The notes beneath the pieces are model-generated. The model made no database searches. It was not told the origin of the DNA and was given only the letters and a program-made list of their open reading frames with translations. Positions 1 through 64,000 of a stretch of DNA of 64,000 bases are shown here, piece by piece (position 1 is the stretch's first letter; each line of letters starts with the position of its first letter). The position numbers and the translations under genes are program-made. Source of the DNA: a virus; the IMG/VR virus record IMGVR_UViG_3300009593_000014, positions 1 to 64,000 of that record; one strand, given 5' to 3'.

Positions 1-206
1 GGTTCTACAGAAACACCTCTAAAAAGATAGACCCAGTATCTTGGACACTGGTTAGTGTAACTAGGGTGAAACCCATCGACTCTTTTAAAGTCTTTATCAT
101 TCTTTTTAGTTAAATAAACATCTATTGCATTAACTAATTTATCCTCAAGAGATGTCTCATCTTTTTCTTGCTGATCGTTGTTCAGCAATCTATTTAGTGA
201 TTTCAA
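1..206 (-). CDS. Partial Cas4/RecB-like PD-(D/E)XK nuclease (N-terminus only)
   Basis: The gene runs off the left edge, so only about 68 N-terminal residues are visible. The frame is open and starts at a TTG (204-206) that overlaps the TGA stop of the upstream gene, with AAGGAG six bases before it. After a charged helix it reads HPSYTNQCPRYWVYLFRG. A Ser/Cys-Pro-Arg pattern near the start is typical of Cas4/RecB-like phage exonucleases, where the cysteine contributes to an Fe-S site. No catalytic residues are in view, so the function is inferred from this motif and from the neighbouring recombination genes. Confidence 0.5.
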   Translation of the reverse strand, partial: MKSLNRLLNNDQQEKDETSLEDKLVNAIDVYLTKKNDKDFKRVDGFHPSYTNQCPRYWVYLFRGVSVE

Positions 207-523
207 GACGCGCTCCTTGCTAGTAACTTAAGAGTATTAATATTCTCTTCAAGTGCCTCAAATAAAGTATACCAGATATCTTTAGATATCTTATCCTTAT
301 TTGACATAATTGTTGAATTTCTTTTATAAGCCTGAGCTTTAACAATAACCTTAGTTCTATACGCAGCAAGTATTGCAGCAGTTTTTGCTGCTTGCATACC
401 TAGATAATGGTTAGGGTTTTCAATAATATCATCAACTATGCGCATAACTTCAATAAACTCCTCAGCCTTATCGCCCATAGCATCTTTAATTTGTTCTACT
501 GAAACAACAAAATCTTGCGTCAT
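203..523 (-). CDS. Hypothetical protein in recombination operon
   Basis: A 106-residue, mostly helical and charged protein with no motif I recognise. It contains an alanine-rich helix around residues 44-56 and a basic patch after it. It sits between a resolvase-like nuclease and a Cas4-like nuclease, with 4-nt overlaps at both ends, so it is translationally coupled to recombination genes. A recombination-mediator or nuclease-partner role is possible from context only. Confidence 0.6.
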   Translation of the reverse strand: MTQDFVVSVEQIKDAMGDKAEEFIEVMRIVDDIIENPNHYLGMQAAKTAAILAAYRTKVIVKAQAYKRNSTIMSNKDKISKDIWYTLFEALEENINTLKLLARSAS

Positions 524-831
524 TTCAAATCACCTCCGTATTCAGTATCTTCTATTAGTTCACGAAATAGATCCCACTCTATAACAGCAAGTTTAACTTC
601 ACTGTCTTCTCCTAAAACCAAAGAATAGCAAGGATATTTATAAGAATCATTCCAAGCGTCTTTAGAGTGTTTGATCCATTTCTTTATTGAGACAGTAAAA
701 GATCTACCGCAATGCTTGTAATCTACAAGAAAGCTACTGATCGTGGCATCTCCTTTTTTAATACCACGACCAGAGTTCTTAACAGCCTTAGCGCCATCTC
801 TTTTTATCTCTTCTTTTTCATTACGTTTCAT
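520..831 (-). CDS. Putative PD-(D/E)XK Holliday-junction resolvase-like nuclease
   Basis: A 103-residue protein with a basic N-terminus, then SGRGIKKGDATI and LVDYKHC about nine residues later. The GD...(D)YK spacing fits the D-(D/E)xK metal site of small phage resolvases of the restriction-endonuclease fold. The following SFTVSIKKW stretch and a conserved-looking LVLGE strand also suit that family. It overlaps the RecA-like gene upstream by 4 nt. Processing of branched DNA together with the RecA-like protein is the likely role. No exact family can be confirmed here. Confidence 0.5.
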   Translation of the reverse strand: MKRNEKEEIKRDGAKAVKNSGRGIKKGDATISSFLVDYKHCGRSFTVSIKKWIKHSKDAWNDSYKYPCYSLVLGEDSEVKLAVIEWDLFRELIEDTEYGGDLK

Positions 832-1745
832 CCAAGAATTACTCTCTCTGAAATATCCGACAGTTGTTTGTCTGATAGTACAATGTTACCAGCGCCGTTC
901 CATTTTTCCTCACCATAATAGAACCAAGCACCTCTTCTTTCAATTATTCCCATCTCAACTGCGATATCTATCAACTCACGAAGGCTATCAAGACCGCCTT
1001 CTTGTGGCAATACATAATAGTGACCAGTCGTGCCAATAGACGCACGCTGTTTTGTCTTTTCTATACTCCACATTACTTTCTGAGATGTGATCATCTTTGT
1101 TTCGTCCCGGTTCATATCTTGCTGAGACATTGACAGGAATAGTTTAATAATATTGTGCATATTATGATGCACTGTGTTTCCATACTTTCCTCTTAGTTGT
1201 GCATACATTCCGCTAAGGTCTATCATCTGATGAGATATGAACAGCATGATGTTGTTCTCCTTGTTCAGATAATTCACTAGCTTCTGTAAAAAGTAACCTT
1301 GAGACCTAGCCGCAAGCCCCATAGCCTTGCCGCCTTCTGGTTTTGCATAAAACTCATCTTTCATCAAGTTCGACAAAGAATCAATAAGGAAAATATGTTT
1401 TTCTTTATCGCTTTCTAAATAAGGCGTTATAGCCTTTAGTATATCTTCGACTACAGTACCCTGTATTACTACAGGATCACTTATGTCTACACCGCATTGT
1501 TTAGCGTAGGACTCTTTATAAGAAAACTCCGAGTCTACAATTATGGGTCGGTAACCCATCTTCTGTGCTTCAGCAAGTATGTGATAGCACATAGTTGTCT
1601 TACCAGCAGAAGGAGTGCCCCATAGTAAATGTGTCATACCACTATAGAGTCCACCACCAAGTGCTCTGTTTAATCCAACAGAGGGTGTTGGTATTATTTC
1701 AAATTCAGGCATAGTGTCTCCACTACGCTTATCAATTATTAGCAT
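828..1745 (-). CDS. RecA/UvsX-like recombinase ATPase
   Basis: A 305-residue single-domain P-loop ATPase. Walker A is GTPSAGKTT (residues 43-51) and Walker B is HIFLID (117-122), followed by a Ser-Asn sensor region. It opens with GLNRALGGGLYSG, which is typical of RecA/RadA/UvsX cores that cap the ATP site. Homologous pairing or replication restart is the expected job. The longest frame starts at 1745 and overlaps dnaE by 14 nt. An ATG at residue 12 (1712) has a closer Shine-Dalgarno (GTGGAG, five bases away) and may be the true start. Confidence 0.85.
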   Translation of the reverse strand: MLIIDKRSGDTMPEFEIIPTPSVGLNRALGGGLYSGMTHLLWGTPSAGKTTMCYHILAEAQKMGYRPIIVDSEFSYKESYAKQCGVDISDPVVIQGTVVEDILKAITPYLESDKEKHIFLIDSLSNLMKDEFYAKPEGGKAMGLAARSQGYFLQKLVNYLNKENNIMLFISHQMIDLSGMYAQLRGKYGNTVHHNMHNIIKLFLSMSQQDMNRDETKMITSQKVMWSIEKTKQRASIGTTGHYYVLPQEGGLDSLRELIDIAVEMGIIERRGAWFYYGEEKWNGAGNIVLSDKQLSDISERVILG

Positions 1746-4700
1746 TAATCTTCAACCTCCTACAAAAATCATTAATATCTATAATATCGTCTGCGCCGCT
1801 AACTTTATATCCTTCTTCATTTTTAGAAATAGGACTGGGCTTAGCAGCCACCCAATTACCCTCAATAGAGCCTAATTTTTGACCATACCGAGAGTATACA
1901 TGTGGAAAGATAACAATCTTACAGAAACGAACACCGTCCCAAACGTACACAGTTGCCATAGTTGCACCTTTAGATGTTTTAAACGACCTAGCGCTGCAGA
2001 CATAAGCCACAGCTTTACCGCTATCCATATCACCCAATCCATGCTCGTATAGCCATGAATGATCATGACTGGTACCTTCTCTAACAATATCCATCAGTCT
2101 TGTAACATCACTGTCATCATTTCCAACATCACCATAACAGTGTAGAGAGCGATCACCAACCAAGGCGTAAATATAATCATTCTTTTTCAAATCATTCTCT
2201 ACATCTGTAAACACCGCAAAGGAGCCGGTAGGGTCTTCAAACTCGACTCTAACGTAGTTAGAGGATCTTTTAATCGACCTGACAACAACCTTTACAAATT
2301 TTAAATCCGTACTTCCCTCTTCAACGCTTGAAGCAGGGGATAGTAAATCACTATTCTTATCATCTATATCCTGATCTACAGGAAACCCAAGTAGAGGCAT
2401 ATAGTACTTAGAATGCTCATACTCCGACATGTGACCAATTGACTTAAATGCTCCAACCTTATCTAAAGATTCAATGTTGTTCTTTCTTACAATCTTGCGA
2501 ACACATCTTCCTTCAAATTCCTCCATAGAACCAAAAGGTCTCTTTGAAATTATCTCACCAATAGCTGATGATCCTACACCATCTATATTTGATAGTCCAA
2601 ACCTTATTGATCCACCATCATCGTAGTCTACCGAGAAGAACTCATCAGATTTGTTTATGTCTGGTGGATTAACCTGTATTCCAAGCCTCTTTGCTTCCAT
2701 AAGGTAGGTGGTAATTCTTTCACGGTTTGTTTCGTTAGCCAATAGTGACCAGCAATACTCTAGGGGATAATTCAGCTTGAGCCACATAGACTGGTATGAG
2801 AGCATTGAGTAAGCTACAGCGTGTGATTTATTGAACATATACAAAGATGATTTCTCGAAATCGTCCCACATCTTCTCAGCAGCCTCCTCTTCTATCAAGT
2901 TATTACTTACAAACTTTGTTCTAAACTTCTCAAACTCCATTATGTCACGTTTTTTACCAATAATCTTACGAAGAGTGTCTGCTTCTGCCCAAGAAAAACC
3001 AGCCAAGGAAACCACAGCCTGCATCAACTGCTCTTGGAATATAAATGTTCCATATGTTTCTTTCAATATATCCTCAAGTATTGGGTGAGCATACTTTACT
3101 TTCTTCTTTCCTGAGCGTCTTTTTATAAACTCATCGCCCTGTGTTAACATAGCACCCGGTCTAACTAACGCATTAGAAATAACTAGATCCTCAAAGGAGT
3201 CACACTCCATTCTCTCTAATAGATTTCTATATGCACCTGCGTCAGCCTGAAACACACCTGTGGTCTCGCAGGCTGCAAACTCTTCAAACACTTTAGGGTC
3301 CATCAATCCAATTGACTCTTTTGATACATCAATTCCATAGTGTTCTTTGATTTGATTTAGACAGTCGTTAATAACAGACACCATCTTCAATCCAAGAACA
3401 TCTATTTTAATCAAGCCAACAGCCTCTGCGCCTTCCATGTCAAGCGCTGTTACATCTGTTCTCTGATCAGATGTAGCTTCTTTTCTTGTCTCTACTGGGC
3501 ATACATTCCATAGTGGCTCTGAAGACACCACAACGCCAGCGGCATGCATACCTGCGGTACGAACACGCCCCTCTAGTCTTTCAGCAACAGGCTTTACATC
3601 AACATACTTCTCGCAAAACTCTCTCACTCTGGATATCTTATTCATCTCATCAAGATCATCAAATAGCTGAGTAATGTTATTAATCTCTCCAAACTCTACC
3701 CCGAAGACCCTAGCAACATCTTTAACAGCAGACTTAGCCTTGAACTCTCCAAAAGTAGAAATAGAAGCAACATTGTCGCTACCCCATCTCTTTTTCAAAT
3801 ACTCTTTAACTTCTGCTCTTCTTTTATCTTCAAAGTCAAGGTCAATGTCTGGATAGTCGTTACGTTCTGGATTGATAAACCTAGCGAACAGCAATCCATA
3901 CTTCAAAGGATCTACCATGGATATACCTAAAAGATATGCCAATAAAGAACCACCAACAGAACCGCGACCTGGACCTACTCCTATACCTTGTGTCTTTGCC
4001 CATCCAACAAGGTCCCATATAATTAAGAAGTAATCAGCAAACCCTGTCTTGTCTATGATAGACAACTCACTCAAAAGTCTCTCTTTGTATTCCTCGGCAT
4101 TATCAACAGTATCAAGACCTAGACTCTGCAGACCAGATTCAGCAATCTCTCTTAAGTACCATATGGATTCAAACTTGTCACTAAACTTTGGTAATAATGA
4201 TTTCCTAGTAGATACAGAAGCTGAGCATTTATCCGCAACTTCTAGTGTGTTTTCCAAGAAAGCATTTTCGTAGCCTTTCTTTAAAAAAAGTTCTTTAATA
4301 TCGTCCGCACCCATTATCCATGGCTCAATGTCATCAAACCGCAATCTTCTGTGTGGGTACATCTTGTTAATCTTATCTAGAACACTCATATCGCTCTTGT
4401 GGGCACAACTCTTATGCAATCCTGCATACTTCTTGTCACTAGAACTCATAGATCCATACTGCGATAGCGTTAAGAGAACCTCTTCCACTCCTGAGTCTTC
4501 TTTAAATGGGTAGTGGCAGTCCAGTGTTGGAACAACTAGTTTATTGTACGAATCAGCTAAGCTTATTAGACCACGATTTATTTCTTCTGGATTCCATGCT
4601 TGAATCTCGAAATAGAAATCGTCACCAAATATGCTTAAAAACCTCTCTGTTAGCCTTTCTGCACGAGAGTAGTCTCCGACCTCAAGAGCCTTAGCTATTG

Positions 4701-5124
4701 CGCTCCCTCTGCATCCAGATAGAGCAATAACATCATTGTCAACAATGCTATCAAGCATTTCAAAATCAATCCTAGGCTTATAGTAAAACCCTTCATTCCA
4801 AGCCTGTTTGTTTAACTTATATAGACTAGATAGTCCTTTGTTGTTTTTAGCTAAAAGTATTAGGTGAAATCTTTCTGCTTTTCCATCTAAGTTGTCAGAG
4901 TCTAGGCTTGGAGTAAAATAAGCCTCAACACCAAATATAGGCTTTACATCCTGCTTCTTGCATGAGTCCTGAAACTTAAGAACGCCAGCCATACTGCCAT
5001 GGTCTGTGATTGCAATAGAGTTCTGACCATGCGTAGATGCCGCCCTAGCCATCTCTTCTGGAGTGGATAGACCATCTAGTAGGGAATACTCGCTGTGAAC
5101 GTGGAGGTGTACAAAATCTGTCAT
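1732..5124 (-). CDS. dnaE: DNA polymerase III alpha subunit (DnaE type, C family)
   Basis: A replicative polymerase of 1130 residues. The N-terminal PHP domain carries HVHSEYS, ITDHGSM, GVEAYF and LDCHYP, so its metal ligands look complete. The catalytic core has GVGPGRGSVGGS, the PDIDLDFED aspartates and the third aspartate in LIKIDVLGLK. The fingers and tandem HhH region follow, then a C-terminal OB-like segment near residues 960-1030. In mycobacterial DnaE1 the PHP domain proofreads, and the intact site here suggests the same. It overlaps dCMP deaminase by 4 nt and the RecA-like gene by 14 nt, within the replication operon. Confidence 0.95.
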   Translation of the reverse strand: MTDFVHLHVHSEYSLLDGLSTPEEMARAASTHGQNSIAITDHGSMAGVLKFQDSCKKQDVKPIFGVEAYFTPSLDSDNLDGKAERFHLILLAKNNKGLSSLYKLNKQAWNEGFYYKPRIDFEMLDSIVDNDVIALSGCRGSAIAKALEVGDYSRAERLTERFLSIFGDDFYFEIQAWNPEEINRGLISLADSYNKLVVPTLDCHYPFKEDSGVEEVLLTLSQYGSMSSSDKKYAGLHKSCAHKSDMSVLDKINKMYPHRRLRFDDIEPWIMGADDIKELFLKKGYENAFLENTLEVADKCSASVSTRKSLLPKFSDKFESIWYLREIAESGLQSLGLDTVDNAEEYKERLLSELSIIDKTGFADYFLIIWDLVGWAKTQGIGVGPGRGSVGGSLLAYLLGISMVDPLKYGLLFARFINPERNDYPDIDLDFEDKRRAEVKEYLKKRWGSDNVASISTFGEFKAKSAVKDVARVFGVEFGEINNITQLFDDLDEMNKISRVREFCEKYVDVKPVAERLEGRVRTAGMHAAGVVVSSEPLWNVCPVETRKEATSDQRTDVTALDMEGAEAVGLIKIDVLGLKMVSVINDCLNQIKEHYGIDVSKESIGLMDPKVFEEFAACETTGVFQADAGAYRNLLERMECDSFEDLVISNALVRPGAMLTQGDEFIKRRSGKKKVKYAHPILEDILKETYGTFIFQEQLMQAVVSLAGFSWAEADTLRKIIGKKRDIMEFEKFRTKFVSNNLIEEEAAEKMWDDFEKSSLYMFNKSHAVAYSMLSYQSMWLKLNYPLEYCWSLLANETNRERITTYLMEAKRLGIQVNPPDINKSDEFFSVDYDDGGSIRFGLSNIDGVGSSAIGEIISKRPFGSMEEFEGRCVRKIVRKNNIESLDKVGAFKSIGHMSEYEHSKYYMPLLGFPVDQDIDDKNSDLLSPASSVEEGSTDLKFVKVVVRSIKRSSNYVRVEFEDPTGSFAVFTDVENDLKKNDYIYALVGDRSLHCYGDVGNDDSDVTRLMDIVREGTSHDHSWLYEHGLGDMDSGKAVAYVCSARSFKTSKGATMATVYVWDGVRFCKIVIFPHVYSRYGQKLGSIEGNWVAAKPSPISKNEEGYKVSGADDIIDINDFCRRLKINANN

Positions 5125-5633
5125 GAGAACCTTATCAAATCTGTTAGTTCTATAGGAGAGATAATCTTAACCTCTACGCCCCCCTCTTTAAGCAAGGAGA
5201 GTGCATCATCATGGCAATATTTAGTCATAGCGTATACCTCTTTTACACCTGCATTTATTAATGTTCTGGAGCAGAATACACAAGGAGTTGTTGTAAGGTA
5301 CATCCTGCACCCCTCAGTAGCCACACCATTTCTTGCTGCATGCAGTATAGCATTCAATTCAGCATGTACTGCGTTGCATCTTTCAAAACCTTTTCCTGAT
5401 TGCCTCGTTAGGCAAGACTCTCCACAATGGGAGGTCCCCCTTGGCGATCCGTTGTACCCAGTAGCTAAAACGTGATTTGAAACTGGGTCAACTATCACAC
5501 ACCCCACTGAACGAGATGGGCATGTTGCTCTCGTAGCCACAAGAGTGGCCATACGGAAGTAATATGTATCCCAATCTGGACGGCTATTTACCAGATCGAA
5601 ACTATTAGTATTTAAATCATCACTCATTTTCAC
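5121..5633 (-). CDS. Deoxycytidylate (dCMP) deaminase
   Basis: A 170-residue zinc enzyme converting dCMP to dUMP for dTTP supply. The zinc site is clear: His90-Ala-Glu92 (HAELNAILHA) and Pro117-Cys118-x-x-Cys121 (PCVFC). The N-terminal CPSRSVGCVIV and GYNGSPRGTSHC stretches match ComEB-like dCMP deaminases, which also bind an allosteric dCTP/dTTP. It is packed between the deoxynucleotidase and dnaE genes with short overlaps, in keeping with a dNTP-pool role during replication. Confidence 0.92.
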   Translation of the reverse strand: MKMSDDLNTNSFDLVNSRPDWDTYYFRMATLVATRATCPSRSVGCVIVDPVSNHVLATGYNGSPRGTSHCGESCLTRQSGKGFERCNAVHAELNAILHAARNGVATEGCRMYLTTTPCVFCSRTLINAGVKEVYAMTKYCHDDALSLLKEGGVEVKIISPIELTDLIRFS

Positions 5634-6210
5634 ACCTTTCTTTTAAGATATTATCTAACTCATGAAAGCTATAAGACCTTCCAGCAGAACCATCAAGCCA
5701 CCAAGGAGGGTCTATTAAAAACCCCTCATTGTGAGGACGATTTATGCAGTAAGCATACATACCTTTGTTGTTTATTTTATTAACTTCTATAGGATTATCT
5801 TCGATCATAAATACAGGATTTCCGTTGTTTGATTCTTCCTGTATTTTTTCCATGATCTCACCCTTTTTACCAGACTTAGCGAAGAAAATTGAGTTATAAG
5901 GTATATCCCAATCATCAAGCCAAATTTCTGTTATTTCTTCCCACATAGCATTACGAGCAGTAATGAATGATATATCAATTCCACTCATAAACCATTTATT
6001 TATATGATACCAAGCATCTTCGTATGGCTTAATATTCCTCCAAAACACTTCGCTCTTTAGAGAGTTACTTACCCACTCAATGTCATGCACTTTGTCAGGA
6101 TCAAACGACTCTGAGAAGCTGTACTTTTCGTAGCCGCCACTACTTGCAACACAATCTAATTCAAGAACTGTATTGGCTATGACTCCATCTATATCGATAC
6201 AAAGATGCAT
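5620..6210 (-). CDS. HAD-superfamily 5'(3')-deoxyribonucleotidase-like phosphatase
   Basis: A 196-residue HAD hydrolase. Motif I is CIDIDGVIANT (nucleophile and acid/base Asp pair), motif II is ISFITAR, and the MIEDNP segment supplies the acidic motif IV. Dephosphorylation of (deoxy)nucleotides fits its place beside dCMP deaminase. The frame is open 17 codons further upstream (to 6261), but that extension would read through a perfect inverted repeat. The ATG at 6210 has AAAGG six bases upstream, so I chose it. Confidence 0.75.
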   Translation of the reverse strand: MHLCIDIDGVIANTVLELDCVASSGGYEKYSFSESFDPDKVHDIEWVSNSLKSEVFWRNIKPYEDAWYHINKWFMSGIDISFITARNAMWEEITEIWLDDWDIPYNSIFFAKSGKKGEIMEKIQEESNNGNPVFMIEDNPIEVNKINNKGMYAYCINRPHNEGFLIDPPWWLDGSAGRSYSFHELDNILKERCENE

Positions 6211-6229
6211 AAAATGCCTTTCTGAATGT

Positions 6230-6259
6230 GGCAGGAGGGGTAGGGAACGCCCTCCTGCC
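6230..6259 (-). other. Perfect 10-bp inverted repeat between SSB-like and nucleotidase genes
   Basis: GGCAGGAGGG (6230-6239) and its exact complement CCCTCCTGCC (6250-6259) flank a 10-base loop. In the minus-strand transcript this forms a strong GC hairpin just upstream of the nucleotidase start. No T-run follows, so it does not look like an intrinsic terminator. An RNA-processing or stability element, or an attenuator, is possible. Confidence 0.6.
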
Positions 6260-6266
6260 AATCATT

Positions 6267-6920
6267 CTACCAAGTTGAACCTGAACTGGAAACCTCTCCA
6301 GTCGTATAATATGATTCTTGTTGTTCGTAAGGAATGACTTTATAAATGCCATCCAAATCAACCATTGGTATTTCTTTTTGCTCATCTGTTTCCTCAGAGT
6401 TTTCAAGAGGTATGAGGTTGTACTGCGTATCATGTGCGGCACTCCCCTGTCTGCTGTACTTGTAGCAACGATCAGTAATCGTTCCGTAAGTTTCTGCATA
6501 CTCAATAATGGTATTGCCAATATGACGAGAATTGAATGTTGTTTCAATTATCCTTGGCTCCCATTTACCCGGTTCAATCTCTGCCAAAACATTGATCAAT
6601 AGATGTGGTCTCGGAGTCCACTTTCTATCTTTAATGATTTGCTCAGAAGCCCAGCAACGGTACCCAGTTGATTCATTATCAGCAGTACTCATTGCTTTAT
6701 ATTTCCAATTGACTGGCGAAGTAACAACCTGAACAACTGAGGCTGCGCCTCGTGAGTCATCGTGTCCTGCACCATCTTCAGTTAGTTCCTGACGGAACCT
6801 GATCTTAAAAGAGTCCCCATCCCGAAGGAATAAGAATCTTTTTCCACCACCACCAGATGACTTCGTACTGGAGTCTCCTAGTGTTTTTTTCATATCTGCT
6901 ATTGTATTAAAGCTTTTCAT
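6267..6920 (-). CDS. Putative single-stranded DNA-binding protein
   Basis: A 217-residue protein with a Gly/Ser linker, then RFLFLRDGDSFKIRF, a strand pattern seen in phage gp32-like and other OB-fold SSBs. Aromatic and basic residues follow (VNWKYK, YRCWAS, KWTPRPH), and an acidic stretch (NSEETDEQKE) lies near the C-terminus. It sits directly downstream of primase with a 14-nt overlap, the usual setting for a replication SSB. There is no decisive signature, so the call is by composition and context. Confidence 0.6.
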   Translation of the reverse strand: MKSFNTIADMKKTLGDSSTKSSGGGGKRFLFLRDGDSFKIRFRQELTEDGAGHDDSRGAASVVQVVTSPVNWKYKAMSTADNESTGYRCWASEQIIKDRKWTPRPHLLINVLAEIEPGKWEPRIIETTFNSRHIGNTIIEYAETYGTITDRCYKYSRQGSAAHDTQYNLIPLENSEETDEQKEIPMVDLDGIYKVIPYEQQESYYTTGEVSSSGSTW

Positions 6921-7872
6921 ATAATTCTCCTATAATCTCGTATTCATTAAATACATTTATTTTATTATTTATGGTTTGTTTTATTTGATCTGAATTCAGA
7001 TCTCCCGCATCCTTGAAATCTGGATCGACTACGCCGACATGGATTTCCATTCCACGGTTAGATGATATTATATCATCTGCCATTGCATAACCTGCACTAT
7101 CATTGTCAGGAATTATAATAATACTATCAAAATTCTTAGATAGCAACATCATTTGATCTTCCGTCACAACAGCACCAAGTGTAGCAACAACGTTTGGAAA
7201 ACCTGCTTGATGTATTTTAATAGCATCAAGACTGCCCTCCACTACTATAACCTCACTATGCGACTTTGCATTATTGAGGTTGAACAATACACGACTCTTG
7301 GTGAATCCTGTACTGTATAAATATCTTGGGACCTGACTCTCGTCAGTAGCCCTACCAATTATACCACAGAAGCTATAAAACTGATCCCTGACAGGGATAG
7401 TTATTCTCTCTTTGTTTCTAGAGTATCCTACCTCAAAGTATCTTAAAGTATCTAGTTCAAACCCGCGATCAATTAAAGGCTTAAGGTAATTCACATCATC
7501 AGAATCATAATCAATCAAACAAGCATCTAAAACATCGTCTGAGATTTCTGTATCCTTTTTTTCACTATCTTCTAATATAGCTTTTAAGAACTCATCACTA
7601 ATCTCGGTTTTAGAAAATCTAGTTTCTTCATTTAGAAGCATCTTTCTAAGGCTGCGGATGCTGCCTTGCTTATCACAATCAGGATTAAAGCAATGCCATA
7701 ACCCATTTTCTTTATTTATAGAAAAAGATGGAGTGTTTTTATTGTCATGAAAAGGACAGTAAGCTGTGAACTCAGTCCCCACCTCGTTTATTATCGAAAC
7801 AGAGGCTCTATGTAATGTGTCTCTTATTACCGACTCAAGCGATTGCGTGTATGGTGAACTCAAATGTCTCAT
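6907..7872 (-). CDS. dnaG: DnaG-type DNA primase
   Basis: A compact primase of 321 residues. The zinc-binding domain has Cys39, His42, Cys61 and Cys66 (CPFH and CFNPDC). The TOPRIM domain follows, with Glu212 in VVEGSLDAIK and the Asp256/Asp258 pair in IIPDNDSAG. The C-terminal helicase-interaction domain of bacterial DnaG is missing, which is common in phages. It makes RNA primers beside the DnaB-like helicase encoded upstream, and overlaps small genes on both sides. Confidence 0.92.
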   Translation of the reverse strand: MRHLSSPYTQSLESVIRDTLHRASVSIINEVGTEFTAYCPFHDNKNTPSFSINKENGLWHCFNPDCDKQGSIRSLRKMLLNEETRFSKTEISDEFLKAILEDSEKKDTEISDDVLDACLIDYDSDDVNYLKPLIDRGFELDTLRYFEVGYSRNKERITIPVRDQFYSFCGIIGRATDESQVPRYLYSTGFTKSRVLFNLNNAKSHSEVIVVEGSLDAIKIHQAGFPNVVATLGAVVTEDQMMLLSKNFDSIIIIPDNDSAGYAMADDIISSNRGMEIHVGVVDPDFKDAGDLNSDQIKQTINNKINVFNEYEIIGELYEKL

Positions 7873-8029
7873 CCTCCTGTATATAATCCCAACTTAATTT
7901 ATGATCTTTTAGTATGATATCACACTCTAGCATTTCTTTCGCTATTTCATCAACCATCCAATCACGCAATCTTATTATTGTTTCAACATCTCGCGCTTGA
8001 CCTGTGTATGTTTTAACTATATTAGACAC
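7835..8029 (-). CDS. Small hypothetical protein between helicase and primase
   Basis: A 64-residue acidic protein with an amphipathic helix (residues 14-35) and no recognised motif. It overlaps the helicase gene by 8 nt and primase by 38 nt, so it is co-translated with the replisome. A small helicase-primase adaptor is conceivable from position only. Confidence 0.55.
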   Translation of the reverse strand: MSNIVKTYTGQARDVETIIRLRDWMVDEIAKEMLECDIILKDHKLSWDYIQEDETFEFTIHAIA

Positions 8030-9239
8030 CCCACTCCTCCTTCCATTCTCCTGTATCCAAATTCCAATTCAAAAAGAATCCAAAGTGAGTACATCTACGA
8101 ACCTTACGACTAACCACTTGAAAAATGCTGGAGTCCATCTCACGATGTAGAGCCAACACTAAGTCAGCATCATAAGCTAACTGCTTGCTCCAAGCGACTT
8201 CTTCTAACTCTGGTGGTCTCTCTGAATGTCCATCATTCATCGTTACAGCCGCAACATCAATAATAGGTACATTGTTCTTTACAGCCATTCTCTTAAACGC
8301 TTTGGAAAGGTTTTTAGCCTTCTCAGTCTCAGACTTTGCACCACTAGCATCATCAAATAAACCATGATAGTCAAGAATGACCATATCTGGTTTGTATTGA
8401 TCTATCTTGGCTTGAACAAGGTTCTGATCCGCAACATCTAATCCATCAGAAGTGATGAGATAAAATGGCTGCATATCATTAAACTGACTCTCGCCCCATT
8501 CCTGATAAGAGTCTACAATCTCTGAGTTAGGTCTAACCAGATCGGAGTGGGTAAAGTACCCCCTACCATTATTAAGTAGGGTATCAATCCTTTGAGCTTC
8601 TTGTTGTTTGCTCATCTCCAATGAGATAATCATAGGTCTATAACCAGCCAGCCATGCATTAACAGCAAACAGTCTAGCGATAAAGGACTTACCTACCCCT
8701 GTCCAACCAAGAAGAACAATAAAGTCTCCGGGTTGCCATCCACCAAACTCTGCATCTATAACAGATATCCCTGTAGGGATACCTATGGTTCCTCCATCAT
8801 CACTCTCTGCACGCTTCTTTAACTCGTCTAGGCGCTCTCTCCACTCTCCAGATATATCAGTATCCTTAAGGTTGGTTGCATCCTTTACTAGCTGATTAGC
8901 GTTAGAGACAAGATAGTTAAGTGCAGTCTTTGGACCGCTGTTCTTCATCATCTCATGAGTATTCAACATCAACTCCCTAGTTAGGGTTGACATAGACTCT
9001 TTTCTTGCTTCATCAATATAGTATGACAAAGGCTCTGTAGTAGACAAATACTCAAAGTCAGGAAAGTGTGATTTAATCTCTGCCTTGGCAGGTATCTTTC
9101 CATGATCATTATAGTGTTTGGTTATAAAAGCCCATATGTCTTTATAATTTATAAATACTGAACCTACGTTTTCACTTTGGCATTCAATATAGTCACCGGA
9201 TTCCAACACGGCATTTAAAAGCTTTACTTCGTAATTCAC
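8022..9239 (-). CDS. dnaB: Replicative DNA helicase (DnaB-like)
   Basis: A 405-residue hexameric-helicase-type ATPase. GIPTGISVIDAEFGGWQPGD leads into Walker A (LGWTGVGKS, Gly178-Ser185). The SLEMS segment and Walker B (MVILDY, Asp290) follow, with a Q/H-type motif further on. The N-terminal 120 residues resemble a reduced DnaB N-domain. It unwinds the fork ahead of DnaE and recruits primase, which is encoded just downstream. Confidence 0.93.
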   Translation of the reverse strand: MNYEVKLLNAVLESGDYIECQSENVGSVFINYKDIWAFITKHYNDHGKIPAKAEIKSHFPDFEYLSTTEPLSYYIDEARKESMSTLTRELMLNTHEMMKNSGPKTALNYLVSNANQLVKDATNLKDTDISGEWRERLDELKKRAESDDGGTIGIPTGISVIDAEFGGWQPGDFIVLLGWTGVGKSFIARLFAVNAWLAGYRPMIISLEMSKQQEAQRIDTLLNNGRGYFTHSDLVRPNSEIVDSYQEWGESQFNDMQPFYLITSDGLDVADQNLVQAKIDQYKPDMVILDYHGLFDDASGAKSETEKAKNLSKAFKRMAVKNNVPIIDVAAVTMNDGHSERPPELEEVAWSKQLAYDADLVLALHREMDSSIFQVVSRKVRRCTHFGFFLNWNLDTGEWKEEWGV

Positions 9240-9556
9240 TTTCTACGATCCATTCTCTCTTTAGTTTTCTCAACAATGCTTAAAAACTTTTCCTTCGATT
9301 CCCTTTCGGAAACCGTCTTACTAATCATAGTAGGCACTTCCATGGCAAAATTAAAAACCATAATAGGTCCAGTAGTTTTACTTACATACTGACCAGCCAT
9401 AACTATGAGATCTTCATATTCGTAGGTTTCAACCAGACTGTCAGCGACAGGCTCTTCTCTACCAATATCTGGTAAAAAGAACTTACTGTCCTTGCTCGAC
9501 AATTCTCTCAATAAGAGAATCAGGTCCGATCCAACCTTTTTCTGAGGCATTTTCAA
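9236..9556 (-). CDS. Hypothetical protein upstream of helicase
   Basis: A 106-residue protein, possibly starting at the second Met (residue 3). It has a mixed alpha/beta pattern and a charged C-terminal helix. It overlaps helicase by 4 nt and the WhiB-like gene by 74 nt, an unusually long overlap. Its place next to dnaB makes a helicase-loader role a reasonable guess, but no motif supports it. Confidence 0.6.
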   Translation of the reverse strand: MKMPQKKVGSDLILLLRELSSKDSKFFLPDIGREEPVADSLVETYEYEDLIVMAGQYVSKTTGPIMVFNFAMEVPTMISKTVSERESKEKFLSIVEKTKERMDRRK

Positions 9557-9779
9557 CCCTCCTATGCAATAAAATTAGTCTATCGAATTTAGACATGCCA
9601 GCAGTTACACCGGCAAAATAAGGATCTTCTAGCGCTGTAACGATACATGGTATCTTAACATCACACTTAGTACACTTTTCTTTAGCGTACTCAATCTGTT
9701 CCCAGTCTGAACTAGTCCAATAAAGACTATGTTCATCATTCCTGCAAACAGCATCCTTAATCCATCCGTCAATAGGCAT
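9483..9779 (-). CDS. WhiB-family [4Fe-4S] transcriptional regulator
   Basis: A 98-residue protein with four cysteines in WhiB spacing: Cys12, Cys36, Cys39 and Cys45 (AVC...KCTKCDVKIPC). The GVTAG turn (57-61) replaces the usual GVWGG and is followed by a basic helix. WhiB proteins bind an Fe-S cluster and contact the primary sigma factor. The family is restricted to Actinobacteria and their phages, which makes this the best host marker in the window. The C-terminal 25 residues overlap the next gene in another frame. Confidence 0.85.
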   Translation of the reverse strand: MPIDGWIKDAVCRNDEHSLYWTSSDWEQIEYAKEKCTKCDVKIPCIVTALEDPYFAGVTAGMSKFDRLILLHRRVENASEKGWIGPDSLIERIVEQGQ

Positions 9780-9979
9780 TAATCTTCTTTTGGATCAACT
9801 TCGGCAAGTTTTGCCTCAAGCTGAGTATCAACAACATCCCATAAACGAGTCCATAACTTATCATCATCTGGATCGCCTACTAACTTCGCACCAGCATCTA
9901 GCCGCATTGATTCATAGTTACCAAGATTTTTGGTAATTCCAATTGCAACCCATATATGGTTTTCATCTGACGTTTTCAT
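9779..9979 (-). CDS. Small hypothetical protein in regulatory cluster
   Basis: A 66-residue acidic protein with a GITKNLGNYESMRLDAG core and a helical C-terminus. I have no firm family assignment. It abuts the WhiB-like gene (1-nt overlap) and follows the MerR-type gene, so it belongs to the regulatory part of the operon. Confidence 0.6.
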   Translation of the reverse strand: MKTSDENHIWVAIGITKNLGNYESMRLDAGAKLVGDPDDDKLWTRLWDVVDTQLEAKLAEVDPKED

Positions 9980-9986
9980 ATTCTTA

Positions 9987-10436
9987 CTACTTTCTTATAG
10001 TTGATTTTACTTCCCTGATTTTCTTTTTCAGGCTTGTAGAAGAGTGTATCTGATCTTTAGATGGTCTTCCAACCTTTCTTGAAGAAAAAAAAGATTCTAA
10101 TTCCTGTACATCGCTGTAGGTATAGTATCGGTAATTTGTACCCTTATAACTAAAGCGACTGGCAGAGGGCAGCAAGCCCTTACGCTCGTATTCACGAACT
10201 GTTCCTGCTGCCCTTCCAACCAATTTGGCGACTTCGCCAATAGTAAATATCCTTTTACGAAACAACGCAGATCCTTTGTAGTCATCATAAAACTCTTCGC
10301 CAGTATCAATCCTTACAAAAAGAACTTTATTATCACGACGAAGATACTTGATAGCTTTTAGTATCACATCACCCTCAAGATAGAATCCTCTAACCTGAGC
10401 GTTTATTTTATTTGCTAGCTTTTCTAGATCTTTCAT
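9987..10436 (-). CDS. MerR-like winged-HTH DNA-binding protein
   Basis: A 149-residue protein with a C-terminal MerR-type HTH: FTIGEVAKLVGRAAGTVREY, a KGLLP wing turn, then NYRYYTYSDVQEL. The N-terminal half is a small alpha/beta domain. The tail is very basic (RKVGRPSKDQ and KKKIREVK). It probably binds DNA as a regulator of the early genes. The frame is open to 10496, but those extra 20 residues overlap the zinc-ribbon gene and look non-native. No candidate start has a good Shine-Dalgarno, so the start is uncertain. Confidence 0.75.
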   Translation of the reverse strand: MKDLEKLANKINAQVRGFYLEGDVILKAIKYLRRDNKVLFVRIDTGEEFYDDYKGSALFRKRIFTIGEVAKLVGRAAGTVREYERKGLLPSASRFSYKGTNYRYYTYSDVQELESFFSSRKVGRPSKDQIHSSTSLKKKIREVKSTIRK

Positions 10437-10629
10437 TGTTAAGACGGTTATATACTTTCCTTTTATTATCATTCCACTTTTGAAGCAAAGGCTCAATTCT
10501 ATACCCGCAAATCAAACAAGAAACTTCGATTGTCTCTCTATATCTTGGACCCTCCAGCATCTTGCCACGACACTTGGGACAGATGATTGATACTTTAATC
10601 TTTTTATTTTGTGGTTTGAATTTATCCAT
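10408..10629 (-). CDS. Small zinc-ribbon protein
   Basis: A 73-residue basic protein with CPKCRGKM and, 16 residues later, CLICG: two CxxC knuckles of a zinc ribbon. The flanks are lysine and arginine rich, suggesting nucleic-acid binding. It touches the holin gene (1 nt) upstream and overlaps the MerR-type gene downstream. Confidence 0.7.
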   Translation of the reverse strand: MDKFKPQNKKIKVSIICPKCRGKMLEGPRYRETIEVSCLICGYRIEPLLQKWNDNKRKVYNRLNNERSRKASK

Positions 10630-10823
10630 TATTTTACAGTTGCTGCTGTGTTTGGATCTCCAACTTTAGTTGCTGCAATGCTCTTGACGGCTGATATAAG
10701 CGCGCCCATTCCAGCAACGCTGGCTGCTTTTGTGCTTGACAGATCCGACACAGTAAATACAGCCAAAAAGCTCTGTACTGCAGTCCAAACTGCTCTTTCA
10801 ATAATATCTTTATATAGACTCAT
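10629..10823 (-). CDS. Putative holin (r1t-like)
   Basis: A 64-residue membrane protein. The pattern ERAVWTAVQSFLAVF, then an Ala-rich hydrophobic helix (residues 31-51), then KVGDPNTA at the C-terminus resembles r1t-family holins common in actinophages. Holins open the membrane so that endolysin reaches peptidoglycan. The start has a strong AGGAGGT eight bases upstream. It lies far from the endolysin gene (about 31 kb), which is unusual. Confidence 0.7.
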   Translation of the reverse strand: MSLYKDIIERAVWTAVQSFLAVFTVSDLSSTKAASVAGMGALISAVKSIAATKVGDPNTAATVK

Positions 10824-10872
10824 ATAGGTCTACCTCCTATGTATGCCCCGAGGGGTCTTTCTCTACCAGAGA

Positions 10873-12045
10873 TCAGTCAGTGTCAAGCCAAACAGTATAT
10901 TCGGCTGTAACCATGCCTTTCTCTGGGTTTACGAACATTAACGGTTGCGAAGGTCTACCAATAGCGCCCAAAGTTTCAACTGCGTATTCATTAGTTGACT
11001 CTGTGCTACCAGAGACTCTGCAAGTAACCGTATTGAATGTCATGCGAGTTGGCTGATGCCAATGCCCGATGAACACATCGTCGAAGTGTTGATTTATAGC
11101 ACCAACTCTCCAACCAAAAATCTTTTTCTGAAACTGATAGAATGAGCCAAAAGATCTAAACTGATCTCCGTGGCAAAGCAAGCAGCTATAGTTACCTATT
11201 TCTGGTATAGCATACCAACGACCTTCTCCACGACCATCTGGGATGTCGAAGGTTATTCTATCCTCATCTGAAAATACTAAATCCATGATGCGATAAAGCA
11301 TACGGTCAGCATTGGTTTCAGGATCATGATCCTTCCTTCCGCGACCACCTATGGCACCATGGTTTCCAATCACCGCAGTTACTTTAACACTACGGAAATT
11401 TTCTAACATCTTTCTAAAGAATGCTGTCATAATTCTTGGACCATCAACAGTTACTTGACGATACAATCCTCCATCAACGAGAAAACTTTGTCCGGGGAAT
11501 ATAAGTTCTCCCTCAACAATGTCTCCAAGAATCCACACCTCTAAATCCTTAACAGGATGGTCTGCTCTCTGAATGTCAGTCAAAGCAATAACTTTGTCAG
11601 CATAAAGAGCAACCCTTTCTTCACAGGTTATGGAATTATAACTCGGAGTTACCTTAGCTAACTGCCAATCAGACAGTACAGCAACAGCAACCTCTTCACC
11701 CTTGGTTCTTTTGTCTGCCTTGGGCGCTTTCGTGGGAGGTACAACATAATTTTCTGCTTGATCTGTAACCGCTCGGTATACAGACGAAGCAAGGTCTTCT
11801 TTTTTCGTTTTTAACTTCTCGAACTCTTGTACTAGTTTCGTATAAGCTAATTTTAATTCAACCTCGTTATTAATTTCAACATTACTCATTGGATCGTTTG
11901 GAACTCCAAATTCGTTTTGCTCTCTTCTATAAGAACAAACGATATTGTATTCCTGCTCCTTTCTACATCTAGGGTCAGCATATTTTTGATTGTGAGTGTT
12001 CGGGGTGTACATCACTGAGCACCCTTCACCTTGACATTGTTTCAT
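10873..12045 (-). CDS. Calcineurin-like metallophosphoesterase with N-terminal zinc knuckle
   Basis: A 390-residue protein. The first 40 residues carry four cysteines (CQGEGC, RCRKE, VC), suggesting a zinc-binding DNA-recognition module. A coiled-coil linker leads to a metallophosphoesterase domain: LSDWQ (Asp126), GDIVEG (Asp175), GNHG near 229, HGDQ near 298 and GHWHQP near 335. These are the canonical two-metal ligands. Substrates could be nucleic acid or nucleotides. It stands alone between holin and HNH genes. Confidence 0.88.
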   Translation of the reverse strand: MKQCQGEGCSVMYTPNTHNQKYADPRCRKEQEYNIVCSYRREQNEFGVPNDPMSNVEINNEVELKLAYTKLVQEFEKLKTKKEDLASSVYRAVTDQAENYVVPPTKAPKADKRTKGEEVAVAVLSDWQLAKVTPSYNSITCEERVALYADKVIALTDIQRADHPVKDLEVWILGDIVEGELIFPGQSFLVDGGLYRQVTVDGPRIMTAFFRKMLENFRSVKVTAVIGNHGAIGGRGRKDHDPETNADRMLYRIMDLVFSDEDRITFDIPDGRGEGRWYAIPEIGNYSCLLCHGDQFRSFGSFYQFQKKIFGWRVGAINQHFDDVFIGHWHQPTRMTFNTVTCRVSGSTESTNEYAVETLGAIGRPSQPLMFVNPEKGMVTAEYTVWLDTD

Positions 12046-12090
12046 TAAATCTCCTTGATTTATTTAAAACTACCGTAGCAGCAATAATTA

Positions 12091-12534
12091 CTATTCGCAA
12101 CCATCGGTATTTTTATTTTTTAAATCTCTAATTGTTTTTTTCTTGTTTTTCGCTCTCATTGTCTTTCTCATATGGTCTTTATACTCCATGGGCTGCACCA
12201 GACCCTCACGATGTAAAGTGCTATGCTCTCCTGCTGTGCAGAGAAAAAGATTAGATACTCTATTGTCCTCTTTTATTTCATTAATATGATGAACTGACTC
12301 CCATGATTCAAGGTGTCTATCTAAAGCCTTCTCCATCACAAGTCTGTGCTCATAGACATATCCATGAACTTGATATGGATGCTCCGGTTGTCTAACTCGG
12401 ATGTATCCTTTATCGTCAACATACTTGCCTCCGTTCCAATTGGAATTTCCTTTGCCTTTGCGTGCTTCATTTCCCCATTTTAAATCGTCACGACGAGAAG
12501 CTAAGGAATTATGCTGACGATCCAATATCCTCAA
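12091..12534 (-). CDS. HNH homing-type endonuclease
   Basis: A 147-residue protein with an HNH core: YEHRLVMEKAL, then VHHINEIKEDNRVSNL (paired His, Asn and second Asn) and a downstream His. Such genes are free-standing mobile endonucleases in phages. The start is a TTG inside the last codons of the adjacent structural gene (26-nt overlap). The basic C-terminus probably contacts DNA. It may have inserted at the end of the structural gene, but no direct sign of insertion is visible. Confidence 0.85.
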   Translation of the reverse strand: MRILDRQHNSLASRRDDLKWGNEARKGKGNSNWNGGKYVDDKGYIRVRQPEHPYQVHGYVYEHRLVMEKALDRHLESWESVHHINEIKEDNRVSNLFLCTAGEHSTLHREGLVQPMEYKDHMRKTMRAKNKKKTIRDLKNKNTDGCE

Positions 12535-13141
12535 CCCATATACGAATAGGTGCTGTGGCTGATGCTGTTACTTCATAAGTTTTTGCAGCATCATCAGTTA
12601 CTCTGTTGTTATGTATTAATGTAGCCTTGAATTCATGGGGCGTTGTTGAAGGGGAAGCCGTAGTGTCAATAATTGCCGAATAGTCTCCTGACGCAAAGTA
12701 TCTAGCATTAACAGTAGGATTAGTAGTGATAAAATTATATGTAGCTAAAACAGTATCTGTTGAAGAGACTGTTTGAACTATCTTTAAGGTCAGATCGCTA
12801 CCTGCGTGCCCTGACTGCATTTTTATATCAGGTATAGAAACACATACTTTATAGTACCTTTCCGATTCAAGAGAAACCCTTTGATCAGAGGAACCTGCCC
12901 CCGAAGTGTTATTGATATTAGCAATGACGTATGTGCTATCAGTTAGTCCTGTATGAAGTACACCATTAGTCTCAGTAGATACCTGTGTTGTGAAGCTATT
13001 CATAACAATCACGCCTTTTGCGTGTTTGTCAGTAGCGGACTTAACCTCTCCTATATTTGTAGTTATTTGCTGCATTCTGCCAGCGGTAATGGGCGTACCC
13101 AAAGACCAACTAACTGCATCATAATTGTCGTAATCAGCCAT
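12509..13141 (-). CDS. Putative tail-associated structural protein
   Basis: A 210-residue Ser/Thr/Ala-rich beta protein. It begins with WSLGTPITAGRMQQI, an N-terminal pattern seen in phage tail appendage proteins, and the rest looks like a beta-sandwich. It is encoded just upstream (in transcription) of the HNH gene and next to the large tail adhesins. A -10-like TATAAT lies eight bases before the ATG. Confidence 0.6.
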   Translation of the reverse strand: MADYDNYDAVSWSLGTPITAGRMQQITTNIGEVKSATDKHAKGVIVMNSFTTQVSTETNGVLHTGLTDSTYVIANINNTSGAGSSDQRVSLESERYYKVCVSIPDIKMQSGHAGSDLTLKIVQTVSSTDTVLATYNFITTNPTVNARYFASGDYSAIIDTTASPSTTPHEFKATLIHNNRVTDDAAKTYEVTASATAPIRIWVEDIGSSA

Positions 13142-13149
13142 AATACTTA

Positions 13150-13155
13150 ATTATA
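13150..13155 (-). promoter_or_regulatory. Candidate -10 box for near-leaderless transcription
   Basis: On the minus strand TATAAT ends eight bases before the ATG at 13141. Initiation at normal spacing would fall at the start codon. No convincing -35 is seen, and the only Shine-Dalgarno-like GAAGGG lies upstream of the box. Confidence 0.4.
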
Positions 13156-13197
13156 CACCCTTCTCGGTTATGATTCCACACCAAAATCTAAAAAACA

Positions 13198-16065
13198 TTA
13201 TGACTCCAAAGCAGATAAACGAGCTTCCATTTCCTGAATAGCCTTAACTATTGGACCAATTAACTCTGTATATCTAATACCCTCTGTTGTAGCCCCATGA
13301 TTAGGATTATCCTCTGGGCTTAGATCATCACCCGAAGGTCTTGTTTCTTCTTCATCAGTATCAGAGATCCATAAAGCAGTATCAGAAGCGGCACCACCTA
13401 AAACATCTTTAACTTCTTGAGCAATAAGCCCATTATGTATCCTAACCCCCGCACGCCCTGCAGTCTCTTTCCATTTGAACTGAACTGGGCGCAAAGCCTT
13501 TATGAAATCTAAACCAAGTGTTGCATCTTGAATGTCTGTTTTGCGGTTTACGTCTGATGATTGAATAGTTCCGTTATCTGCGTAAATCGTGTCCCACGCT
13601 AAACTAGACGAACCAATGTTTTTCGTTCCATCGGAATACGGCATAAGTCCAACGCTATTAAAATACGCCTGCTCCAAGCCGTTAGCTCTAAAGTGAAGAG
13701 TTCCGTAAAGCTGAGAGCCGGATATACCAATGCGTGAATTATCACTGGACCTGCCAAACCTAAAGTAACCGCTAGACGAATCTCCAGTAGCGACTACAAT
13801 ACCAGCGGTGCCTGCTGTATTTGCAACCTGAAGATACTGCTCCGATGATCTTGTGAACCCCGAAGAAGTTGGACCAAAATCAACATTATCTTCTGCTCTT
13901 AAGACACCTTTTGCTCTCAACGTCCCATTAACTTCAAGTTTATGATCGACTTTCACATATTGAGATGCTTCAGTTGAACCAGAAGAAAGCGTAAGAATTT
14001 CATCAGAATGAATATAAACATTCTCACTTCCTGTTTCGCTAACAGTCACATAACCTGAACCCGAGCCGCTCTTCAAAGAAAGACCTGAATCAGAAACCCC
14101 ACCACCTCCACCAGTTATAGCACTGCCATATAAAAGGTAGCCATAAGCATCATCATCGCTGGTTGTTCCAAAACGTATTGCTGAGCCTCCAGACTCTGCT
14201 GTAGTATCAAACTTAATCCTGCTAGTGCTGTTGCCAGCAAATGTACCTGTGGCAGCGGTGAGACTGCCAGTAAATGTACCTGCAGCAGCACTAAGACTGC
14301 CAGCAAACGTACCTGTAGCGGCACTAAGACTGCCAGCAAACGTACCTGTAGCGGCACTCAAGGCTCCAGAATAAGTCCCTGTAGTAGCTGTTAGCGATCC
14401 TGATTTGCTTACCTTAAACGGAGCAGATGCATAAGTAGAATGACCAAGCCACATATTGCCCTCGGAATCAACATGGAAAGATTCAGTACCAATATCAATT
14501 GTTCCACCAGTTATGTCTCCAGAAACTGAAAAGGTTGATCCATCCCATTGAACTGACCCGGATGTTCCTCCTAAATAAAATGTACCATCAGGTTTTGCCC
14601 AAAATCCAGTTGTTCCTGACCCGAGAACTATTCCGTGTGTAGGATCTATCCATACACCAGCGTTAGCATCATCATAAGCACTCTTAGACCCCATCCTTAT
14701 ATAAGGAACGGTGCCTGCAGCACTAAGGATCAAAGAAGATGCCCCTGTATTTGCTTGCATGGTTCCTGCGCCTATAGTCCATGTGTCTGCGCCGCTACCT
14801 ATCTGACCACTGTTTGCATAAATACTGCCACGAGCAGTAATATCATTAAAAGTAACAGAGCCATTACTAGCAATCTGCCAGCCAGTCCTTGGGTCGGAGG
14901 TGTTGTCATAATTTGCACTAGATAATGTTTCTGCCACCTCAATCACACCCGCGCTAATCTCTGTTCCTGTTATTATCCCAGCCGCTATATTGGCAGCAGT
15001 AATTGTGTTGGCAGCTATTTCAGTGGCGGTTATTGATCCTGCTAAAATATCTACATTACCAGTAACTTCCAAAACATTAATTGCAGAAGCAAGAGTTATG
15101 TCAGTCGTTCCAGTACCACTAGATCCACTATCGTTAAGGTTTCTATAGTACGTCCACGGAGAAGTGTTTCCAGAGCTATCTCTAGCCCTAACTCTTAAAT
15201 AATAATCTGTTTTCGATGCCCCAGTACTTGCTCTTACGTCGAGATTGTTAACAAGAAAAAAGTTGCTCTTAGAAGAGCCAGAAGCCTTCATATTGCTGGA
15301 GTCATCAAACTGCTCAGCGCCATTGAGTGGGTTATTAGATATAGACACTTGGAACTCATACTGCCCCCTTCCGTCTTTAACATCAAACTCACTGTTATCA
15401 ACAAGCTGAACAAAGAAACCTTTAAATGTAGGATTCACGCCCTCGTCAAAACCAGACAATGTGTTGTTAAACACAGGGCGAGCAGGTGCTGTTGAATCAA
15501 CAGCAGGTGCTATAGCGGAGGATGTTGTAGCCGTACTAATAACCCCCAGAGGACTAATAGCATAGACGCTAACTTTGTAATAGATTGTTGATCCATCACC
15601 AGAAGCATTATCTATCCACTCAAACCTATGAGCCAGTTCTGATGTTTCCGCCGTTTGAGAAGCATAATAAGTACCAGCAGATCCGTTATCGCTTTTTTCT
15701 AGCTTAACTCGATATGTTGTATTAGACCCATCTTCATCTCCCGCCCAAGAAGCGTCAATATATATATTTCCATCAGAAATAGTAGAGGCAGAAGAAGAAA
15801 CAGAAAGGCTACTTGGAGTTGCAGGAGTAGATCCGTCAATAACGATTGAGCTTCCACCACCACCAACAGTAATGCTGTTTGTAGTTAATACACAGTTTTG
15901 AACGGTGTTTACAATAATGCTTTGCAACTGCCCCATATCTATAACATCTAATATGTCATAGGTGCTGAAGTCTATTCTAGATGAATCCTCTCCATTGTGG
16001 CTATGACCAGCCACTCTATAGAAAGTTATCTGATTTTCTGATATTCCTCTTTGATCGCTAGACAT
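13198..16065 (-). CDS. Tail fibre/spike with C-terminal intramolecular chaperone domain
   Basis: A 955-residue protein. Fibronectin-like repeats occupy about residues 100-310. A low-complexity shaft follows, including four 11-residue GSLSAATGTFA-type repeats. The C-terminus carries the S74/endosialidase-type chaperone: residues DVNRKTDIQDA, then VQFKWKE, GLIAQEV and a final helix. That domain trimerises the fibre and then cleaves itself off, usually at a conserved Ser-Asp. The protein should be a host-contact fibre encoded next to the tail tip genes. Confidence 0.85.
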   Translation of the reverse strand: MSSDQRGISENQITFYRVAGHSHNGEDSSRIDFSTYDILDVIDMGQLQSIIVNTVQNCVLTTNSITVGGGGSSIVIDGSTPATPSSLSVSSSASTISDGNIYIDASWAGDEDGSNTTYRVKLEKSDNGSAGTYYASQTAETSELAHRFEWIDNASGDGSTIYYKVSVYAISPLGVISTATTSSAIAPAVDSTAPARPVFNNTLSGFDEGVNPTFKGFFVQLVDNSEFDVKDGRGQYEFQVSISNNPLNGAEQFDDSSNMKASGSSKSNFFLVNNLDVRASTGASKTDYYLRVRARDSSGNTSPWTYYRNLNDSGSSGTGTTDITLASAINVLEVTGNVDILAGSITATEIAANTITAANIAAGIITGTEISAGVIEVAETLSSANYDNTSDPRTGWQIASNGSVTFNDITARGSIYANSGQIGSGADTWTIGAGTMQANTGASSLILSAAGTVPYIRMGSKSAYDDANAGVWIDPTHGIVLGSGTTGFWAKPDGTFYLGGTSGSVQWDGSTFSVSGDITGGTIDIGTESFHVDSEGNMWLGHSTYASAPFKVSKSGSLTATTGTYSGALSAATGTFAGSLSAATGTFAGSLSAAAGTFTGSLTAATGTFAGNSTSRIKFDTTAESGGSAIRFGTTSDDDAYGYLLYGSAITGGGGGVSDSGLSLKSGSGSGYVTVSETGSENVYIHSDEILTLSSGSTEASQYVKVDHKLEVNGTLRAKGVLRAEDNVDFGPTSSGFTRSSEQYLQVANTAGTAGIVVATGDSSSGYFRFGRSSDNSRIGISGSQLYGTLHFRANGLEQAYFNSVGLMPYSDGTKNIGSSSLAWDTIYADNGTIQSSDVNRKTDIQDATLGLDFIKALRPVQFKWKETAGRAGVRIHNGLIAQEVKDVLGGAASDTALWISDTDEEETRPSGDDLSPEDNPNHGATTEGIRYTELIGPIVKAIQEMEARLSALES
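14233..14364 (-). repeat. Four tandem 33-bp repeats within the tail-fibre gene
   Basis: Four in-frame 33-bp units beginning GCCAGCAAATGTACCTG (plus strand) encode an 11-residue collagen-like shaft repeat. The last two units are nearly identical, which suggests recent slippage or unequal recombination and a fibre of variable length. Confidence 0.85.
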
Positions 16066-16066
16066 C

Positions 16067-19000
16067 TTATGGAACCTCCCTTAAAGTCACGGACTGTTCA
16101 ATACCTGCGCCCATGCTTGTATCTATTTGAATAACCCAATATTCTTTATTTGATATGCTTAAGTTATCAAAAGTACCTATCTTTATTCTATCACCTAATT
16201 GAAGTTGTGGCACACCTGCCATAGTTACAGACAGAACCATAACCACATTTTCAAATTTGTCTTTAATAAAAGAAGCGATTGTGCTCGCCCAAGTAGGATC
16301 AGTAATAAACTTATTAGAAATTTCTATTGATTTTAAGCCATATTTTTTAATACTTGGACTATTTTCAGCAGACTGCTCAATGATTTGAGAATTAGAGGAC
16401 TCTACGCCAACAGGCACTCCAGCAACTGATGCAAAGTAACTTAATTTTGTTATCTTATCTTGACCTTCAAGATAAATTAAATCCCCTACTGAATTGTCAT
16501 TCGTAGCGCTAAACACAGCTTCTGCTCCATAGAAGTTAGGCTCCCACACATCGACACCAATCAAGCTAGGCTCTTCAAAAACAGAGGCAGATACTAAGGG
16601 GTATTTAACATTTATGGCTGGAGCCTGGGAGTATTGTAAGGAGAACTTCTTAACCTCTCTGACCTTCGCCGCAGTGCTGTGGGAGGCGGCAGTTGTACCA
16701 AACATCCCCCTAGTTACGCCATCAAAGCTGCTGGAGGTTTTGCTATTGTATTGCATGATTTCATCATCAATTTTAAAGTATCCAGACTCATACCAAGGAA
16801 ACTCTCCTTCAGTCGTTCTAACAGGAACAGAAGTAACACTGTTGTTAATGCCCGAAGACAGTGCAGTCACAACCAACGTGGTGGGGGCAGGTGCTCTCCA
16901 TAGGTTTTGAAGACCAGCAGCCTCCACTTGTGGATCATTTATTTTAACTACAACTTTATTCGCCTGAAGATCGATAGGCACATCGCCGCTAATGACAAAA
17001 TTATCGTCAGATAGTGTTTTTTGAACCGTACTGTGTTCGCTTATAAAAGATTCATAAAATCTATTGTAATGATAATAATTAAATTTATTATATTCATCAA
17101 AGACAAACATCCCCAAATCGGCTGTAGCTATTTCTTGCATTATTGAAAAGACTGAATCGCTATTGCCGAATAAGTATTCATAATAAGGTGTTTCTTTAAT
17201 GTTTATAGAATAATAATTATTAAGCACCTCATCTGCAGTCAGTGCTTTATTATACATTACAAATTCATCAAACTTTCCATCAAAATAATAATCAGCGGAC
17301 GAACCGCTTGATGAATCTGTGGATTTCCCAATTAAAATATCACTACTAGCCCAAGAAGTATGACCACTTCCAGTCGCGGAGCCTTTCAAAACGCCATTAA
17401 CATAATAACTTAATGTAGTACCATCGTAAGTTGCAACTACATGTGTCCACACAGAGCTTCCAAAACCAACTGTTCCCGAAACATCAACCGTCAACAATGA
17501 CGAACCATCATACAGGTACACACCATTTGCCGAGGATGTGTGGAACAGCCCCCACCCTTTAGACGCGCTATGTGCATCATCAATATTCCCAGCATATACT
17601 CCCTTACCTGCTATTGGTGATTCAAACTTAGCAAAAACCTCCATAGAATAAGACCCGGTGTAATTGTCAGAAGTTGACAATGCAGTATTTAAAGAAGCAT
17701 CGTATGGTACTTTGACATGTTGATAGTGGCTTGTTGAAGCATTATTGAAATCAGTAGACCTACCAGAAGCATCAGATGTCATACCAGATGACTGACTTAA
17801 GCTTACTGGCGAGGAACTGTTCAAATAAACTCCATGATTGAAATGATCATAACTATTAGAATAGGCTGATGATACATAGGTGTCTCTAATCCCAATAGAA
17901 TCTTTGGCTATAGCAAGCCAAGTTGAAGAATAAGGCACATCAGCATAGCTTGATCCACTATTCGTTGAATACTCCCAAACAAGCTTTTGTGTTCCATACC
18001 AGTGATAGTACTCAATGTGCACTTTGTATGCAGCATTCGCTCTTAACGAACCAACATCAACTACATATGAGCAATCAGTATTATATGGTGTATCTACGTT
18101 GTTATATTTATCTAAAACCAAGTTATCATTAATCCAAACTTTTATACCTGCATTTTGCACTGTAAATTTAAACAAGGTGCTGCTTGAGCTTGCTGGGACA
18201 TAGTAGGTATAAAACTCAGCATTAATATATTGCGTATTACCTCCTGAAGTGTTTGCGCCAGCAAAAACATCAGAACTACCATTGTTTAGATTGTTTATAT
18301 TTAATGCGTCAGTAGAGGAACTAACAATTTCCCTAACAACCGGCGTTACTGACTTATCTATCTCCTTGACCGTATCTCTCAAAGCGCCTATTTCTATGTC
18401 TATTCCCTCAACTGGATTCCAACGCTCTTGCGATTTGTTCCACCAATGCCCCCAAACGCCTTTGTCCGCAATGTTAGTAGATAGACTTTGATTGTTAGGA
18501 TTTCCATCATCAAATTCAAGATGCACAATTCCTGATTTTTCTATTACTTCATCTTTAAAACGTTTAATCACATTCAAATTAGCCCGAGGAAAATTGGTTT
18601 TTAAAGCCAAATCGCCAACAGCAACGCCAGCCAAAGTGTCTCGAACAAAAAAACCATCATCGATCATGAATTCGCTTAAAAACTTTGTATAGTCTCTGAA
18701 CTGACCAGATACAGTCATATCTGAACCGACGGTCCATTGATCTATCCAAAAAGTACCAAACGGCACATATTCATATGTATTTGCAACATCATCAACTAGG
18801 ACTCCAAAATCAATTGTAAGCTTTATATCCTTCTTCATATAAGGCCCAACGCCAGAAGTTGAAAAGGGACTGAACCGACCATTGGTATTGTCCAACACCA
18901 AATCTCCAGCATTTGCACCAGTAGACCCTACTGGCAGAGAACTGTTGTGCAGGGTATGGACTTTGTTTACCTTGGTATTTACAATGTATTGAGATAAATC

Positions 19001-19690
19001 CTCTCTATATATTGGAATAATTTCATTTATCCTAGCGAAGTCGTCTTTGTTTCTAGTAGAGAGAGCGCTTATCCTGATCCCTATTAGTGACAGATAGTTT
19101 CCATTATTTATTTCACTCTCGTAATAATAAGAATCCGACGATATGTCTGCAGACGCGGCATGTGTTGTCCAAGATGCTGAGCCTTCTAATTTATACTCAA
19201 CCTTTATAGAACTAACCTGACCATAGAATTCAGAAGTGTTGACTCTGATGTGTGTACACCTAGCCGCGTCAAACGATAGTTCGACATACGGCGCTGTGCT
19301 AAAGTTCCCTGTGGATGCGTCCGATCTTGAAGCGCTCCACCAACCAAACTCATATCTAGAGTTGTCTTCATCAGGCATTACCGACCATTGACCGTTGCAT
19401 TTTATGGTATGACCGTTAGTATCGAGGGCACCACAAACAGCCCATAAATAAGCTTGCCTTTCCCATCCGTTAGCAGATTGTGCCGGTGAAAAGAAGTGAC
19501 CAGTAGCGCCCTTCGCCTCACTTGCGTGTGCATCGTTTGTCGTGGCTGCGACTACAGAACCAGAATTTTCCAAATGGCGTGAATCAAGCCAATCAATATT
19601 CACACGAATCTTAGTTGAAAGCATAGAGCCATCAACAGCCTCAGTAAATGCAGAAGATAGCGTAGAATTGTCACTATTTTTAACTATCAT
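16067..19690 (-). CDS. Tail-tip/adhesin protein with PA14-like and LamG-like modules
   Basis: A 1207-residue modular protein. Outer parts look like a tail-hub or baseplate protein, with a beta-rich N-terminus and a C-terminus containing QLQLGDRIKIG. Inside, residues around 480-590 resemble a PA14-like carbohydrate-binding fold (YTYYVPAS, VWINDNLVLDKY). Residues about 690-830 form a concanavalin/LamG-type module (WTHVVATYDGTTLSYYVNG, FDEFVMYNKALT). The inserted glycan-binding modules suggest receptor recognition. It precedes the fibre gene by one base. Confidence 0.75.
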   Translation of the reverse strand: MIVKNSDNSTLSSAFTEAVDGSMLSTKIRVNIDWLDSRHLENSGSVVAATTNDAHASEAKGATGHFFSPAQSANGWERQAYLWAVCGALDTNGHTIKCNGQWSVMPDEDNSRYEFGWWSASRSDASTGNFSTAPYVELSFDAARCTHIRVNTSEFYGQVSSIKVEYKLEGSASWTTHAASADISSDSYYYESEINNGNYLSLIGIRISALSTRNKDDFARINEIIPIYREDLSQYIVNTKVNKVHTLHNSSLPVGSTGANAGDLVLDNTNGRFSPFSTSGVGPYMKKDIKLTIDFGVLVDDVANTYEYVPFGTFWIDQWTVGSDMTVSGQFRDYTKFLSEFMIDDGFFVRDTLAGVAVGDLALKTNFPRANLNVIKRFKDEVIEKSGIVHLEFDDGNPNNQSLSTNIADKGVWGHWWNKSQERWNPVEGIDIEIGALRDTVKEIDKSVTPVVREIVSSSTDALNINNLNNGSSDVFAGANTSGGNTQYINAEFYTYYVPASSSSTLFKFTVQNAGIKVWINDNLVLDKYNNVDTPYNTDCSYVVDVGSLRANAAYKVHIEYYHWYGTQKLVWEYSTNSGSSYADVPYSSTWLAIAKDSIGIRDTYVSSAYSNSYDHFNHGVYLNSSSPVSLSQSSGMTSDASGRSTDFNNASTSHYQHVKVPYDASLNTALSTSDNYTGSYSMEVFAKFESPIAGKGVYAGNIDDAHSASKGWGLFHTSSANGVYLYDGSSLLTVDVSGTVGFGSSVWTHVVATYDGTTLSYYVNGVLKGSATGSGHTSWASSDILIGKSTDSSSGSSADYYFDGKFDEFVMYNKALTADEVLNNYYSINIKETPYYEYLFGNSDSVFSIMQEIATADLGMFVFDEYNKFNYYHYNRFYESFISEHSTVQKTLSDDNFVISGDVPIDLQANKVVVKINDPQVEAAGLQNLWRAPAPTTLVVTALSSGINNSVTSVPVRTTEGEFPWYESGYFKIDDEIMQYNSKTSSSFDGVTRGMFGTTAASHSTAAKVREVKKFSLQYSQAPAINVKYPLVSASVFEEPSLIGVDVWEPNFYGAEAVFSATNDNSVGDLIYLEGQDKITKLSYFASVAGVPVGVESSNSQIIEQSAENSPSIKKYGLKSIEISNKFITDPTWASTIASFIKDKFENVVMVLSVTMAGVPQLQLGDRIKIGTFDNLSISNKEYWVIQIDTSMGAGIEQSVTLREVP

Positions 19691-20160
19691 AACTCAGTAA
19701 ACTCCATTGCAATATCGTAAAGAACGCCACCTTCAAAGTCTCTTCTCAAGAAAAGATTTTCGCTGTAGGATGAAGCGAAAACATCGTAAGAAAGATAGCC
19801 AGTGCCATCATTTTTTTTAATATATAATTTTATTTTACTACTAGAACTACATAGGGTTTTTAAACTAATTCTGCCCGGTCTTCCATCATAAGTATGAGAA
19901 TAAGTGTCAGGCAACATAGCCCACTCGCATGAAATTTTTAATTTATTCATATGGGGAGGGTAATACGTTCCAGACCTTCCTGTATGTCTTCTTACAGTTT
20001 TTACCTGTGATCTCTGAAGACTAAATGAGGTTTTTCTTCCGTGGTCGGTCACATCTTCACCGTTTAGCATCATGTAGGGTCTATCCCCCCAGTTCGCATA
20101 GGTTCTCAAAGTAGTGGTTCCCACTCCAGATATAGAACAAGATCTAGTTACTGTAGCCAT
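19687..20160 (-). CDS. Tail protein, paralogue of the adjacent gene
   Basis: A 157-residue beta-rich protein ending LRRDFEGGVLYDIAMEFTEL. The same arrangement (LRRDELNGCYYYD, SFEEL) closes the neighbouring 166-residue protein, so the pair are diverged duplicates. Position between tape measure and tail tip suits distal-tail or tail-completion proteins. Overlaps are 4 nt and 1 nt, so translation is coupled. Confidence 0.65.
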   Translation of the reverse strand: MATVTRSCSISGVGTTTLRTYANWGDRPYMMLNGEDVTDHGRKTSFSLQRSQVKTVRRHTGRSGTYYPPHMNKLKISCEWAMLPDTYSHTYDGRPGRISLKTLCSSSSKIKLYIKKNDGTGYLSYDVFASSYSENLFLRRDFEGGVLYDIAMEFTEL

Positions 20161-20660
20161 TACAACTCCTCAAAACTTATAGATACATCATAATAATAGC
20201 ATCCATTTAACTCGTCCCTGCGTAATAGTTGTTCAGAATAGCCGTTAACAGTGCACACTGCTGTTTGATAATCAAAATTAGAACTTTCAGATGTATAATC
20301 AGGTAAGTACTCTATTACAATATCGCTATCTGCACTTGCTAAGTTAAATAAATCATCTCTCCCAGTATAGCCATCTACAGTCATAGAGCTTCTGTCGGGA
20401 AGGTATTTGAAGGACAATGAAAATTTCTTCTTGGACCTAACATAGAATCTTTTTCTATTTCCAGAAGCAAGAGTTACAACTTTTTCAACAGCGTCAACTG
20501 TTGAAGTATATTCTCTGTTGTGCGCAGTAATGGTGTGACCATTAGCCTTCATTAGTGGTTTTATAGACTGAGGCACCGAGCCTCTGCTTTTGCCTACAGA
20601 GTCAGTTGCCAACACCCTACCTACACCGTAGATTGACGAAGACCCTTCATGAACAGCCAC
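20160..20660 (-). CDS. Tail protein, paralogue of the adjacent gene
   Basis: A 166-residue protein with an N-terminal Gly-rich loop (SSIYGVGRV) and a C-terminal strand pair shared with its neighbour. It overlaps the tape measure gene by 1 nt. Two distal-tail-like copies may build successive rings below the tail tube. The structural role is inferred from gene order. Confidence 0.65.
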   Translation of the reverse strand: MAVHEGSSSIYGVGRVLATDSVGKSRGSVPQSIKPLMKANGHTITAHNREYTSTVDAVEKVVTLASGNRKRFYVRSKKKFSLSFKYLPDRSSMTVDGYTGRDDLFNLASADSDIVIEYLPDYTSESSNFDYQTAVCTVNGYSEQLLRRDELNGCYYYDVSISFEEL

Positions 20661-23600
20661 TATACACGCCTCCTACTGCTAGTATCAGCCATAGAGCTTA
20701 TCTTTCTTACGTCAGTACCGGCATTTCTATCAGCTTTAGGTGTGACCTTAACGTCATACTCTTTCATCATCTCCTCAAACCATTCTGGCTGCCCTATAAA
20801 GTTATCTACATTGATAGTTACACCAGTAGCACCGCCACCGCCATAAGACTTGCCTGTTCTGTTCATTGCCTCTAAGTTAGATAAACCAATGCTTTGGACA
20901 GCCCTTGCATTCATTACATACTCACCGCCATGAGCGATTACCGGAACAGCGGCTGATCTAAATCCGCCCAGATATCGACCATATTGTGCTCTAATCGCTC
21001 CACCAAAGAACCTGTCAGGAATGTTTCTTCTACCATAATCGGGCATATCAGAATCTAGGACGAAAGGAGGGGTCCAAGTTGCTGAGTGTTCCTCGACTCC
21101 CGCAAATGGCGTGGCTATCGTATATGCCTCGATAAGAGATCCACCCGGGCCAGCAGAGGATTGATAATGCAACGCGCCACTGCCACCAGAAGCTGAGAAT
21201 TTAAGGTTCTTTACGTCAGACGCATCATTCACTCCATCAATTATATCAGCGAAGGCATCTATGATTGGGTCAACGATAGCATCTCCCATTCCACTTTCTA
21301 ATTCGCCTTTTATTTCCGCAAGTTTCGCTTGAAGTATAGGAATTGAGAGAGCCATATAGGAATCCATCCACTCTAATGCAATTATATCCCATTCAAGAGC
21401 GGACTTCCATGTCTCATTTACTTTGTCAAATATGTTTTGGAAGGCGGTGTTTGGATCAAAGTTTTCTAAGATATTAGTCCAAGTATCAACACTTGTCTGA
21501 ATAGATGCGCTCACCCCATCCAAGCTTGAGTCAAGAACACCATTCTCACCAAATGCGCTTTGGAAAGTAGTGTCTGTTATTTGACTTAATGTATCCATCC
21601 ATGTTTGCCACTCTTCAACAGTTGCAGGAAGTTGTTCTTTTAGTATTTCTACTTGCTCCTGCAATCCTTCACGGATTATTTTTAATCTCTCTGCTTCCAA
21701 ATCTTTTGCTACATTGATAGCAGCAATAGCCATATCTCTTTCTTTGTTTACTAGATAATTTTCTCTCTTGTCATCAAGTTTCGTGAGGTTTTCGGCACTT
21801 TTTTCTTCATTAATTATGTACTGTACGGATAGGTTCCTAGCGTCTTCAACTCTTCCTTCATATATGGCTAATTGCCTATTGCGTATGAAGTTCTCTTTAT
21901 CTAAAGCCATTTGGTTAACTATTTCTCTGCGCTTGGACTCATACTGCAGCGTCTTGGTTAGTTCTTCTTCTGCCTTTTTGACTTCTTCTATGGCTTCTAT
22001 TCGAGCATCGTAAGCGCTTAAGGCAACTTCCGTATACGCATCAAATGCAGCCATAGCAGCATCAGCTATCCTTGCCAATTCTTCTTTCAATGCGGCTTTC
22101 ACTTTGTCAACAAATTCATTAACCGCTTGTTGAAAGCCTTTGCCAACGGCATCTTTTATATCATCAGCAAGCTCTGATTTCTGAGTTTCATTCAAGTCGG
22201 TAAACTCGTCAACACCTTCCTCGCCACCTTCACCAACAGCATCAGCAACAGAATCAATAAGGTCTGTGCCTCCTATATTCCCCAACAAGCTCCCTACACC
22301 TTCGGAAACCGTTCTTGCTAAATCAAAATCCCTTATACCTGACAGAACGTCAGTTATACTCTTAACCCATCCTGCAGTGGAAACACTCATGTCATCAGCA
22401 CCTGCTCCGTAATTTTCAACCATCTCAACAAAACCATCAATAAATCCTGTTGCTGCATCTTTGGCACCGTTTAAAGTGCCTTTTACGTCATCCCCCCAAG
22501 ATGTCCAATCGAAATCAGGTTTTTCATCTATAAGCCCCACTGCTTCCAAAAGCCCACCTACGGTTTCAGCAACAACCTCTGCGCCCTTGGCTATCCCTTG
22601 ACCCATAGTTATAAATGCATCAATTACTTTGAAAGCAAGATCAATGACAAACTTATACCATTCACCCAAGACCCTAACCATCAGAACTACGGCCTGCATA
22701 ATAAGCCTGCCTAGCCAGACAAACGCGTTAGGAATATAATGCCCAACTATCATCACTATTTGTTCCGCAATCCAAAGGTGAACATCTACAAATCCCTCAA
22801 AGATTGCAGTAATCCAGTAAACTACTGACTGAATCACTCCGGCAAAAGTTTGAAAATGTTCCTGAACAAAGCCAACAACTTTGCCTATAATCCCGAACAC
22901 AAACTTCCACATTTTCATAAAGCCCTTCAATATAGGAGGGAGGACTTTGAGTACAACATTCATAACTACATCCAAAAAGCCTTCAACAGCGGAAGCTACT
23001 TTCTCAAAAATCTCCCCTACAGCATTAATACCAGAGTCTTTGCTTCCATCTCCACCTTCCTTCCCAAAGACGGAACCGAATATTTCCATAACCATAGTGC
23101 CAATTCTTTTAAAGAAAGCCATAATTTTAGAAAATACTCTCTTAATTATCTCCACACCCGGCTTAACAGCCTCACCAAATTGTCCAAGATTGTCTTTAAT
23201 AACCAGAACAAGGCCAATGATAATAAACAAAATTGAGGTTATACCACCAAACATAAAGGCTTTCTTTGCGATTTTACCGGCTACTTTAAAAGCCGTGCCT
23301 ATAATAAAAGCAGTAGCAACATATGATTTTCTTATTGCATTGTTGGCAAATGACATGCTTCTTAACCAAAACCTACCGGACATGCTTGCTGAGAATCTCT
23401 CTACGAGCATTCTCTTAAGAGAACTAATGGTGAACCATTTTTTTATAAACTTACTAGCGGCACCAACTTTAGTTAACCATGCCGCACCTGATTTAGTTGC
23501 TGCTATTTGCTCTACTACAAATCTCTTCATTGCACTTATGTGGAATACCTTGTTAATCTTAGCGGCGGCTGCTCTAAATGGACCAATCTTTGGTTTGGGA

Positions 23601-25888
23601 GGTGCAGGAGGACCATGCATGACTGGTTTAGCAGGACCATGCATTCCCGGTGCCATCTCTTCAACCATAACTCCTTGAGCGTTGGTGACGACGTTTGCAG
23701 CCGCCCCACCTCTAAATACGGATGTTGATTTTTTTGGAGACTTTGATGCCTCCAACAAGCCCGAAGCTTGTTTTTGACCAACTTCACTAAATGCTTTCAT
23801 TTTCTTAAAAATATTTCCTTGTGTGCCGCTAAGGATCTTGTATTTTGTTGCTAGATTGCTAACAAGCCCCCCTTCTTTTATGAGCATCCCCCCAACTTTT
23901 CTCATGGGTCCAAGCATCTTGCCTCGGAGAACTGTAGAAACCATCATTGCAGAAGACATCATTTTCATTTGCGGAACAAAGAAAGCCATAGCACGAGCGA
24001 CAGTTGCAACAACGATACCCATTTGTGCCAGCATAAATAGCAGTGGGCCCAGTGCAGCAACAGCGCCAACAATGACTATTATCATTCTCTTAGTTCCTGT
24101 ATCCATGTTTTGCAACGATGCAACAAAGCGTTGAATTGAAGGTATCAGCCCTTGTATTGCTTCATAAAACTGTGCGCCAAATTCTTCCATTAAGTTTCTA
24201 AACTGCGACTTAACCTTATCCATCATAGCCGCAGGGCCTGCCAGAACGATCTCAAGCTCTTGAGCAAAAATCTTTCCAGCCTCAGTAGCGCCCATAGCGT
24301 CTATTGCAAGCGCTTTCATTTCTGGAGACAACTTACTGAAAGCCGTGGTCCACACTGCGGCATCTGAAGAATTCTCATGCAGCCCTTGACCAAACTTACC
24401 CATCGCCTGATCTGCTTTGATAATGTCGGCTCTAAAAGCGTCAATTGAATCTTGATCTTTGAAAGCATTCTTAATATCGTTTTGAAAACCATATATATAC
24501 TCGTTATCTGCTAGTTCTTTACCAAAATCAGCAAATGCACCTTTTCCTCCAAACGACATTGCCTGAAAAGCCGTCCCGACACCTTTAATAGAGTCTTCTA
24601 AGCTCTCCATCCCCATGACCAATGCAAACAATCTTGAAGCCTGACGTTTACCAACTAATTCACCCAAATAAACTAATGCGTCTTTATCGCTAGCGTGCTC
24701 AGCAATAAGCTTCATGTTCTCAGCCAATCTGAACATCATCATATTACCTATACCTAGGTTGGAATGAAATTCCGGCCCTATCATATTTGAAAACTTCTCG
24801 GCTGCTTTTGCAGATTTAGTCGTAGGATTGACTAGCCTCTGAATAGAGAATTTTAATGCGTGAGCAGATTCTGTTGCGTTAAGACCCATCTCTTTCATTC
24901 TCGCCAAAAGACCAGTCAAAAAGACTAGCTCTATACCAGCAGCAACAGCGGCAGGAGATACTTGAGGGAAAGCTTCAGCCAAGTCAGCCATTGACAAGGC
25001 TGTCGTGTTTTCCATCATGTTTAACTTAGCAAGCAAACCTCTAACCTTATCTATGCGATCACCGGCAGGGTCCATGGCTTTTGTAAGACCAGCAATGTTG
25101 GCAATAAAGTCACGACCAACGGATGCTTGAACCTGACCGACTTTTTCGAGTTGGAGCGTCAATTCAGCATACTCACCAGCCATCTGTTCGATGTTGTTTA
25201 TACCGTCATTAGAGCCCATCAAGGCAGCGCCCATTTGGGCAAAGTCGGCAGTTAAACCGGCAACAATAGTTCTACTTACACCAAGCTCTTCCGAAACACG
25301 CCGTGTGTTTTCTCTAACCCTATCCATCTCGTCACCGGTTTTACCGAGGATTTTACTAGTTCTAACAAGAGCCTTTTCAAAAGAATAAAATGTCTGGATC
25401 GCTCTACGCATCCCCATAATAACAGGAAGGCCAAAGCCGACCATCATCTGTCTACCTACCCACTGTAGGTTTTTAGCAGTATCCTGTGCTCGCAGAGATA
25501 CGGAACGAAGGTCTGTGCCCAGTTTTCTCAAAGGCAGAGAAGCCATTTTCACTCTAGCTACAGCAATCTCTTTGTTAAGGACGCGCCATTCTTTGCTGTT
25601 TTTCTTTAGCGCATCACGAGATGCTCTAAGGTCATTGATTTCTACCTTACGAAGCCCCTTCATGGCTTTCTGATTATTCATCAGATGCTTCATAGTCTTG
25701 GCGCTACCCTGCATTATTGCATTTAGACCGCTCTGGATTTCTTTTGAAGACCCCAAGACCTGATTCAGGGACAGGTTTTGTCTTTTTAAGGTGGCAGTTC
25801 CGTTCGAGACCGACAGGAGCAGTTTCTGATACACACCCAACTGGTTCATACCAGTAATTCTTATATTATGCTCAAAATCTTCTGCCAT
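20660..25888 (-). CDS. Tail tape measure protein
   Basis: A 1742-residue protein, the longest in the window. An N-terminal tape-measure domain (residues about 150-400) is followed by hydrophobic segments near 610-650 and 870-915. A long coiled coil rich in Ala, Glu and Lys lies at 1290-1430. The C-terminus has GGEYVMNARAVQ, commonly seen at the end of actinophage tape measures. It sets tail length. At roughly 0.15 nm per residue the tail would be about 260 nm. It follows the tail assembly chaperones, the usual order. Confidence 0.95.
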   Translation of the reverse strand: MAEDFEHNIRITGMNQLGVYQKLLLSVSNGTATLKRQNLSLNQVLGSSKEIQSGLNAIMQGSAKTMKHLMNNQKAMKGLRKVEINDLRASRDALKKNSKEWRVLNKEIAVARVKMASLPLRKLGTDLRSVSLRAQDTAKNLQWVGRQMMVGFGLPVIMGMRRAIQTFYSFEKALVRTSKILGKTGDEMDRVRENTRRVSEELGVSRTIVAGLTADFAQMGAALMGSNDGINNIEQMAGEYAELTLQLEKVGQVQASVGRDFIANIAGLTKAMDPAGDRIDKVRGLLAKLNMMENTTALSMADLAEAFPQVSPAAVAAGIELVFLTGLLARMKEMGLNATESAHALKFSIQRLVNPTTKSAKAAEKFSNMIGPEFHSNLGIGNMMMFRLAENMKLIAEHASDKDALVYLGELVGKRQASRLFALVMGMESLEDSIKGVGTAFQAMSFGGKGAFADFGKELADNEYIYGFQNDIKNAFKDQDSIDAFRADIIKADQAMGKFGQGLHENSSDAAVWTTAFSKLSPEMKALAIDAMGATEAGKIFAQELEIVLAGPAAMMDKVKSQFRNLMEEFGAQFYEAIQGLIPSIQRFVASLQNMDTGTKRMIIVIVGAVAALGPLLFMLAQMGIVVATVARAMAFFVPQMKMMSSAMMVSTVLRGKMLGPMRKVGGMLIKEGGLVSNLATKYKILSGTQGNIFKKMKAFSEVGQKQASGLLEASKSPKKSTSVFRGGAAANVVTNAQGVMVEEMAPGMHGPAKPVMHGPPAPPKPKIGPFRAAAAKINKVFHISAMKRFVVEQIAATKSGAAWLTKVGAASKFIKKWFTISSLKRMLVERFSASMSGRFWLRSMSFANNAIRKSYVATAFIIGTAFKVAGKIAKKAFMFGGITSILFIIIGLVLVIKDNLGQFGEAVKPGVEIIKRVFSKIMAFFKRIGTMVMEIFGSVFGKEGGDGSKDSGINAVGEIFEKVASAVEGFLDVVMNVVLKVLPPILKGFMKMWKFVFGIIGKVVGFVQEHFQTFAGVIQSVVYWITAIFEGFVDVHLWIAEQIVMIVGHYIPNAFVWLGRLIMQAVVLMVRVLGEWYKFVIDLAFKVIDAFITMGQGIAKGAEVVAETVGGLLEAVGLIDEKPDFDWTSWGDDVKGTLNGAKDAATGFIDGFVEMVENYGAGADDMSVSTAGWVKSITDVLSGIRDFDLARTVSEGVGSLLGNIGGTDLIDSVADAVGEGGEEGVDEFTDLNETQKSELADDIKDAVGKGFQQAVNEFVDKVKAALKEELARIADAAMAAFDAYTEVALSAYDARIEAIEEVKKAEEELTKTLQYESKRREIVNQMALDKENFIRNRQLAIYEGRVEDARNLSVQYIINEEKSAENLTKLDDKRENYLVNKERDMAIAAINVAKDLEAERLKIIREGLQEQVEILKEQLPATVEEWQTWMDTLSQITDTTFQSAFGENGVLDSSLDGVSASIQTSVDTWTNILENFDPNTAFQNIFDKVNETWKSALEWDIIALEWMDSYMALSIPILQAKLAEIKGELESGMGDAIVDPIIDAFADIIDGVNDASDVKNLKFSASGGSGALHYQSSAGPGGSLIEAYTIATPFAGVEEHSATWTPPFVLDSDMPDYGRRNIPDRFFGGAIRAQYGRYLGGFRSAAVPVIAHGGEYVMNARAVQSIGLSNLEAMNRTGKSYGGGGATGVTINVDNFIGQPEWFEEMMKEYDVKVTPKADRNAGTDVRKISSMADTSSRRRV

Positions 25889-25915
25889 TTTCCCACCTAT
25901 TATATATTATCTCAC

Positions 25916-26197
25916 CTATTCGCTTTCATAACCAAGTCCAATAGGTAGGTGTGAAATAGTAAATTCACTATCTAGAGCCATGTCAGCACTGCTTGCTGTA
26001 CGCTCAGGCGGTACTCTATCTGTTAGGGAATCGTACTCCCCAATAGACTCACCACCAATAAGCTGAGCTAGAATATCATAGTCGTTATGACGATTAAACC
26101 TAACCGTGTCAACTATGTTAATTAACTCAGGCAGCGATATGTTTCTTTCTATATCTTCGATGCTCTTCCATGAGCCAACAGAGACAAAAGCCTCCAA
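25916..26197 (-). CDS. Tail assembly chaperone, frameshift (T-like) portion
   Basis: This 93-residue frame begins with TTG at 26197 but stays open, without stops, back to the slippery CCCAAAC at 26272-26278 in the upstream gene. It is therefore best read as the C-terminal part of a G-T-type fusion of about 224 residues (26589 to 25916). In lambda and many siphophages the fusion chaperone loads tube protein onto the tape measure. It lies directly upstream of the tape measure gene, exactly where such a chaperone is expected. Independent translation from TTG is unlikely. Confidence 0.85.
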   Translation of the reverse strand: MEAFVSVGSWKSIEDIERNISLPELINIVDTVRFNRHNDYDILAQLIGGESIGEYDSLTDRVPPERTASSADMALDSEFTISHLPIGLGYESE

Positions 26198-26205
26198 AAC
26201 TAAGT

Positions 26206-26278
26206 GATGGAGAGGGAAGGTGTGCCAACTGTCTGACTGTCTGGCAACACCTGTCCCCTCTCCACCTACTCGTTTGGG
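26206..26278 (-). promoter_or_regulatory. Programmed -1 frameshift signal (slippery site plus stem-loop)
   Basis: Minus-strand codons GCC CCA AAC contain the X XXY YYZ heptamer CCCAAAC (26272-26278), one codon before the TAG of the upstream chaperone. After an 8-nt spacer comes a long hairpin: GGAGAGGG pairs perfectly with CCCTCTCC (26256-26263 with 26209-26216), and inside it AGGTG/CACCT and TGCCA/TGGCA also pair. Slippery site, spacing and structure all fit a classic -1 signal. Confidence 0.9.
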
Positions 26279-26589
26279 GCTTCTTCAACCTCGTTACCCA
26301 TACTTGCGGCCATTAGGCCAGCAAAGCATCGTAGATCCAATGCATCCTCTAGAGCTTCTTCATCGTTAGCTAAGTCTGGATCAACTTTCTGAAGAGCAAT
26401 TGCTGCTGCTTTGACCATATTGTCAATATCCTCATCGTTTAATCCTTTAGTTTCATCGACGTTAAGTTGGTCTGCAATTTTCATAAAATTACGAAGTTGA
26501 CGAATGGTAAGAGGATAAACCTTTCTTTCCACTCCATCAGCAAACACTATAACTTGACCCTCTCGAAGATCTTTGTTTTTTGTAGACAT
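26266..26589 (-). CDS. Tail assembly chaperone (G-like)
   Basis: A 107-residue helical, acidic protein with a short beta N-terminus (EGQVIVFADGVERKVYPLTI), typical of siphophage tail assembly chaperones upstream of the tape measure. Its last codons carry the slippery heptamer described separately, so a fraction of ribosomes should extend it into the T-like frame. It has its own promoter upstream and AAAGG before the start. Confidence 0.85.
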   Translation of the reverse strand: MSTKNKDLREGQVIVFADGVERKVYPLTIRQLRNFMKIADQLNVDETKGLNDEDIDNMVKAAAIALQKVDPDLANDEEALEDALDLRCFAGLMAASMGNEVEEAPNE

Positions 26590-26630
26590 TTAATTTTCAC
26601 ACCTTTCGTATATTTTCATGTGATATAAAT

Positions 26631-26659
26631 ACTATACCATGAATCTACGTTGATACCAA
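26631..26659 (-). promoter_or_regulatory. Promoter for tail chaperone/tape measure genes
   Basis: On the minus strand TTGGTA (26654-26659), a 17-bp spacer and TATAGT (26631-26636) preceded by TGG (extended -10). The same TGG-TATAGT arrangement recurs before the head connector gene at 29642, arguing for a real phage promoter class. Confidence 0.6.
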
Positions 26660-26675
26660 CTAATAAACAGTAATT

Positions 26676-27275
26676 TTAACTGTTTGCAGTTACATCAATA
26701 ATTTTACCATACTCATAATTTGTATCAGAGCTGTTAGGCAAGATCCTGAATTCAACAGGGAATGCCACAGCCTCAGCACGCTTCATTGAGTGAGAGCTTG
26801 CTGCGTAAGATACGGCTCTTTTAGTTTGGAATATTCTTTTGAGAGTAGTGCTTGCGGTTGTACCCGGAGCGTTACCAGTAATTTGAAGAACCTTCTCATA
26901 CGGATATACATTCTCAATACCAAACTTAAATGTTTTTGTTGCGGATGCACCAGAAACTGTGTCTAAATCAGTCACAATATCTTGTGTAGCCGAGTCTGTT
27001 CCCGAAGAAGTAGACTTGTAGTTCCATGCGTGGGCTAGGTTTGTAAGAGTCGCCTCAGCAAGAGTCGTCTTAACCATAACCTTCACACGAGATTGGATAA
27101 CTTTAGCAGCGTCACCAAACTGATCAACTTCAATGTCAACCATATCAGGTTCCCATGTTAGTTCTACACCTTCCATGGTAGCCCCAACATCAGTTAAAGA
27201 ACCAAAAGCGGTTCCTGATTCGCCAATCTCTACTGTTGCTTCACCAACAACTATATTTGCAGTAGTAATAGCCAT
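26676..27275 (-). CDS. Major tail tube protein
   Basis: A 199-residue beta-rich protein. It opens with a strand pair (ANIVVGEATVEIGESGT) and has the long central loop typical of tail tube subunits. Its size and its place between tail terminator genes and the tail chaperones match the siphophage tube protein, which polymerises around the tape measure. A strong GGAGG lies before the ATG, as expected for an abundant protein. Confidence 0.85.
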   Translation of the reverse strand: MAITTANIVVGEATVEIGESGTAFGSLTDVGATMEGVELTWEPDMVDIEVDQFGDAAKVIQSRVKVMVKTTLAEATLTNLAHAWNYKSTSSGTDSATQDIVTDLDTVSGASATKTFKFGIENVYPYEKVLQITGNAPGTTASTTLKRIFQTKRAVSYAASSHSMKRAEAVAFPVEFRILPNSSDTNYEYGKIIDVTANS

Positions 27276-27292
27276 TATTTTTTCCTCCTATG

Positions 27293-27493
27293 TTATTCTA
27301 GAGTGAACATACGTTTTCCACGTTTGTCCCTCCACCTAGATAATTTTTTAGCGTGCTCTAGAGGCACCTCGCCTTTTCTTCCCCCTACTCCTCTGGCATT
27401 TTGCCACTCAAAGTCATATTGAGCTTTACCAATACGAGCAGAAAAACTAGGCGTTTTTCCCACATATGTAATAGCAGTATATCCTATATTCAT
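27293..27493 (-). CDS. Small structural-region protein
   Basis: A 66-residue basic protein (ITYVGKTPSFSARIG, then an HAKKLSRWRDKRGKR tail). The open frame extends to 27556, but the added residues would overlap the tail terminator gene and begin without a good ribosome site, so the Met at 27493 is preferred. It sits between tail terminator and tube genes. Its function is unknown. Confidence 0.55.
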   Translation of the reverse strand: MNIGYTAITYVGKTPSFSARIGKAQYDFEWQNARGVGGRKGEVPLEHAKKLSRWRDKRGKRMFTLE

Positions 27494-27507
27494 TTTTATT
27501 GCGAACT

Positions 27508-27990
27508 CTAATCTGCAACATACATGACTGTAAAGTCTAATTGGATAGAGTACCATCCCTCCTTTTCAGAAGGCTGAACTGATCTCGATCCAATCAGGCT
27601 AGAACTTAGTATACGATTAGTAACATTATTAACATTAACACCTGATTGAACTGTTGTATCAACGCCCGGACCCCTCGGTCCCCCTCCAACGTCGAACATA
27701 CTAATAATCTTGTTACTAATCTTAAACAAACGGTCAGCATTAGAATCGTAAATAACATACCTTAAACTATCTTGACGTAGTATGTAAGCACTGCTTTCTA
27801 TATGCCCGGGAATCCAAAAATAAACTAAAAAGGGAGGTTTTGCACTATTTGGTGCAACCATTGGATATATTTGTAGCTTTTTGCCAGCAACATCTTTTAA
27901 ACTATAGTTTTCTTTTAATTCATTATTGAAATCATAAACAATAATTTGATCGCTATACTCAGGCACTAAAACCACCCCCCTTGCCTTCAC
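27508..27990 (-). CDS. Putative tail terminator protein
   Basis: A 160-residue alpha/beta protein. The segment LQIYPMVAPNSAKPPFLVYF and the C-terminal strand GWYSIQLDFTVMYV resemble the fold of tail terminators (lambda gpU and HK97 gp10-like completion proteins), in which a subunit caps the finished tail tube. It overlaps the upstream gene by 32 nt. Gene order (connector, stopper, this, tube) supports the call. Confidence 0.65.
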   Translation of the reverse strand: MKARGVVLVPEYSDQIIVYDFNNELKENYSLKDVAGKKLQIYPMVAPNSAKPPFLVYFWIPGHIESSAYILRQDSLRYVIYDSNADRLFKISNKIISMFDVGGGPRGPGVDTTVQSGVNVNNVTNRILSSSLIGSRSVQPSEKEGWYSIQLDFTVMYVAD

Positions 27991-28309
27991 TTGTTCTCTT
28001 CAAGGCGTTAGACATTTCTTGAAAGCATTCAGAAAAAATGCCGTCAATCTCTGAGGAGAACTGTTCTTTGGCAAACCTGCCATAATCATCGTTCTCAACT
28101 AATTTAGCAGAGAAGTTAAGATTACTAGCGCTGTGCACAACTGTCCAGTGAATAGACTCTTCTGGAAACCTTGATGCTAACTTAGTTTCTATTCTTTCAG
28201 CCGTTGCCTGAGCATTCTGCTGAAATTCAGACATATAGTCCATTTGTTTCCTAATCGCCCTCTCTTGGGCTCTTTTGGCAGAAAGAAGTGCTGGATTGCT
28301 GTTTAGCAT
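27959..28309 (-). CDS. HK97 gp10-like neck/tail completion protein
   Basis: A 116-residue protein with a charged N-terminal helix, a short strand segment (IHWTVVHSASNLNFSAKLV) and a helical C-terminus ending in a flexible Gly-rich tail. This pattern fits HK97 gp10-like neck proteins located between stopper and terminator genes. It is 2 bp from the stopper gene upstream. Confidence 0.6.
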   Translation of the reverse strand: MLNSNPALLSAKRAQERAIRKQMDYMSEFQQNAQATAERIETKLASRFPEESIHWTVVHSASNLNFSAKLVENDDYGRFAKEQFSSEIDGIFSECFQEMSNALKRTSEGKGGGFSA

Positions 28310-28311
28310 GT

Positions 28312-28689
28312 TTACCCTTTCTCCTCGACTACAACACGAGCAATAATGTATATGTGATGTGTTCTTCCTGAGTATCCGGGCCTTTTAAGCAAAGACAGAA
28401 CCTCTAACGGTCCCTCTTCAATAACCTCTCCATGACTATCTCTAACATTATATAGTCTAGAATTATAACTCACTTTAGACTCAAAATGCCTAGGCACAAC
28501 TATGCTGTACTGGTTGCTTTCGTTTATATACGGACCCGACTTTCTATCTGTACTTTTAGGTGAAAGCATACCTTTTATAGTTTCGTGAAAATAAAAGTCA
28601 GTAGTTACCTGCCCTGATGGGCTATCTGATTCGTTGTAACTATGAACATCTATTTGATGTGGGAATCTTAAGAAGGTTTCATTTGCCAT
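28312..28689 (-). CDS. Putative head-tail stopper/joining protein
   Basis: A 125-residue beta-barrel-like protein. It has FPHQIDVHSY at the start, a long loop (SPKSTDRKSGPYINES) and closing strands ending in IIARVVVEEK. This matches phage head-tail joining proteins in length and pattern. It lies 5 bp after the connector gene in the operon. Confidence 0.65.
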   Translation of the reverse strand: MANETFLRFPHQIDVHSYNESDSPSGQVTTDFYFHETIKGMLSPKSTDRKSGPYINESNQYSIVVPRHFESKVSYNSRLYNVRDSHGEVIEEGPLEVLSLLKRPGYSGRTHHIYIIARVVVEEKG

Positions 28690-28694
28690 TTAAT

Positions 28695-29642
28695 CTACCC
28701 CACATAATCCATTACATATAGTGTGTAATCCATAAGTAATGTATCTGCATCAACATTACCTGTCGATCCATAAAAATCTGAATCAAAGCGATATCTTGTA
28801 GTATCCATGTCTACAGAGTGAATTCTGTGGCGGCGATACTCATTATCGTCATTCATTAAATCCAATATAAGAAGCTCTGCAGCGTTCTGAACATTGCCGG
28901 GAACGAATCTCCACCCGAAAGAACCTGTAACCTTATAGTCGGACTTACTATTAAACTTGTTGCTATATGTTCTAGCAACATATGTTTTTCTTGTGTCAGA
29001 AACTTTATTCTTAAACCTAACTGAATAAGTCGAACCGAAGTTTCCAACTGAATTATATTTTTCTAGATTATTCAATGTTGAATCACTAGAATCGTGTACT
29101 GTTTCTGCGTCGCTATCGCCAGAATCAGCAACAACAGTAGTCAAAGTGTCAATAGGATAAGGCATCCGTAAGTAGCGATTATCAGTGCCGTCCACAATAA
29201 AACTTTTTGTACCGTAAAAATCAAAAGACTGTCCACAGTATGTGTCAATAATTCTCCGAGCTTTTTTCTCAAGTTCATCGAATTTTGCCCCATAAAGTGC
29301 TTGTAAATCTGCGTTGTTAGCGAAAAAAGACGCAGAAGTAATATACGGTGTATATACATTTAAATAAACCTCACTAGTAAAAGCGGTTCCGCTTTTCTCG
29401 TAGGAGAATACAACCTTATGCACTCCGGCTTGAGCCAGAACATAATTATTAGTATTAGCTGTAGATTCTCCAAAAGTAACTGAATACTCTCCGGCACTAG
29501 CACGAGTACAGGCTGTTGAGGCTTGCACAACACTACTATCGGCAAACTCATGATACAGAGTAGCATTCACTGTATTACTATCAGGATCAGCACCTAAAGA
29601 TAAAGAAACTGTTTTGCTGGTGTTGATCTTTACATCATCCAT
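28695..29642 (-). CDS. Head-tail connector/adaptor with N-terminal Ig-like domain
   Basis: A 315-residue protein. The first 100 residues form a beta-sandwich (KTVSLSLGADPD, GVHKVVFSYEKSG). The rest resembles gp6/gp15-type adaptors, with ELEKKARRIIDTYCGQ, and WRFVPGNVQNAAELLILDL near the end. Adaptors dock under the portal. The Ig-like extension is unusual and could project from the neck. It has a candidate promoter upstream and GAGG before the ATG. Confidence 0.65.
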   Translation of the reverse strand: MDDVKINTSKTVSLSLGADPDSNTVNATLYHEFADSSVVQASTACTRASAGEYSVTFGESTANTNNYVLAQAGVHKVVFSYEKSGTAFTSEVYLNVYTPYITSASFFANNADLQALYGAKFDELEKKARRIIDTYCGQSFDFYGTKSFIVDGTDNRYLRMPYPIDTLTTVVADSGDSDAETVHDSSDSTLNNLEKYNSVGNFGSTYSVRFKNKVSDTRKTYVARTYSNKFNSKSDYKVTGSFGWRFVPGNVQNAAELLILDLMNDDNEYRRHRIHSVDMDTTRYRFDSDFYGSTGNVDADTLLMDYTLYVMDYVG

Positions 29643-29662
29643 TTATATTCCTCTTTTTAAAA

Positions 29663-29671
29663 ACTATACCA
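29663..29671 (-). promoter_or_regulatory. Extended -10 promoter before connector gene
   Basis: Minus-strand TGG followed by TATAGT (29663-29668), with a weak TTGTGA 19 bp upstream. Identical to the extended -10 before the tail chaperones. It would drive the connector-to-tail operon. Confidence 0.5.
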
Positions 29672-29729
29672 TTGTGATAATTTTTATTCACAAAGTATGA
29701 TATAAGAATATAATATCACTAATCAGGTG

Positions 29730-30275
29730 TTAAAACAAACAGTTTTCTTTGGTTAAAACAGTCCATGCCCTTATAGCATAGCCCATACCAAAAGTAACCC
29801 CATATACGTTGACCATTTTTGCTGGCTTTCTTATTACAGGAACCTGAGTGTGGAGCATGCCAAAAAGACCTCCCGGCTTGAGTAGTCTCATTCCTTCCTT
29901 GACTATCTGAGCAGGCCTTGGGTAAAAACCCTCTGTTCCATACAGGTTTTTTGCATATTCAGCTGAATATGGTGGATCGACCATTATAAACTCAAAAGAT
30001 TCATCTTTAAATGGGGTATTTCTGCAGTCAGCTACAACATCAGGACCAGTCTCAATTCTGATATCTAGGGTTGTTCCAGAATGCATAGAACCAGCGCAAA
30101 GATGCAACACCTTGTCGGGATCATCGCAACCCCAAGCATCAAGAACCCACTCTACAAACCTAAGAGGATAGCCTCCACCTTCAGGAAACTCATTAAAATG
30201 ATCTGTTAATTTTGGGTTGCCGAACATAATGGGATGCCCTTTTCGAGGAGAGGAAGGATTATGTCTCTTATCCAT
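29730..30275 (-). CDS. DPPY-type DNA methyltransferase-like protein
   Basis: A 181-residue SAM-dependent methyltransferase fold. VLHLCAGSM is the SAM loop, FIMVDPPYSAEYA is motif IV (DPPY), and MRLLKPGGLFGMLHTQ is the following strand. DPPY is the catalytic motif of N6-adenine and N4-cytosine DNA methylases. The protein is small and lacks an obvious target-recognition domain, so substrate and activity are uncertain. It overlaps no gene and forms a block with the XF1762-like and endolysin genes. Confidence 0.7.
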   Translation of the reverse strand: MDKRHNPSSPRKGHPIMFGNPKLTDHFNEFPEGGGYPLRFVEWVLDAWGCDDPDKVLHLCAGSMHSGTTLDIRIETGPDVVADCRNTPFKDESFEFIMVDPPYSAEYAKNLYGTEGFYPRPAQIVKEGMRLLKPGGLFGMLHTQVPVIRKPAKMVNVYGVTFGMGYAIRAWTVLTKENCLF

Positions 30276-30289
30276 GATTTAAAAACTTT

Positions 30290-30787
30290 CTAAACATTAA
30301 ACAATCTTTCATGGTCTATAGTTTTTAACTCCGGTTTTGAATCATTTAGTTGTCGTGACCATCTTTGTTTTCGACCATTCGGCTGATCGTTCCTTCTAGG
30401 TCCACTTGTGTGCTTCCATTCTCTACCAAAAGTTAAGGTTTCAAACTTCCATCCTGAAGCTTTCAGGCTTGAGCCCATTTCTTCTTCTAAAATGTATGTT
30501 TGAATACTCTCAAAACCCATTTCTTTAGCAGCCCTAGCTGCTGCTGAGTAGAGTTGAGAGCAAGCATTTTTACTACCATCAGTAACGAGCCTAGTAACCT
30601 CAACTATTTTGTTAGGATCACAACCACGCGCAACCGGTCTGCCAACAATAACAGCACCAACCAGAACACCTTCGTCATCGACTAAACCCAAACTAAAGCG
30701 ATGACCGCGAACAGGTTTGTGGTGTCTATGAGCCTTAGTGACCAAATCATTGGCAACCTTAAGAGTCACAGGTATTATGCTGTGCAT
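30290..30787 (-). CDS. XF1762-like acyltransferase-fold phage protein
   Basis: A 165-residue protein. AHRHHKPVRGHRFSLGLVDD, then VGRPVARG, then EVTRLVTDGSKNACSQLY and a C-terminal SLKASGW match the XF1762 family of phage proteins that resemble GNAT N-acyltransferases. The biochemical role is not established to my knowledge. A modification function is likely, possibly with the neighbouring methyltransferase. The tail is basic. Confidence 0.7.
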   Translation of the reverse strand: MHSIIPVTLKVANDLVTKAHRHHKPVRGHRFSLGLVDDEGVLVGAVIVGRPVARGCDPNKIVEVTRLVTDGSKNACSQLYSAAARAAKEMGFESIQTYILEEEMGSSLKASGWKFETLTFGREWKHTSGPRRNDQPNGRKQRWSRQLNDSKPELKTIDHERLFNV

Positions 30788-30796
30788 TTTTCTATA

Positions 30797-31507
30797 TTAT
30801 TCCCAAAGTGCATTCCAAGTAGCAGGACCCACAATGCCATCTCGTGATAGTCTTGCAGATTTCTGTAGTCTTTTAACTGACCTTAATGTGTTGCGACCAA
30901 AAACTCCGTCTGGCACTCCACAATCAAAGCCAACTTCTCCTAAGCGTCTTTGGAGTACTTTTACTCTTTCTGATCTTTCACGATATCGCATAGGTGTAGA
31001 ACTTAACTGTTGCTTTATAGCTTCAAGATAAGCGGCTATAGCTTTAAGGTCAACCTTAGACTCTTTCTTATCTTCTTTACTCTCAGATAAAGAAGGAGCA
31101 TCAAACCACCCATCACCATTACGAGGCTGGTGATGCCACCACTCAGAGGCAACCGTAGGGTGTATTCCATATTCTTTAGCAATATTGTTAACCTCCCAAG
31201 TAGATATGCCTGATCCTGTAATCCTAAAGTCTACTGCATAGCAGTACCCATCTTCTTGTTGCATATGCCATGAGCCACGCCAAAAGTTATTCTTACCGAA
31301 GCGTCGATCTGGGTTGGCAGCGAGGTTCCCCCGGCCACTCTTGTATTTTTTATATAGGCGCGCCTGAGTCGCATAACTGCGACATCCAGACACAACTTTC
31401 ACTCTATTTACAATCCTAGCGTCTGCAAAGAAGGCCTCTAGTCTTTTACTAAAGGTAGGGTGCAGTAAAGACAAGTCAACACTACTACTAGTTACTGGTA
31501 TAGTCAT
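30797..31507 (-). CDS. Endolysin: M15 peptidase plus peptidoglycan-binding domain
   Basis: A 236-residue lysis enzyme. The M15 (D-Ala-D-Ala/L-Ala-D-Glu type) peptidase shows SWHMQ with zinc ligand His81, Asp93 (VDFRI) and the SEWWHHQ motif (Glu122, His125). A helical PG_binding_1-type domain occupies residues about 180-236 (VLQRRLGEVGF, DGIVGPATWNALW). There is no signal peptide, so it depends on a holin, the candidate for which lies at 10.7 kb. Confidence 0.92.
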   Translation of the reverse strand: MTIPVTSSSVDLSLLHPTFSKRLEAFFADARIVNRVKVVSGCRSYATQARLYKKYKSGRGNLAANPDRRFGKNNFWRGSWHMQQEDGYCYAVDFRITGSGISTWEVNNIAKEYGIHPTVASEWWHHQPRNGDGWFDAPSLSESKEDKKESKVDLKAIAAYLEAIKQQLSSTPMRYRERSERVKVLQRRLGEVGFDCGVPDGVFGRNTLRSVKRLQKSARLSRDGIVGPATWNALWE

Positions 31508-31509
31508 TA

Positions 31510-31734
31510 TTAATTATCTCCTTTTTTTGAAACTTTATCCTCATCATTATCAGAAACCTCAAGTTCATCCTCATCATTATCAGAAACTTCTTCGTCTGAT
31601 TGTTGTATAAAGCTCTGTTGTTTAGCCACTATGACGCGAAGAGCAGCAAGCTCAAGTTGATTCTTGCCTTCTGGAGAATTTTGCAACTCTGCAATTACCT
31701 CTTCTGCTGTAGGGTTAAAATTATTTGTATCCAT
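31510..31734 (-). CDS. Small acidic protein with internal repeat
   Basis: A 74-residue protein. The second half contains EVSDNDEDE twice, encoded by a 30-bp near-perfect repeat (31537-31590). It has no recognised domain. It lies 2 bp upstream of the endolysin gene in the transcript, under an extended -10 promoter, and could be a lysis or moron accessory. Function unknown. Confidence 0.6.
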   Translation of the reverse strand: MDTNNFNPTAEEVIAELQNSPEGKNQLELAALRVIVAKQQSFIQQSDEEVSDNDEDELEVSDNDEDKVSKKGDN

Positions 31735-31767
31735 TAAAAATCCTTTCGATTACTATATAATAGTATC

Positions 31768-31776
31768 ATTATAACA
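31768..31776 (-). promoter_or_regulatory. Extended -10 promoter before lysis block
   Basis: Minus-strand TGT followed by TATAAT (31768-31773). The expected start is about 27 nt before the ATG at 31734, with AAAGGA as ribosome site. The -35 is poor, as is usual for extended -10 promoters. It would allow the endolysin block to be expressed apart from the lipoprotein gene upstream. Confidence 0.5.
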
Positions 31777-31796
31777 GAAAGAATGCAACTTGCGTA

Positions 31797-34700
31797 CTAA
31801 TCTGCGGTATCTATAGTTAATTTATACCAACCAGTTGTGTTATTGTTGTATACTTTTGCCTTAACTGTGTACGTTCCTGCAGTTAATTCTCTTGAGATCC
31901 AAGCATCCCAACAATTTCCGTCACTTCCGCAGTCATTACCGCAAGAACAACCGTCATCATCATCTTTTTCTATTAAATTATTGTTGCTATCGTACAGGTA
32001 AATGTAAGGATCTCCGTAATCTGCTTCTCCATTGTTAGCATTCCCTGGCCAGCCATCACAAGTAAGCTCAGTTTCAGCCAATATGGTTACAGTTGTTGTT
32101 TCTGTAATTGTGAAAGTTACTGAGTCCTCGTTGCTGTTGAAGGTCTCAATGTCTGCAATACAGAAGTCTCCGAACCCTGTCCAGACGGTGTTATTGCCAC
32201 CTGTTAGTGCGCAATCATTAGACCACGACGAAGTAGAAGATGATGTAGATGTAACACTGTATGGATCAGACTCAGTTACTTGAACGTACCCATCACTCCA
32301 CACAACCGTAGTTATATCTGTATAAGTTGTTACCGTTGTGTCTGTGGTGGTTATATAATCGTGCCAGTATCCATCGGTATCTTCGCTAGTAACCGTATCC
32401 GTAGTAGTAGTCGTATTCGTCCCATCCTGTCTCTGTGTCACTGTCGCAGTCCCCGGAGTCGCACATCCACTCGGTTTGTCCGGTGCTGTCATCGGAATCA
32501 TCATATTCATACTCTTCGTAGAGTTCATAGTCCTCCTCTGGGTCATCGTATTCGGATTCGTCATCGAAGTCCCCATCATCATCGGACTCATCGCTCCACT
32601 CCCCCTGTTCGTAATCATCGTCCCAATCTGATTCTCCCTCCAGATGCAATCCCGATCCGTCGCTATCAGTTCCGTAAACTCCTCCATGTTCACCCCAGTC
32701 GTAGTCACTGTCGTGATCTCCGTCGTGGGTTCCCCCCATGTCGTTTCCGTCGTAATCTCCCCATTCGTATTCCATGTCTGGATCAGACCAATCGTATTCT
32801 CCTTCTCCGTAAAAGTCGTGTATTCCGTCAGTGTCGTAAATATGGTCGTCATCCATATCTCCGTCATTGTCCCCCCATTGTCCGTGAAAGTCAGGGTATT
32901 CGTCGTAGAGGTACTCGTCGTATTCGGAGTAGTCGTAGTCCATGATCTCATCATCAAACTCCTCTCCGTATTCTCCGTACTCACCAGAATCGGGGTCGTA
33001 ATAGACCCTCCAGCTAAAGGGTCGTCATCACCCCAGTCGTCCCATTCCTCTTCCTCTAGGTACCACTCTTCATCGTAATCCACTTCATCCCAATACTCAT
33101 CTTCCCAATACTCATCATCTATCTCCATAAGGATCTCAGTCAAGGACTCTTCAGGCTCCCAATATTCTTCTTCTTCATATTCTTCAACCCAAGAATCACC
33201 AAGCACTTCTTCTAACCTCCCTTCACTTACGGCAATGAAATACTCGGCATCAGTAGCAACCCAAGCTTCAATTTCATCTTCCTCCTGTACTATTTCCCCA
33301 ATTTCTTCATCATAATAAACTTCGATAACGAGAGGAGGTGGTTCAAAATCGTCCTCACTACCTTCCTCTACAATGTAGTCTGTTAAATCAATTTCTATTT
33401 CTGCTAACTCCGTACCGTCTTCATCAATGATTCCAATTTCCATTGTTTCAAGCTCTTCCTCGTTTGTTTCTACATCATCCTCGGAAAATACAACCTCAAT
33501 CTCTTGCCCCTCGTCTAGTTCAATTTCAGCCTCCAAAGCATCAATAGCAATAGAAACAGTGGCTTCTGAAACATCTCCAATCTCAAGTGACTCCTCTGAG
33601 AAGTTGATCAGGGAGTCTTCTTCGATTAGGAACGGATCATCTGACTTCTCTTCTTCAAGAGTAGCTTCTACCTGCAGGGATCGTTCTTCATCAAGTATTA
33701 GCAGAGAGAATCGATCATTAGATTCTTCTTCAACAATGTCGCTACCTGAAGTGTTCAATACACCAACATCAGCCGTAAATGTATCTACTGTTGCAGGCAA
33801 AGAAACCAATACAGGATCAGATGTGGATGGACCACTAATGAGGTATCTAAATGTAGCCCCCGGTATTTCATTTAGAAATTCTCCATCATAATAGCCAAGT
33901 CTTTGTCCTGTACTGGTCTGAACTTGTAATGTGGCTTGTTTAGAACCCGAAGAAGCAACTGTAAGTAGTGTTCCTGACTTTGTATCGCCCTCAGTGGGGC
34001 AGAAAGGGCAATTAAACGGCGGCTTGCGTGCAGTCATTGGGGTGAGTTCCATTGACCCAGCGCCTCCTGACCACGCTGAGGAGGCTTCTGAGGGGTTTGT
34101 AGCGGCAAGGGCGTATGTCCACCCAGAATCCGTAACATCTATCCAGCGTTCGCTTGTAGGCCAGTTAGAGTCATAAATATATATCCTGTAACCAGAGACC
34201 GTCTGTTCCACTCTATATGGAGTTACAGCATGCCCTCCTTCGTCAGAATATATACCAATAGTAAAACCTGTTGCAGACCCTCCAATAGCAGACTCTTCAA
34301 AATCCTCCAAAAGTATCCTAGCTAAATCCATAGGCTCCATTTGTCTGTATACAGAGGCTCTTTCTTGAACCTCAGGAGCAAACTGTGTAACATACCAAAA
34401 AGCAAGTTCAGACATCAAAGCAGGATCATCTTTTACTAGCTGAGACACCTCTTGCACTTGTTGAAAAGTCTGAATGCTTGACACATCCCCCGAGAGTCTC
34501 AGACTCAAAACTGCTAACCCTTCACACAAACCACCCTTCATAGATCTGTTTGCCTGAGCGATCAACTGCAATATTACAGGGAACGGAGTACATTGGTTAT
34601 CAACCACGGTCTGACAGACCTGATCGTCACCATACATTCTACGAGCCATATTTACTGTTAAGTCAGCGGGAGGCTCTCCACCGCCAAAGTTTTCAAACGA

Positions 34701-34865
34701 GAATGAATCATCATCTGGAACAAAGGGGATAGCCCAATCCTCTAAGACAACAGATGGATCAGATGTATCTATAGTTGTTGTTGTAGCTTCAGTAGTGCTA
34801 CTCTTACCTGAGCACCCTGAAAGAATTACACATGTCGCTAGTAACGCAGATAGGAGTCTTTTCAC
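31797..34865 (-). CDS. Giant secreted lipoprotein with papain-like domain, acidic domain and PPC-like domain
   Basis: A 1022-residue protein. Residues 1-18 form a lipoprotein signal (KRLLSALLA, lipobox LSGC with Cys18). Residues about 60-260 look like a papain-like cysteine peptidase: GGLCEGLA (Cys114), GGHAVTPYRV (His212), YDSNWP (Asp232/Asn234). A very acidic Glu/Asp/Trp/Tyr domain covers about 360-617. A Thr/Met-rich stretch (620-825) is probably an out-of-frame reading (see frameshift entry). The C-terminus is a PPC-like beta-sandwich with a Cys-rich insert. It would be anchored outside the host membrane, suggesting superinfection exclusion or surface alteration. Confidence 0.75.
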   Translation of the reverse strand: MKRLLSALLATCVILSGCSGKSSTTEATTTTIDTSDPSVVLEDWAIPFVPDDDSFSFENFGGGEPPADLTVNMARRMYGDDQVCQTVVDNQCTPFPVILQLIAQANRSMKGGLCEGLAVLSLRLSGDVSSIQTFQQVQEVSQLVKDDPALMSELAFWYVTQFAPEVQERASVYRQMEPMDLARILLEDFEESAIGGSATGFTIGIYSDEGGHAVTPYRVEQTVSGYRIYIYDSNWPTSERWIDVTDSGWTYALAATNPSEASSAWSGGAGSMELTPMTARKPPFNCPFCPTEGDTKSGTLLTVASSGSKQATLQVQTSTGQRLGYYDGEFLNEIPGATFRYLISGPSTSDPVLVSLPATVDTFTADVGVLNTSGSDIVEEESNDRFSLLILDEERSLQVEATLEEEKSDDPFLIEEDSLINFSEESLEIGDVSEATVSIAIDALEAEIELDEGQEIEVVFSEDDVETNEEELETMEIGIIDEDGTELAEIEIDLTDYIVEEGSEDDFEPPPLVIEVYYDEEIGEIVQEEDEIEAWVATDAEYFIAVSEGRLEEVLGDSWVEEYEEEEYWEPEESLTEILMEIDDEYWEDEYWDEVDYDEEWYLEEEEWDDWGDDDPLAGGSITTPILVSTENTERSLMMRSWTTTTPNTTSTSTTNTLTFTDNGGTMTEIWMTTIFTTLTEYTTFTEKENTIGLIQTWNTNGEITTETTWGEPTTEITTVTTTGVNMEEFTELIATDRDCIWRENQIGTMITNRGSGAMSPMMMGTSMTNPNTMTQRRTMNSTKSMNMMIPMTAPDKPSGCATPGTATVTQRQDGTNTTTTTDTVTSEDTDGYWHDYITTTDTTVTTYTDITTVVWSDGYVQVTESDPYSVTSTSSSTSSWSNDCALTGGNNTVWTGFGDFCIADIETFNSNEDSVTFTITETTTVTILAETELTCDGWPGNANNGEADYGDPYIYLYDSNNNLIEKDDDDGCSCGNDCGSDGNCWDAWISRELTAGTYTVKAKVYNNNTTGWYKLTIDTAD
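32386..33015 (-). other. -1 frame continuation of the acidic domain (209 codons)
   Basis: In the -1 frame relative to the lipoprotein, 209 codons are open from the slippery site to a TAG at 32386. They encode DYDYSEYDEYLYDEY-like sequence rich in Asp, Glu, Tyr, Gly and Trp. This continues the composition of the preceding in-frame acidic domain, while the 0 frame becomes Thr/Met-rich. Two TGA codons close this frame just before the slippery site. A frameshifted product of about 826 residues would lack the PPC-like domain. Confidence 0.6.
32993..33021 (-). promoter_or_regulatory. Candidate programmed -1 frameshift signal in lipoprotein gene
   Basis: Codons GAC CCT TTA hold the X XXY YYZ heptamer CCCTTTA (33015-33021). 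Six bases downstream GGGTC pairs with GACCC around a 6-nt loop (33004-33008 with 32993-32997). The -1 shift enters the acidic frame exactly where the 0 frame changes composition. The stem is only 5 bp, so a sequencing indel remains an alternative. Confidence 0.55.
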
Positions 34866-35299
34866 TACTCATTCCCATAGCGTCCTTTCCGCTTGCGTTG
34901 ATACAAGAATAGTAGTCCTATAAAAATTACTGCTACTCCTGCTATTATCATCAACGTAATTGAACCCGAGGCTGTTGATGGATCAAGACTAAAGTTTTTA
35001 GTCCCACCACCCAGTAGGTCACTTCCAACCTGCAGGTCTGCTACGGCAGCTTCTAACTGGGCTACCTGATCTTTAAGGGCAGCTTCTTCTGCACTGGACT
35101 CCCATAGGAACCCAAACGCACCCGAAATAGCTGCTGGCAATCCCAGCACATATGCGATATTATCTTTAATTTTATCAATAATACCCATGGCTGAACTTGC
35201 ATCCTTTGTTACTTTTTTTGAGGGCTTATCTCGCCCCTTCTCTAGCATTGCTTCTTGTAAATGATGCAATGCTTTACCTAAATGTTCTGATTCACTCAT
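34865..35299 (-). CDS. Membrane protein with coiled coil and C-terminal anchor
   Basis: A 144-residue protein. It has a charged N-terminus, a weakly hydrophobic stretch (about residues 48-66) and a coiled coil (EEAALKDQVAQLEAAVADLQ). One strong transmembrane helix near residues 113-133 (ITLMIIAGVAVIFIGLLFLY) is followed by a basic RKRKGR tail. It overlaps the lipoprotein gene by one base and the oxygenase gene by 4 nt. Possible roles are a lysis accessory or a partner of the surface lipoprotein. Confidence 0.65.
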   Translation of the reverse strand: MSESEHLGKALHHLQEAMLEKGRDKPSKKVTKDASSAMGIIDKIKDNIAYVLGLPAAISGAFGFLWESSAEEAALKDQVAQLEAAVADLQVGSDLLGGGTKNFSLDPSTASGSITLMIIAGVAVIFIGLLFLYQRKRKGRYGNE

Positions 35300-35994
35300 G
35301 ATCCCTCCATCATTGTTAGTTCTTGCTCTATAAAAGTTGTAATAATTGTTTTATGGCCACTCAAAGGAATTTCTCCTCTGTGCGGATACAGCCAATGGAC
35401 AGGGAAAATCAAAACTCTCCCAGCCTTCGGTTCAACACTTAACCCATGCTTAGTGAACGTTGTTTCGCCACCAACTTCTACATCATTCAAATACAAAAGA
35501 ACTGCTAAAAAACGATCCTTTGTTGAATTGAAAGGTCCGCCATCTACATGCTCTGCATAAAAACCGTGACCTTCTTGATAGCGTTGAAGTTGAAATCCTG
35601 TATCACGCAGAGGCCATGCCAGATGAGCCAAACCGTCATATTTACTGACATAGCAGTTAAGCGCTTTGCTAATACTTTTGTGAAGTTCATCCTCGAACCA
35701 TCCCAGACTGTATAAACCTTCGCCCAGATTTGCCATAGATAATCCCATATCTGAAGAATTTTTTATTCTGGTATCTACTCCCATCATAGATTTGCCTTCT
35801 GACAAAACATTGGAATCCCACAAGACATCCCAATGCTCAGTCAATGTAGCATCAACTTTGCCGCAGATATCAGGATCAACAAACCCATCGCAAACACCTA
35901 CGCCTGCCCACTTACCTAAAGGAAAATCTATGTTCATGAGCCTGTCGGCATAAACCCAATCAATGCCGTTTTTTGTATTAAAGGAAGCAACCAT
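35296..35994 (-). CDS. 2-oxoglutarate/Fe(II)-dependent oxygenase (prolyl-hydroxylase-like)
   Basis: A 232-residue protein. The iron triad is visible: His149-x-Asp151 (AEHVDGG) and His205 (YPHRG). Lys215, ten residues later, is placed to bind 2-oxoglutarate. FLAVLLYLNDVEVGGET and AGRVLIFPVHW are typical prolyl-4-hydroxylase-family strands. It sits among tail-fibre genes, so hydroxylation of fibre or collagen-like residues is plausible. It overlaps the upstream gene by 61 nt. Confidence 0.85.
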   Translation of the reverse strand: MVASFNTKNGIDWVYADRLMNIDFPLGKWAGVGVCDGFVDPDICGKVDATLTEHWDVLWDSNVLSEGKSMMGVDTRIKNSSDMGLSMANLGEGLYSLGWFEDELHKSISKALNCYVSKYDGLAHLAWPLRDTGFQLQRYQEGHGFYAEHVDGGPFNSTKDRFLAVLLYLNDVEVGGETTFTKHGLSVEPKAGRVLIFPVHWLYPHRGEIPLSGHKTIITTFIEQELTMMEGS

Positions 35995-36698
35995 TCCTCT
36001 ACTATAGTGCCTGAAATGTCAGGAGGGTCTTCTGCTACCTGAGCATCAGTCTTACCTTCCAAATACTTCTGGACCTTATTAGGAGGAACGTTTGTCCAAA
36101 TCCAATCTCTAACATCATCTGGCATCTCTAACCCTGCAAGCATGTTTCTACAAACATCAACCATAGGTTCAGTGGAGCCAAAGTCAGAACCTGCAACTTC
36201 CCATTCCATCATTAAGCGTAAAAGTTCCTGTATCGTTCTTGTTCCAGCAGAATGACGACCAGCAACCACCCTATTCTCTGCTTCTGAATCAGCCGACTCA
36301 ATATAAATAACCATTCCACCACATTCTGGGTTACCGAAAACAGCGCCTAGGTAAGTCAATTCATTAAAAGGTAAATCGTGGTTACCTGTTAAAGAGTATG
36401 GTGGAGTATTTGCTCCACAGTTGCATGTTTGAGATGCCTCGTCCCAAAGGTGAAATGCCTTAGGGCCGTATTGATTTTGCCCTGAATCGCAACGTCTGTG
36501 CATTTCACCATCTGAACCAAGTTCTTCTTGCTCATATATATCAGGTATTAACTGTACAAAAGCAAAAAAACCTTTAGTGTTATCCACAGTCCAAGTAGAA
36601 CCGTCTTCAGTAATAGTCCTAGCAGGCAACTTATTGAAGTAACCCACACCACCAAGATGCTGAGGCTGATCAGCGAACGGAACCATGATCTCTTCCAT
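35934..36698 (-). CDS. Hypothetical protein after tail fibre
   Basis: A 254-residue protein with a Cys-containing N-terminal half (RRCDSGQNQYGPKAF, CNCGANTPPY, NPECGG) and a helical, acidic C-terminal half. I do not recognise the family. It overlaps the oxygenase gene by 61 nt and meets the tail-fibre gene at one base, so it may be an oxygenase partner or a fibre-associated protein. Confidence 0.6.
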   Translation of the reverse strand: MEEIMVPFADQPQHLGGVGYFNKLPARTITEDGSTWTVDNTKGFFAFVQLIPDIYEQEELGSDGEMHRRCDSGQNQYGPKAFHLWDEASQTCNCGANTPPYSLTGNHDLPFNELTYLGAVFGNPECGGMVIYIESADSEAENRVVAGRHSAGTRTIQELLRLMMEWEVAGSDFGSTEPMVDVCRNMLAGLEMPDDVRDWIWTNVPPNKVQKYLEGKTDAQVAEDPPDISGTIVEEWLLPLIQKTALIGFMPTGS

Positions 36699-39600
36699 TA
36701 GGTTTTAATAATGAAACCAAATGGTTCCACATCCATAGTTGTATTGACTGTCGCGGACGACAAAGAGTGGTTATGGTTCGCAGAATTGTTTCCAGTAGTC
36801 ACATTGTGTGTATGGTTGTGAGTTGGGTCACCAAGAGAAACTGTATGCGAATGATTCCCATAACTATTTGTGGTGTGCGTGTGCCAAGAAGAAACATTCC
36901 CAGTGGCATTGCTTGTTTGACTACCAGAGTTACTCTTACTGTAATTATGCGAGTGGTTAGAAGAAGGGTTGCCAGTGTTATGACTATGCGCCCCAGTGTT
37001 AGAAGTATTTCCATTATGTGTGTGGTTAGCCGACTGATTACCTGACGTACCATTATGAGTATGGTCAGCGGACTGATTACCCAAAGCTAAAGCATCTAAA
37101 GAAGAAGAACCAGCCAAAGTAGTAGCAGACGGAGTAGTGCTCAAAGCAATACCCATCGCCAACCTATCAACAGGGTTAGGCAAATTAAACGTAGAAGAAC
37201 CATCACCAGCACCATAACGAGTACCTATAACCGCAAACAAACCAGAATAAGTTGATCTTGAAACTGCTGAGCCATCACACTCAAGCCATCCAGTAGGGGC
37301 AGAAGACCCAGACCACATGACGACTGCACCTGTAGGGGACCCAGCAGCACCGATTCTGTCATCAATAGCAGCGCTAGTCATCAAAGAAGTGTCATTATCA
37401 GCAAACGACTCACCAGAAGTCTGAACCGCTGTGATCCCAACCGAATCCATCGTAACCGTACCAGACACAGTAAGAGCGCTAAGAGTACCCACACTCGTGA
37501 GTGAAGAAGTCACAACATTAGACTTCAACTCCGTACCAGTCAACGTTCCAGCAGCAGCCGTAACCGTGATATCGCCTGTTCCATCAAAATCAACACCATT
37601 AATTGCTCTAGCTGTAGCCAACGCAGTCGCTGTTGCTGCATTCCCTGTTGTGTCTTGATTAAGCGTTCCAATCACAAAATCTAAAGTATTATCTGCATCC
37701 TCATAAGTAACAGCAATGCCTGTCTCAGTATTGCTTGTTACCATTCCGCCTACTGTGTCAGCAATATATTCGCTTAACGCTGTGCCATTTACAGTTATTG
37801 CATCAGCCTCTAGAGTTCCATCAACATCTACATTTCCAGTAACATCTGCATCACCCGCAACGCTTAAGCTTGTACCATTAATCAATTGAAGAGTTGTGCT
37901 ATTCCATCTTCCTGAAATATTTTGAGAACCTGCTTTAACGTGAGCAAATTCTATGATGCCATCTTCAGAGCCATCTGATGCGTCTGAAATTTTACCTGTT
38001 ATTTTCGCATAATTAACTTTTTGATCATTGTCATTTTCACCTTGAAATTTAATTTGACCAAGATAATCAGCATCGGCTGGTGAAGAACTATTCCTATACA
38101 ACTCAATTATTGGACCGGCATCACTTCCTGTTTCATAGCTATTTAATGATAAAATATCGCCAGCACTGATGTTTCCACCGACACTTAAATTACCAGATGA
38201 TGGATTGTATGTAAATCCAGCGTCTGACTCTACTCCTTGCGTACCTGAAAATCCATCCGCAAATAAAGGATATACAGTCTCATCTGCTGAACTTGACGTA
38301 ACAGTGATTGATGTCGCCAAAGCCGCTGTACCTGAAGTATCCTGATTAAGGGTGCCAACAACAAAATCTAAAGTGTTATCGCTATCGTCATAAGTAACAG
38401 CAATTCCAGTTTCGGTATTACTTGTGACCATAGCGCCAACAGTATCAGCGATAGTTTCAGCCAAAGAAGTTCCATCAATAGTTAAAGCATCAGCTTCTAG
38501 CGTTCCATCAACATCTACGTTTCCAGATATATCTAACGATGCAGCAACTAATTCTCCCCCTATAGTAAGATTTCCAGAAGAAGGGTTGTATGTTAATCCA
38601 GTGTCAGTCTCTATGTCTTGCGTTCCTGTTGCCGCATCAACAAAGACAGGATATACAGTCTCATCAGTTGAATTATTTGCTGTAACAGTAACTGTAGTAG
38701 CCAGAGCCGCTGTACCTGAAGTATCCTGATTACCGGCTGTACTGACTCCCGGAAGGTCAATATCTGCTGTTCCACTGAAAGAAACTCCACCAATAGTTCT
38801 TGGAGTTTCCAGCGCTGTAGCAGTAGCAGCATTTCCAGTAGTATTCTGATTACCGGCTGAATTAACACCCGGGAGATCAATATTGGAAGTACCATCAAAA
38901 GAAACCCCACCAATGCTTCTTGAAGTTTCTAACGCTGTAGCAGTTGCTGCATTACCTGTCGCATTGCCTGTCACATTGCCTGTCACATTGCCTGTCACAT
39001 TGCCTGTAATATTTCCAGCAAAAGAGGTAGATGTTAAAACGTTCGTACTTGGATTATAGGTGAGAGTAGAGTCCAACTCTATTCCTTTAGACGACCCAGA
39101 TCCGTCAACAAAAGCAATGAACACCATTTCGTCTGTAGTTAAATTATTAGTCACTGTAACATTAGTAGCAGTTGTAGCAGTTGTAGCCGTAGCAGCGTTG
39201 CCCGAAGTGTCTTGGTTACCGGCAGTATTTACACCCGGAAGGTCAATATTTGCTGTCCCATTGAAAGAAACACCACCAATAGTTCTAGCAGTCTCAAGGG
39301 CTGTAGCAGTAGCGGCATTGCCGGTAGTGTCTTGATTGAGAGTGCTCACTACAAAGTCTAACGTATTGTCAGAATCTTCATAAGTAACTGAAATTCCAGT
39401 TTCAGTATTGCTTCCAACCATAGCGCCGATAGTGTCTGCTATATATTCGTTCAATGCGGTACCATCTACAGTTATTGCATCTGCTTCTAAAGTACCATCA
39501 ATATCGGCATTACCAGAAATATTTAAATCAACTATATAGGCTTCTGCCCATTCTTTTAATGAAGATCCAAGCTTATATCCTTCATCAGCATAAGGCTCAA

Positions 39601-40576
39601 TACCGCTTGAAGTAAATGATACTTCATAGTTACTATTTGCCCTAATATAAATATCACTCTCACATTCAATGAACATATTGCCACCAACAACATGATTTTT
39701 GAGATACCAGTTGGAATTATTGTTGTACCCAAAATAACCTAATTCAGTTCCATCATCATCTGTAAAAAGAACCTTAGCGCCCTTATTCGTCCCACCTTGA
39801 TGACCAATCTCAAGCGCCGTGGGATCAGTGTTAGTGGTGCCCCCTCTAACAACCACTCTTTTCATTGGGGAAGTTTGGTCAGCAGTAGTGACCCAAAACT
39901 CTATATCAGACGGAGTATAGTTATCAGAATAAAAGTTTTCTCCTACTATAGCTTTAATTGCAGCAGAATGAAAGTACCCACCGCTGGCTGTCTGTCCATA
40001 GAAGTCTATTTGCCCATAGACGGAATCGATGTCAAGCCTTGCAGCGCCAGCAGCCTCAGACTTATAAAAAGCGATGTTACCAGAATGCGCTTCAGTATCA
40101 CTGGCTACATCTAGTTTAATGCCTGTATTGGCACCACTTTTTGTCATGGTGATTAAAGAAGAACCATCATAAACAAGATTAGCGTTCCCTCCAAAGCTTC
40201 CACTGTTATTAAACTGAATTTGTGTATTTGAACCACCGGGAGAACCACCGCCACCAGACTGATTTGCCCACGAAATAGAACCAGAACCATCTGTAACCAT
40301 TACTTGATCTGCTGAGCCATCAGCAGTTGGCAATGTAAACTCGCCAGTAACTGCCAAAGAAGCAGCCGTAAAAGCATCGTCAGTTTTAAGAGTGTTTGCG
40401 GAGGCTCTGTATAAAGTAGTATCACCTGTAGCAGCACCAGAACTCCAAGTTAATTTACCACCAACATCAATAGAAAGTCTAGATTGGCTATCACCAGTAA
40501 CTTTGGTTCTAATTGCTTCAGAAGCAGCAGATGCTGCATCGTCTATAGAAATTACTGTTTTAAATGATTTAGCCAC
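36698..40576 (-). CDS. Long tail fibre with collar domain and His-rich tip
   Basis: A 1292-residue fibre starting at GTG. The shaft is built of repeating blocks such as GTLEADAITVDGTAL, LNQDTTGNAATATALE and IGGVSFNGTANIDLPGV, plus a TGNV tract. Residues about 1100-1160 form a phage tail-collar domain (GSSAPTGWLECDGSAVS, STFNLPNPVDRLAMG). The tip holds many His-x-His pairs (HTHNGTSGNQ, HSHNYSKS), which chelate metal in T4 gp12-like fibres. It should be a receptor-binding fibre. Confidence 0.88.
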   Translation of the reverse strand: MAKSFKTVISIDDAASAASEAIRTKVTGDSQSRLSIDVGGKLTWSSGAATGDTTLYRASANTLKTDDAFTAASLAVTGEFTLPTADGSADQVMVTDGSGSISWANQSGGGGSPGGSNTQIQFNNSGSFGGNANLVYDGSSLITMTKSGANTGIKLDVASDTEAHSGNIAFYKSEAAGAARLDIDSVYGQIDFYGQTASGGYFHSAAIKAIVGENFYSDNYTPSDIEFWVTTADQTSPMKRVVVRGGTTNTDPTALEIGHQGGTNKGAKVLFTDDDGTELGYFGYNNNSNWYLKNHVVGGNMFIECESDIYIRANSNYEVSFTSSGIEPYADEGYKLGSSLKEWAEAYIVDLNISGNADIDGTLEADAITVDGTALNEYIADTIGAMVGSNTETGISVTYEDSDNTLDFVVSTLNQDTTGNAATATALETARTIGGVSFNGTANIDLPGVNTAGNQDTSGNAATATTATTATNVTVTNNLTTDEMVFIAFVDGSGSSKGIELDSTLTYNPSTNVLTSTSFAGNITGNVTGNVTGNVTGNATGNAATATALETSRSIGGVSFDGTSNIDLPGVNSAGNQNTTGNAATATALETPRTIGGVSFSGTADIDLPGVSTAGNQDTSGTAALATTVTVTANNSTDETVYPVFVDAATGTQDIETDTGLTYNPSSGNLTIGGELVAASLDISGNVDVDGTLEADALTIDGTSLAETIADTVGAMVTSNTETGIAVTYDDSDNTLDFVVGTLNQDTSGTAALATSITVTSSSADETVYPLFADGFSGTQGVESDAGFTYNPSSGNLSVGGNISAGDILSLNSYETGSDAGPIIELYRNSSSPADADYLGQIKFQGENDNDQKVNYAKITGKISDASDGSEDGIIEFAHVKAGSQNISGRWNSTTLQLINGTSLSVAGDADVTGNVDVDGTLEADAITVNGTALSEYIADTVGGMVTSNTETGIAVTYEDADNTLDFVIGTLNQDTTGNAATATALATARAINGVDFDGTGDITVTAAAGTLTGTELKSNVVTSSLTSVGTLSALTVSGTVTMDSVGITAVQTSGESFADNDTSLMTSAAIDDRIGAAGSPTGAVVMWSGSSAPTGWLECDGSAVSRSTYSGLFAVIGTRYGAGDGSSTFNLPNPVDRLAMGIALSTTPSATTLAGSSSLDALALGNQSADHTHNGTSGNQSANHTHNGNTSNTGAHSHNTGNPSSNHSHNYSKSNSGSQTSNATGNVSSWHTHTTNSYGNHSHTVSLGDPTHNHTHNVTTGNNSANHNHSLSSATVNTTMDVEPFGFIIKT
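38951..39010 (-). repeat. Five tandem 12-bp repeats in tail-fibre gene
   Basis: Five consecutive 12-bp units of ATTGCCTGTCAC type (plus strand) encode the repeating TGNV tetrapeptide. The three central units are identical. In-frame slippage here would change shaft length without breaking the gene. Confidence 0.85.
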
Positions 40577-40597
40577 GACCTCAACCGTCCTTTATAA

Positions 40598-40606
40598 ATT
40601 ATATCA
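40598..40606 (-). promoter_or_regulatory. Extended -10 promoter before tail fibre
   Basis: Minus-strand TGA followed by TATAAT (40598-40603), 21 bp before the GTG start, with GAGG near the start codon. No clear -35. Confidence 0.45.
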
Positions 40607-40630
40607 TCTTTTCCTCAGAAAAAATGTTTA

Positions 40631-42193
40631 TTATCCAATTACCACTACTTCGTAATCAGTTCCAGTAGCAGGTGCAGAACCAAAATCTATGGTCAATGCA
40701 CTAGTACTAGTGTGTTTAATGTCTACCTCAACCTCAGCATATGGGCTAGCAGAAGCATATACAGAAACTATAACGCTTCTAGTGCCCAAGCTGTGAGTGA
40801 CGGTGTGACTGGTAGTAGTGTCATCACCGGACAGGGTTGCGGTATATCTTGTCATAAAGCCAAGACTTGTTTTTGCCGCAGCAGTTGTGGTAGCGTTTGT
40901 ACCACCATTAGCTACAGGCAGTGTGCCAGTAATATCAGATGTTACATCAATCGTATCACGATTAAGAACACCGCTAGACAAAGTAAGGCCTGTGCCTGCA
41001 ATGGAAGAAGCAACCTTTAGTCCAGACCCACCCACGGACAAGCCGGGATTGGAATCAAGATCTATAGCTAATTCATTTCCACTCTTTGAAAGGCCATTTC
41101 CTGCAGAAATAGTTGTTGCAGAAGTAAACTTAGTCCAAGTAAGCGAAGTGGTTCCTAGAGTTATAGGACCATTAGTTGTTAAAACATATTGTGTATCTCC
41201 GTTTGCTGTTCCTTCGTTAATCCAACAGAAAGAACCCGGCACAGAGTCTGCACTGGCGTTAAAGTCAGCTGATCTTGTACCTGCTCCTGAAGCTACGACA
41301 TCGTAGATGCCGTTTTCGGAAGCGGTTGACTGATCTTTAAGCAATACACGATCACCAGTTGCAAGAGTAACACCATCTATGGTGTCTCCGTTCTGGAGAT
41401 CGGTTGAAATAGTTATTGCAGCAGTGGTTGCAACACGAACAGGCTCTTTAACAGTTAGCCCCTCTTTTGTTGAATCTACATAAGATTTTGTTGCTGCGTC
41501 AGAATCAGAGGTTGGAGTTCCAACACTTGTGACTCTTTGAGAGTTAAACGATACCGCAGAAGTTGGAGCAGCCATCTCATCAAGCCTGCTAGTTACCACC
41601 TGAGTATCGAAATCAGATATGGTACTTGCTGTTTGCGTTCCGGTATGGTTTGCTCTAGCAAGATAGTGCGTTCCTTCCTCTCCGTCTAATTTGTCAGCAT
41701 CAAGAGCAGAGCTTGCGCCATCAACTCCTGTTAGGAGAGATAGAATCTCCGCTCCTGTCTGATCTGCTGTGGCTCCGTCTTCAACATTAAGCAATGTTCG
41801 GACCTCAGCAAGAGTTTTAGTTACAGGGGTGTCATCCGAGGCTGCATATAAAAATGTGCCAGCATCAAAGTCTGACTCCATTACTGCCCCCGCAGCGTTT
41901 ACGTTTGTTGAGTTAGTCGCATCAGCACTTGATGCAACCCCATCTAGTTTTGTTTTGTCGCTTGATGACATCAACCCATCTACCGAAGTAGTGGCTGCAT
42001 CGCGGTTTACATACACCCAAGCGCCATTCGCTCTTAAGTATAGTTTGTTATCTCCCGAATCGTAGTATATTTGACCATTAGATGGAGACCCGGGCGCTGT
42101 GCCTAAGCTTTGCACAACTGCATTTCTAAGTTCATTTTTGTTTAGATCCAAATAGGACTCTAAATCTATTGGTACTAAAAATTTCTTTGCCAT
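40631..42193 (-). CDS. Tail fibre protein
   Basis: A 520-residue beta-rich fibre. Its N-terminus has GTAPGSPSNGQIYYDSGDN, a motif common in fibres that attach to the baseplate. The middle includes SDSDAATKSYVD and DRVLLKDQ blocks shared with many aquatic phage fibres. The C-terminus is a small beta domain (THSLGTRSVIVSVY) like those of receptor tips. It is transcribed just upstream of the long fibre gene. Confidence 0.82.
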   Translation of the reverse strand: MAKKFLVPIDLESYLDLNKNELRNAVVQSLGTAPGSPSNGQIYYDSGDNKLYLRANGAWVYVNRDAATTSVDGLMSSSDKTKLDGVASSADATNSTNVNAAGAVMESDFDAGTFLYAASDDTPVTKTLAEVRTLLNVEDGATADQTGAEILSLLTGVDGASSALDADKLDGEEGTHYLARANHTGTQTASTISDFDTQVVTSRLDEMAAPTSAVSFNSQRVTSVGTPTSDSDAATKSYVDSTKEGLTVKEPVRVATTAAITISTDLQNGDTIDGVTLATGDRVLLKDQSTASENGIYDVVASGAGTRSADFNASADSVPGSFCWINEGTANGDTQYVLTTNGPITLGTTSLTWTKFTSATTISAGNGLSKSGNELAIDLDSNPGLSVGGSGLKVASSIAGTGLTLSSGVLNRDTIDVTSDITGTLPVANGGTNATTTAAAKTSLGFMTRYTATLSGDDTTTSHTVTHSLGTRSVIVSVYASASPYAEVEVDIKHTSTSALTIDFGSAPATGTDYEVVVIG

Positions 42194-42201
42194 TGTTCCT
42201 C

Positions 42202-42765
42202 CTAAATAATAATAGCCTTACCAGCGAATGCGTTTTCAAAAGTAACCACAACTTGATCAAGTGAGGTGTATGATATATCACCGATAACGTGCGTTCCTGC
42301 AGAATCTAAAACATCTACAGATGGATATCGCCCCTGATTATGATTAATCGTCCATGTTGATGCAGAAGATGACTGATCAAATACTGTTGTAGAATTAGTA
42401 GAAGGGCCAGCCTCAAGTTGAAAATTGAGGATAGCTGCTTCAGTCGTACCAGTATTTGTGACAGAACTTCCTACACCACTTGCAACGGTAGATGTTGTTC
42501 CTATAGTAATAGTCGCAACTTCACCGCGCGGTCCCTGTGGTCCTGTATCAACTGCTGTTAATACTTCTCTAGGGGCGGTTGACTCTAGATTTTTAGCGCC
42601 ATCCTCCACAACGAGAGTTTCGCGGACCTCAGTTATTGAGAGAGTGTTATTGTCTTCAACTATGTTAAGAGTTTTTGCAGGTTCTTCTACAACGACTGTT
42701 TTATCATCTGCGATAACGGTCATTGTTTCTGCTATTTCATTAACTACGATACTTGTATCAGACAT
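42202..42765 (-). CDS. Fibre-associated protein with collagen-like motif
   Basis: A 187-residue protein. The N-terminal 70 residues are repetitive acidic beta strands, followed by a short GPQGPRG collagen-like turn and a C-terminal domain (WTINHNQGRYPSVDVLD) typical of small baseplate or fibre tips. It overlaps the preceding gene by 1 nt. The Gly-Pro motif could be a substrate of the nearby prolyl-hydroxylase-like enzyme, as inference. Confidence 0.65.
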   Translation of the reverse strand: MSDTSIVVNEIAETMTVIADDKTVVVEEPAKTLNIVEDNNTLSITEVRETLVVEDGAKNLESTAPREVLTAVDTGPQGPRGEVATITIGTTSTVASGVGSSVTNTGTTEAAILNFQLEAGPSTNSTTVFDQSSSASTWTINHNQGRYPSVDVLDSAGTHVIGDISYTSLDQVVVTFENAFAGKAIII

Positions 42766-43109
42766 TACTTAGTAACCTCCGGCGTGATACTTACATTACC
42801 CTGAAGCAGTCTTGTGACAGTCCCATCAGAAGCAACTATCTCTAAGTCATAAACACCAGAGTTTGGAGCGGCAAGTGCCGCTGTTGCTGTTGCGCTTATC
42901 GTAACAACGATAACACCATTGGAAGCTAAAGTAATATCTCCACCAGCACTTGTTAAACTAACTAAAGTGCTTGAAGCATCATAGCTTGATCGAACCATCA
43001 TACGCGCAGTATGTGTACTTAAGTCAACAGCATTACCACCGGACTTATAAGTAAAAGTTTTAGAAAACGTTGCACCCTGATCGATTGTTAGATTATAGTT
43101 AAAAGACAT
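42765..43109 (-). CDS. Small beta-sandwich structural protein (BppU-N-like)
   Basis: A 114-residue protein opening with YNLTIDQGATFSKTFTYKSG and continuing with ARMMVRSSYD and GVYDLEIV. This pattern is widespread in small phage proteins next to fibre genes and resembles baseplate upper-protein N-domains. Probably a fibre-attachment or decoration protein. Confidence 0.65.
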   Translation of the reverse strand: MSFNYNLTIDQGATFSKTFTYKSGGNAVDLSTHTARMMVRSSYDASSTLVSLTSAGGDITLASNGVIVVTISATATAALAAPNSGVYDLEIVASDGTVTRLLQGNVSITPEVTK

Positions 43110-43152
43110 AATACTGTTATTATACCATTTTGTGGTTTTTTTACCAAAAGAA

Positions 43153-43530
43153 TTAGTCCAAACTAATTTGCAAATCGTTAGCTTGAATTGTAAACGTATC
43201 GCCAGACGTTACTGAAGCGGAGGATGTTAGCGCTCCATGAAACAAAAGATTACCAGTTGTTGCGTGGTCAAATACCCCCACATGTGAAACAGTAACAGTA
43301 GGCATACTGGTAAAAGAAATTGAACCACTATTTGATATAGTTCCTCCTGAAGCAGCCGAGAATGTTATACTTTGTCTGTCCACATTAATTTCTGTACCGC
43401 CACCAGCGTCAGTAGGTGCGGCACTATAAAGCGCTAAGTACACAGTCGTAGGACCGGTGTATGCGCCAGATGAACCCCTCAAAACGTGATCGAGAAGTTC
43501 ATTTTCCAAATAATTCGTGATGCCAGCCAC
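43153..43530 (-). CDS. Putative tail-fibre-like structural protein
   Basis: A 125-residue protein with TVYLALYSAAPTDAGGGTE and VSHVGVFDHATTGNLLFHG, a combination common in phage small tail/baseplate proteins. All-beta composition. It lies between the capsid-side gene and fibre genes in the operon. Confidence 0.65.
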   Translation of the reverse strand: MAGITNYLENELLDHVLRGSSGAYTGPTTVYLALYSAAPTDAGGGTEINVDRQSITFSAASGGTISNSGSISFTSMPTVTVSHVGVFDHATTGNLLFHGALTSSASVTSGDTFTIQANDLQISLD

Positions 43531-43535
43531 GATAC

Positions 43536-43805
43536 TTACTCTCCGTAAAATTCTGTAACAGATTTTTTAGAGGCTTTCTCAAATTGCTCAGTAGCAAGTA
43601 GCCTTTCTGCGGCTTCAGCGGGTACAAGTTGATAAGGATGATCTCTTGTGAATTTAACATCCCCAACGCTATACCCTGCACCATGTCTCATAAACAACAT
43701 GATCTCTTTAGGAGCGGCAGGCTTTGCAGCAGCTTTGGCAGGTGCCTTGGCAGCAGGTTTAGCAGCAGGCTTTTTGGTCTCTTCTTTTTTACTTTCTTCA
43801 GCCAT
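43536..43805 (-). CDS. Ala/Lys/Pro-rich small head-region protein
   Basis: An 89-residue protein. After MAEESKKEE comes a PAAKAPAKAAAKPAA low-complexity linker, then a small folded C-terminal part (VKFTRDHPYQLVPAEAAERL). Similar proteins follow capsid genes in many phages. The frame is open to 43841, but the extra N-terminal residues are hydrophobic and unlike the rest. A terminator precedes it. Confidence 0.6.
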   Translation of the reverse strand: MAEESKKEETKKPAAKPAAKAPAKAAAKPAAPKEIMLFMRHGAGYSVGDVKFTRDHPYQLVPAEAAERLLATEQFEKASKKSVTEFYGE

Positions 43806-43851
43806 AATTAAAATGATAGCACAGTAGAACATTAATAGCAACGCAGAAATT

Positions 43852-43877
43852 GAAAAACCCCCACCTTTCGATGGGGG
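43852..43877 (-). terminator. Intrinsic terminator after major capsid gene
   Basis: Minus-strand CCCCCA pairs with TGGGGG (43872-43877 with 43858-43863) around an 8-nt loop, followed directly by TTTTT. It lies about 30 bp after the capsid stop codon and would cap the highly expressed capsid message, with some read-through to fibre genes. Confidence 0.9.
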
Positions 43878-43905
43878 CCTTTCGTAAATTATAAACTAGT
43901 TACAA

Positions 43906-44931
43906 TTAAGCTGCTCTAATTCCTACGTTCTTAGCGATTACATAAGAATCTGCATTTTCAATGTTTGCAGCCATGCGAGTAAACTGTGTAAACTCAATGG
44001 TATCTTTCTTTGGCTTGAATTCACGATAAAGTGTGATTTCACGCTGTATACCCACAACATGATTGTTGGGGAATGTTAATGAAATATAACCATGGTTACC
44101 AGATGCACCTGAGTGATCACCTGTAACAGTTTCAGGCATAAGTGGAATTTCTACTAGAGGAATTCCGAATGGAGCGAGACCAGTTGAACCCGGTCCTCCA
44201 TTTGCGCCTGCTCCGCCTTGCATTAAACGGTCACCATAGGTTGATCCGGGTGACGGTGCACCTTCGGCTCCTGCGGTTGTTGCGTTTGGTGCTTGCATTG
44301 ACCAGATTGTGTCCTGAACAATACCCGGACCAGCAAAGAACCGAAGTTCATTGCGGCGTTGGAGGTATTTGTTAGGAAGATTCCGAAGAATCCTATCAAA
44401 TACTGATCTGCTAGAGTTGTCTCCAGCCTCATCTACGGTTGTTCCGCTAGCTTTTCCAAGTTTCACGAAACCATCAAGTGCTTTAAGCAAAGCATTTGCT
44501 GATGTGGTGTCACCATTGATGAGCAAGTCATCTAAGTCGTTTGACGTTTGACGCGCCATAACTTGAGCGAGATGATCCTCAAGGGAATCACCTTCGATGT
44601 TATCCTCAAGGGATTCGGTGCTTACTTCCCAGTCAAGACGTAGCTTAACTGTGGAAAGAGCAACCTTTGAAAAGGTTACTGCTGCGTTTGCACCAGTGTC
44701 GCTTGCTTCAGTTGCCTTTGCAAGTAGACGAGTCCCTACTGATACTTTGTCAATCTCCATTGAATCGCTGCGCATACGCACGACTCTAGACTGTTGCATA
44801 AGAACAGACTGATCAACAACGAAATCAATAAAGCGGTTAGCTTGTGCTGGTTTTAATATACCACCTGAAGCATTTCCTACCACGGAGGTAGTTACTTCGT
44901 TTGCTTTTTGAAGTAGTTCTTCATTTGCCAT
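43906..44931 (-). CDS. Major capsid protein (HK97 fold)
   Basis: A 341-residue protein. The N-arm (GILKPAQANRFIDFVVDQS) and the E-loop and P-domain pattern (RLDWEVSTESLEDNIEG, HLAQVMARQTSNDLDDLLING) fit HK97-type capsids. It ends NHVVGIQREITLYREFKPKKD followed by a small A-domain. A Gly/Pro-rich loop (about residues 232-262) looks like an insertion. It follows the protease/scaffold gene and is cut off by a strong terminator, as expected for the main virion protein. Confidence 0.93.
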   Translation of the reverse strand: MANEELLQKANEVTTSVVGNASGGILKPAQANRFIDFVVDQSVLMQQSRVVRMRSDSMEIDKVSVGTRLLAKATEASDTGANAAVTFSKVALSTVKLRLDWEVSTESLEDNIEGDSLEDHLAQVMARQTSNDLDDLLINGDTTSANALLKALDGFVKLGKASGTTVDEAGDNSSRSVFDRILRNLPNKYLQRRNELRFFAGPGIVQDTIWSMQAPNATTAGAEGAPSPGSTYGDRLMQGGAGANGGPGSTGLAPFGIPLVEIPLMPETVTGDHSGASGNHGYISLTFPNNHVVGIQREITLYREFKPKKDTIEFTQFTRMAANIENADSYVIAKNVGIRAA

Positions 44932-44943
44932 TATTATTTCCTC

Positions 44944-45324
44944 CTATGACCTGTATCCAAGAGACTTAATTAGATCTTGAGGGAGGAAGAGGTTACCCCA
45001 AAAGGCACTCTCTTCTTCAGCAGCTTTTTCAATAACTGCTTCATCATCATCTATTTCACTCTCGTCAACACTTTTTTTAATTGCACCGGCATTTTCGACT
45101 GTTTCGACTCGTGAGTCAACGTCCTCGACACGCTCGGTGACTTCTTTTGTTACTTCTTCGATTTTTTCTTCAATCTCAGTTTGATTCTTGCTTACTGTTT
45201 CAGTGACTTCAGCTAGCTTTTCTTCGATCAAAGCCTCTACTTTTTCGTTTGAGGCTTCTGCGAAACTAGCTAGTTTCTCATCAATGACAGTACCAAGAGC
45301 CATAGTAATTTCTTCGATATTCAT
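44944..45324 (-). CDS. Nested scaffold protein (internal start)
   Basis: Within the protease-scaffold gene an in-frame ATG at 45324 has a perfect AAGGAG five bases upstream (45330-45335). Translation from here would give 126 residues that form just the coiled-coil scaffold. The arrangement parallels lambda C/Nu3 and would supply many scaffold copies per protease. This is inferred from the strong internal ribosome site. Confidence 0.6.
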   Translation of the reverse strand: MNIEEITMALGTVIDEKLASFAEASNEKVEALIEEKLAEVTETVSKNQTEIEEKIEEVTKEVTERVEDVDSRVETVENAGAIKKSVDESEIDDDEAVIEKAAEEESAFWGNLFLPQDLIKSLGYRS

Positions 45325-46320
45325 ACTATCTCCTTCATCAATATCGTCTGCTTTAAGCTCAATTTCATCTTGTACCTCAACAGACTTTTCTACTTCCAAT
45401 AGAGATTCATCACTTGCGCTGATTAGATCTTCCTCTGGAATATCATTTAGCCAAGTCATAAACCTCCTCAAAAGTGAGATCTTTTCGTTAGATTGTTCAT
45501 CTAAACTGTTTTCAGACACAACATCTTCAACTGGGGTATCTTTTGATAGCTCAGCCTCAGTAGTAGTGTCAGTTTCTACGTTGTCCATGTCTTGAACTGT
45601 AGCAGAATTATCATTTAATTGCAACTTTTCTGCAACATTTGACTCATCTTCTTCTGAACTTTCTGATTTACAGTCGCAACCGCCTTCGCTGTCACACTGA
45701 CAATCGGACCCACATGAGCAATCTCCACTCACAGGCTCTCCTTCATCAGATTTAATATCAGTTACGCATACAGTCGTATCGCCAATCTTATAGCATTCTC
45801 CATCCACAACGTCAAGAGCATACTGTAGACCTGTCTCGTCAGATTTAACTAACGTAATGTTGGCGGCAGGGTTTGCTGGATTGTCAACTAAACTTAGTTC
45901 ACCTAGTTCATAATCAGTAATAACACTGATGGGTTGTCCACGGAATTCTTTGGTTTCATCAAACTCCCTTTCTAGAACACGACCACCAATAGAAAAAGAA
46001 CTTAACGTTCCATCCAATACTTTCTCCCAAGTGCTTTGAGCACCTTTGGAGATATAAGCTGAAACTTCAATCCCTTTAAAATTAGCACCATTATGATTTA
46101 TATCCACAGGGCGATGCCCTACTGCTTTACCAACGGCGAGCGGCTGATGCATTTCGCGGATATTGCCTTGCCAATTGTCAAAAGCCTTAACGGACGCGTC
46201 GAAACCAACAACATCTCCAGACTTATCTATATTGTCAGACGTAGCAATACCCACAACTATTCTTTCCTCTTTCTTAATCATAGAAATTGGAAACATTAGT
46301 TGTAATTTATTATCATGCAT
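44944..46320 (-). CDS. Prohead protease fused to scaffold domain
   Basis: A 458-residue protein. The first 160 residues are an HK97-type S78 serine protease (REMHQPLAVG with catalytic His, TLSSFSIGGRV with catalytic Ser, then ELSLVDNPANP). A Cys-rich insert (CSCGSDCQCD, near residue 200) and an acidic linker follow. The C-terminal third is a coiled coil suited to scaffolding. The protease cuts scaffold and capsid arms during maturation. A nested scaffold start is described separately. Confidence 0.88.
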   Translation of the reverse strand: MHDNKLQLMFPISMIKKEERIVVGIATSDNIDKSGDVVGFDASVKAFDNWQGNIREMHQPLAVGKAVGHRPVDINHNGANFKGIEVSAYISKGAQSTWEKVLDGTLSSFSIGGRVLEREFDETKEFRGQPISVITDYELGELSLVDNPANPAANITLVKSDETGLQYALDVVDGECYKIGDTTVCVTDIKSDEGEPVSGDCSCGSDCQCDSEGGCDCKSESSEEDESNVAEKLQLNDNSATVQDMDNVETDTTTEAELSKDTPVEDVVSENSLDEQSNEKISLLRRFMTWLNDIPEEDLISASDESLLEVEKSVEVQDEIELKADDIDEGDSMNIEEITMALGTVIDEKLASFAEASNEKVEALIEEKLAEVTETVSKNQTEIEEKIEEVTKEVTERVEDVDSRVETVENAGAIKKSVDESEIDDDEAVIEKAAEEESAFWGNLFLPQDLIKSLGYRS

Positions 46321-46349
46321 AATTGCCTCCTTATAAAGCTACAATTTTT

Positions 46350-46379
46350 AGCATACCATAAAAATGGCTTTAATTACAA
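46350..46379 (-). promoter_or_regulatory. Promoter before protease gene
   Basis: Minus-strand TTGTAA (46374-46379), an 18-bp spacer and TATGCT (46350-46355), with TGG before the -10. GGAGG precedes the ATG. Same extended -10 style as other phage promoters in the window. Confidence 0.45.
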
Positions 46380-46637
46380 TTATCCCACAGCGTACATGGC
46401 TATGGTAACTGATGCTGTTGTAACCTCAAATTTAGTATAATCACCGGGGACGCACACATAGGTTGTCCCACCTGCAGGAATCAACACTGATCTGTTACCA
46501 TTCAGCTTCACGGAAGCTGCGGTAGAAGCATGTGTATTATGGAAATATATTGCGCTAGTGTGATGAGATAAGCTTACCTCACCATCAGTACTAGCGACTG
46601 CTGTGTCTGAATATACTATTGTACTATTTGTGTACAT
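46380..46637 (-). CDS. Small structural protein
   Basis: An 85-residue beta protein (IVYSDTAVASTDGEVSLS, then LIPAGGTTYVCVPGD). It lies between portal and protease genes, where decoration or minor capsid proteins are often encoded. No family recognised. Good GGAGG before the start. Confidence 0.6.
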   Translation of the reverse strand: MYTNSTIVYSDTAVASTDGEVSLSHHTSAIYFHNTHASTAASVKLNGNRSVLIPAGGTTYVCVPGDYTKFEVTTASVTIAMYAVG

Positions 46638-46651
46638 ATTCTCCTCCTATA

Positions 46652-48307
46652 TTAATCTCTTTCTCGTGGTTGGCTAGATTCTTGACCGGAACCTCGGTCT
46701 TCTCTTTCGCCATCACTTGCTGAGTCATCTCCTCTTGGTGGTTCAGAAGCATTACTGTTCCCCTCTGGAGCGCCCTCTGGCTTTTTTGGTTCTTTTTCTT
46801 CGATGTCTTCTCCTGTAAATGGATCAACGCCAGTTTGCATTAGCAAGTCCATTTCTTTAAGAACACTTGGGTATGGTAGAACATCATCACCATCTTCCCT
46901 GTCTGGTAGTCCGAGAGACTCACGCACCTCGTTGGGTGATATGACAGCAGTGCGAAGATATCTTTCACGAATCTTTGACTGCACATCTTCGTCTACCAAG
47001 TCGATCTGTTCAAATTCAAACTCAACAAGGTCAGTAAATTCCTTAATTATTTGATTGATCTTTTTTTCAATAATCTTCTGATCGGGACCCACGACCTGTA
47101 CCTTGAATGTTTTGTCTGCATCTCTAGATACAGCGAGGTTTGCGTTGTCGTAAACCCCCACTTTAGGAGCAGGTACCCTATTAGCTACCAGAATCTCATC
47201 ACGATTTGATTTTCTAAACTTGTCGAACGAAGCGTCTTGTACGGTATTTTCTAGCTTTTCAAACCTTAAATCAACGTCACCGCCTAAAGACGCAGGGAGA
47301 GGAACAATAAGGGTTCCATGGTTCCTTCCTTTTACTTCTGTTCTAAAATAATTAACAAGTTCTTGTTTAGACTTGTTACTTAATTTGGCCCCTTTAAGAA
47401 TGATAGCATATCTTGGGATAGCTTTATTTTCAAAGTAGTCAATATTGTAATTCTTGGCGTACTTGTCTCCAAGGATTGCCCCAATAGCAGTGACTGCAGA
47501 TGGGACTCCGTAGTAGTTGTTTCTTGGAGAGTAGGCTTTGAAATGGATAATTTCATTTGGTCTTGCGTCCCCATTTATTGGATCGGCAGTTTCTAGATCC
47601 TGAAAGTTCCTAAAGAACACGGACTGTAGCTTTGCATGCTTTGCCATTTGGACGTAACCATCACGAGTTCTTCTAACTCTGATGTTCAGAGCAGGAACGT
47701 GACCTATGTAGCCGATACTTCCAGAGTTAGTTCTGCCAATCTCTAGATACGCATTGCCCACTGTTAAGTAGTCAGTCCATAGTTTTATCATCATCTCTAC
47801 AAAAGTGTCGTCAGAGTTTGACTCATCAAATAAATGATTTAATTTCTTTCTCTCACGAGCAATATCTTGACGAACTCTTTCAGATTTTGCGTCAGTGTCT
47901 GCTTTTTCAATTCTACGCTTGGTTTTTTCGGAGTTACCAAACCTAAACCCTAATGCAACAGTATTTGCTACTCTTGCATTTATAGCCGCATAATGAGATG
48001 TATTAGTCTCATACAAGTCAGCTAGTATATTTAAATCATGAGGTGGTTCAACAACATCATACAAAGCGTATCCATCAAGAGATTGTGGATCTACATACTT
48101 AGAAGAAGAGTCAATACCTGTATTGGCTTTCTTCTCTAGTCTTTGTATTTTTCTTTTCATCTTTACTGATTGCCTCTTCGGGTCAATCTTTTTAAAAGAG
48201 TCTGTTGTTACAACCTCAGACCGAACCTGATGATACGTTACATCATCGATTTCAACCTCGGAATCTTCATCATCTTCAATAAAAGAAGTTTTAATCATAT
48301 CACTCAT
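46652..48307 (-). CDS. Portal protein
   Basis: A 551-residue protein of the PBSX/HK97-like portal type. It has DLYETNTSHYAAINARVANTV-like helices, WTDYLTVGNAYLEIGR, EIIHFKAYSPRNNYYGVPS, then an NRVPAPKVGVYD clip/stem region and a long charged C-terminal tail. It forms the dodecameric ring at the capsid vertex. Its place upstream of the protease and capsid genes is the standard order. Confidence 0.92.
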   Translation of the reverse strand: MSDMIKTSFIEDDEDSEVEIDDVTYHQVRSEVVTTDSFKKIDPKRQSVKMKRKIQRLEKKANTGIDSSSKYVDPQSLDGYALYDVVEPPHDLNILADLYETNTSHYAAINARVANTVALGFRFGNSEKTKRRIEKADTDAKSERVRQDIARERKKLNHLFDESNSDDTFVEMMIKLWTDYLTVGNAYLEIGRTNSGSIGYIGHVPALNIRVRRTRDGYVQMAKHAKLQSVFFRNFQDLETADPINGDARPNEIIHFKAYSPRNNYYGVPSAVTAIGAILGDKYAKNYNIDYFENKAIPRYAIILKGAKLSNKSKQELVNYFRTEVKGRNHGTLIVPLPASLGGDVDLRFEKLENTVQDASFDKFRKSNRDEILVANRVPAPKVGVYDNANLAVSRDADKTFKVQVVGPDQKIIEKKINQIIKEFTDLVEFEFEQIDLVDEDVQSKIRERYLRTAVISPNEVRESLGLPDREDGDDVLPYPSVLKEMDLLMQTGVDPFTGEDIEEKEPKKPEGAPEGNSNASEPPRGDDSASDGEREDRGSGQESSQPRERD

Positions 48308-48651
48308 CCTGTACCTTTTTTCTTATTAGAAAGTGCTATTATAGTATCCTCAAGTGGGTCAGGAGTTAGACCTTGATTTAGTCTTTCAACCTGATCGTCA
48401 CGTTCGGATGCCGAAACTTTTCGAGCGCCATCAATCCACATGACTTGACCGTCTGTTGATCCAGTCCAGTACCTTGCAGCCTCAGCCACATGTTTTTCTA
48501 CTTTAGGGTCGTTCATCATGCCTTCAGCACACAAATAATTGCCATCTGCATCTGCAACAATGCCACCATCGGGCATCTTCCACACACATACGCCAAAAGC
48601 TGACTGAGGAACATACAATCTTTTGCCATTTTTTATATATTGGTCACTCAT
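48304..48651 (-). CDS. Hypothetical protein preceding portal
   Basis: A 115-residue protein (KRLYVPQSAFGVCVWKMPDG, then a helical acidic half). It overlaps the portal gene by 4 nt. Proteins of this shape are often found just before portal genes in aquatic phages, but the function is unknown. A packaging or portal-associated role is inferred from coupling. Confidence 0.6.
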   Translation of the reverse strand: MSDQYIKNGKRLYVPQSAFGVCVWKMPDGGIVADADGNYLCAEGMMNDPKVEKHVAEAARYWTGSTDGQVMWIDGARKVSASERDDQVERLNQGLTPDPLEDTIIALSNKKKGTG

Positions 48652-48703
48652 ATCAAGATAATCTTACCACAATCAATGCAAAAAACCCAACATAAAAGAA
48701 CAA

Positions 48704-48880
48704 TTAATCATCAATATCTTCATATTCTTCATAAATCAACACAAAAGTTTCAAAATGACCAGAATCGGTGGGCATCATGATACTAGGAGGAGGCTCACAA
48801 TCAAATGTGAACTCAATTTCCTCTTCAATTCCGCATGAATTTTCGTATATATATGTTACTAACTCTTCTTTTTCTTTCAT
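48704..48880 (-). CDS. Small acidic hypothetical protein
   Basis: A 58-residue frame (MKEKEELVTYIYENSCG... ending EEYEDIDD) that starts three bases after the RNR stop codon. It is strongly acidic, includes FTFDCEPPPSIM, and has no recognised motif. Tight coupling to the RNR gene and a full reading frame support it, though the ribosome site is weak. Confidence 0.6.
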   Translation of the reverse strand: MKEKEELVTYIYENSCGIEEEIEFTFDCEPPPSIMMPTDSGHFETFVLIYEEYEDIDD

Positions 48881-48883
48881 ACC

Positions 48884-50941
48884 CTACAGGGCGCAAGTCA
48901 CACAGTCAGGATCATCAATCCTACAAGCTTCAACTTCTTCTACACCATCTTCAGTAGAATCCATGTTGTTTAGCACTTGTTCTGATCTGGAGTTATCTCT
49001 ATATATAGTAACCCCTTTGCACCCAAGATCATAAGCAAGACGATACAAACGATCAGTCTGTTCGACTGTAAAGTCTGAAGGACAGTTTGTTGTCTTGCTG
49101 ATAGCAGAATCAACCCATCGCTGAACTGCTGCTTGAACAGCGACATGTTCCTCTGGCTTGAGGTCCATCGCTGTGACGCAGTAGTCTGGAAGATCATTGA
49201 TGTCCAGACCCATATCGTCAATGACTGGTACGGTTTCAATTTCTGTACCTAGTCTAGAAGTTCTGGTGTACTGCCAGTTAAAGTAAGGCTCAACACCAGT
49301 TGAAGTTCCTTTCATTGTCCCAGTAGTTCCTGTGGGAGCAACGGTTAGTAAGCATACGTTTCTTATTCCATGTTCTAGCACTGCATCTCGTACATGCTCG
49401 GGCATTCCCTTCATGTATCCTGATTTTAGATATTGTTTTCTATCAAGAGCGGGGAATGATCCTTTTACTTTTGCAAGTTCTACAGATGCCATGTATGAGG
49501 ACTCCGATATTGTTTTGAAAAGCTCATCTACAAAGACAAGACCATCAGCAGACCCATACCGTAATTTCATTCTGACCAATAGTTCTCCAAGCCCCATGAC
49601 TCCGAGCCCAATTCGACGGTTGCCTTCATGGTTTTCCTTGATTGATTCAAAGTGGTATTCATTAATGCTAACCACGTTGTCAAGCATACGCACTGCTGAC
49701 TCAATTACTGTATTGAGCTTTTTCCATTCAAACTCAGGAACACCAGACGAGTCATCTACGAATGTAGACAAGTCAAGAGCACCCAGCGTGCAAACACCAT
49801 AAGCCTCAAGAGGCTGTTCTCCACAAGGATTTGTTGCCACCAAAGGAGCGAAGTACCAAGAGTTACTCATCTTGTTTGATCTTTCTAAAAAGTGAAGACC
49901 CGGTTCGGCAGAAGCCCATGCGGAAGACACTATTGAATCCCATATTTCTTTGGCTTGCACTGTTTTATAAACAATCACATTTTTTCCAAGAATATCTCTC
50001 CAGTAGGAAATGTTCCCATCCCAAAGGTCATTGAATTCAGGATCTTTTGTATCTGGAAAGACGAGATCCCATGATTCATTGTTTTTGAGAGCTTCCATGA
50101 ATCCGTCTGAGATACAAACGGACATATTAGCATTCTCAAACTCTCCTGCGGAGTGTTTTGCTGATATGAACTCTTCGACATCAGGATGCCAATCGTCAAT
50201 CATCAGCATTGTTGCGCCGCGCCGTGAACCCCCTTGTTCAATAAGCCCTGTAGAAAGGTTGAACATCTTTCCCCAAGACACAGCGCCACTAGAGATACCG
50301 TTAACCCCGATAACAGGAGCGTAGCGAGGGCGTAAAGAAGAAAGGTTAACACCAACCCCTCCACCTCTTGAATGCGTTTCCGCCATTTCTTTGACACGAT
50401 CAAAAATCCCTCCTCTAGAATCCTCTGGACATGGTAGCACAAAACAGTTTTGAAGTGTTAGTCCTTTTACACCAGCGCCAGCAAGAATACGTCCACCGGG
50501 AATAAAGTGATCAAAAAGAATATCTTTGAAGCCCTGCTCAACCGCCGGTGCGATATCTTCTGACTCACATTGAGATAGAGCCTTGGCAACTCTTGCTTTA
50601 ACTTGATCAACAGTTGTCTCTAATGGTTTAGATATCAAATCAAAATCAACTTGGTGAGTATCTCCTTGATAGGTCTTTACAGTCGCAGTGCGATTGGTTT
50701 GAGAAACCTCTTGCACTATGGATAGTTCCTTAACAGGCCATTTGGGATCTAAAACTACGATAGCTAAAACAAGATCGCCTACAGACAAGTCTCCTTTTTC
50801 TGCCTTCAGCGTGTATCTATCTAAAAATATTTTATATCCTTGATACCCGCTCTTTCTAAAAAACGATGGGATTTTTATCTCCGCATCGTCTTGTAATTCG
50901 GTCTCATTAGAGACAGTTGTTGTATAGCCTGTTATAGTCAT
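48884..50941 (-). CDS. nrdJ: Class II (adenosylcobalamin-dependent) ribonucleotide reductase
   Basis: A 685-residue enzyme making dNTPs from NTP/NDP. The barrel has LQNCFVLP (Cys166) and NPCGEQPLEA (Asn371, Cys373, Glu375), with Cys384 completing the redox pair. PTGTTGTMKGTSTG is the phosphate-binding loop. The C-terminal CVTC pair (680-683) regenerates the active disulfide. No small-subunit gene is visible, fitting the B12-dependent class. A promoter and a short hairpin precede it. Confidence 0.93.
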   Translation of the reverse strand: MTITGYTTTVSNETELQDDAEIKIPSFFRKSGYQGYKIFLDRYTLKAEKGDLSVGDLVLAIVVLDPKWPVKELSIVQEVSQTNRTATVKTYQGDTHQVDFDLISKPLETTVDQVKARVAKALSQCESEDIAPAVEQGFKDILFDHFIPGGRILAGAGVKGLTLQNCFVLPCPEDSRGGIFDRVKEMAETHSRGGGVGVNLSSLRPRYAPVIGVNGISSGAVSWGKMFNLSTGLIEQGGSRRGATMLMIDDWHPDVEEFISAKHSAGEFENANMSVCISDGFMEALKNNESWDLVFPDTKDPEFNDLWDGNISYWRDILGKNVIVYKTVQAKEIWDSIVSSAWASAEPGLHFLERSNKMSNSWYFAPLVATNPCGEQPLEAYGVCTLGALDLSTFVDDSSGVPEFEWKKLNTVIESAVRMLDNVVSINEYHFESIKENHEGNRRIGLGVMGLGELLVRMKLRYGSADGLVFVDELFKTISESSYMASVELAKVKGSFPALDRKQYLKSGYMKGMPEHVRDAVLEHGIRNVCLLTVAPTGTTGTMKGTSTGVEPYFNWQYTRTSRLGTEIETVPVIDDMGLDINDLPDYCVTAMDLKPEEHVAVQAAVQRWVDSAISKTTNCPSDFTVEQTDRLYRLAYDLGCKGVTIYRDNSRSEQVLNNMDSTEDGVEEVEACRIDDPDCVTCAL

Positions 50942-50955
50942 TATTCCTCCTTAAC

Positions 50956-50970
50956 GCATCAGAATGATGC
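50956..50970. other. Hairpin in RNR leader
   Basis: GCATCA and TGATGC form a perfect 6-bp stem with a 3-nt loop, just upstream of the RNR ribosome site (minus strand). Read on the plus strand the stem is followed by TTTTTC and looks terminator-like, but no plus-strand gene ends here. It may influence RNR translation. Confidence 0.45.
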
Positions 50971-51003
50971 TTTTTCAAAACTCTTGTCGAGTGCAGAACT
51001 AAT

Positions 51004-51032
51004 ATCATATCACCTATGAATTTTTAATCCAA
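51004..51032 (-). promoter_or_regulatory. Promoter for RNR operon
   Basis: Minus-strand TTGGAT (51027-51032), 17-bp spacer, TATGAT (51004-51009) with TGA before it (extended -10). It lies about 60 bp upstream of the RNR start codon. Confidence 0.5.
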
Positions 51033-51051
51033 TAGTTTTTGAAAAGATTTA

Positions 51052-52047
51052 TTACAAATCTAGATTCTCAACTATGCGTTCCGCAATTGAGTCCCACGAA
51101 TGCTCATTCTGGATTATTCTAGCACCTCTTAGGGCTTTTGTTTTATGATCTAAATAATCATCGGTAACTTCTTCCATCAAGGAAACCAGCATTTCATAGT
51201 CTGGCTTTATAGCTTTAGGAGCACCGCTACCGTAAGAGTCGAAATCAAGATCAACCTCCGGCATGTAGTCTTCAACACTAACCCACTCTCCACTAAGTGG
51301 CATTGACAAATCTGCATACTCTGAGCATCCTGTCTCATTAGTGCAGATTGTTGGCATGCCTGTGGCTATTGCCTGAAAGGGGATCATTCCGAAGCCCTCT
51401 CCGGTTGTGGGGTAGACCATACAATGACAATTGTTATAAAGATTCACCAGAGACTCTCTCTCTAGGTAAGTGTCTATAACTGTTATCTGAGGGTGTGGCA
51501 TAGGCAACTTATTTGCATTACTTACTTTCAATATTAAGTGATAATCATCATTGCCTTCAAATAGTTCCAAGAATGCCTTAACAACAAGATCAGCATTCTT
51601 TCTAGGTAGCTCTCCACCTACATGTAAGAAATAGAACTTTTCACCTATCTCCCTATTAACAACCTTCCAGTCTGAATGTATGCCATGAGGAACTACTTTT
51701 ATAGGGACTTCTATTCCCATACTTTCATACACATCTTTACACCAAGATGATGTAGCCCATATCTGATCGCACTTCTCCATGTTGTACTTCCAAGTATCAG
51801 GTATGCTTGTATATTCCCAAGGAGTATAACCTACATTCTTTTTACCTATCGTCTGGTAGTAAAATGGAAGGCAGTAGTTAACATGCCAAGCAGTTCCTTC
51901 TGCATTCCATATAACTTTCTGACCTAGTTTTTCTAATGCTTCAAATAAGCTTAGAGACACCTCTGTATAGCCAGAGCTTCTCCATACTGCACCTGACAGG
52001 TCTGTATCCTGCGGTGTAAACCATGATATATCTTTTCTTAAACCCAT
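51052..52047 (-). CDS. GT4-like glycosyltransferase
   Basis: A 331-residue GT-B glycosyltransferase. KVVPHGIHSDW, FLHVGGELPRKNADLVVKAF and YPTTGEGFGMIPFQAIATG give the nucleotide-sugar site with its Glu-x7-Glu-like motif. The plus-strand protein at 54448 shares this signature closely (CTNETGCSEYA against CTNATACEEYA), so they are paralogues. It probably adds sugars to a virion, host or DNA target. Confidence 0.85.
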   Translation of the reverse strand: MGLRKDISWFTPQDTDLSGAVWRSSGYTEVSLSLFEALEKLGQKVIWNAEGTAWHVNYCLPFYYQTIGKKNVGYTPWEYTSIPDTWKYNMEKCDQIWATSSWCKDVYESMGIEVPIKVVPHGIHSDWKVVNREIGEKFYFLHVGGELPRKNADLVVKAFLELFEGNDDYHLILKVSNANKLPMPHPQITVIDTYLERESLVNLYNNCHCMVYPTTGEGFGMIPFQAIATGMPTICTNETGCSEYADLSMPLSGEWVSVEDYMPEVDLDFDSYGSGAPKAIKPDYEMLVSLMEEVTDDYLDHKTKALRGARIIQNEHSWDSIAERIVENLDL

Positions 52048-52244
52048 GTAATAATATCTACTCCTAGTTCTTCTAGTATTAAAGCATCCTCTTCAAGCAT
52101 CCAGTACTGAATAGGTCTTCTGCACCACTGGCATCTAGTAACGCCTAAGTACTCATCGTTGATCTCAATTACAGAAATGTAAGTTTCATCAATTACCGGA
52201 GTTGGTGGACAATCTACGCATTCAGCTAAGGCTATGTATTTCAT
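52038..52244 (-). CDS. Small zinc-ribbon-like protein
   Basis: A 68-residue protein with two CxxC pairs (CVDC at 9-12, CQWC near 38-41) and an acidic C-terminus. It overlaps the glycosyltransferase gene by 10 nt and is the first minus-strand gene beside the divergent control region. Function unknown. Confidence 0.65.
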   Translation of the reverse strand: MKYIALAECVDCPPTPVIDETYISVIEINDEYLGVTRCQWCRRPIQYWMLEEDALILEELGVDIITWV

Positions 52245-52253
52245 TCTTCCTCT

Positions 52254-52288
52254 TTACTAGTATACTAGTATACTTAGTATATTTAGTA
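52254..52288. promoter_or_regulatory. Operator-like tandem repeats in divergent region
   Basis: Four adjacent 8-9-bp units (TACTAGTA twice, TACTTAGTA, TATTTAGTA), nearly palindromic overall, lie between divergent transcription units. They look like binding sites for a repressor or activator acting on both directions. The surrounding 190 bp is AT-rich and has no gene. Confidence 0.5.
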
Positions 52289-52445
52289 ATGAAACAATAT
52301 TGATTATTATTTTTAATGTTTAATATTGTTGTTTGAGGCAAGCCAGCATGCTAAGCAATTGATCCTACTAGTGATATTTTGATTTCGTGCAATAAAATTA
52401 ATATTGTAACATAATTGTAATATTCTATTTTTTATCATGAACGGT

Positions 52446-52472
52446 TTGAAAACTAAAATCACATGGTATACT
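52446..52472 (+). promoter_or_regulatory. Promoter for first plus-strand gene, probably leaderless
   Basis: TTGAAA (52446-52451), 15-bp spacer, TGG-TATACT (52467-52472). The -10 ends six bases before the ATG at 52479, so transcription should begin at the start codon. No Shine-Dalgarno is present there. Confidence 0.55.
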
Positions 52473-52478
52473 TTTCTC

Positions 52479-52667
52479 ATGGATACAAAAAGAATCGCAA
52501 TGCTTGTTAGCTTTTGTTGGATGGCAGGACTGTCTTTAGTAGCATGGATAGCTTTAAAAATAAACGGTACTGTGGTAAACTACTTAAGTATACTGCTTCT
52601 AATCAATGTAGCATATATGTTTTGGGCACCTATAGGATTGATGACAGCGAAGCCTGACAAAAAATAA
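52479..52667 (+). CDS. Small two-helix membrane protein
   Basis: A 62-residue protein with two hydrophobic helices (IAMLVSFCWMAGLSLVAWIA and LSILLLINVAYMFWAPIGL) and a basic C-terminus. The frame is open to an earlier ATG at 52437, but the -10 box just before 52479 argues for the later, leaderless start. A small membrane effector of unknown function. Confidence 0.65.
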   Translation: MDTKRIAMLVSFCWMAGLSLVAWIALKINGTVVNYLSILLLINVAYMFWAPIGLMTAKPDKK

Positions 52668-52675
52668 GGAGTAAC

Positions 52676-53020
52676 ATGAAAATCACACCAGCAACAGGAG
52701 AGGATGTCTCGGAAGTTGAAGGTATGTCCCTTACAGTTAAGCTTTTGCCCGATCTAAATGGAGGCATTGTTCCTGTTTACTATATAGCATCTCCATGTGA
52801 AGATTTTGGAATATCTATCGACTCCCTCAGAGCGTTAGTTGCTGGTTTAGAACTTGCAGCAGACGGTGTGGACTCTATGATAACCAATCTGCTGTCCTCT
52901 TTCAGAGAAGCAGCAATGCAAGAATTTCATAACCTAGGACTTCCAGAAGGACCAGTAGAGATTGATAAAATAATTCAATTCATAGCTCAACTAGAGCATG
53001 ATGATGAAGATAAAGAATAG
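52676..53020 (+). CDS. Hypothetical acidic protein
   Basis: A 114-residue acidic protein with a short beta N-terminus and a long helical region ending in HDDEDKE. AAGGAG lies six bases before the ATG, eight bases after the preceding gene. No family recognised. Confidence 0.6.
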   Translation: MKITPATGEDVSEVEGMSLTVKLLPDLNGGIVPVYYIASPCEDFGISIDSLRALVAGLELAADGVDSMITNLLSSFREAAMQEFHNLGLPEGPVEIDKIIQFIAQLEHDDEDKE

Positions 53021-53032
53021 TCGGTTCAAGAA

Positions 53033-53344
53033 ATGAAAGACCAAGTAGAGTATGGATCAGGAAGGGTTTTTGGAAGGGTAATAAAAGACTTCCCATATAA
53101 AGAAAGAGACTGCGGGCTATGCGACAGAAGAATGCAGTTAGTAAACGCAATCCACTCCGATCAAGACATCCACCACTACAAAGCAATCTATGTATGCGGA
53201 TATGAAAACTGCCCTGCATTCGATTATGAAGGCAGAAAGGCGTTTGTAAAGTTATACTATGCCTCAGAAGAGGCTTACAGCGTATTTGAAGATGTCCTGC
53301 TTCCGGTCTATGGACGCAGAGAAAAGACGGACGATGAAGACTAG
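53033..53344 (+). CDS. Hypothetical protein with zinc-finger-like cysteines
   Basis: A 103-residue protein with CGLCDRRM and, further on, CGYENCPAF, giving four cysteines as two close pairs. This suggests a treble-clef or ribbon metal site. The middle contains IHSDQDIHHYKA. It follows the previous gene by 12 bp. Function unknown. Confidence 0.6.
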   Translation: MKDQVEYGSGRVFGRVIKDFPYKERDCGLCDRRMQLVNAIHSDQDIHHYKAIYVCGYENCPAFDYEGRKAFVKLYYASEEAYSVFEDVLLPVYGRREKTDDED

Positions 53345-53346
53345 AG

Positions 53347-53472
53347 ATGCGAATGAAGATACCTTCAGGGCTTGAGCAGTTGTTTTGGACTTTCGTCCTG
53401 ATGTTGCCAATCATGGCGTTCACTACCCTATATATGTTATGGGTAAAGTTTGGGTGTGACGCTTGTTCTTGA
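53347..53472 (+). CDS. Small single-pass membrane protein
   Basis: A 41-residue frame (start MRMKIPSGLEQ) with one hydrophobic helix (TFVLMLPIMAFTTLYMLW) and a Cys-x-x-Cys at the end (CDAC). It starts three bases after the upstream stop. Real expression is plausible but not certain at this length. Confidence 0.45.
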   Translation: MRMKIPSGLEQLFWTFVLMLPIMAFTTLYMLWVKFGCDACS

Positions 53473-53569
53473 AATTACTTTTGGGATAATAAACCAATCA
53501 GAGCTATGATGTAATCACACCCTTAATAAAAGATATACAAGATGTCGCACAAGGGTCTTGGGAGTCAAA

Positions 53570-53809
53570 TTGGATATTTTAAATATTTATGGTCTTATAG
53601 GGGTTGTAATTGCAAATACTAGTGCTATAATAATAGTGTACTTAAAAAACAAAAGAGCCAATTCCGAAAACTACGGTATAAAAAACGGTAGAGGAAATCT
53701 CTTTCAACAAGTCGGAAAGTTACAGGATGACATGGTAGAAATCAGGGAAGACGTAGCTGAAGTTAAAGGGGCCATGCGTGTACTGCTCTCCGACAAAGAA
53801 GCTAAGTAG
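53570..53809 (+). CDS. Membrane-anchored coiled-coil protein
   Basis: A 79-residue protein with an N-terminal transmembrane helix (YGLIGVVIANTSAIIIVYL) and a C-terminal coiled coil (KLQDDMVEIREDVAEVKGAM). This resembles XhlA/hemolysin-like lysis proteins. The TTG at 53570 has GGGAG five bases upstream. The frame could also start at TTG 53558. Confidence 0.55.
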   Translation: MDILNIYGLIGVVIANTSAIIIVYLKNKRANSENYGIKNGRGNLFQQVGKLQDDMVEIREDVAEVKGAMRVLLSDKEAK

Positions 53810-53980
53810 AAATAAAAAAAGTTTATTTTATTGCAGCTGTATCGAGAACTAGCCGGAACCAGGCAAAAAATACACAATCCAGGTAGCTTTTTAAGATACT
53901 TCATGCTATACTTTCTAATAGAAAGTCCTGTGGGATATAGTTCAGCTTCGGCTCTACTGCTTACTCATGGGGCTTTTTGC

Positions 53981-54010
53981 TTGACAAGATGTGCCATTTA
54001 AAGATATTAT
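53981..54010 (+). promoter_or_regulatory. Strong sigma70-type promoter before RNA gene
   Basis: Perfect TTGACA (53981-53986), 18-bp spacer, TATTAT (54005-54010). The expected start at 54017-54020 coincides with the 5' end of the tRNA-like RNA. It is one of only two perfect TTGACA boxes with good spacing that I see in the window. Confidence 0.7.
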
Positions 54011-54019
54011 CTATATATA

Positions 54020-54119
54020 GGGAAGTACTGTGTGTATGGGCCTCTTGTCGGTGCAAACAAGTAAGCAAGGATAGTTGATTCCATCTTAGCCTAGAGAAGT
54101 TCGATTCTTCTCCTTCCCA
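54020..54119 (+). ncRNA. tRNA-like RNA of about 100 nt
   Basis: Transcription from the promoter just upstream begins at GGGAAG, which pairs with CTTCCC (54113-54118) as an acceptor-like stem. The 3' half is canonical: T-arm AGAAG/CTTCT closing TTCGATT, then an anticodon-like arm GTTGA/TTAGC (with wobbles) around TTCCATC, placing CCA (Trp) as anticodon. The 5' half is too long for a D-arm, with a CTTGT/ACAAG hairpin in its place. It may be an unusual or intron-bearing tRNA, or a tRNA mimic. No CCA tail is encoded. Confidence 0.4.
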
Positions 54120-54123
54120 CAAA

Positions 54124-54417
54124 ATGAAAAAAGAAGATCTAGAAATCAAAGTTTGGATAGATCAAGACTTGTGCACCGGAGATGGGTTGTGTGCTGAAAT
54201 AGCACCGGCAGTTTTTCAAATGCATGATGACGGACTAGCTTATGTAAAAGAAAAAGACTGGCCTACCATCTACGGACCAGACGGAGCGCCCAAAGGCGAA
54301 CCTGCTCTAAAGATGGCTGAAGGGTTGGCTGTAGTAGAGTCTGAAGATGTAGAGGCAACCATTGAGTCGGCAGAAGAGTGCCCCGGTGAATGTATCTTTA
54401 TTGAATTGATGAACTAA
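54124..54417 (+). CDS. Ferredoxin
   Basis: A 97-residue small ferredoxin. WIDQDLCTGDGLCAEIAPAVF and the closing EECPGECIFIE give the cysteines of a single 3Fe-4S/4Fe-4S cluster, as in actinobacterial ferredoxins that serve P450s and other oxygenases. It starts five bases after the tRNA-like RNA and could share its transcript. An electron supply for the phage's oxygenase, RNR or a host enzyme is conceivable. It counts as an auxiliary metabolic gene. Confidence 0.85.
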   Translation: MKKEDLEIKVWIDQDLCTGDGLCAEIAPAVFQMHDDGLAYVKEKDWPTIYGPDGAPKGEPALKMAEGLAVVESEDVEATIESAEECPGECIFIELMN

Positions 54418-54431
54418 GCGCATCAATATTT

Positions 54432-54440
54432 TGATATACT
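54432..54440 (+). promoter_or_regulatory. Leaderless extended -10 promoter
   Basis: TGA-TATACT (54432-54440), then seven bases, then ATG (54448). The start of transcription should be the start codon itself. No -35 and no ribosome site. Same TATACT box and geometry as at 52467. Confidence 0.55.
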
Positions 54441-54447
54441 TAATATT

Positions 54448-55578
54448 ATGTCTATCAATGTTTACCCGATGAGGGATGATCTGCTCAAAGCCTTGACCGA
54501 AGGTCAGGCAATATATTGGAACTCATCAACCTACTCTCCAAAAGAGGGCTATGGTTACGCATACTATAAATACACTCAGGCATTAAACAAGTTAGGAATT
54601 CACTGCATAACTCAATCAGACTTTGCACCAGAGCTAATAGATCTCTCTCATATTGTCAAATACGAAATGCTGTACGATGAAGGTCTTGAGCCTCCTTTGA
54701 TTAACCACTGCCTACCTGAAATGTACTTACACACTAATTCTTACAATATAGGAATGACATACTGGGAGACAGACGCTGTTCCAAATCACTGGATAGATTT
54801 TATGTACCGAATGGATGAAATATGGACTTCATCAAAGTATGTAAAGGATGTTTACCTAAAACAAAATGTAAACGAAAAGATATTTGACTTCAATCAAGGA
54901 ATTGATCCAGAGATATATAAAGTAAATTTCAATGAACCAGAAAGAGAACAGTTTACTTTTTTATCGTTCGGATCTCCCTCGTCTAGAAAGAATGCTCAAT
55001 ACACATACGATGCATTTATGGAACTCTTCGGGGGTGATGAAAGATATCATCTCATAATTAAATCATCTGGACCTTCGGATGTCAGGAATATACAAGAAGG
55101 AGTAAACCTAGGTGCTGTAAAGAATAGCTCTCAAGTAACAGTAATTGAAGAAATGCTGTCGGAAGAAGAAGTTGCTCAGCTATTAAGAAGCGTGCATTGT
55201 TTGGTGTACCCAACATCAGGAGAAGGGTGGGGATTGGTTCCCTATTCCGCAATAGCCAGCGGGACCCCTACAATATGTACCAACGCTACGGCGTGCGAAG
55301 AGTATGCCGAGCTATCAATACCAATAGACTACACATGGAAAGAGCCATGGCAGGCTGCCGGTGTCTATTCTCATGGTGGGAAGTGGGCAATGCCTGACTT
55401 AAATCAACTTAGGGAAAAAATGCAAAGCGTTACTGAAAACTACGATGCATACAAAAGCATGACTATTAGATCAGCACAGACTTTGCAAAATACACATACT
55501 TGGGATAGGGTTGCTTTGAAAATGGGAAAACATTTGGTAGACTCTGGAATTATAAGCCAAATAAAAGTAGGAAAGTAG
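54448..55578 (+). CDS. GT4-like glycosyltransferase (paralogue)
   Basis: A 376-residue glycosyltransferase. FLSFGSPSSRKNAQYTYDAF and YPTSGEGWGLVPYSAIASGT carry the nucleotide-sugar site. Close similarity to the minus-strand glycosyltransferase at 51052 shows duplication with inversion. It heads a sugar cassette with the dehydratase and GT69-like genes and is likely translated from a leaderless transcript. Confidence 0.85.
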   Translation: MSINVYPMRDDLLKALTEGQAIYWNSSTYSPKEGYGYAYYKYTQALNKLGIHCITQSDFAPELIDLSHIVKYEMLYDEGLEPPLINHCLPEMYLHTNSYNIGMTYWETDAVPNHWIDFMYRMDEIWTSSKYVKDVYLKQNVNEKIFDFNQGIDPEIYKVNFNEPEREQFTFLSFGSPSSRKNAQYTYDAFMELFGGDERYHLIIKSSGPSDVRNIQEGVNLGAVKNSSQVTVIEEMLSEEEVAQLLRSVHCLVYPTSGEGWGLVPYSAIASGTPTICTNATACEEYAELSIPIDYTWKEPWQAAGVYSHGGKWAMPDLNQLREKMQSVTENYDAYKSMTIRSAQTLQNTHTWDRVALKMGKHLVDSGIISQIKVGK

Positions 55579-55585
55579 AAAAATT

Positions 55586-56767
55586 ATGAGCAACATTAAA
55601 TGGCCCCTCATAAACAACACAATAGAAGACAATCAAAAGTCTATAATGGCTGACTTCATTATGAACTCAGATCGCTTCACTCAGGGCGAAAAGGTTAAAG
55701 AGTTTGAAAAAAAATGGTCTAAGTGGCAAGGTGCAAAACATTCTGTATTTGTTAATTCTGGAAGCTCAGCAAACTTAATATTACTAGACGCTATAAAAGA
55801 ACTCTACTTTCCAGAGAGAACTCCAAACATACTAGTACCTGCATGCACATGGTCAACAACACTTTCGCCTTTAATTACTTTGGGCTACAATCCTGTATTT
55901 TGTGATGTAAGCCTTAGTGACTATGGTTTTGACGTTACTGGTCGAAGCAGCCAGCCGGGACATCGGGTTGTGAGTGAAGACATAGACATTATATTTTTTA
56001 CCCATCTACTGGGGCTTCCATCAAACGTTTCTTTGATGAAAAGTCTTTTCCCTAACGCAATGGTGCTTGAAGATTGTTGCGAGGCTCATGGTGCATTAGT
56101 GAATGGCAATAAAGTTGGAAACCATGGTCAAGGCTCTACTTTTAGTTTTTACTACGGACACCACATGACAACAATAGAGGGCGGCATGGTGTCAACAAAT
56201 AACGACATACTATATGATAAGCTACTAGCAAAAAGATCTCATGGACTCGCTCGGGAAACTGAGCAACTGAAGTCCGTTAGTAAAAATTATTCAGACATTG
56301 ACCCGAGATTTCTTTTTTTAACAACAGGATACAATGTCAGGAGTACTGAATTAAATGCGGTACTTGGAATACACCAGTTAGACGACCTAGATGAATCCAT
56401 ATCAAAAAGACGTTCAAATTTTATAACATTCCGAACCATACTTCAAGATATTGGTGACATGTTCTTGTTTCCCAAAACAATTGGGAATAGTTCTTTTGCA
56501 CTACCTTTCATGTGCAAGGACGTAGATAAAAACAAGCTAGAGTCGTATTTGCAATCTCAAGGAATTGAGACCAGACCATTCTTGGCTGGCAATATGCTTC
56601 GTCAACCTTTTCTACATTATTTAGATAATGATCCAAAAGACTATCCAAATGCGGAGTTTTTACATAATAATTGTTTCTACATAGGAAACAATCAACACAT
56701 CGGACTAAAAGAACTAAACTGGCTGAATGGAGTGCTGCGTGAATTTTTTAATATGCACAATAGTTAG
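55586..56767 (+). CDS. DegT/DnrJ-family PLP enzyme, sugar 3-dehydratase type
   Basis: A 393-residue aspartate-aminotransferase-fold enzyme. FVNSGSSANL binds PLP phosphate, LEDCCEAHG supplies the Asp for PLP, and FSFYYGHHMTTIEGGM sits where aminotransferases have the Schiff-base Lys. Here that position is His (192/193), as in ColD and the E1/DdhC dehydratases that make 3-deoxysugars. So sugar 3-dehydration is more likely than transamination. It overlaps the next gene by 41 nt. Confidence 0.85.
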   Translation: MSNIKWPLINNTIEDNQKSIMADFIMNSDRFTQGEKVKEFEKKWSKWQGAKHSVFVNSGSSANLILLDAIKELYFPERTPNILVPACTWSTTLSPLITLGYNPVFCDVSLSDYGFDVTGRSSQPGHRVVSEDIDIIFFTHLLGLPSNVSLMKSLFPNAMVLEDCCEAHGALVNGNKVGNHGQGSTFSFYYGHHMTTIEGGMVSTNNDILYDKLLAKRSHGLARETEQLKSVSKNYSDIDPRFLFLTTGYNVRSTELNAVLGIHQLDDLDESISKRRSNFITFRTILQDIGDMFLFPKTIGNSSFALPFMCKDVDKNKLESYLQSQGIETRPFLAGNMLRQPFLHYLDNDPKDYPNAEFLHNNCFYIGNNQHIGLKELNWLNGVLREFFNMHNS

Positions 56768-57446
56768 AAATCGTGCCCAACGACTACCTATGTGGGAAAG
56801 TCAACTATCAGAACTAACAAAAATGCGACCCGATGACTCTTTTGAGCTATCTGTTTACGAAAACGACTCAGATGATGATTCCTTGGCTACTTTGATGTCT
56901 TTTGGTTATGAAGGATTTGACGCTGTTCGTATAAAAACCGAAACACTTAACACACCATATTTTGGAAGCGTTCAGGACTCAGAAAGAGTGCGACTGCTTG
57001 CCAATGCAAGAAACCAATGCTTAGACTATCACAATCTAAAGAAATTTGATAAAATAATTTTTGTTGAACCCGATGTTGAATATAAGATACCAGAAGTGTT
57101 GGAAATAATTAACCTAGATGCTGACATAGCTTCAGGCAAGACAGTGACCTTCGGTTCAGATATAGTTTACGACACTTGGGCAACCAGACTAAACTGGCTA
57201 GATAAGGAATGGGACAACACATACACCGGATCAGGCTGGATAAAAGTATGGTCAACATTTAATGGGTTCTGCGTATACAACGCCGAGCCGTTTTATTTAC
57301 ACAATGCAAGATTTTCAGGCGGGGATTGTGATACAGTACAGATATGTAAAGAATTTCAAAACTTAGGGTATAGTGATGTTTACTTCAATATGGACATTGA
57401 AATACTTCACCATACTGACAGTACTGAATATCAAATAGGAATATAG
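56727..57446 (+). CDS. GT69/CMT1-like glycosyltransferase
   Basis: A 239-residue GT-A-like protein. VYENDSDDDSLATL, LANARNQCLD and KIIFVEPDVEY (metal-binding acidic motif) resemble the fungal CAP59/CMT1 mannosyltransferase family, which also occurs in phages. NGFCVYNAEPFYLHNARFSG forms the acceptor side. It overlaps the dehydratase gene by 41 nt. It probably transfers the sugar made by that enzyme or a hexose. Confidence 0.75.
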   Translation: MECCVNFLICTIVRNRAQRLPMWESQLSELTKMRPDDSFELSVYENDSDDDSLATLMSFGYEGFDAVRIKTETLNTPYFGSVQDSERVRLLANARNQCLDYHNLKKFDKIIFVEPDVEYKIPEVLEIINLDADIASGKTVTFGSDIVYDTWATRLNWLDKEWDNTYTGSGWIKVWSTFNGFCVYNAEPFYLHNARFSGGDCDTVQICKEFQNLGYSDVYFNMDIEILHHTDSTEYQIGI

Positions 57447-57459
57447 AAATGAGGAGGAA

Positions 57460-58452
57460 ATGATAGATGGGTTGGCTTTACACCCCCGACACTTATCAGT
57501 CTGCTCTGGTATCGGGGGAATCGACCTTGGACTTGAAGCAGCACTCGGAATTCGCACCGTGGGTCACATCGAAAGGGACGCTTTCGCAGCGAGCATTCTC
57601 GTGGAGAGGATGGTTGAACAGACCTTGGATTTCGCGCCTATTTGGGACGATATCAAGACCTTCGATGGCTCAGGATGGAGTGGATGTGTGGACATCCTAT
57701 CTGCGGGAATCCCATGTCAGTCTTTTTCGCATGCCGGTAACAGGAAGGGAACAGATGACCCAAGATGGCTTTGGCCTGACGTTTATAGAATTAGTAAGGA
57801 CTGCAGGCCGGGCCAGATCTTTATTGAAAACACACCGGGACTTGTCAAAAAAGGACTTTATGAAGTTCTCTTCGATCTTGCCGAAATGGGGTACAATGCG
57901 GAATGGGGAGTGTTCAACGCAAGTGACGCATCCGCGCCCCATAGAAGACAACGCTTATTCCTTTTGGCCCACCACAGCGAACTCGACCTACAGCCATGGA
58001 TTGAACAGGCCAGCGCTTGCACAGAGCTTAGATACAGTGCCATGGGCGACTCCTACTGCGAATATCTGGAAAGAGACTGGTCCAAACATAGACTGGGATA
58101 TGCGAGACCAGAACAGGATAACGAATTTAGCGGTTCAGGCAAAGCTATGGCCTACTCCAATCACAGTGGACAGTTTAGGAGGCCATCGTCTGACCGGGAA
58201 AAACAAAGACGCAAAAAACATTGGTCTTTCTCTTACGGACGCTTCCCACCTGCACGAAACGACGCAGAAGGATGGTCAAGATGGGTCGAACGAGGACTAC
58301 CTAAACCCATCATTCGTGGAGGCAATGATGGGTCTGCCCATAGGGTGGACAGACTTCGGACCCTTGGAAATTCAGTAGTACCACAATGCGTAACATTGGC
58401 ATATACTGTATTATTAGATAGAATGTCTAGTGAACCACAACCAGTGAGGTAA
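57460..58452 (+). CDS. C5-cytosine DNA methyltransferase
   Basis: A 330-residue m5C methyltransferase. Motif I VCSGIGGIDLG, motif IV AGIPCQSFS (catalytic Cys), motif VI ENTPGL, motif VIII APHRRQRLFLLA and motif X LRTLGNSVVP are in order, so the enzyme looks complete. A variable region (residues about 175-270) would hold target recognition. The GAGGAGG before it is only two bases from this ATG, closer than ideal. Its DNA also encodes a second long frame. It may protect phage DNA from restriction. Confidence 0.9.
   Translation: MIDGLALHPRHLSVCSGIGGIDLGLEAALGIRTVGHIERDAFAASILVERMVEQTLDFAPIWDDIKTFDGSGWSGCVDILSAGIPCQSFSHAGNRKGTDDPRWLWPDVYRISKDCRPGQIFIENTPGLVKKGLYEVLFDLAEMGYNAEWGVFNASDASAPHRRQRLFLLAHHSELDLQPWIEQASACTELRYSAMGDSYCEYLERDWSKHRLGYARPEQDNEFSGSGKAMAYSNHSGQFRRPSSDREKQRRKKHWSFSYGRFPPARNDAEGWSRWVERGLPKPIIRGGNDGSAHRVDRLRTLGNSVVPQCVTLAYTVLLDRMSSEPQPVR
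57467..58378 (+). CDS. 303-residue protein in +1 frame of the methyltransferase gene
   Basis: An open frame of 303 codons lies entirely inside the methyltransferase gene. Its ATG is nine bases after GAGGAGG, the better spacing of the two starts. It reads MGWLYTPD, LNRPWISRLFGTISRPS, LPKWGTMRNGECS, several W-(A/P)-T-P blocks and LNPSFVEAMMGLPIGWTD. The last two kinds of motif are, as I recall, conserved in phage proteins beside or within cytosine methyltransferases. Either it is a real overlapping gene, or the conserved pattern is a by-product of the methyltransferase codons. Confidence 0.5.
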   Translation: MGWLYTPDTYQSALVSGESTLDLKQHSEFAPWVTSKGTLSQRAFSWRGWLNRPWISRLFGTISRPSMAQDGVDVWTSYLRESHVSLFRMPVTGREQMTQDGFGLTFIELVRTAGRARSLLKTHRDLSKKDFMKFSSILPKWGTMRNGECSTQVTHPRPIEDNAYSFWPTTANSTYSHGLNRPALAQSLDTVPWATPTANIWKETGPNIDWDMRDQNRITNLAVQAKLWPTPITVDSLGGHRLTGKNKDAKNIGLSLTDASHLHETTQKDGQDGSNEDYLNPSFVEAMMGLPIGWTDFGPLEIQ

Positions 58453-58454
58453 AA

Positions 58455-58610
58455 ATGCCAAAAGTAAATACAAAGAAAAAAAAGCCAATCCTTGCACATT
58501 GCTTAAGGTGTGGATGGTATATTGGTAGAAAGATACTATCAAGGGACAACAACGAATGCCCGATATGCGAAGAAGAGATCGAGGAGAATTTTAAATGGAT
58601 GGAAGAATAG
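58455..58610 (+). CDS. Small zinc-ribbon protein
   Basis: A 51-residue basic protein (start MPKVNTKKKK) with CLRCG and CPIC pairs about 22 residues apart, a zinc-ribbon arrangement. The GAGGT before the ATG is well placed. It starts two bases after the methyltransferase stop and overlaps the next gene by 16 nt. Confidence 0.7.
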   Translation: MPKVNTKKKKPILAHCLRCGWYIGRKILSRDNNECPICEEEIEENFKWMEE

Positions 58611-59239
58611 GGGCATACTTTAATTCAAAATTTGTAGAACTTATTGACCCTAGCCTTGTAAATACCATATTTGAATTAGGAGCAGGAGATGGGCTAGACG
58701 CTATTAAGCTGAGTGAGTTTTATGACGCTGATGTTTGTGGCTTTGAATGCAACGCCAACCTATTAAAAATATGTACAGATAGGATTCTTGATTTCGATAG
58801 GGTTCGTCTAGAGCCTCAAGCAGTCTGGAGCGAAACAAAGATAATACCTTACTATCCAGTCATTAACGGAAACGACTCTGCTTCGTCTTGCTTCATGGCG
58901 GCTGATGCCTATCCATACGAACACTATATACAAGAAGAAACAACAGTTGAGGCAATAGCCCTAATGGACTTCATAGATAGTACAGATATCAAACCAGACA
59001 TGCTGTGCATCGATCTTCAGGGGGCAGAAGAGCATGCGCTCATAGGTATGGGACAGTACTTGGAAGATGTAAAGTATATAATAACAGAAGGACAGACCTC
59101 CTGCATGTATCACGGAGCATCAACAATCTTTGATATAGGACACCTACTGACTCAGTGCGGTTTTGTAATGAAACACTCCGAGTCAGTAAACGAATGGTAC
59201 GGAGATTATTTATTTGTAAACGAAGAGAAAGTGAATTAA
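58595..59239 (+). CDS. FkbM-type SAM-dependent methyltransferase
   Basis: A 214-residue methyltransferase. IFELGAGDGLDA is motif I, VCGFECNANLL supplies the acidic SAM residue, and MLCIDLQGAEEHALIGM matches the FkbM signature (IDVEGaE-like). FkbM enzymes methylate sugar hydroxyls. With the nearby glycosyltransferases and dehydratase it would finish a modified sugar. GAGGAG lies upstream. Confidence 0.82.
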   Translation: MDGRIGAYFNSKFVELIDPSLVNTIFELGAGDGLDAIKLSEFYDADVCGFECNANLLKICTDRILDFDRVRLEPQAVWSETKIIPYYPVINGNDSASSCFMAADAYPYEHYIQEETTVEAIALMDFIDSTDIKPDMLCIDLQGAEEHALIGMGQYLEDVKYIITEGQTSCMYHGASTIFDIGHLLTQCGFVMKHSESVNEWYGDYLFVNEEKVN

Positions 59240-59240
59240 C

Positions 59241-59573
59241 ATGGAAGATATAACACACCCAGAAAATAATAACATTTCAAGAAAAGACGGAAGTCAATTC
59301 TGGTATGAACTTAGCGAAGCCAATCCTGATGCCATTCTTTTTGATGGACCGGGCGATGATGATTTTTTTGATTCATGCATCGTAGGTTACGCTTGGAGAA
59401 TAAATATGGAACCTGTTGTTGTTTATGATGAAGAAAAAATGATAGAAGTAATGATGTTTGAAGGAGAGCTATCCTATGAAGAAGCAGTCGAATATTTATC
59501 TTTTAATACTTTTGGCAGTTGGTTTGGAGATGGAACTCCTCTTATATTGAGATCATCAAAGAATGTACTGTAA
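59241..59573 (+). CDS. Hypothetical phage protein
   Basis: A 110-residue acidic protein. The combination SCIVGYAWRINMEPVVVYDEE and YEEAVEYLSFNTFGSWFGDGTP is seen in small proteins of many actinophages, function unknown. It starts one base after the FkbM gene stop and ends overlapping the DpdA-like gene (TAATG). Confidence 0.65.
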   Translation: MEDITHPENNNISRKDGSQFWYELSEANPDAILFDGPGDDDFFDSCIVGYAWRINMEPVVVYDEEKMIEVMMFEGELSYEEAVEYLSFNTFGSWFGDGTPLILRSSKNVL

Positions 59574-60319
59574 TGAAGGAAGCGGAGTTTTTCTTAGGCT
59601 GCCCCGAGCCTTATTGGTTGCGTAGAGATGATGTCACTGGTCCCTTCTTTGTGTCCAGACCGAGATTAGCAAGGCTTAAGAATCTTCATAAATCCAAACA
59701 CAAATGGGCACTAGATTCAGGCGGGTTTACGCAGTTACATCAGCATGGGGCTTGGACAATCTCCTCGCAAGAATATGCCAACTTTGTAAAAAGATGTGAC
59801 GACGAGATTGGCAATCTAGAATGGGTAGCGCCACAAGACTGGATGTGTGAAGAAACAGCACTTCGTAAGAGTGGGTTAACCGTTAAGGAGCATCAAGATC
59901 GAACGGTTGATAACTTCTTAGATCTTAGACAAAAACTAGGCTCACTTGTTATTCCAGTCCTTCAGGGGTGGGATCGTGATGATTATCTAAAGTGCTGTGA
60001 TTTATACGAGAAAGCCGGTGTGGATCTATCTTTAGAAAATGTTATAGGCTTAGGAAGCGTCTGCAGAAGGAATGCAGACAAAGAAATATCTGAGATAATC
60101 GACACTCTGCAGCCACTTAATCTTCACGGTTTTGGAATTAAAGGAAAATCCTATGTAGACAACTACAATAAATTAGTATCTGCAGACTCAATGGCTTGGT
60201 CATTTACCGCTAGGCATTCAGATCCATTGCCCAACTGTAGCCATAGGAAATGCAGTTGGTGCTATGAATATGCAGACCTTTGGAGGGGTCGGATACTGAG
60301 TAGACTTGCGCCTGTTTGA
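59573..60319 (+). CDS. DpdA/TGT-like (7-deazaguanine) transglycosylase homologue
   Basis: A 248-residue protein, start ATG within TAATG. KWALDSGGFTQLHQHG, WVAPQDWMCE, VIPVLQGWDRDDY, SVCRRNADKEI, HGFGIK and SADSMAWSF match the compact TGT-like proteins of phages related to DpdA, which exchange guanine for 7-deazaguanine in DNA. A Cys cluster (CSHRKCSWC) near the end mirrors the TGT zinc site. No queC/D/E or folE gene is visible, so the base might come from the host. Confidence 0.75.
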   Translation: MKEAEFFLGCPEPYWLRRDDVTGPFFVSRPRLARLKNLHKSKHKWALDSGGFTQLHQHGAWTISSQEYANFVKRCDDEIGNLEWVAPQDWMCEETALRKSGLTVKEHQDRTVDNFLDLRQKLGSLVIPVLQGWDRDDYLKCCDLYEKAGVDLSLENVIGLGSVCRRNADKEISEIIDTLQPLNLHGFGIKGKSYVDNYNKLVSADSMAWSFTARHSDPLPNCSHRKCSWCYEYADLWRGRILSRLAPV

Positions 60320-60365
60320 TATTCGGTGTATCATTGCATAGCAAGAAAAAGGAAGGAAGTCTATT

Positions 60366-60668
60366 ATGAGTGATATTTGCCCAGAAAGTATGGAAAAACT
60401 AGTATTTGCTGGTGAATCAATTACTATCAAGCTTGACTTTTGGTTCGATTCCGATCATTTTGATGACCAAGAAGAGGTTGATGAAGCTATAAGCTTCTGT
60501 CAGACAGGAGAGTTCGCATTCTGGGTTCAAGAAGCCGCAGATGCTCTGGTAGCCTCCGCTATGCACGAGTTTACGAGCACATACTCCGACTCTCCAGTTG
60601 CGAACTTGGAAAAACCATTAGGCATTACGATGTCTGCAGATATAACTTATGGCGGACCTCGTGATTAA
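60366..60668 (+). CDS. Hypothetical acidic protein
   Basis: A 100-residue acidic protein (LDFWFDSDHFDDQEEVD, later MSADITYGG). AAGGAAGG is a good ribosome site. It ends in TAATG, coupling it to the PP-loop gene. No family recognised. Position suggests a partner of the DpdA-like or PP-loop protein. Confidence 0.6.
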   Translation: MSDICPESMEKLVFAGESITIKLDFWFDSDHFDDQEEVDEAISFCQTGEFAFWVQEAADALVASAMHEFTSTYSDSPVANLEKPLGITMSADITYGGPRD

Positions 60669-61468
60669 TGAGAACATTTAGCTTCGGTGGCGGTGTCCAA
60701 TCAACTGCTGTATTGGCATTACAAGCTTTAGGCGAACTACCTAAACCATACGATGTGTATTTGTTCTCCAACGTAGGCAACGATAGTGAAGATCCTGAAA
60801 CTATATCTTACTTTCACAACCACCACCTGCCTTTTGCTGAGAAGCATGGGATACGCATAATTGAATTAATCAAGGAAAGCCGGGGCAGAGAGAATGAGAC
60901 ACTATGGGAGCAACTTCACCGAATGGAAGTTAGGTCTATCCAGATACCTGCATACAGGGTAGGAAAAGGACCCGGGGGTAGAAAATGCACCAGAGATTAC
61001 AAGATTCGTGTAGTTAGGAAATGGCAAAGACAAAACGGATCATCTAAAGATAACCCTGTAGTGATGGGGTTAGGAATTAGTGTAGATGAGATCCAAAGAG
61101 CACGAACCAGTTCCCGACATGAGGACCAGATACTAGAATATCCCTTAATTGACCTAGGAATGGACCGTGACGACTGCTTTGAAGTCATAAAAAGAGCAGG
61201 ATTACCCACTCCTCCACGTTCAGCGTGCTTCTTTTGCCCCTTTCACAGTAAAAAAGCGTGGATAGATCAAAAAGAAAACCGTCCAGAGCTATTCGCTAAG
61301 TCAGTAGCGCTGGAGAAAGTCCTATTGGAACGGTGTGAAATACATGGAAAAGAACCAGAATACCTTAGCAGATACGGTGTTCCTTTAGATGAAGCCTTCT
61401 CCGAATATGGAAACATCCCCGATGATGACGGTCCCGAAGGATGCGAAGAAGCAAGCTGCTTTACCTAA
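60668..61468 (+). CDS. PP-loop ATPase (PAPS-reductase/DndC-like fold)
   Basis: A 266-residue protein. FSFGGGVQSTAVLA is the pyrophosphatase loop, FSNVGNDSEDPETI is the second PAPS-reductase-like strand, CTRDYKI and ACFFCPFHS carry conserved cysteines, and MGLGISVDEIQRA follows. Related phage proteins are annotated as PAPS reductases but probably adenylate nucleobases or move sulfur in DNA or RNA modification. It ends before the intergenic region. Confidence 0.8.
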   Translation: MRTFSFGGGVQSTAVLALQALGELPKPYDVYLFSNVGNDSEDPETISYFHNHHLPFAEKHGIRIIELIKESRGRENETLWEQLHRMEVRSIQIPAYRVGKGPGGRKCTRDYKIRVVRKWQRQNGSSKDNPVVMGLGISVDEIQRARTSSRHEDQILEYPLIDLGMDRDDCFEVIKRAGLPTPPRSACFFCPFHSKKAWIDQKENRPELFAKSVALEKVLLERCEIHGKEPEYLSRYGVPLDEAFSEYGNIPDDDGPEGCEEASCFT

Positions 61469-61990
61469 TCGGCGGCGCGGCGGCCCCCCTTTTCTTTTTT
61501 TGAAAAAATTTTTATTTCTAAGTAACAAAACTTATTGCCAATTTTGGGCCGTGACTTAGCATTCCCCCCATTCCCCCATCCCCATTGCCTTAAAAAAGCA
61601 TTAACAACATCTTTTAAACCTTCCAGAAAATCAATAAAAATAATGTAGCGCAGACATTATATAGCACCAAAATATTTCCCCACGACCCCTATCCCACAAT
61701 GCTCTCACAGCCACACACAGCCCCTCTAAGGACATCCTACACACAACAGAGGTAGACACCCTTGAAGCAAGCCAAGCTAAGCAAAATACTCTGAAAAAAT
61801 AAAAAAAATAACACCCCGAAAAAGGAGGCCCCGCCCCCGCCCCATAGAAGCATAATTCCAAAAAAACAAACAAAGTTTTTCCAAAATTTAGTACATATTT
61901 AAGAAGACCTGCATATATAAAAATAAAAAATAGAATTACTGTACAACCAGTACCCATAACCCCACTACACGTCTACCCCCCTCCTCATAA
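61469..61990. other. Gene-free region of 522 bp
   Basis: I see no convincing gene. It opens with a GC-rich run then long T and A tracts (about 61475-61520), and later has homopolymer-like C-rich and A-rich patches. One minus-strand open frame (61631-61957) has no ribosome site and phage-unlike sequence. The first copy of the 48-bp repeat follows at 61991. It may mark the boundary between genome arms. Confidence 0.6.
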
Positions 61991-62040
61991 GCTGTGGTTC
62001 GTGGCTCGCTCGCTCGCTTCCTTTAACATCAGGAAGATAT
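61991..62040 (+). repeat. 48-bp intergenic repeat, copy 1
   Basis: GCTGTGGTTCGTGGCTCGCT, two more CGCT units, then CTTCCT-TTAACATC-AGGAAG, a 6-bp hairpin. A TTTGGGCTGG block follows, shared with copy 3. It lies about 85 bp upstream of a strong promoter and a small gene. Confidence 0.9.
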
Positions 62041-62124
62041 AAGTTTGGGCTGGTAAAAAAATTAGTGTGTATTTATAACAGTTATTATGTTTAAAAATAA
62101 ATAAAAGAAATTTGTGTTAAAAGG

Positions 62125-62152
62125 TTGACATAGTTGTTTGATGCTATATAAT
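62125..62152 (+). promoter_or_regulatory. Strong promoter for small-gene module 1
   Basis: Perfect TTGACA (62125-62130), 16-bp spacer, perfect TATAAT (62147-62152). The transcript should begin near 62159, which rules out the upstream ATG at 62141 and selects the ATG at 62186. Confidence 0.8.
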
Positions 62153-62185
62153 GAACTTATCAAACAAAAGGCAGAGGAGCCAACA

Positions 62186-62515
62186 ATGCAAAAAGCAATG
62201 CGAAATATGACATCAGGAAACAACATAGAATGGTTGTCATTAGGCCGTGAATTCAACACGGCACAGTTCACAGGAACTCTTACCCATACTAACTTAATGA
62301 ATGGTCACAGAGACGGAAACATACTAGGTGTAACAACTATAGAAGATAACGTAGCAATCACTAACTACATACAGTTTCCACATACTGAATCAATCAATGA
62401 GTGGATGAACAAAGAGGTTACACTAACTGCCTCAGTCAAGACCAGAAGACTACAACACGCAGAAGAAGAAACCTATCTTCACACTGCTAACGCTTGGTCA
62501 ATACGCTTAGCATAG
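62186..62515 (+). CDS. Hypothetical protein of repeat module 1
   Basis: A 109-residue protein (start MQKAMRNMTSG) with a Thr- and Asn-rich middle. GAGGAG lies six bases before the ATG and a terminator follows the stop. It has no recognised domain. It is an independently transcribed gene flanked by repeats, typical of early host-takeover or accessory genes. Confidence 0.7.
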   Translation: MQKAMRNMTSGNNIEWLSLGREFNTAQFTGTLTHTNLMNGHRDGNILGVTTIEDNVAITNYIQFPHTESINEWMNKEVTLTASVKTRRLQHAEEETYLHTANAWSIRLA

Positions 62516-62531
62516 TTAACCAAAGAATAGA

Positions 62532-62559
62532 GACCGGCCCTTATGGGTCGGTCTTTTTT
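62532..62559 (+). terminator. Intrinsic terminator of module 1
   Basis: GACCGGCCC-TTAT-GGGTCGGTC (one G-T pair) followed by TTTTTT, 17 bp after the stop codon. Confidence 0.92.
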
Positions 62560-62610
62560 CTTTTGTATAGGGTATTCGATAAGCACTAGATCCAGGAGCT
62601 CCGCCTATCT

Positions 62611-62660
62611 GCCTGTGGTTCGTGGCTCGCTCGCTCGCTTCCTTTAACGTCAGGAAGATA
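62611..62660 (+). repeat. 48-bp intergenic repeat, copy 2
   Basis: Same core as copy 1 (CTGTGGTTCGTGGCTCGCT, then CGCT repeats) with the identical CTTCCT/AGGAAG hairpin and loop TTAACGTC. It starts about 50 bp after the terminator and about 195 bp before the next ATG, the same distance as copy 1. Confidence 0.92.
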
Positions 62661-62751
62661 TGAATGGGGCAGTAGCTAGACTTAAGTATGTATTTGTAAC
62701 TAGATATATGGTTAAAAGAAATAGTTAAAGTTTTTAGTTGCAAGGTTGGTA

Positions 62752-62780
62752 TTGACTGTCAAATTTGTAAACTAGATATA
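62752..62780 (+). promoter_or_regulatory. Candidate promoter of module 2
   Basis: TTGACT (62752-62757), 17-bp spacer, GATATA (62775-62780). The -35 is good and the -10 is weak. It lies at the same place relative to repeat and gene as the module 1 promoter. Confidence 0.45.
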
Positions 62781-62805
62781 TCGGCAAGAGTAAAGGATAA
62801 AACAA

Positions 62806-63102
62806 ATGCCACTAATAATAATAAACAAGACAGAAGAAATACCGGAAGAATGGAAGCAGCAAGACGGAAGATACCAAACACCAATGGTAATGGTTGACTT
62901 TGGCAACGTGCACAGTAATGGTGGTTTCGGTACTCACTTAACATTGGCCCCAACAGTAGAGACCAGCGAATGGCGCAACGCTTATGGAATAGAGTTCCAT
63001 CATGATGCAGGCGCTTATCGTCAAGTAACATCTGCACCGTGTAAGTTTATCGGCATAGCACAAAACGACGGTTCCATCTTCTGGACTTATATTCCACAAT
63101 AG
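62806..63102 (+). CDS. Hypothetical protein of repeat module 2
   Basis: A 98-residue protein (PMVMVDFGNVHSNGGFG, EFHHDAGAYRQVTSAP, DGSIFWTY at the end), apparently a small beta-rich fold. AAAGGA lies before the ATG, and a perfect terminator follows. It has no clear resemblance to the protein of module 1. Function unknown. Confidence 0.7.
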   Translation: MPLIIINKTEEIPEEWKQQDGRYQTPMVMVDFGNVHSNGGFGTHLTLAPTVETSEWRNAYGIEFHHDAGAYRQVTSAPCKFIGIAQNDGSIFWTYIPQ

Positions 63103-63116
63103 GACAAAAGAGAGAA

Positions 63117-63144
63117 GCCGGCCCTTAATAGGGCCGGTTTTTTT
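63117..63144 (+). terminator. Intrinsic terminator of module 2
   Basis: CCGGCCC-TTAATA-GGGCCGG, a perfect 7-bp stem, followed by seven T, 15 bp after the stop codon. Confidence 0.95.
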
Positions 63145-63194
63145 CGTTATATAGGGTGTTCGAGAAGCGTCTATTATTGAAGCTTCCCTGTCTT

Positions 63195-63243
63195 GCTGTG
63201 GTTCTTGGCTCGCTCGCTCGCTTCCTTTAACGTCAGGGGAATA
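63195..63243 (+). repeat. 48-bp intergenic repeat, copy 3
   Basis: GCTGTGGTTCTTGGCTCGCT with further CGCT units, then CCTTTAACGTCAGG. The outer hairpin bases have changed to wobbles (TTCCT/AGGGG). TTTGGGCTGG follows, as in copy 1. It precedes the zinc-finger gene. Confidence 0.92.
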
Positions 63244-63340
63244 GTAGTTTGGGCTGGACTAAGATTTAATACATAAATGATTGCAAAACTAGACTTAAGA
63301 CTATAAGATAAAAATATCAACAAAAATAAAGGATAAAGAT

Positions 63341-63517
63341 ATGACAATAACCAATAAACAAGTACAGATATTCAACACGGTGGCTAATCAACCCCGCTGT
63401 TGGCACTGCGAGGAGGATCTCTATTCTGACCATGAGACCGCTCATAGAGAGTTCGTAATAACAATGCATCATGCCTTCCATATCGCGTGCTACTTCGACC
63501 ACACAAACGATCAATAA
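63341..63517 (+). CDS. Small Cys/His-rich protein of repeat module 3
   Basis: A 58-residue protein (start MTITNKQVQIF). It carries CWHCEEDLY, then a run of histidines and a last cysteine (HHAFHIACYFDH), so a small zinc finger is likely. AAAGGA lies before the ATG. The next repeat copy starts right after its stop, with no terminator between them. Confidence 0.65.
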   Translation: MTITNKQVQIFNTVANQPRCWHCEEDLYSDHETAHREFVITMHHAFHIACYFDHTNDQ

Positions 63518-63518
63518 G

Positions 63519-63567
63519 GCTGTGTTTCGTGGCTCGCTCGCTCTCTCCCTTTAACGTCAGGGGAATT
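63519..63567 (+). repeat. 48-bp intergenic repeat, copy 4
   Basis: GCTGTGTTTCGTGGCTCGCT, then CGCTCTCTCCCTTTAACGTC and AGGGGAA. The stem is now TCCCT/AGGGG: the 5' arm has changed C for T and the 3' arm G for A relative to copies 1-2, a compensating change. It begins one base after the previous stop codon. Confidence 0.9.
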
Positions 63568-63611
63568 TAGGCATATAGATACGGTGTTTTTAATAGGTAT
63601 TTATTAAATGC

Positions 63612-63641
63612 TTGACAAGACTATAACTATTAAATTAATCT
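63612..63641 (+). promoter_or_regulatory. Candidate promoter of module 4
   Basis: Perfect TTGACA (63612-63617) with TAATCT 18 bp downstream as a weak -10. It lies between repeat copy 4 and the next gene, as in the other modules. Confidence 0.45.
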
Positions 63642-63672
63642 GTAATTTATAAGCAACAGATGAGGAGACATC

Positions 63673-63837
63673 ATGGCTAAATATAAAGAAACCAAATGGG
63701 ATATAAAGCCTAGTTACGACTATGAGGGTAAATGGGAAGTGTTCCATATTGGACATAGTAACTACGTTCGTAGCGTACACGACACACACGCTGAAGCATT
63801 AGCAGAAGCGCGGAGACTAGACAGGGAGAATAGATAA
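63673..63837 (+). CDS. Small hypothetical protein of repeat module 4
   Basis: A 54-residue protein (start MAKYKETKWDIKPSY). It has a short beta pattern (KWEVFHIGHSNYVRSVH) and a C-terminal charged helix (AEALAEARRL), resembling small dsRBD-like or YcfA-like folds in outline only. GAGGAG lies five bases before the ATG. TAATG couples it to the next gene. Confidence 0.65.
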   Translation: MAKYKETKWDIKPSYDYEGKWEVFHIGHSNYVRSVHDTHAEALAEARRLDRENR

Positions 63838-63944
63838 TGTTAGATCCGATTTATAGACGGCGTAGGATCGCTGTCAGCGCTTTATTGGCAGTGTTCGTAT
63901 TCTGGTTCTCATATCTAGGCGGGGAACTGCTTAGTAGCCTTTAA
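63837..63944 (+). CDS. Very small membrane protein
   Basis: A 35-residue frame (MLDPIYRRRRIAVSALLAVF, then one hydrophobic helix). The ATG overlaps the upstream stop as TAATG, so it is coupled. Positive-inside signals (RRRR) and a single transmembrane helix suggest a real membrane peptide. Confidence 0.5.
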   Translation: MLDPIYRRRRIAVSALLAVFVFWFSYLGGELLSSL

Positions 63945-63951
63945 CCAGCAG

Positions 63952-64000
63952 GCTGTGTTTCGTGGCCCGCTCACTCTCTCCCTTTAACGTCAGAGAAACT
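63952..64000 (+). repeat. 48-bp intergenic repeat, copy 5 (at window edge)
   Basis: GCTGTGTTTCGTGGCCCGCT, then CACTCTCTCCCTTTAACGTC and AGAGAAACT. It is the most diverged copy and is cut by the window end. Its presence implies that the array of small genes continues to the right. Confidence 0.88.

Follow-up and report, generated by a model that had tools for sequence, protein, structure and literature searches.

Two overlapping frames of a viral locus appear to encode the two chains of a split C5-cytosine DNA methyltransferase

We find two long genes, alpha and beta, in different frames of the same viral DNA and conclude, from comparison of their sequences with those of relatives, that the locus very probably encodes a single C5-cytosine DNA methyltransferase divided between two proteins. 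The window, that is, the whole stretch analyzed here, comprises 64,000 nucleotides and forms part of a source virus record of 85,154 bases. In the proposed enzyme, alpha would be the catalytic large domain, with AdoMet binding, the catalytic cysteine, and motif X, while beta would supply the variable target-recognition region (TRD) and motif IX in trans. These last two parts together form the small domain that reads DNA in ordinary single-chain C5 enzymes. Both proteins would be translated from behind one ribosome site and would assemble into an active methylating enzyme, which, to judge from phage methyltransferases in general, may protect phage DNA from host restriction. The features of the locus are as follows:

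57452-57457, + strand: AGGAGG ribosome-binding site, common to the alpha and beta starts
57460-58452, + strand: alpha gene, frame 0, 330 aa; catalytic chain of a C5-cytosine methyltransferase, holding motifs I-VIII and X and lacking IX
57467-58378, + strand: beta gene, frame +1, 303 aa; putative target-recognition (variable) region and motif IX; fully nested in alpha
57712-57720, + strand: alpha motif IV, PCQ, with the catalytic cysteine C86; P85, C86, and Q87 invariant in the alpha alignments
57965-58300, + strand: variable region in which beta-frame constraint is dominant; beta residues 167-278, with WPTT/WATP/WPTP repeats
58301-58351, + strand: motif IX in the beta frame, LNPSFVEAMMGLPIGWT; beta residues 279-295
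58357-58386, + strand: motif X in the alpha frame, RTLGNSVVPQ; alpha residues 300-309

The two chains and their start sites

ATG 57460 starts 330 codons (stop 58452), and ATG 57467 starts 303 codons in the +1 frame (stop 58378). The original prediction had described the longer gene as a complete cytosine methyltransferase, although the motifs that it named (I, IV, VI, VIII, and X) did not include IX. Its assignment as a C5-methyltransferase holds, with a match of alpha residues 12-187 to PF00145 at 6.8e-34, but the chain is not complete: motif IX is absent from alpha, and the pattern LNP..E..MG.P.GW sits in the +1 frame instead, so that alpha departs from the usual PF00145 enzyme, which has motif IX and the recognition domain in the same chain. 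Motifs I, IV (PCQ), VI (ENV-like), and VIII (QxRxR-like) stand in order, with C86, E123, N124, R163, and R165 invariant in the alpha alignment; within motif X, G303 is invariant and N304 invariant or nearly so. Against PHROGs v4, alpha matches phrog_363 at 2e-59. Both its sequence and its predicted fold resemble the large domain of M.HhaI and M.HaeIII, enzymes that differ from alpha in being single chains whose one frame also encodes the recognition domain and motif IX. The predicted structure shows a confident large domain (residues about 10-200) and a motif X helix, with pLDDT below 50 at residues 205-261 and 282-301, and it matches best, over about 175 residues, the folds of the HaeIII and HhaI methylases, at a TM of about 0.45 by either length, as would be expected of a model with the small domain missing. 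The alpha frame opposite the beta variable region looks like a weakly constrained linker. At three loci (L006, L022, and L027), this part of alpha encodes a cysteine-rich, zinc-ribbon-like stretch (CxxC...CxC...CxxC), and alpha is thus more than a linker there.

The C-terminal end of beta holds the motif IX missing from alpha (LNPSFVEAMMGLPIGW). The segment LNPSFVEAMMGLPIGWTD fits motif IX in position and pattern and is followed by alpha's motif X in the other frame; P281, E285, M288, G289, P291, G293, and W294 are invariant in a 32-row beta alignment. We identify the end of beta as motif IX by way of a bridge, the class B relatives described below, where motif X is immediately preceded, in the methyltransferase frame, by the same sequence. 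A profile of beta matches two class B alpha chains (6e-13 and 1e-10) and the single chain of prophiGD91-2 gp27 (5e-17), and, compared with three canonical methyltransferases, it aligns at motif IX in a match too short to be significant (probability 0.1). The AlphaFold2 model of beta alone has a pLDDT of 53 and is confident only at the motif IX helix (about 90), and conservation is weak toward the N terminus of beta. In PHROGs v4, beta residues 76-296 match phrog_1008 at 3.6e-20; both phrog_1008 and phrog_363 are named "DNA methyltransferase," and the match suggests that phrog_1008 holds the second subunit and not the catalytic one. No family was found for beta in Pfam or NCBIfam, where a profile search gave scattered single matches only, and a profile search of PDB sequences returned no match. 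Repeats of the form [WLYFIV]xTP number 0 to 8 per beta, with many in gp81 of the Arthrobacter phage Chocolat (L230), and their number might relate to recognition.

The alpha and beta starts lie 7 nt apart in the window, and the single AGGAGG precedes the first by 2 nt and the second by 9 nt, as originally described. The claim that ribosomes should therefore use the embedded frame was too strong: in relatives the ribosome site is usually separated from the alpha start by 4-6 nt and from the beta start by 8-10 nt, a spacing that makes use of both starts plausible. This layout of one site and two starts recurs in many relatives. At 82 of 94 loci beta has M and then W within three residues, near the alpha start, and at 43 of these 82 an alpha-frame start codon lies 4, 7, or 10 nt upstream of the beta start (exactly 4 nt in 34). 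One ribosome site for two starts would link the expression of alpha and beta.

Relatives with the same parts in other arrangements

A search with beta found 52 viral loci, and, where ORFs were recovered among them, a C5-methyltransferase ORF adjoins beta in the other frame (in class B, partly in the same frame). A second sample was drawn using only patterns built on alpha motifs IV and X; each of its 79 distinct viral loci has a beta match in the +1 frame, the weakest best match being 8e-26. This sample is not wholly free of choice by beta, because the alignment behind the patterns included loci first found via beta. Stop codons, whose frequent occurrence in the +1 frame of relatives had been named as an objection to the pair, were looked for, and the frame is unbroken. 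Copies carried by plasmids or prophages are found in Leptospira, Bacteroides, Lacticaseibacillus, Shinella, Roseicitreum, and the archaeon Methanomethylovorans, and a scan of genome contigs with beta gave a single MAG contig. The public record is uneven: RefSeq E. coli prophages have alpha alone annotated, and a Roseicitreum plasmid (L211) and a Pseudomonas phage (L222) have the beta frame alone, alpha having been missed.

In the loci read by hand, every motif is found once across the two frames. Class A has the layout of the window, with motifs I-VIII and X in alpha and the TRD and motif IX in beta. In class B (L025, L041, L044, L045, L048, and L052), motif IX lies in the alpha frame directly before X. 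Class C has an alpha that stops after motif VIII, with the recognition region, IX, and X in a +1 ORF that overlaps it in part; the members are the Mycobacterium phages Catdawg (alpha gp6, beta gp5) and Peaches (gp77 and gp76), Gordonia phage Jumbo, and Streptomyces phage phiBT1 (gp9.1 and an unannotated ORF at L229:1036-1965). The phiBT1 record notes gp9.1 as possibly inactive, a label to be set against the next ORF, which from its sequence appears to be the missing other half. A further arrangement is that of prophiGD91-2 gp27, in which motifs I-VIII, beta-like repeats, IX, and X are joined in one chain and a residual nested +1 ORF is left. Whether beta homologues exist outside full nesting, a question raised with the original prediction, is answered by Catdawg gp5, Peaches gp76, and Chocolat gp81. 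A tree of the alpha core groups the class C rows with every class B row except one (support 94) and places L201 as a separate class B case amid class A rows, giving four class changes overall on a tree whose root and several branches are weak. In three single-chain methyltransferases, frame 0 contains motif IX and the +1 frame has no long ORF; their neighbors are a restriction enzyme gene (two) and a DUF3883 gene (one).

These arrangements bear on whether beta could be a real protein of another kind, a regulator or anti-restriction protein overprinted on alpha and standing outside the enzyme. We consider this very unlikely. Such a protein would agree with the lack of a Pfam or NCBIfam family for beta, but beta accompanies alpha in all loci read and carries exactly what alpha is without, and classes B and C and prophiGD91-2 swap these parts with alpha or join them to it. 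We give even chances to a wider claim built on the split enzyme, namely that a whole C5-methyltransferase lineage is obligately dual-coded, the TRD, IX, and X having moved between frames while the complete set was kept. The lineage so understood spans phages and mobile elements whose hosts are Proteobacteria, Firmicutes, Actinobacteria, Spirochaetes, Bacteroidetes, and cyanobacteria, together with one archaeal plasmid.

Selection on the two frames

Across the family, alpha and beta are each read from an open frame that is conserved and subject to purifying selection; because the window gene is without a close relative, we infer selection on that gene from the family. When the synonymous codons of frame 0 were shuffled 500 times, the longest +1 open stretch averaged 113 codons and reached 303 in none of the 500 shuffles, which bears out the original observation of two long overlapping reading frames with 303 stop-free codons one frame over. 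The longest open stretch in the +2 frame of the window gene is only 40 codons. Among the 79 alpha-selected loci, the +1 open length gave p below 0.05 in 70.

Conservation was measured in 90 representatives below 75% identity, with the alpha amino acids fixed and synonymous codons shuffled. The +1 frame had a mean z of 4.55, with about 20 at motif IX, where values reached 53, and, beyond motif IX, z was high at the WPTP and TMRNG stretches. The mean z of the +2 control was 1.88; since the shuffles model no ancestry and inflate z by about 2, as judged from this control, the fair reading is the excess over it. In the reverse test, with beta fixed and alpha examined, the mean z was 11.1. The second objection named at the outset, that methyltransferase codons might fully explain the constraint, was checked in this way, and the conservation of beta exceeds the level that alpha imposes.

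Substitutions were counted in about 50 close pairs, each sequence being used once, and expressed as shares at alpha codon positions 1/2/3; more divergent pairs mixed frames in the variable region, and closer pairs were used for the counts. The shares were.28/.18/.54 in motifs I-IV and.32/.17/.51 in motifs V-VIII,.59/.20/.20 in the class A variable region (TRD) and.57/.20/.23 in class A motif IX, and.22/.12/.65 in the motif X region. Because alpha position 1 is beta position 3, constraint moves from frame 0 to frame +1 past motif VIII and returns to frame 0 at motif X. The chi-square p values for the switch were about 1e-82 and 1e-54, figures that overstate certainty because related sites are non-independent. 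In class B, where motif IX lies in frame 0, its shares were.29/.16/.55, which is alpha-like (class A versus class B, p 4e-6). Together, the frame tests and the homologues support the original proposal of a true overlapping pair with a target-recognition partner.

The switch could also be expected if programmed ribosomal frameshifting past motif VIII carried translation from frame 0 into +1 and so yielded one fused enzyme, for frame 0 dominates up to VIII and +1 afterwards, and the class C alpha stops just past VIII. We judge this very unlikely for the following reasons: In class A, motif X is again in frame 0, and two shifts would be required. The beta columns facing alpha 35, 41, 67, and 77, which lie upstream of any shift site, have z of 10-15. 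Finally, beta has its own start, with the M-then-W pattern conserved as described above. A passenger reading of the +1 ORF, under which methyltransferase codons alone would account for its openness and conservation, is hardly credible. The two frames do use common bases, and in some G+C-rich loci the +1 open length by itself is unremarkable (p of 0.05 or more in 9 of 79), but the conservation of beta is far above the alpha-imposed level, substitutions switch frame along the locus, three ordinary methyltransferases do without a long +1 ORF, and beta homologues occur as genes overlapping in part only.

Known split enzymes and the surrounding genes

The split methyltransferase proposed here has its closest counterpart in our comparisons in M.EcoHK31I, whose small gene is nested in the large gene in another frame. 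M.EcoHK31I (YGGCCR) is a two-polypeptide C5-methyltransferase (Lee, Kam and Shaw 1995, via PMC3404938); in that account, the large polypeptide has motifs I-VIII and X, the small polypeptide has motif IX, and the recognition domain is placed in the large subunit as a prediction only. Compared on the described division of motifs, alpha and beta of the window divide them identically. The systems differ in that the variable-region constraint of class A relatives falls in the beta frame and not in the large subunit as described there, and in that the window beta has 303 aa and spans almost all of alpha. What would be new relative to M.EcoHK31I is that beta also has the recognition region, that it is fully nested, that the starts are twinned, and that the pair occurs widely in phages. 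A search of plasmids with both chains yielded no system identified as EcoHK31I-like. The AquI type, with IX and X both in the small subunit, is divided much as the class C relatives are, whereas in the window motif X stays in alpha and beta is nested. A literature search did not find the phage family described, which is no proof of absence, most subscription papers lying outside the search.

To our knowledge, long same-strand overlaps with both frames selected are rare outside small viruses, and in the alpha/beta overlap functions can be named for both frames. The layout recurs in phages of very different hosts, and the second protein is usually unannotated; one frame is usually all that annotation retains, so that many phage methyltransferases enter the record as a single subunit.

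About 1 kb past the methyltransferase pair, positions 59519-60319 of the window encode DpdA (DeoxyPurine in DNA protein A; PF23859, 9.7e-73), a second DNA-modification gene near the pair. No QueC or QueD-type family was found across the 85-kb record, so that the base may be host-derived, or the genes may lie outside the record. Just upstream of alpha, at 54448-57446, two glycosyltransferase-like genes (GT4-conflict; CAP59_mtransfer) flank a DegT/DnrJ aminotransferase, and an FkbM-type methyltransferase lies just downstream of the pair, at 58595-59239; these genes are a possible sugar-modification cluster. At about 52 kb of the window, the GC skew reverses sign, going from about -0.14 to about +0.09, possibly marking a switch in transcription direction or a boundary between genome modules.
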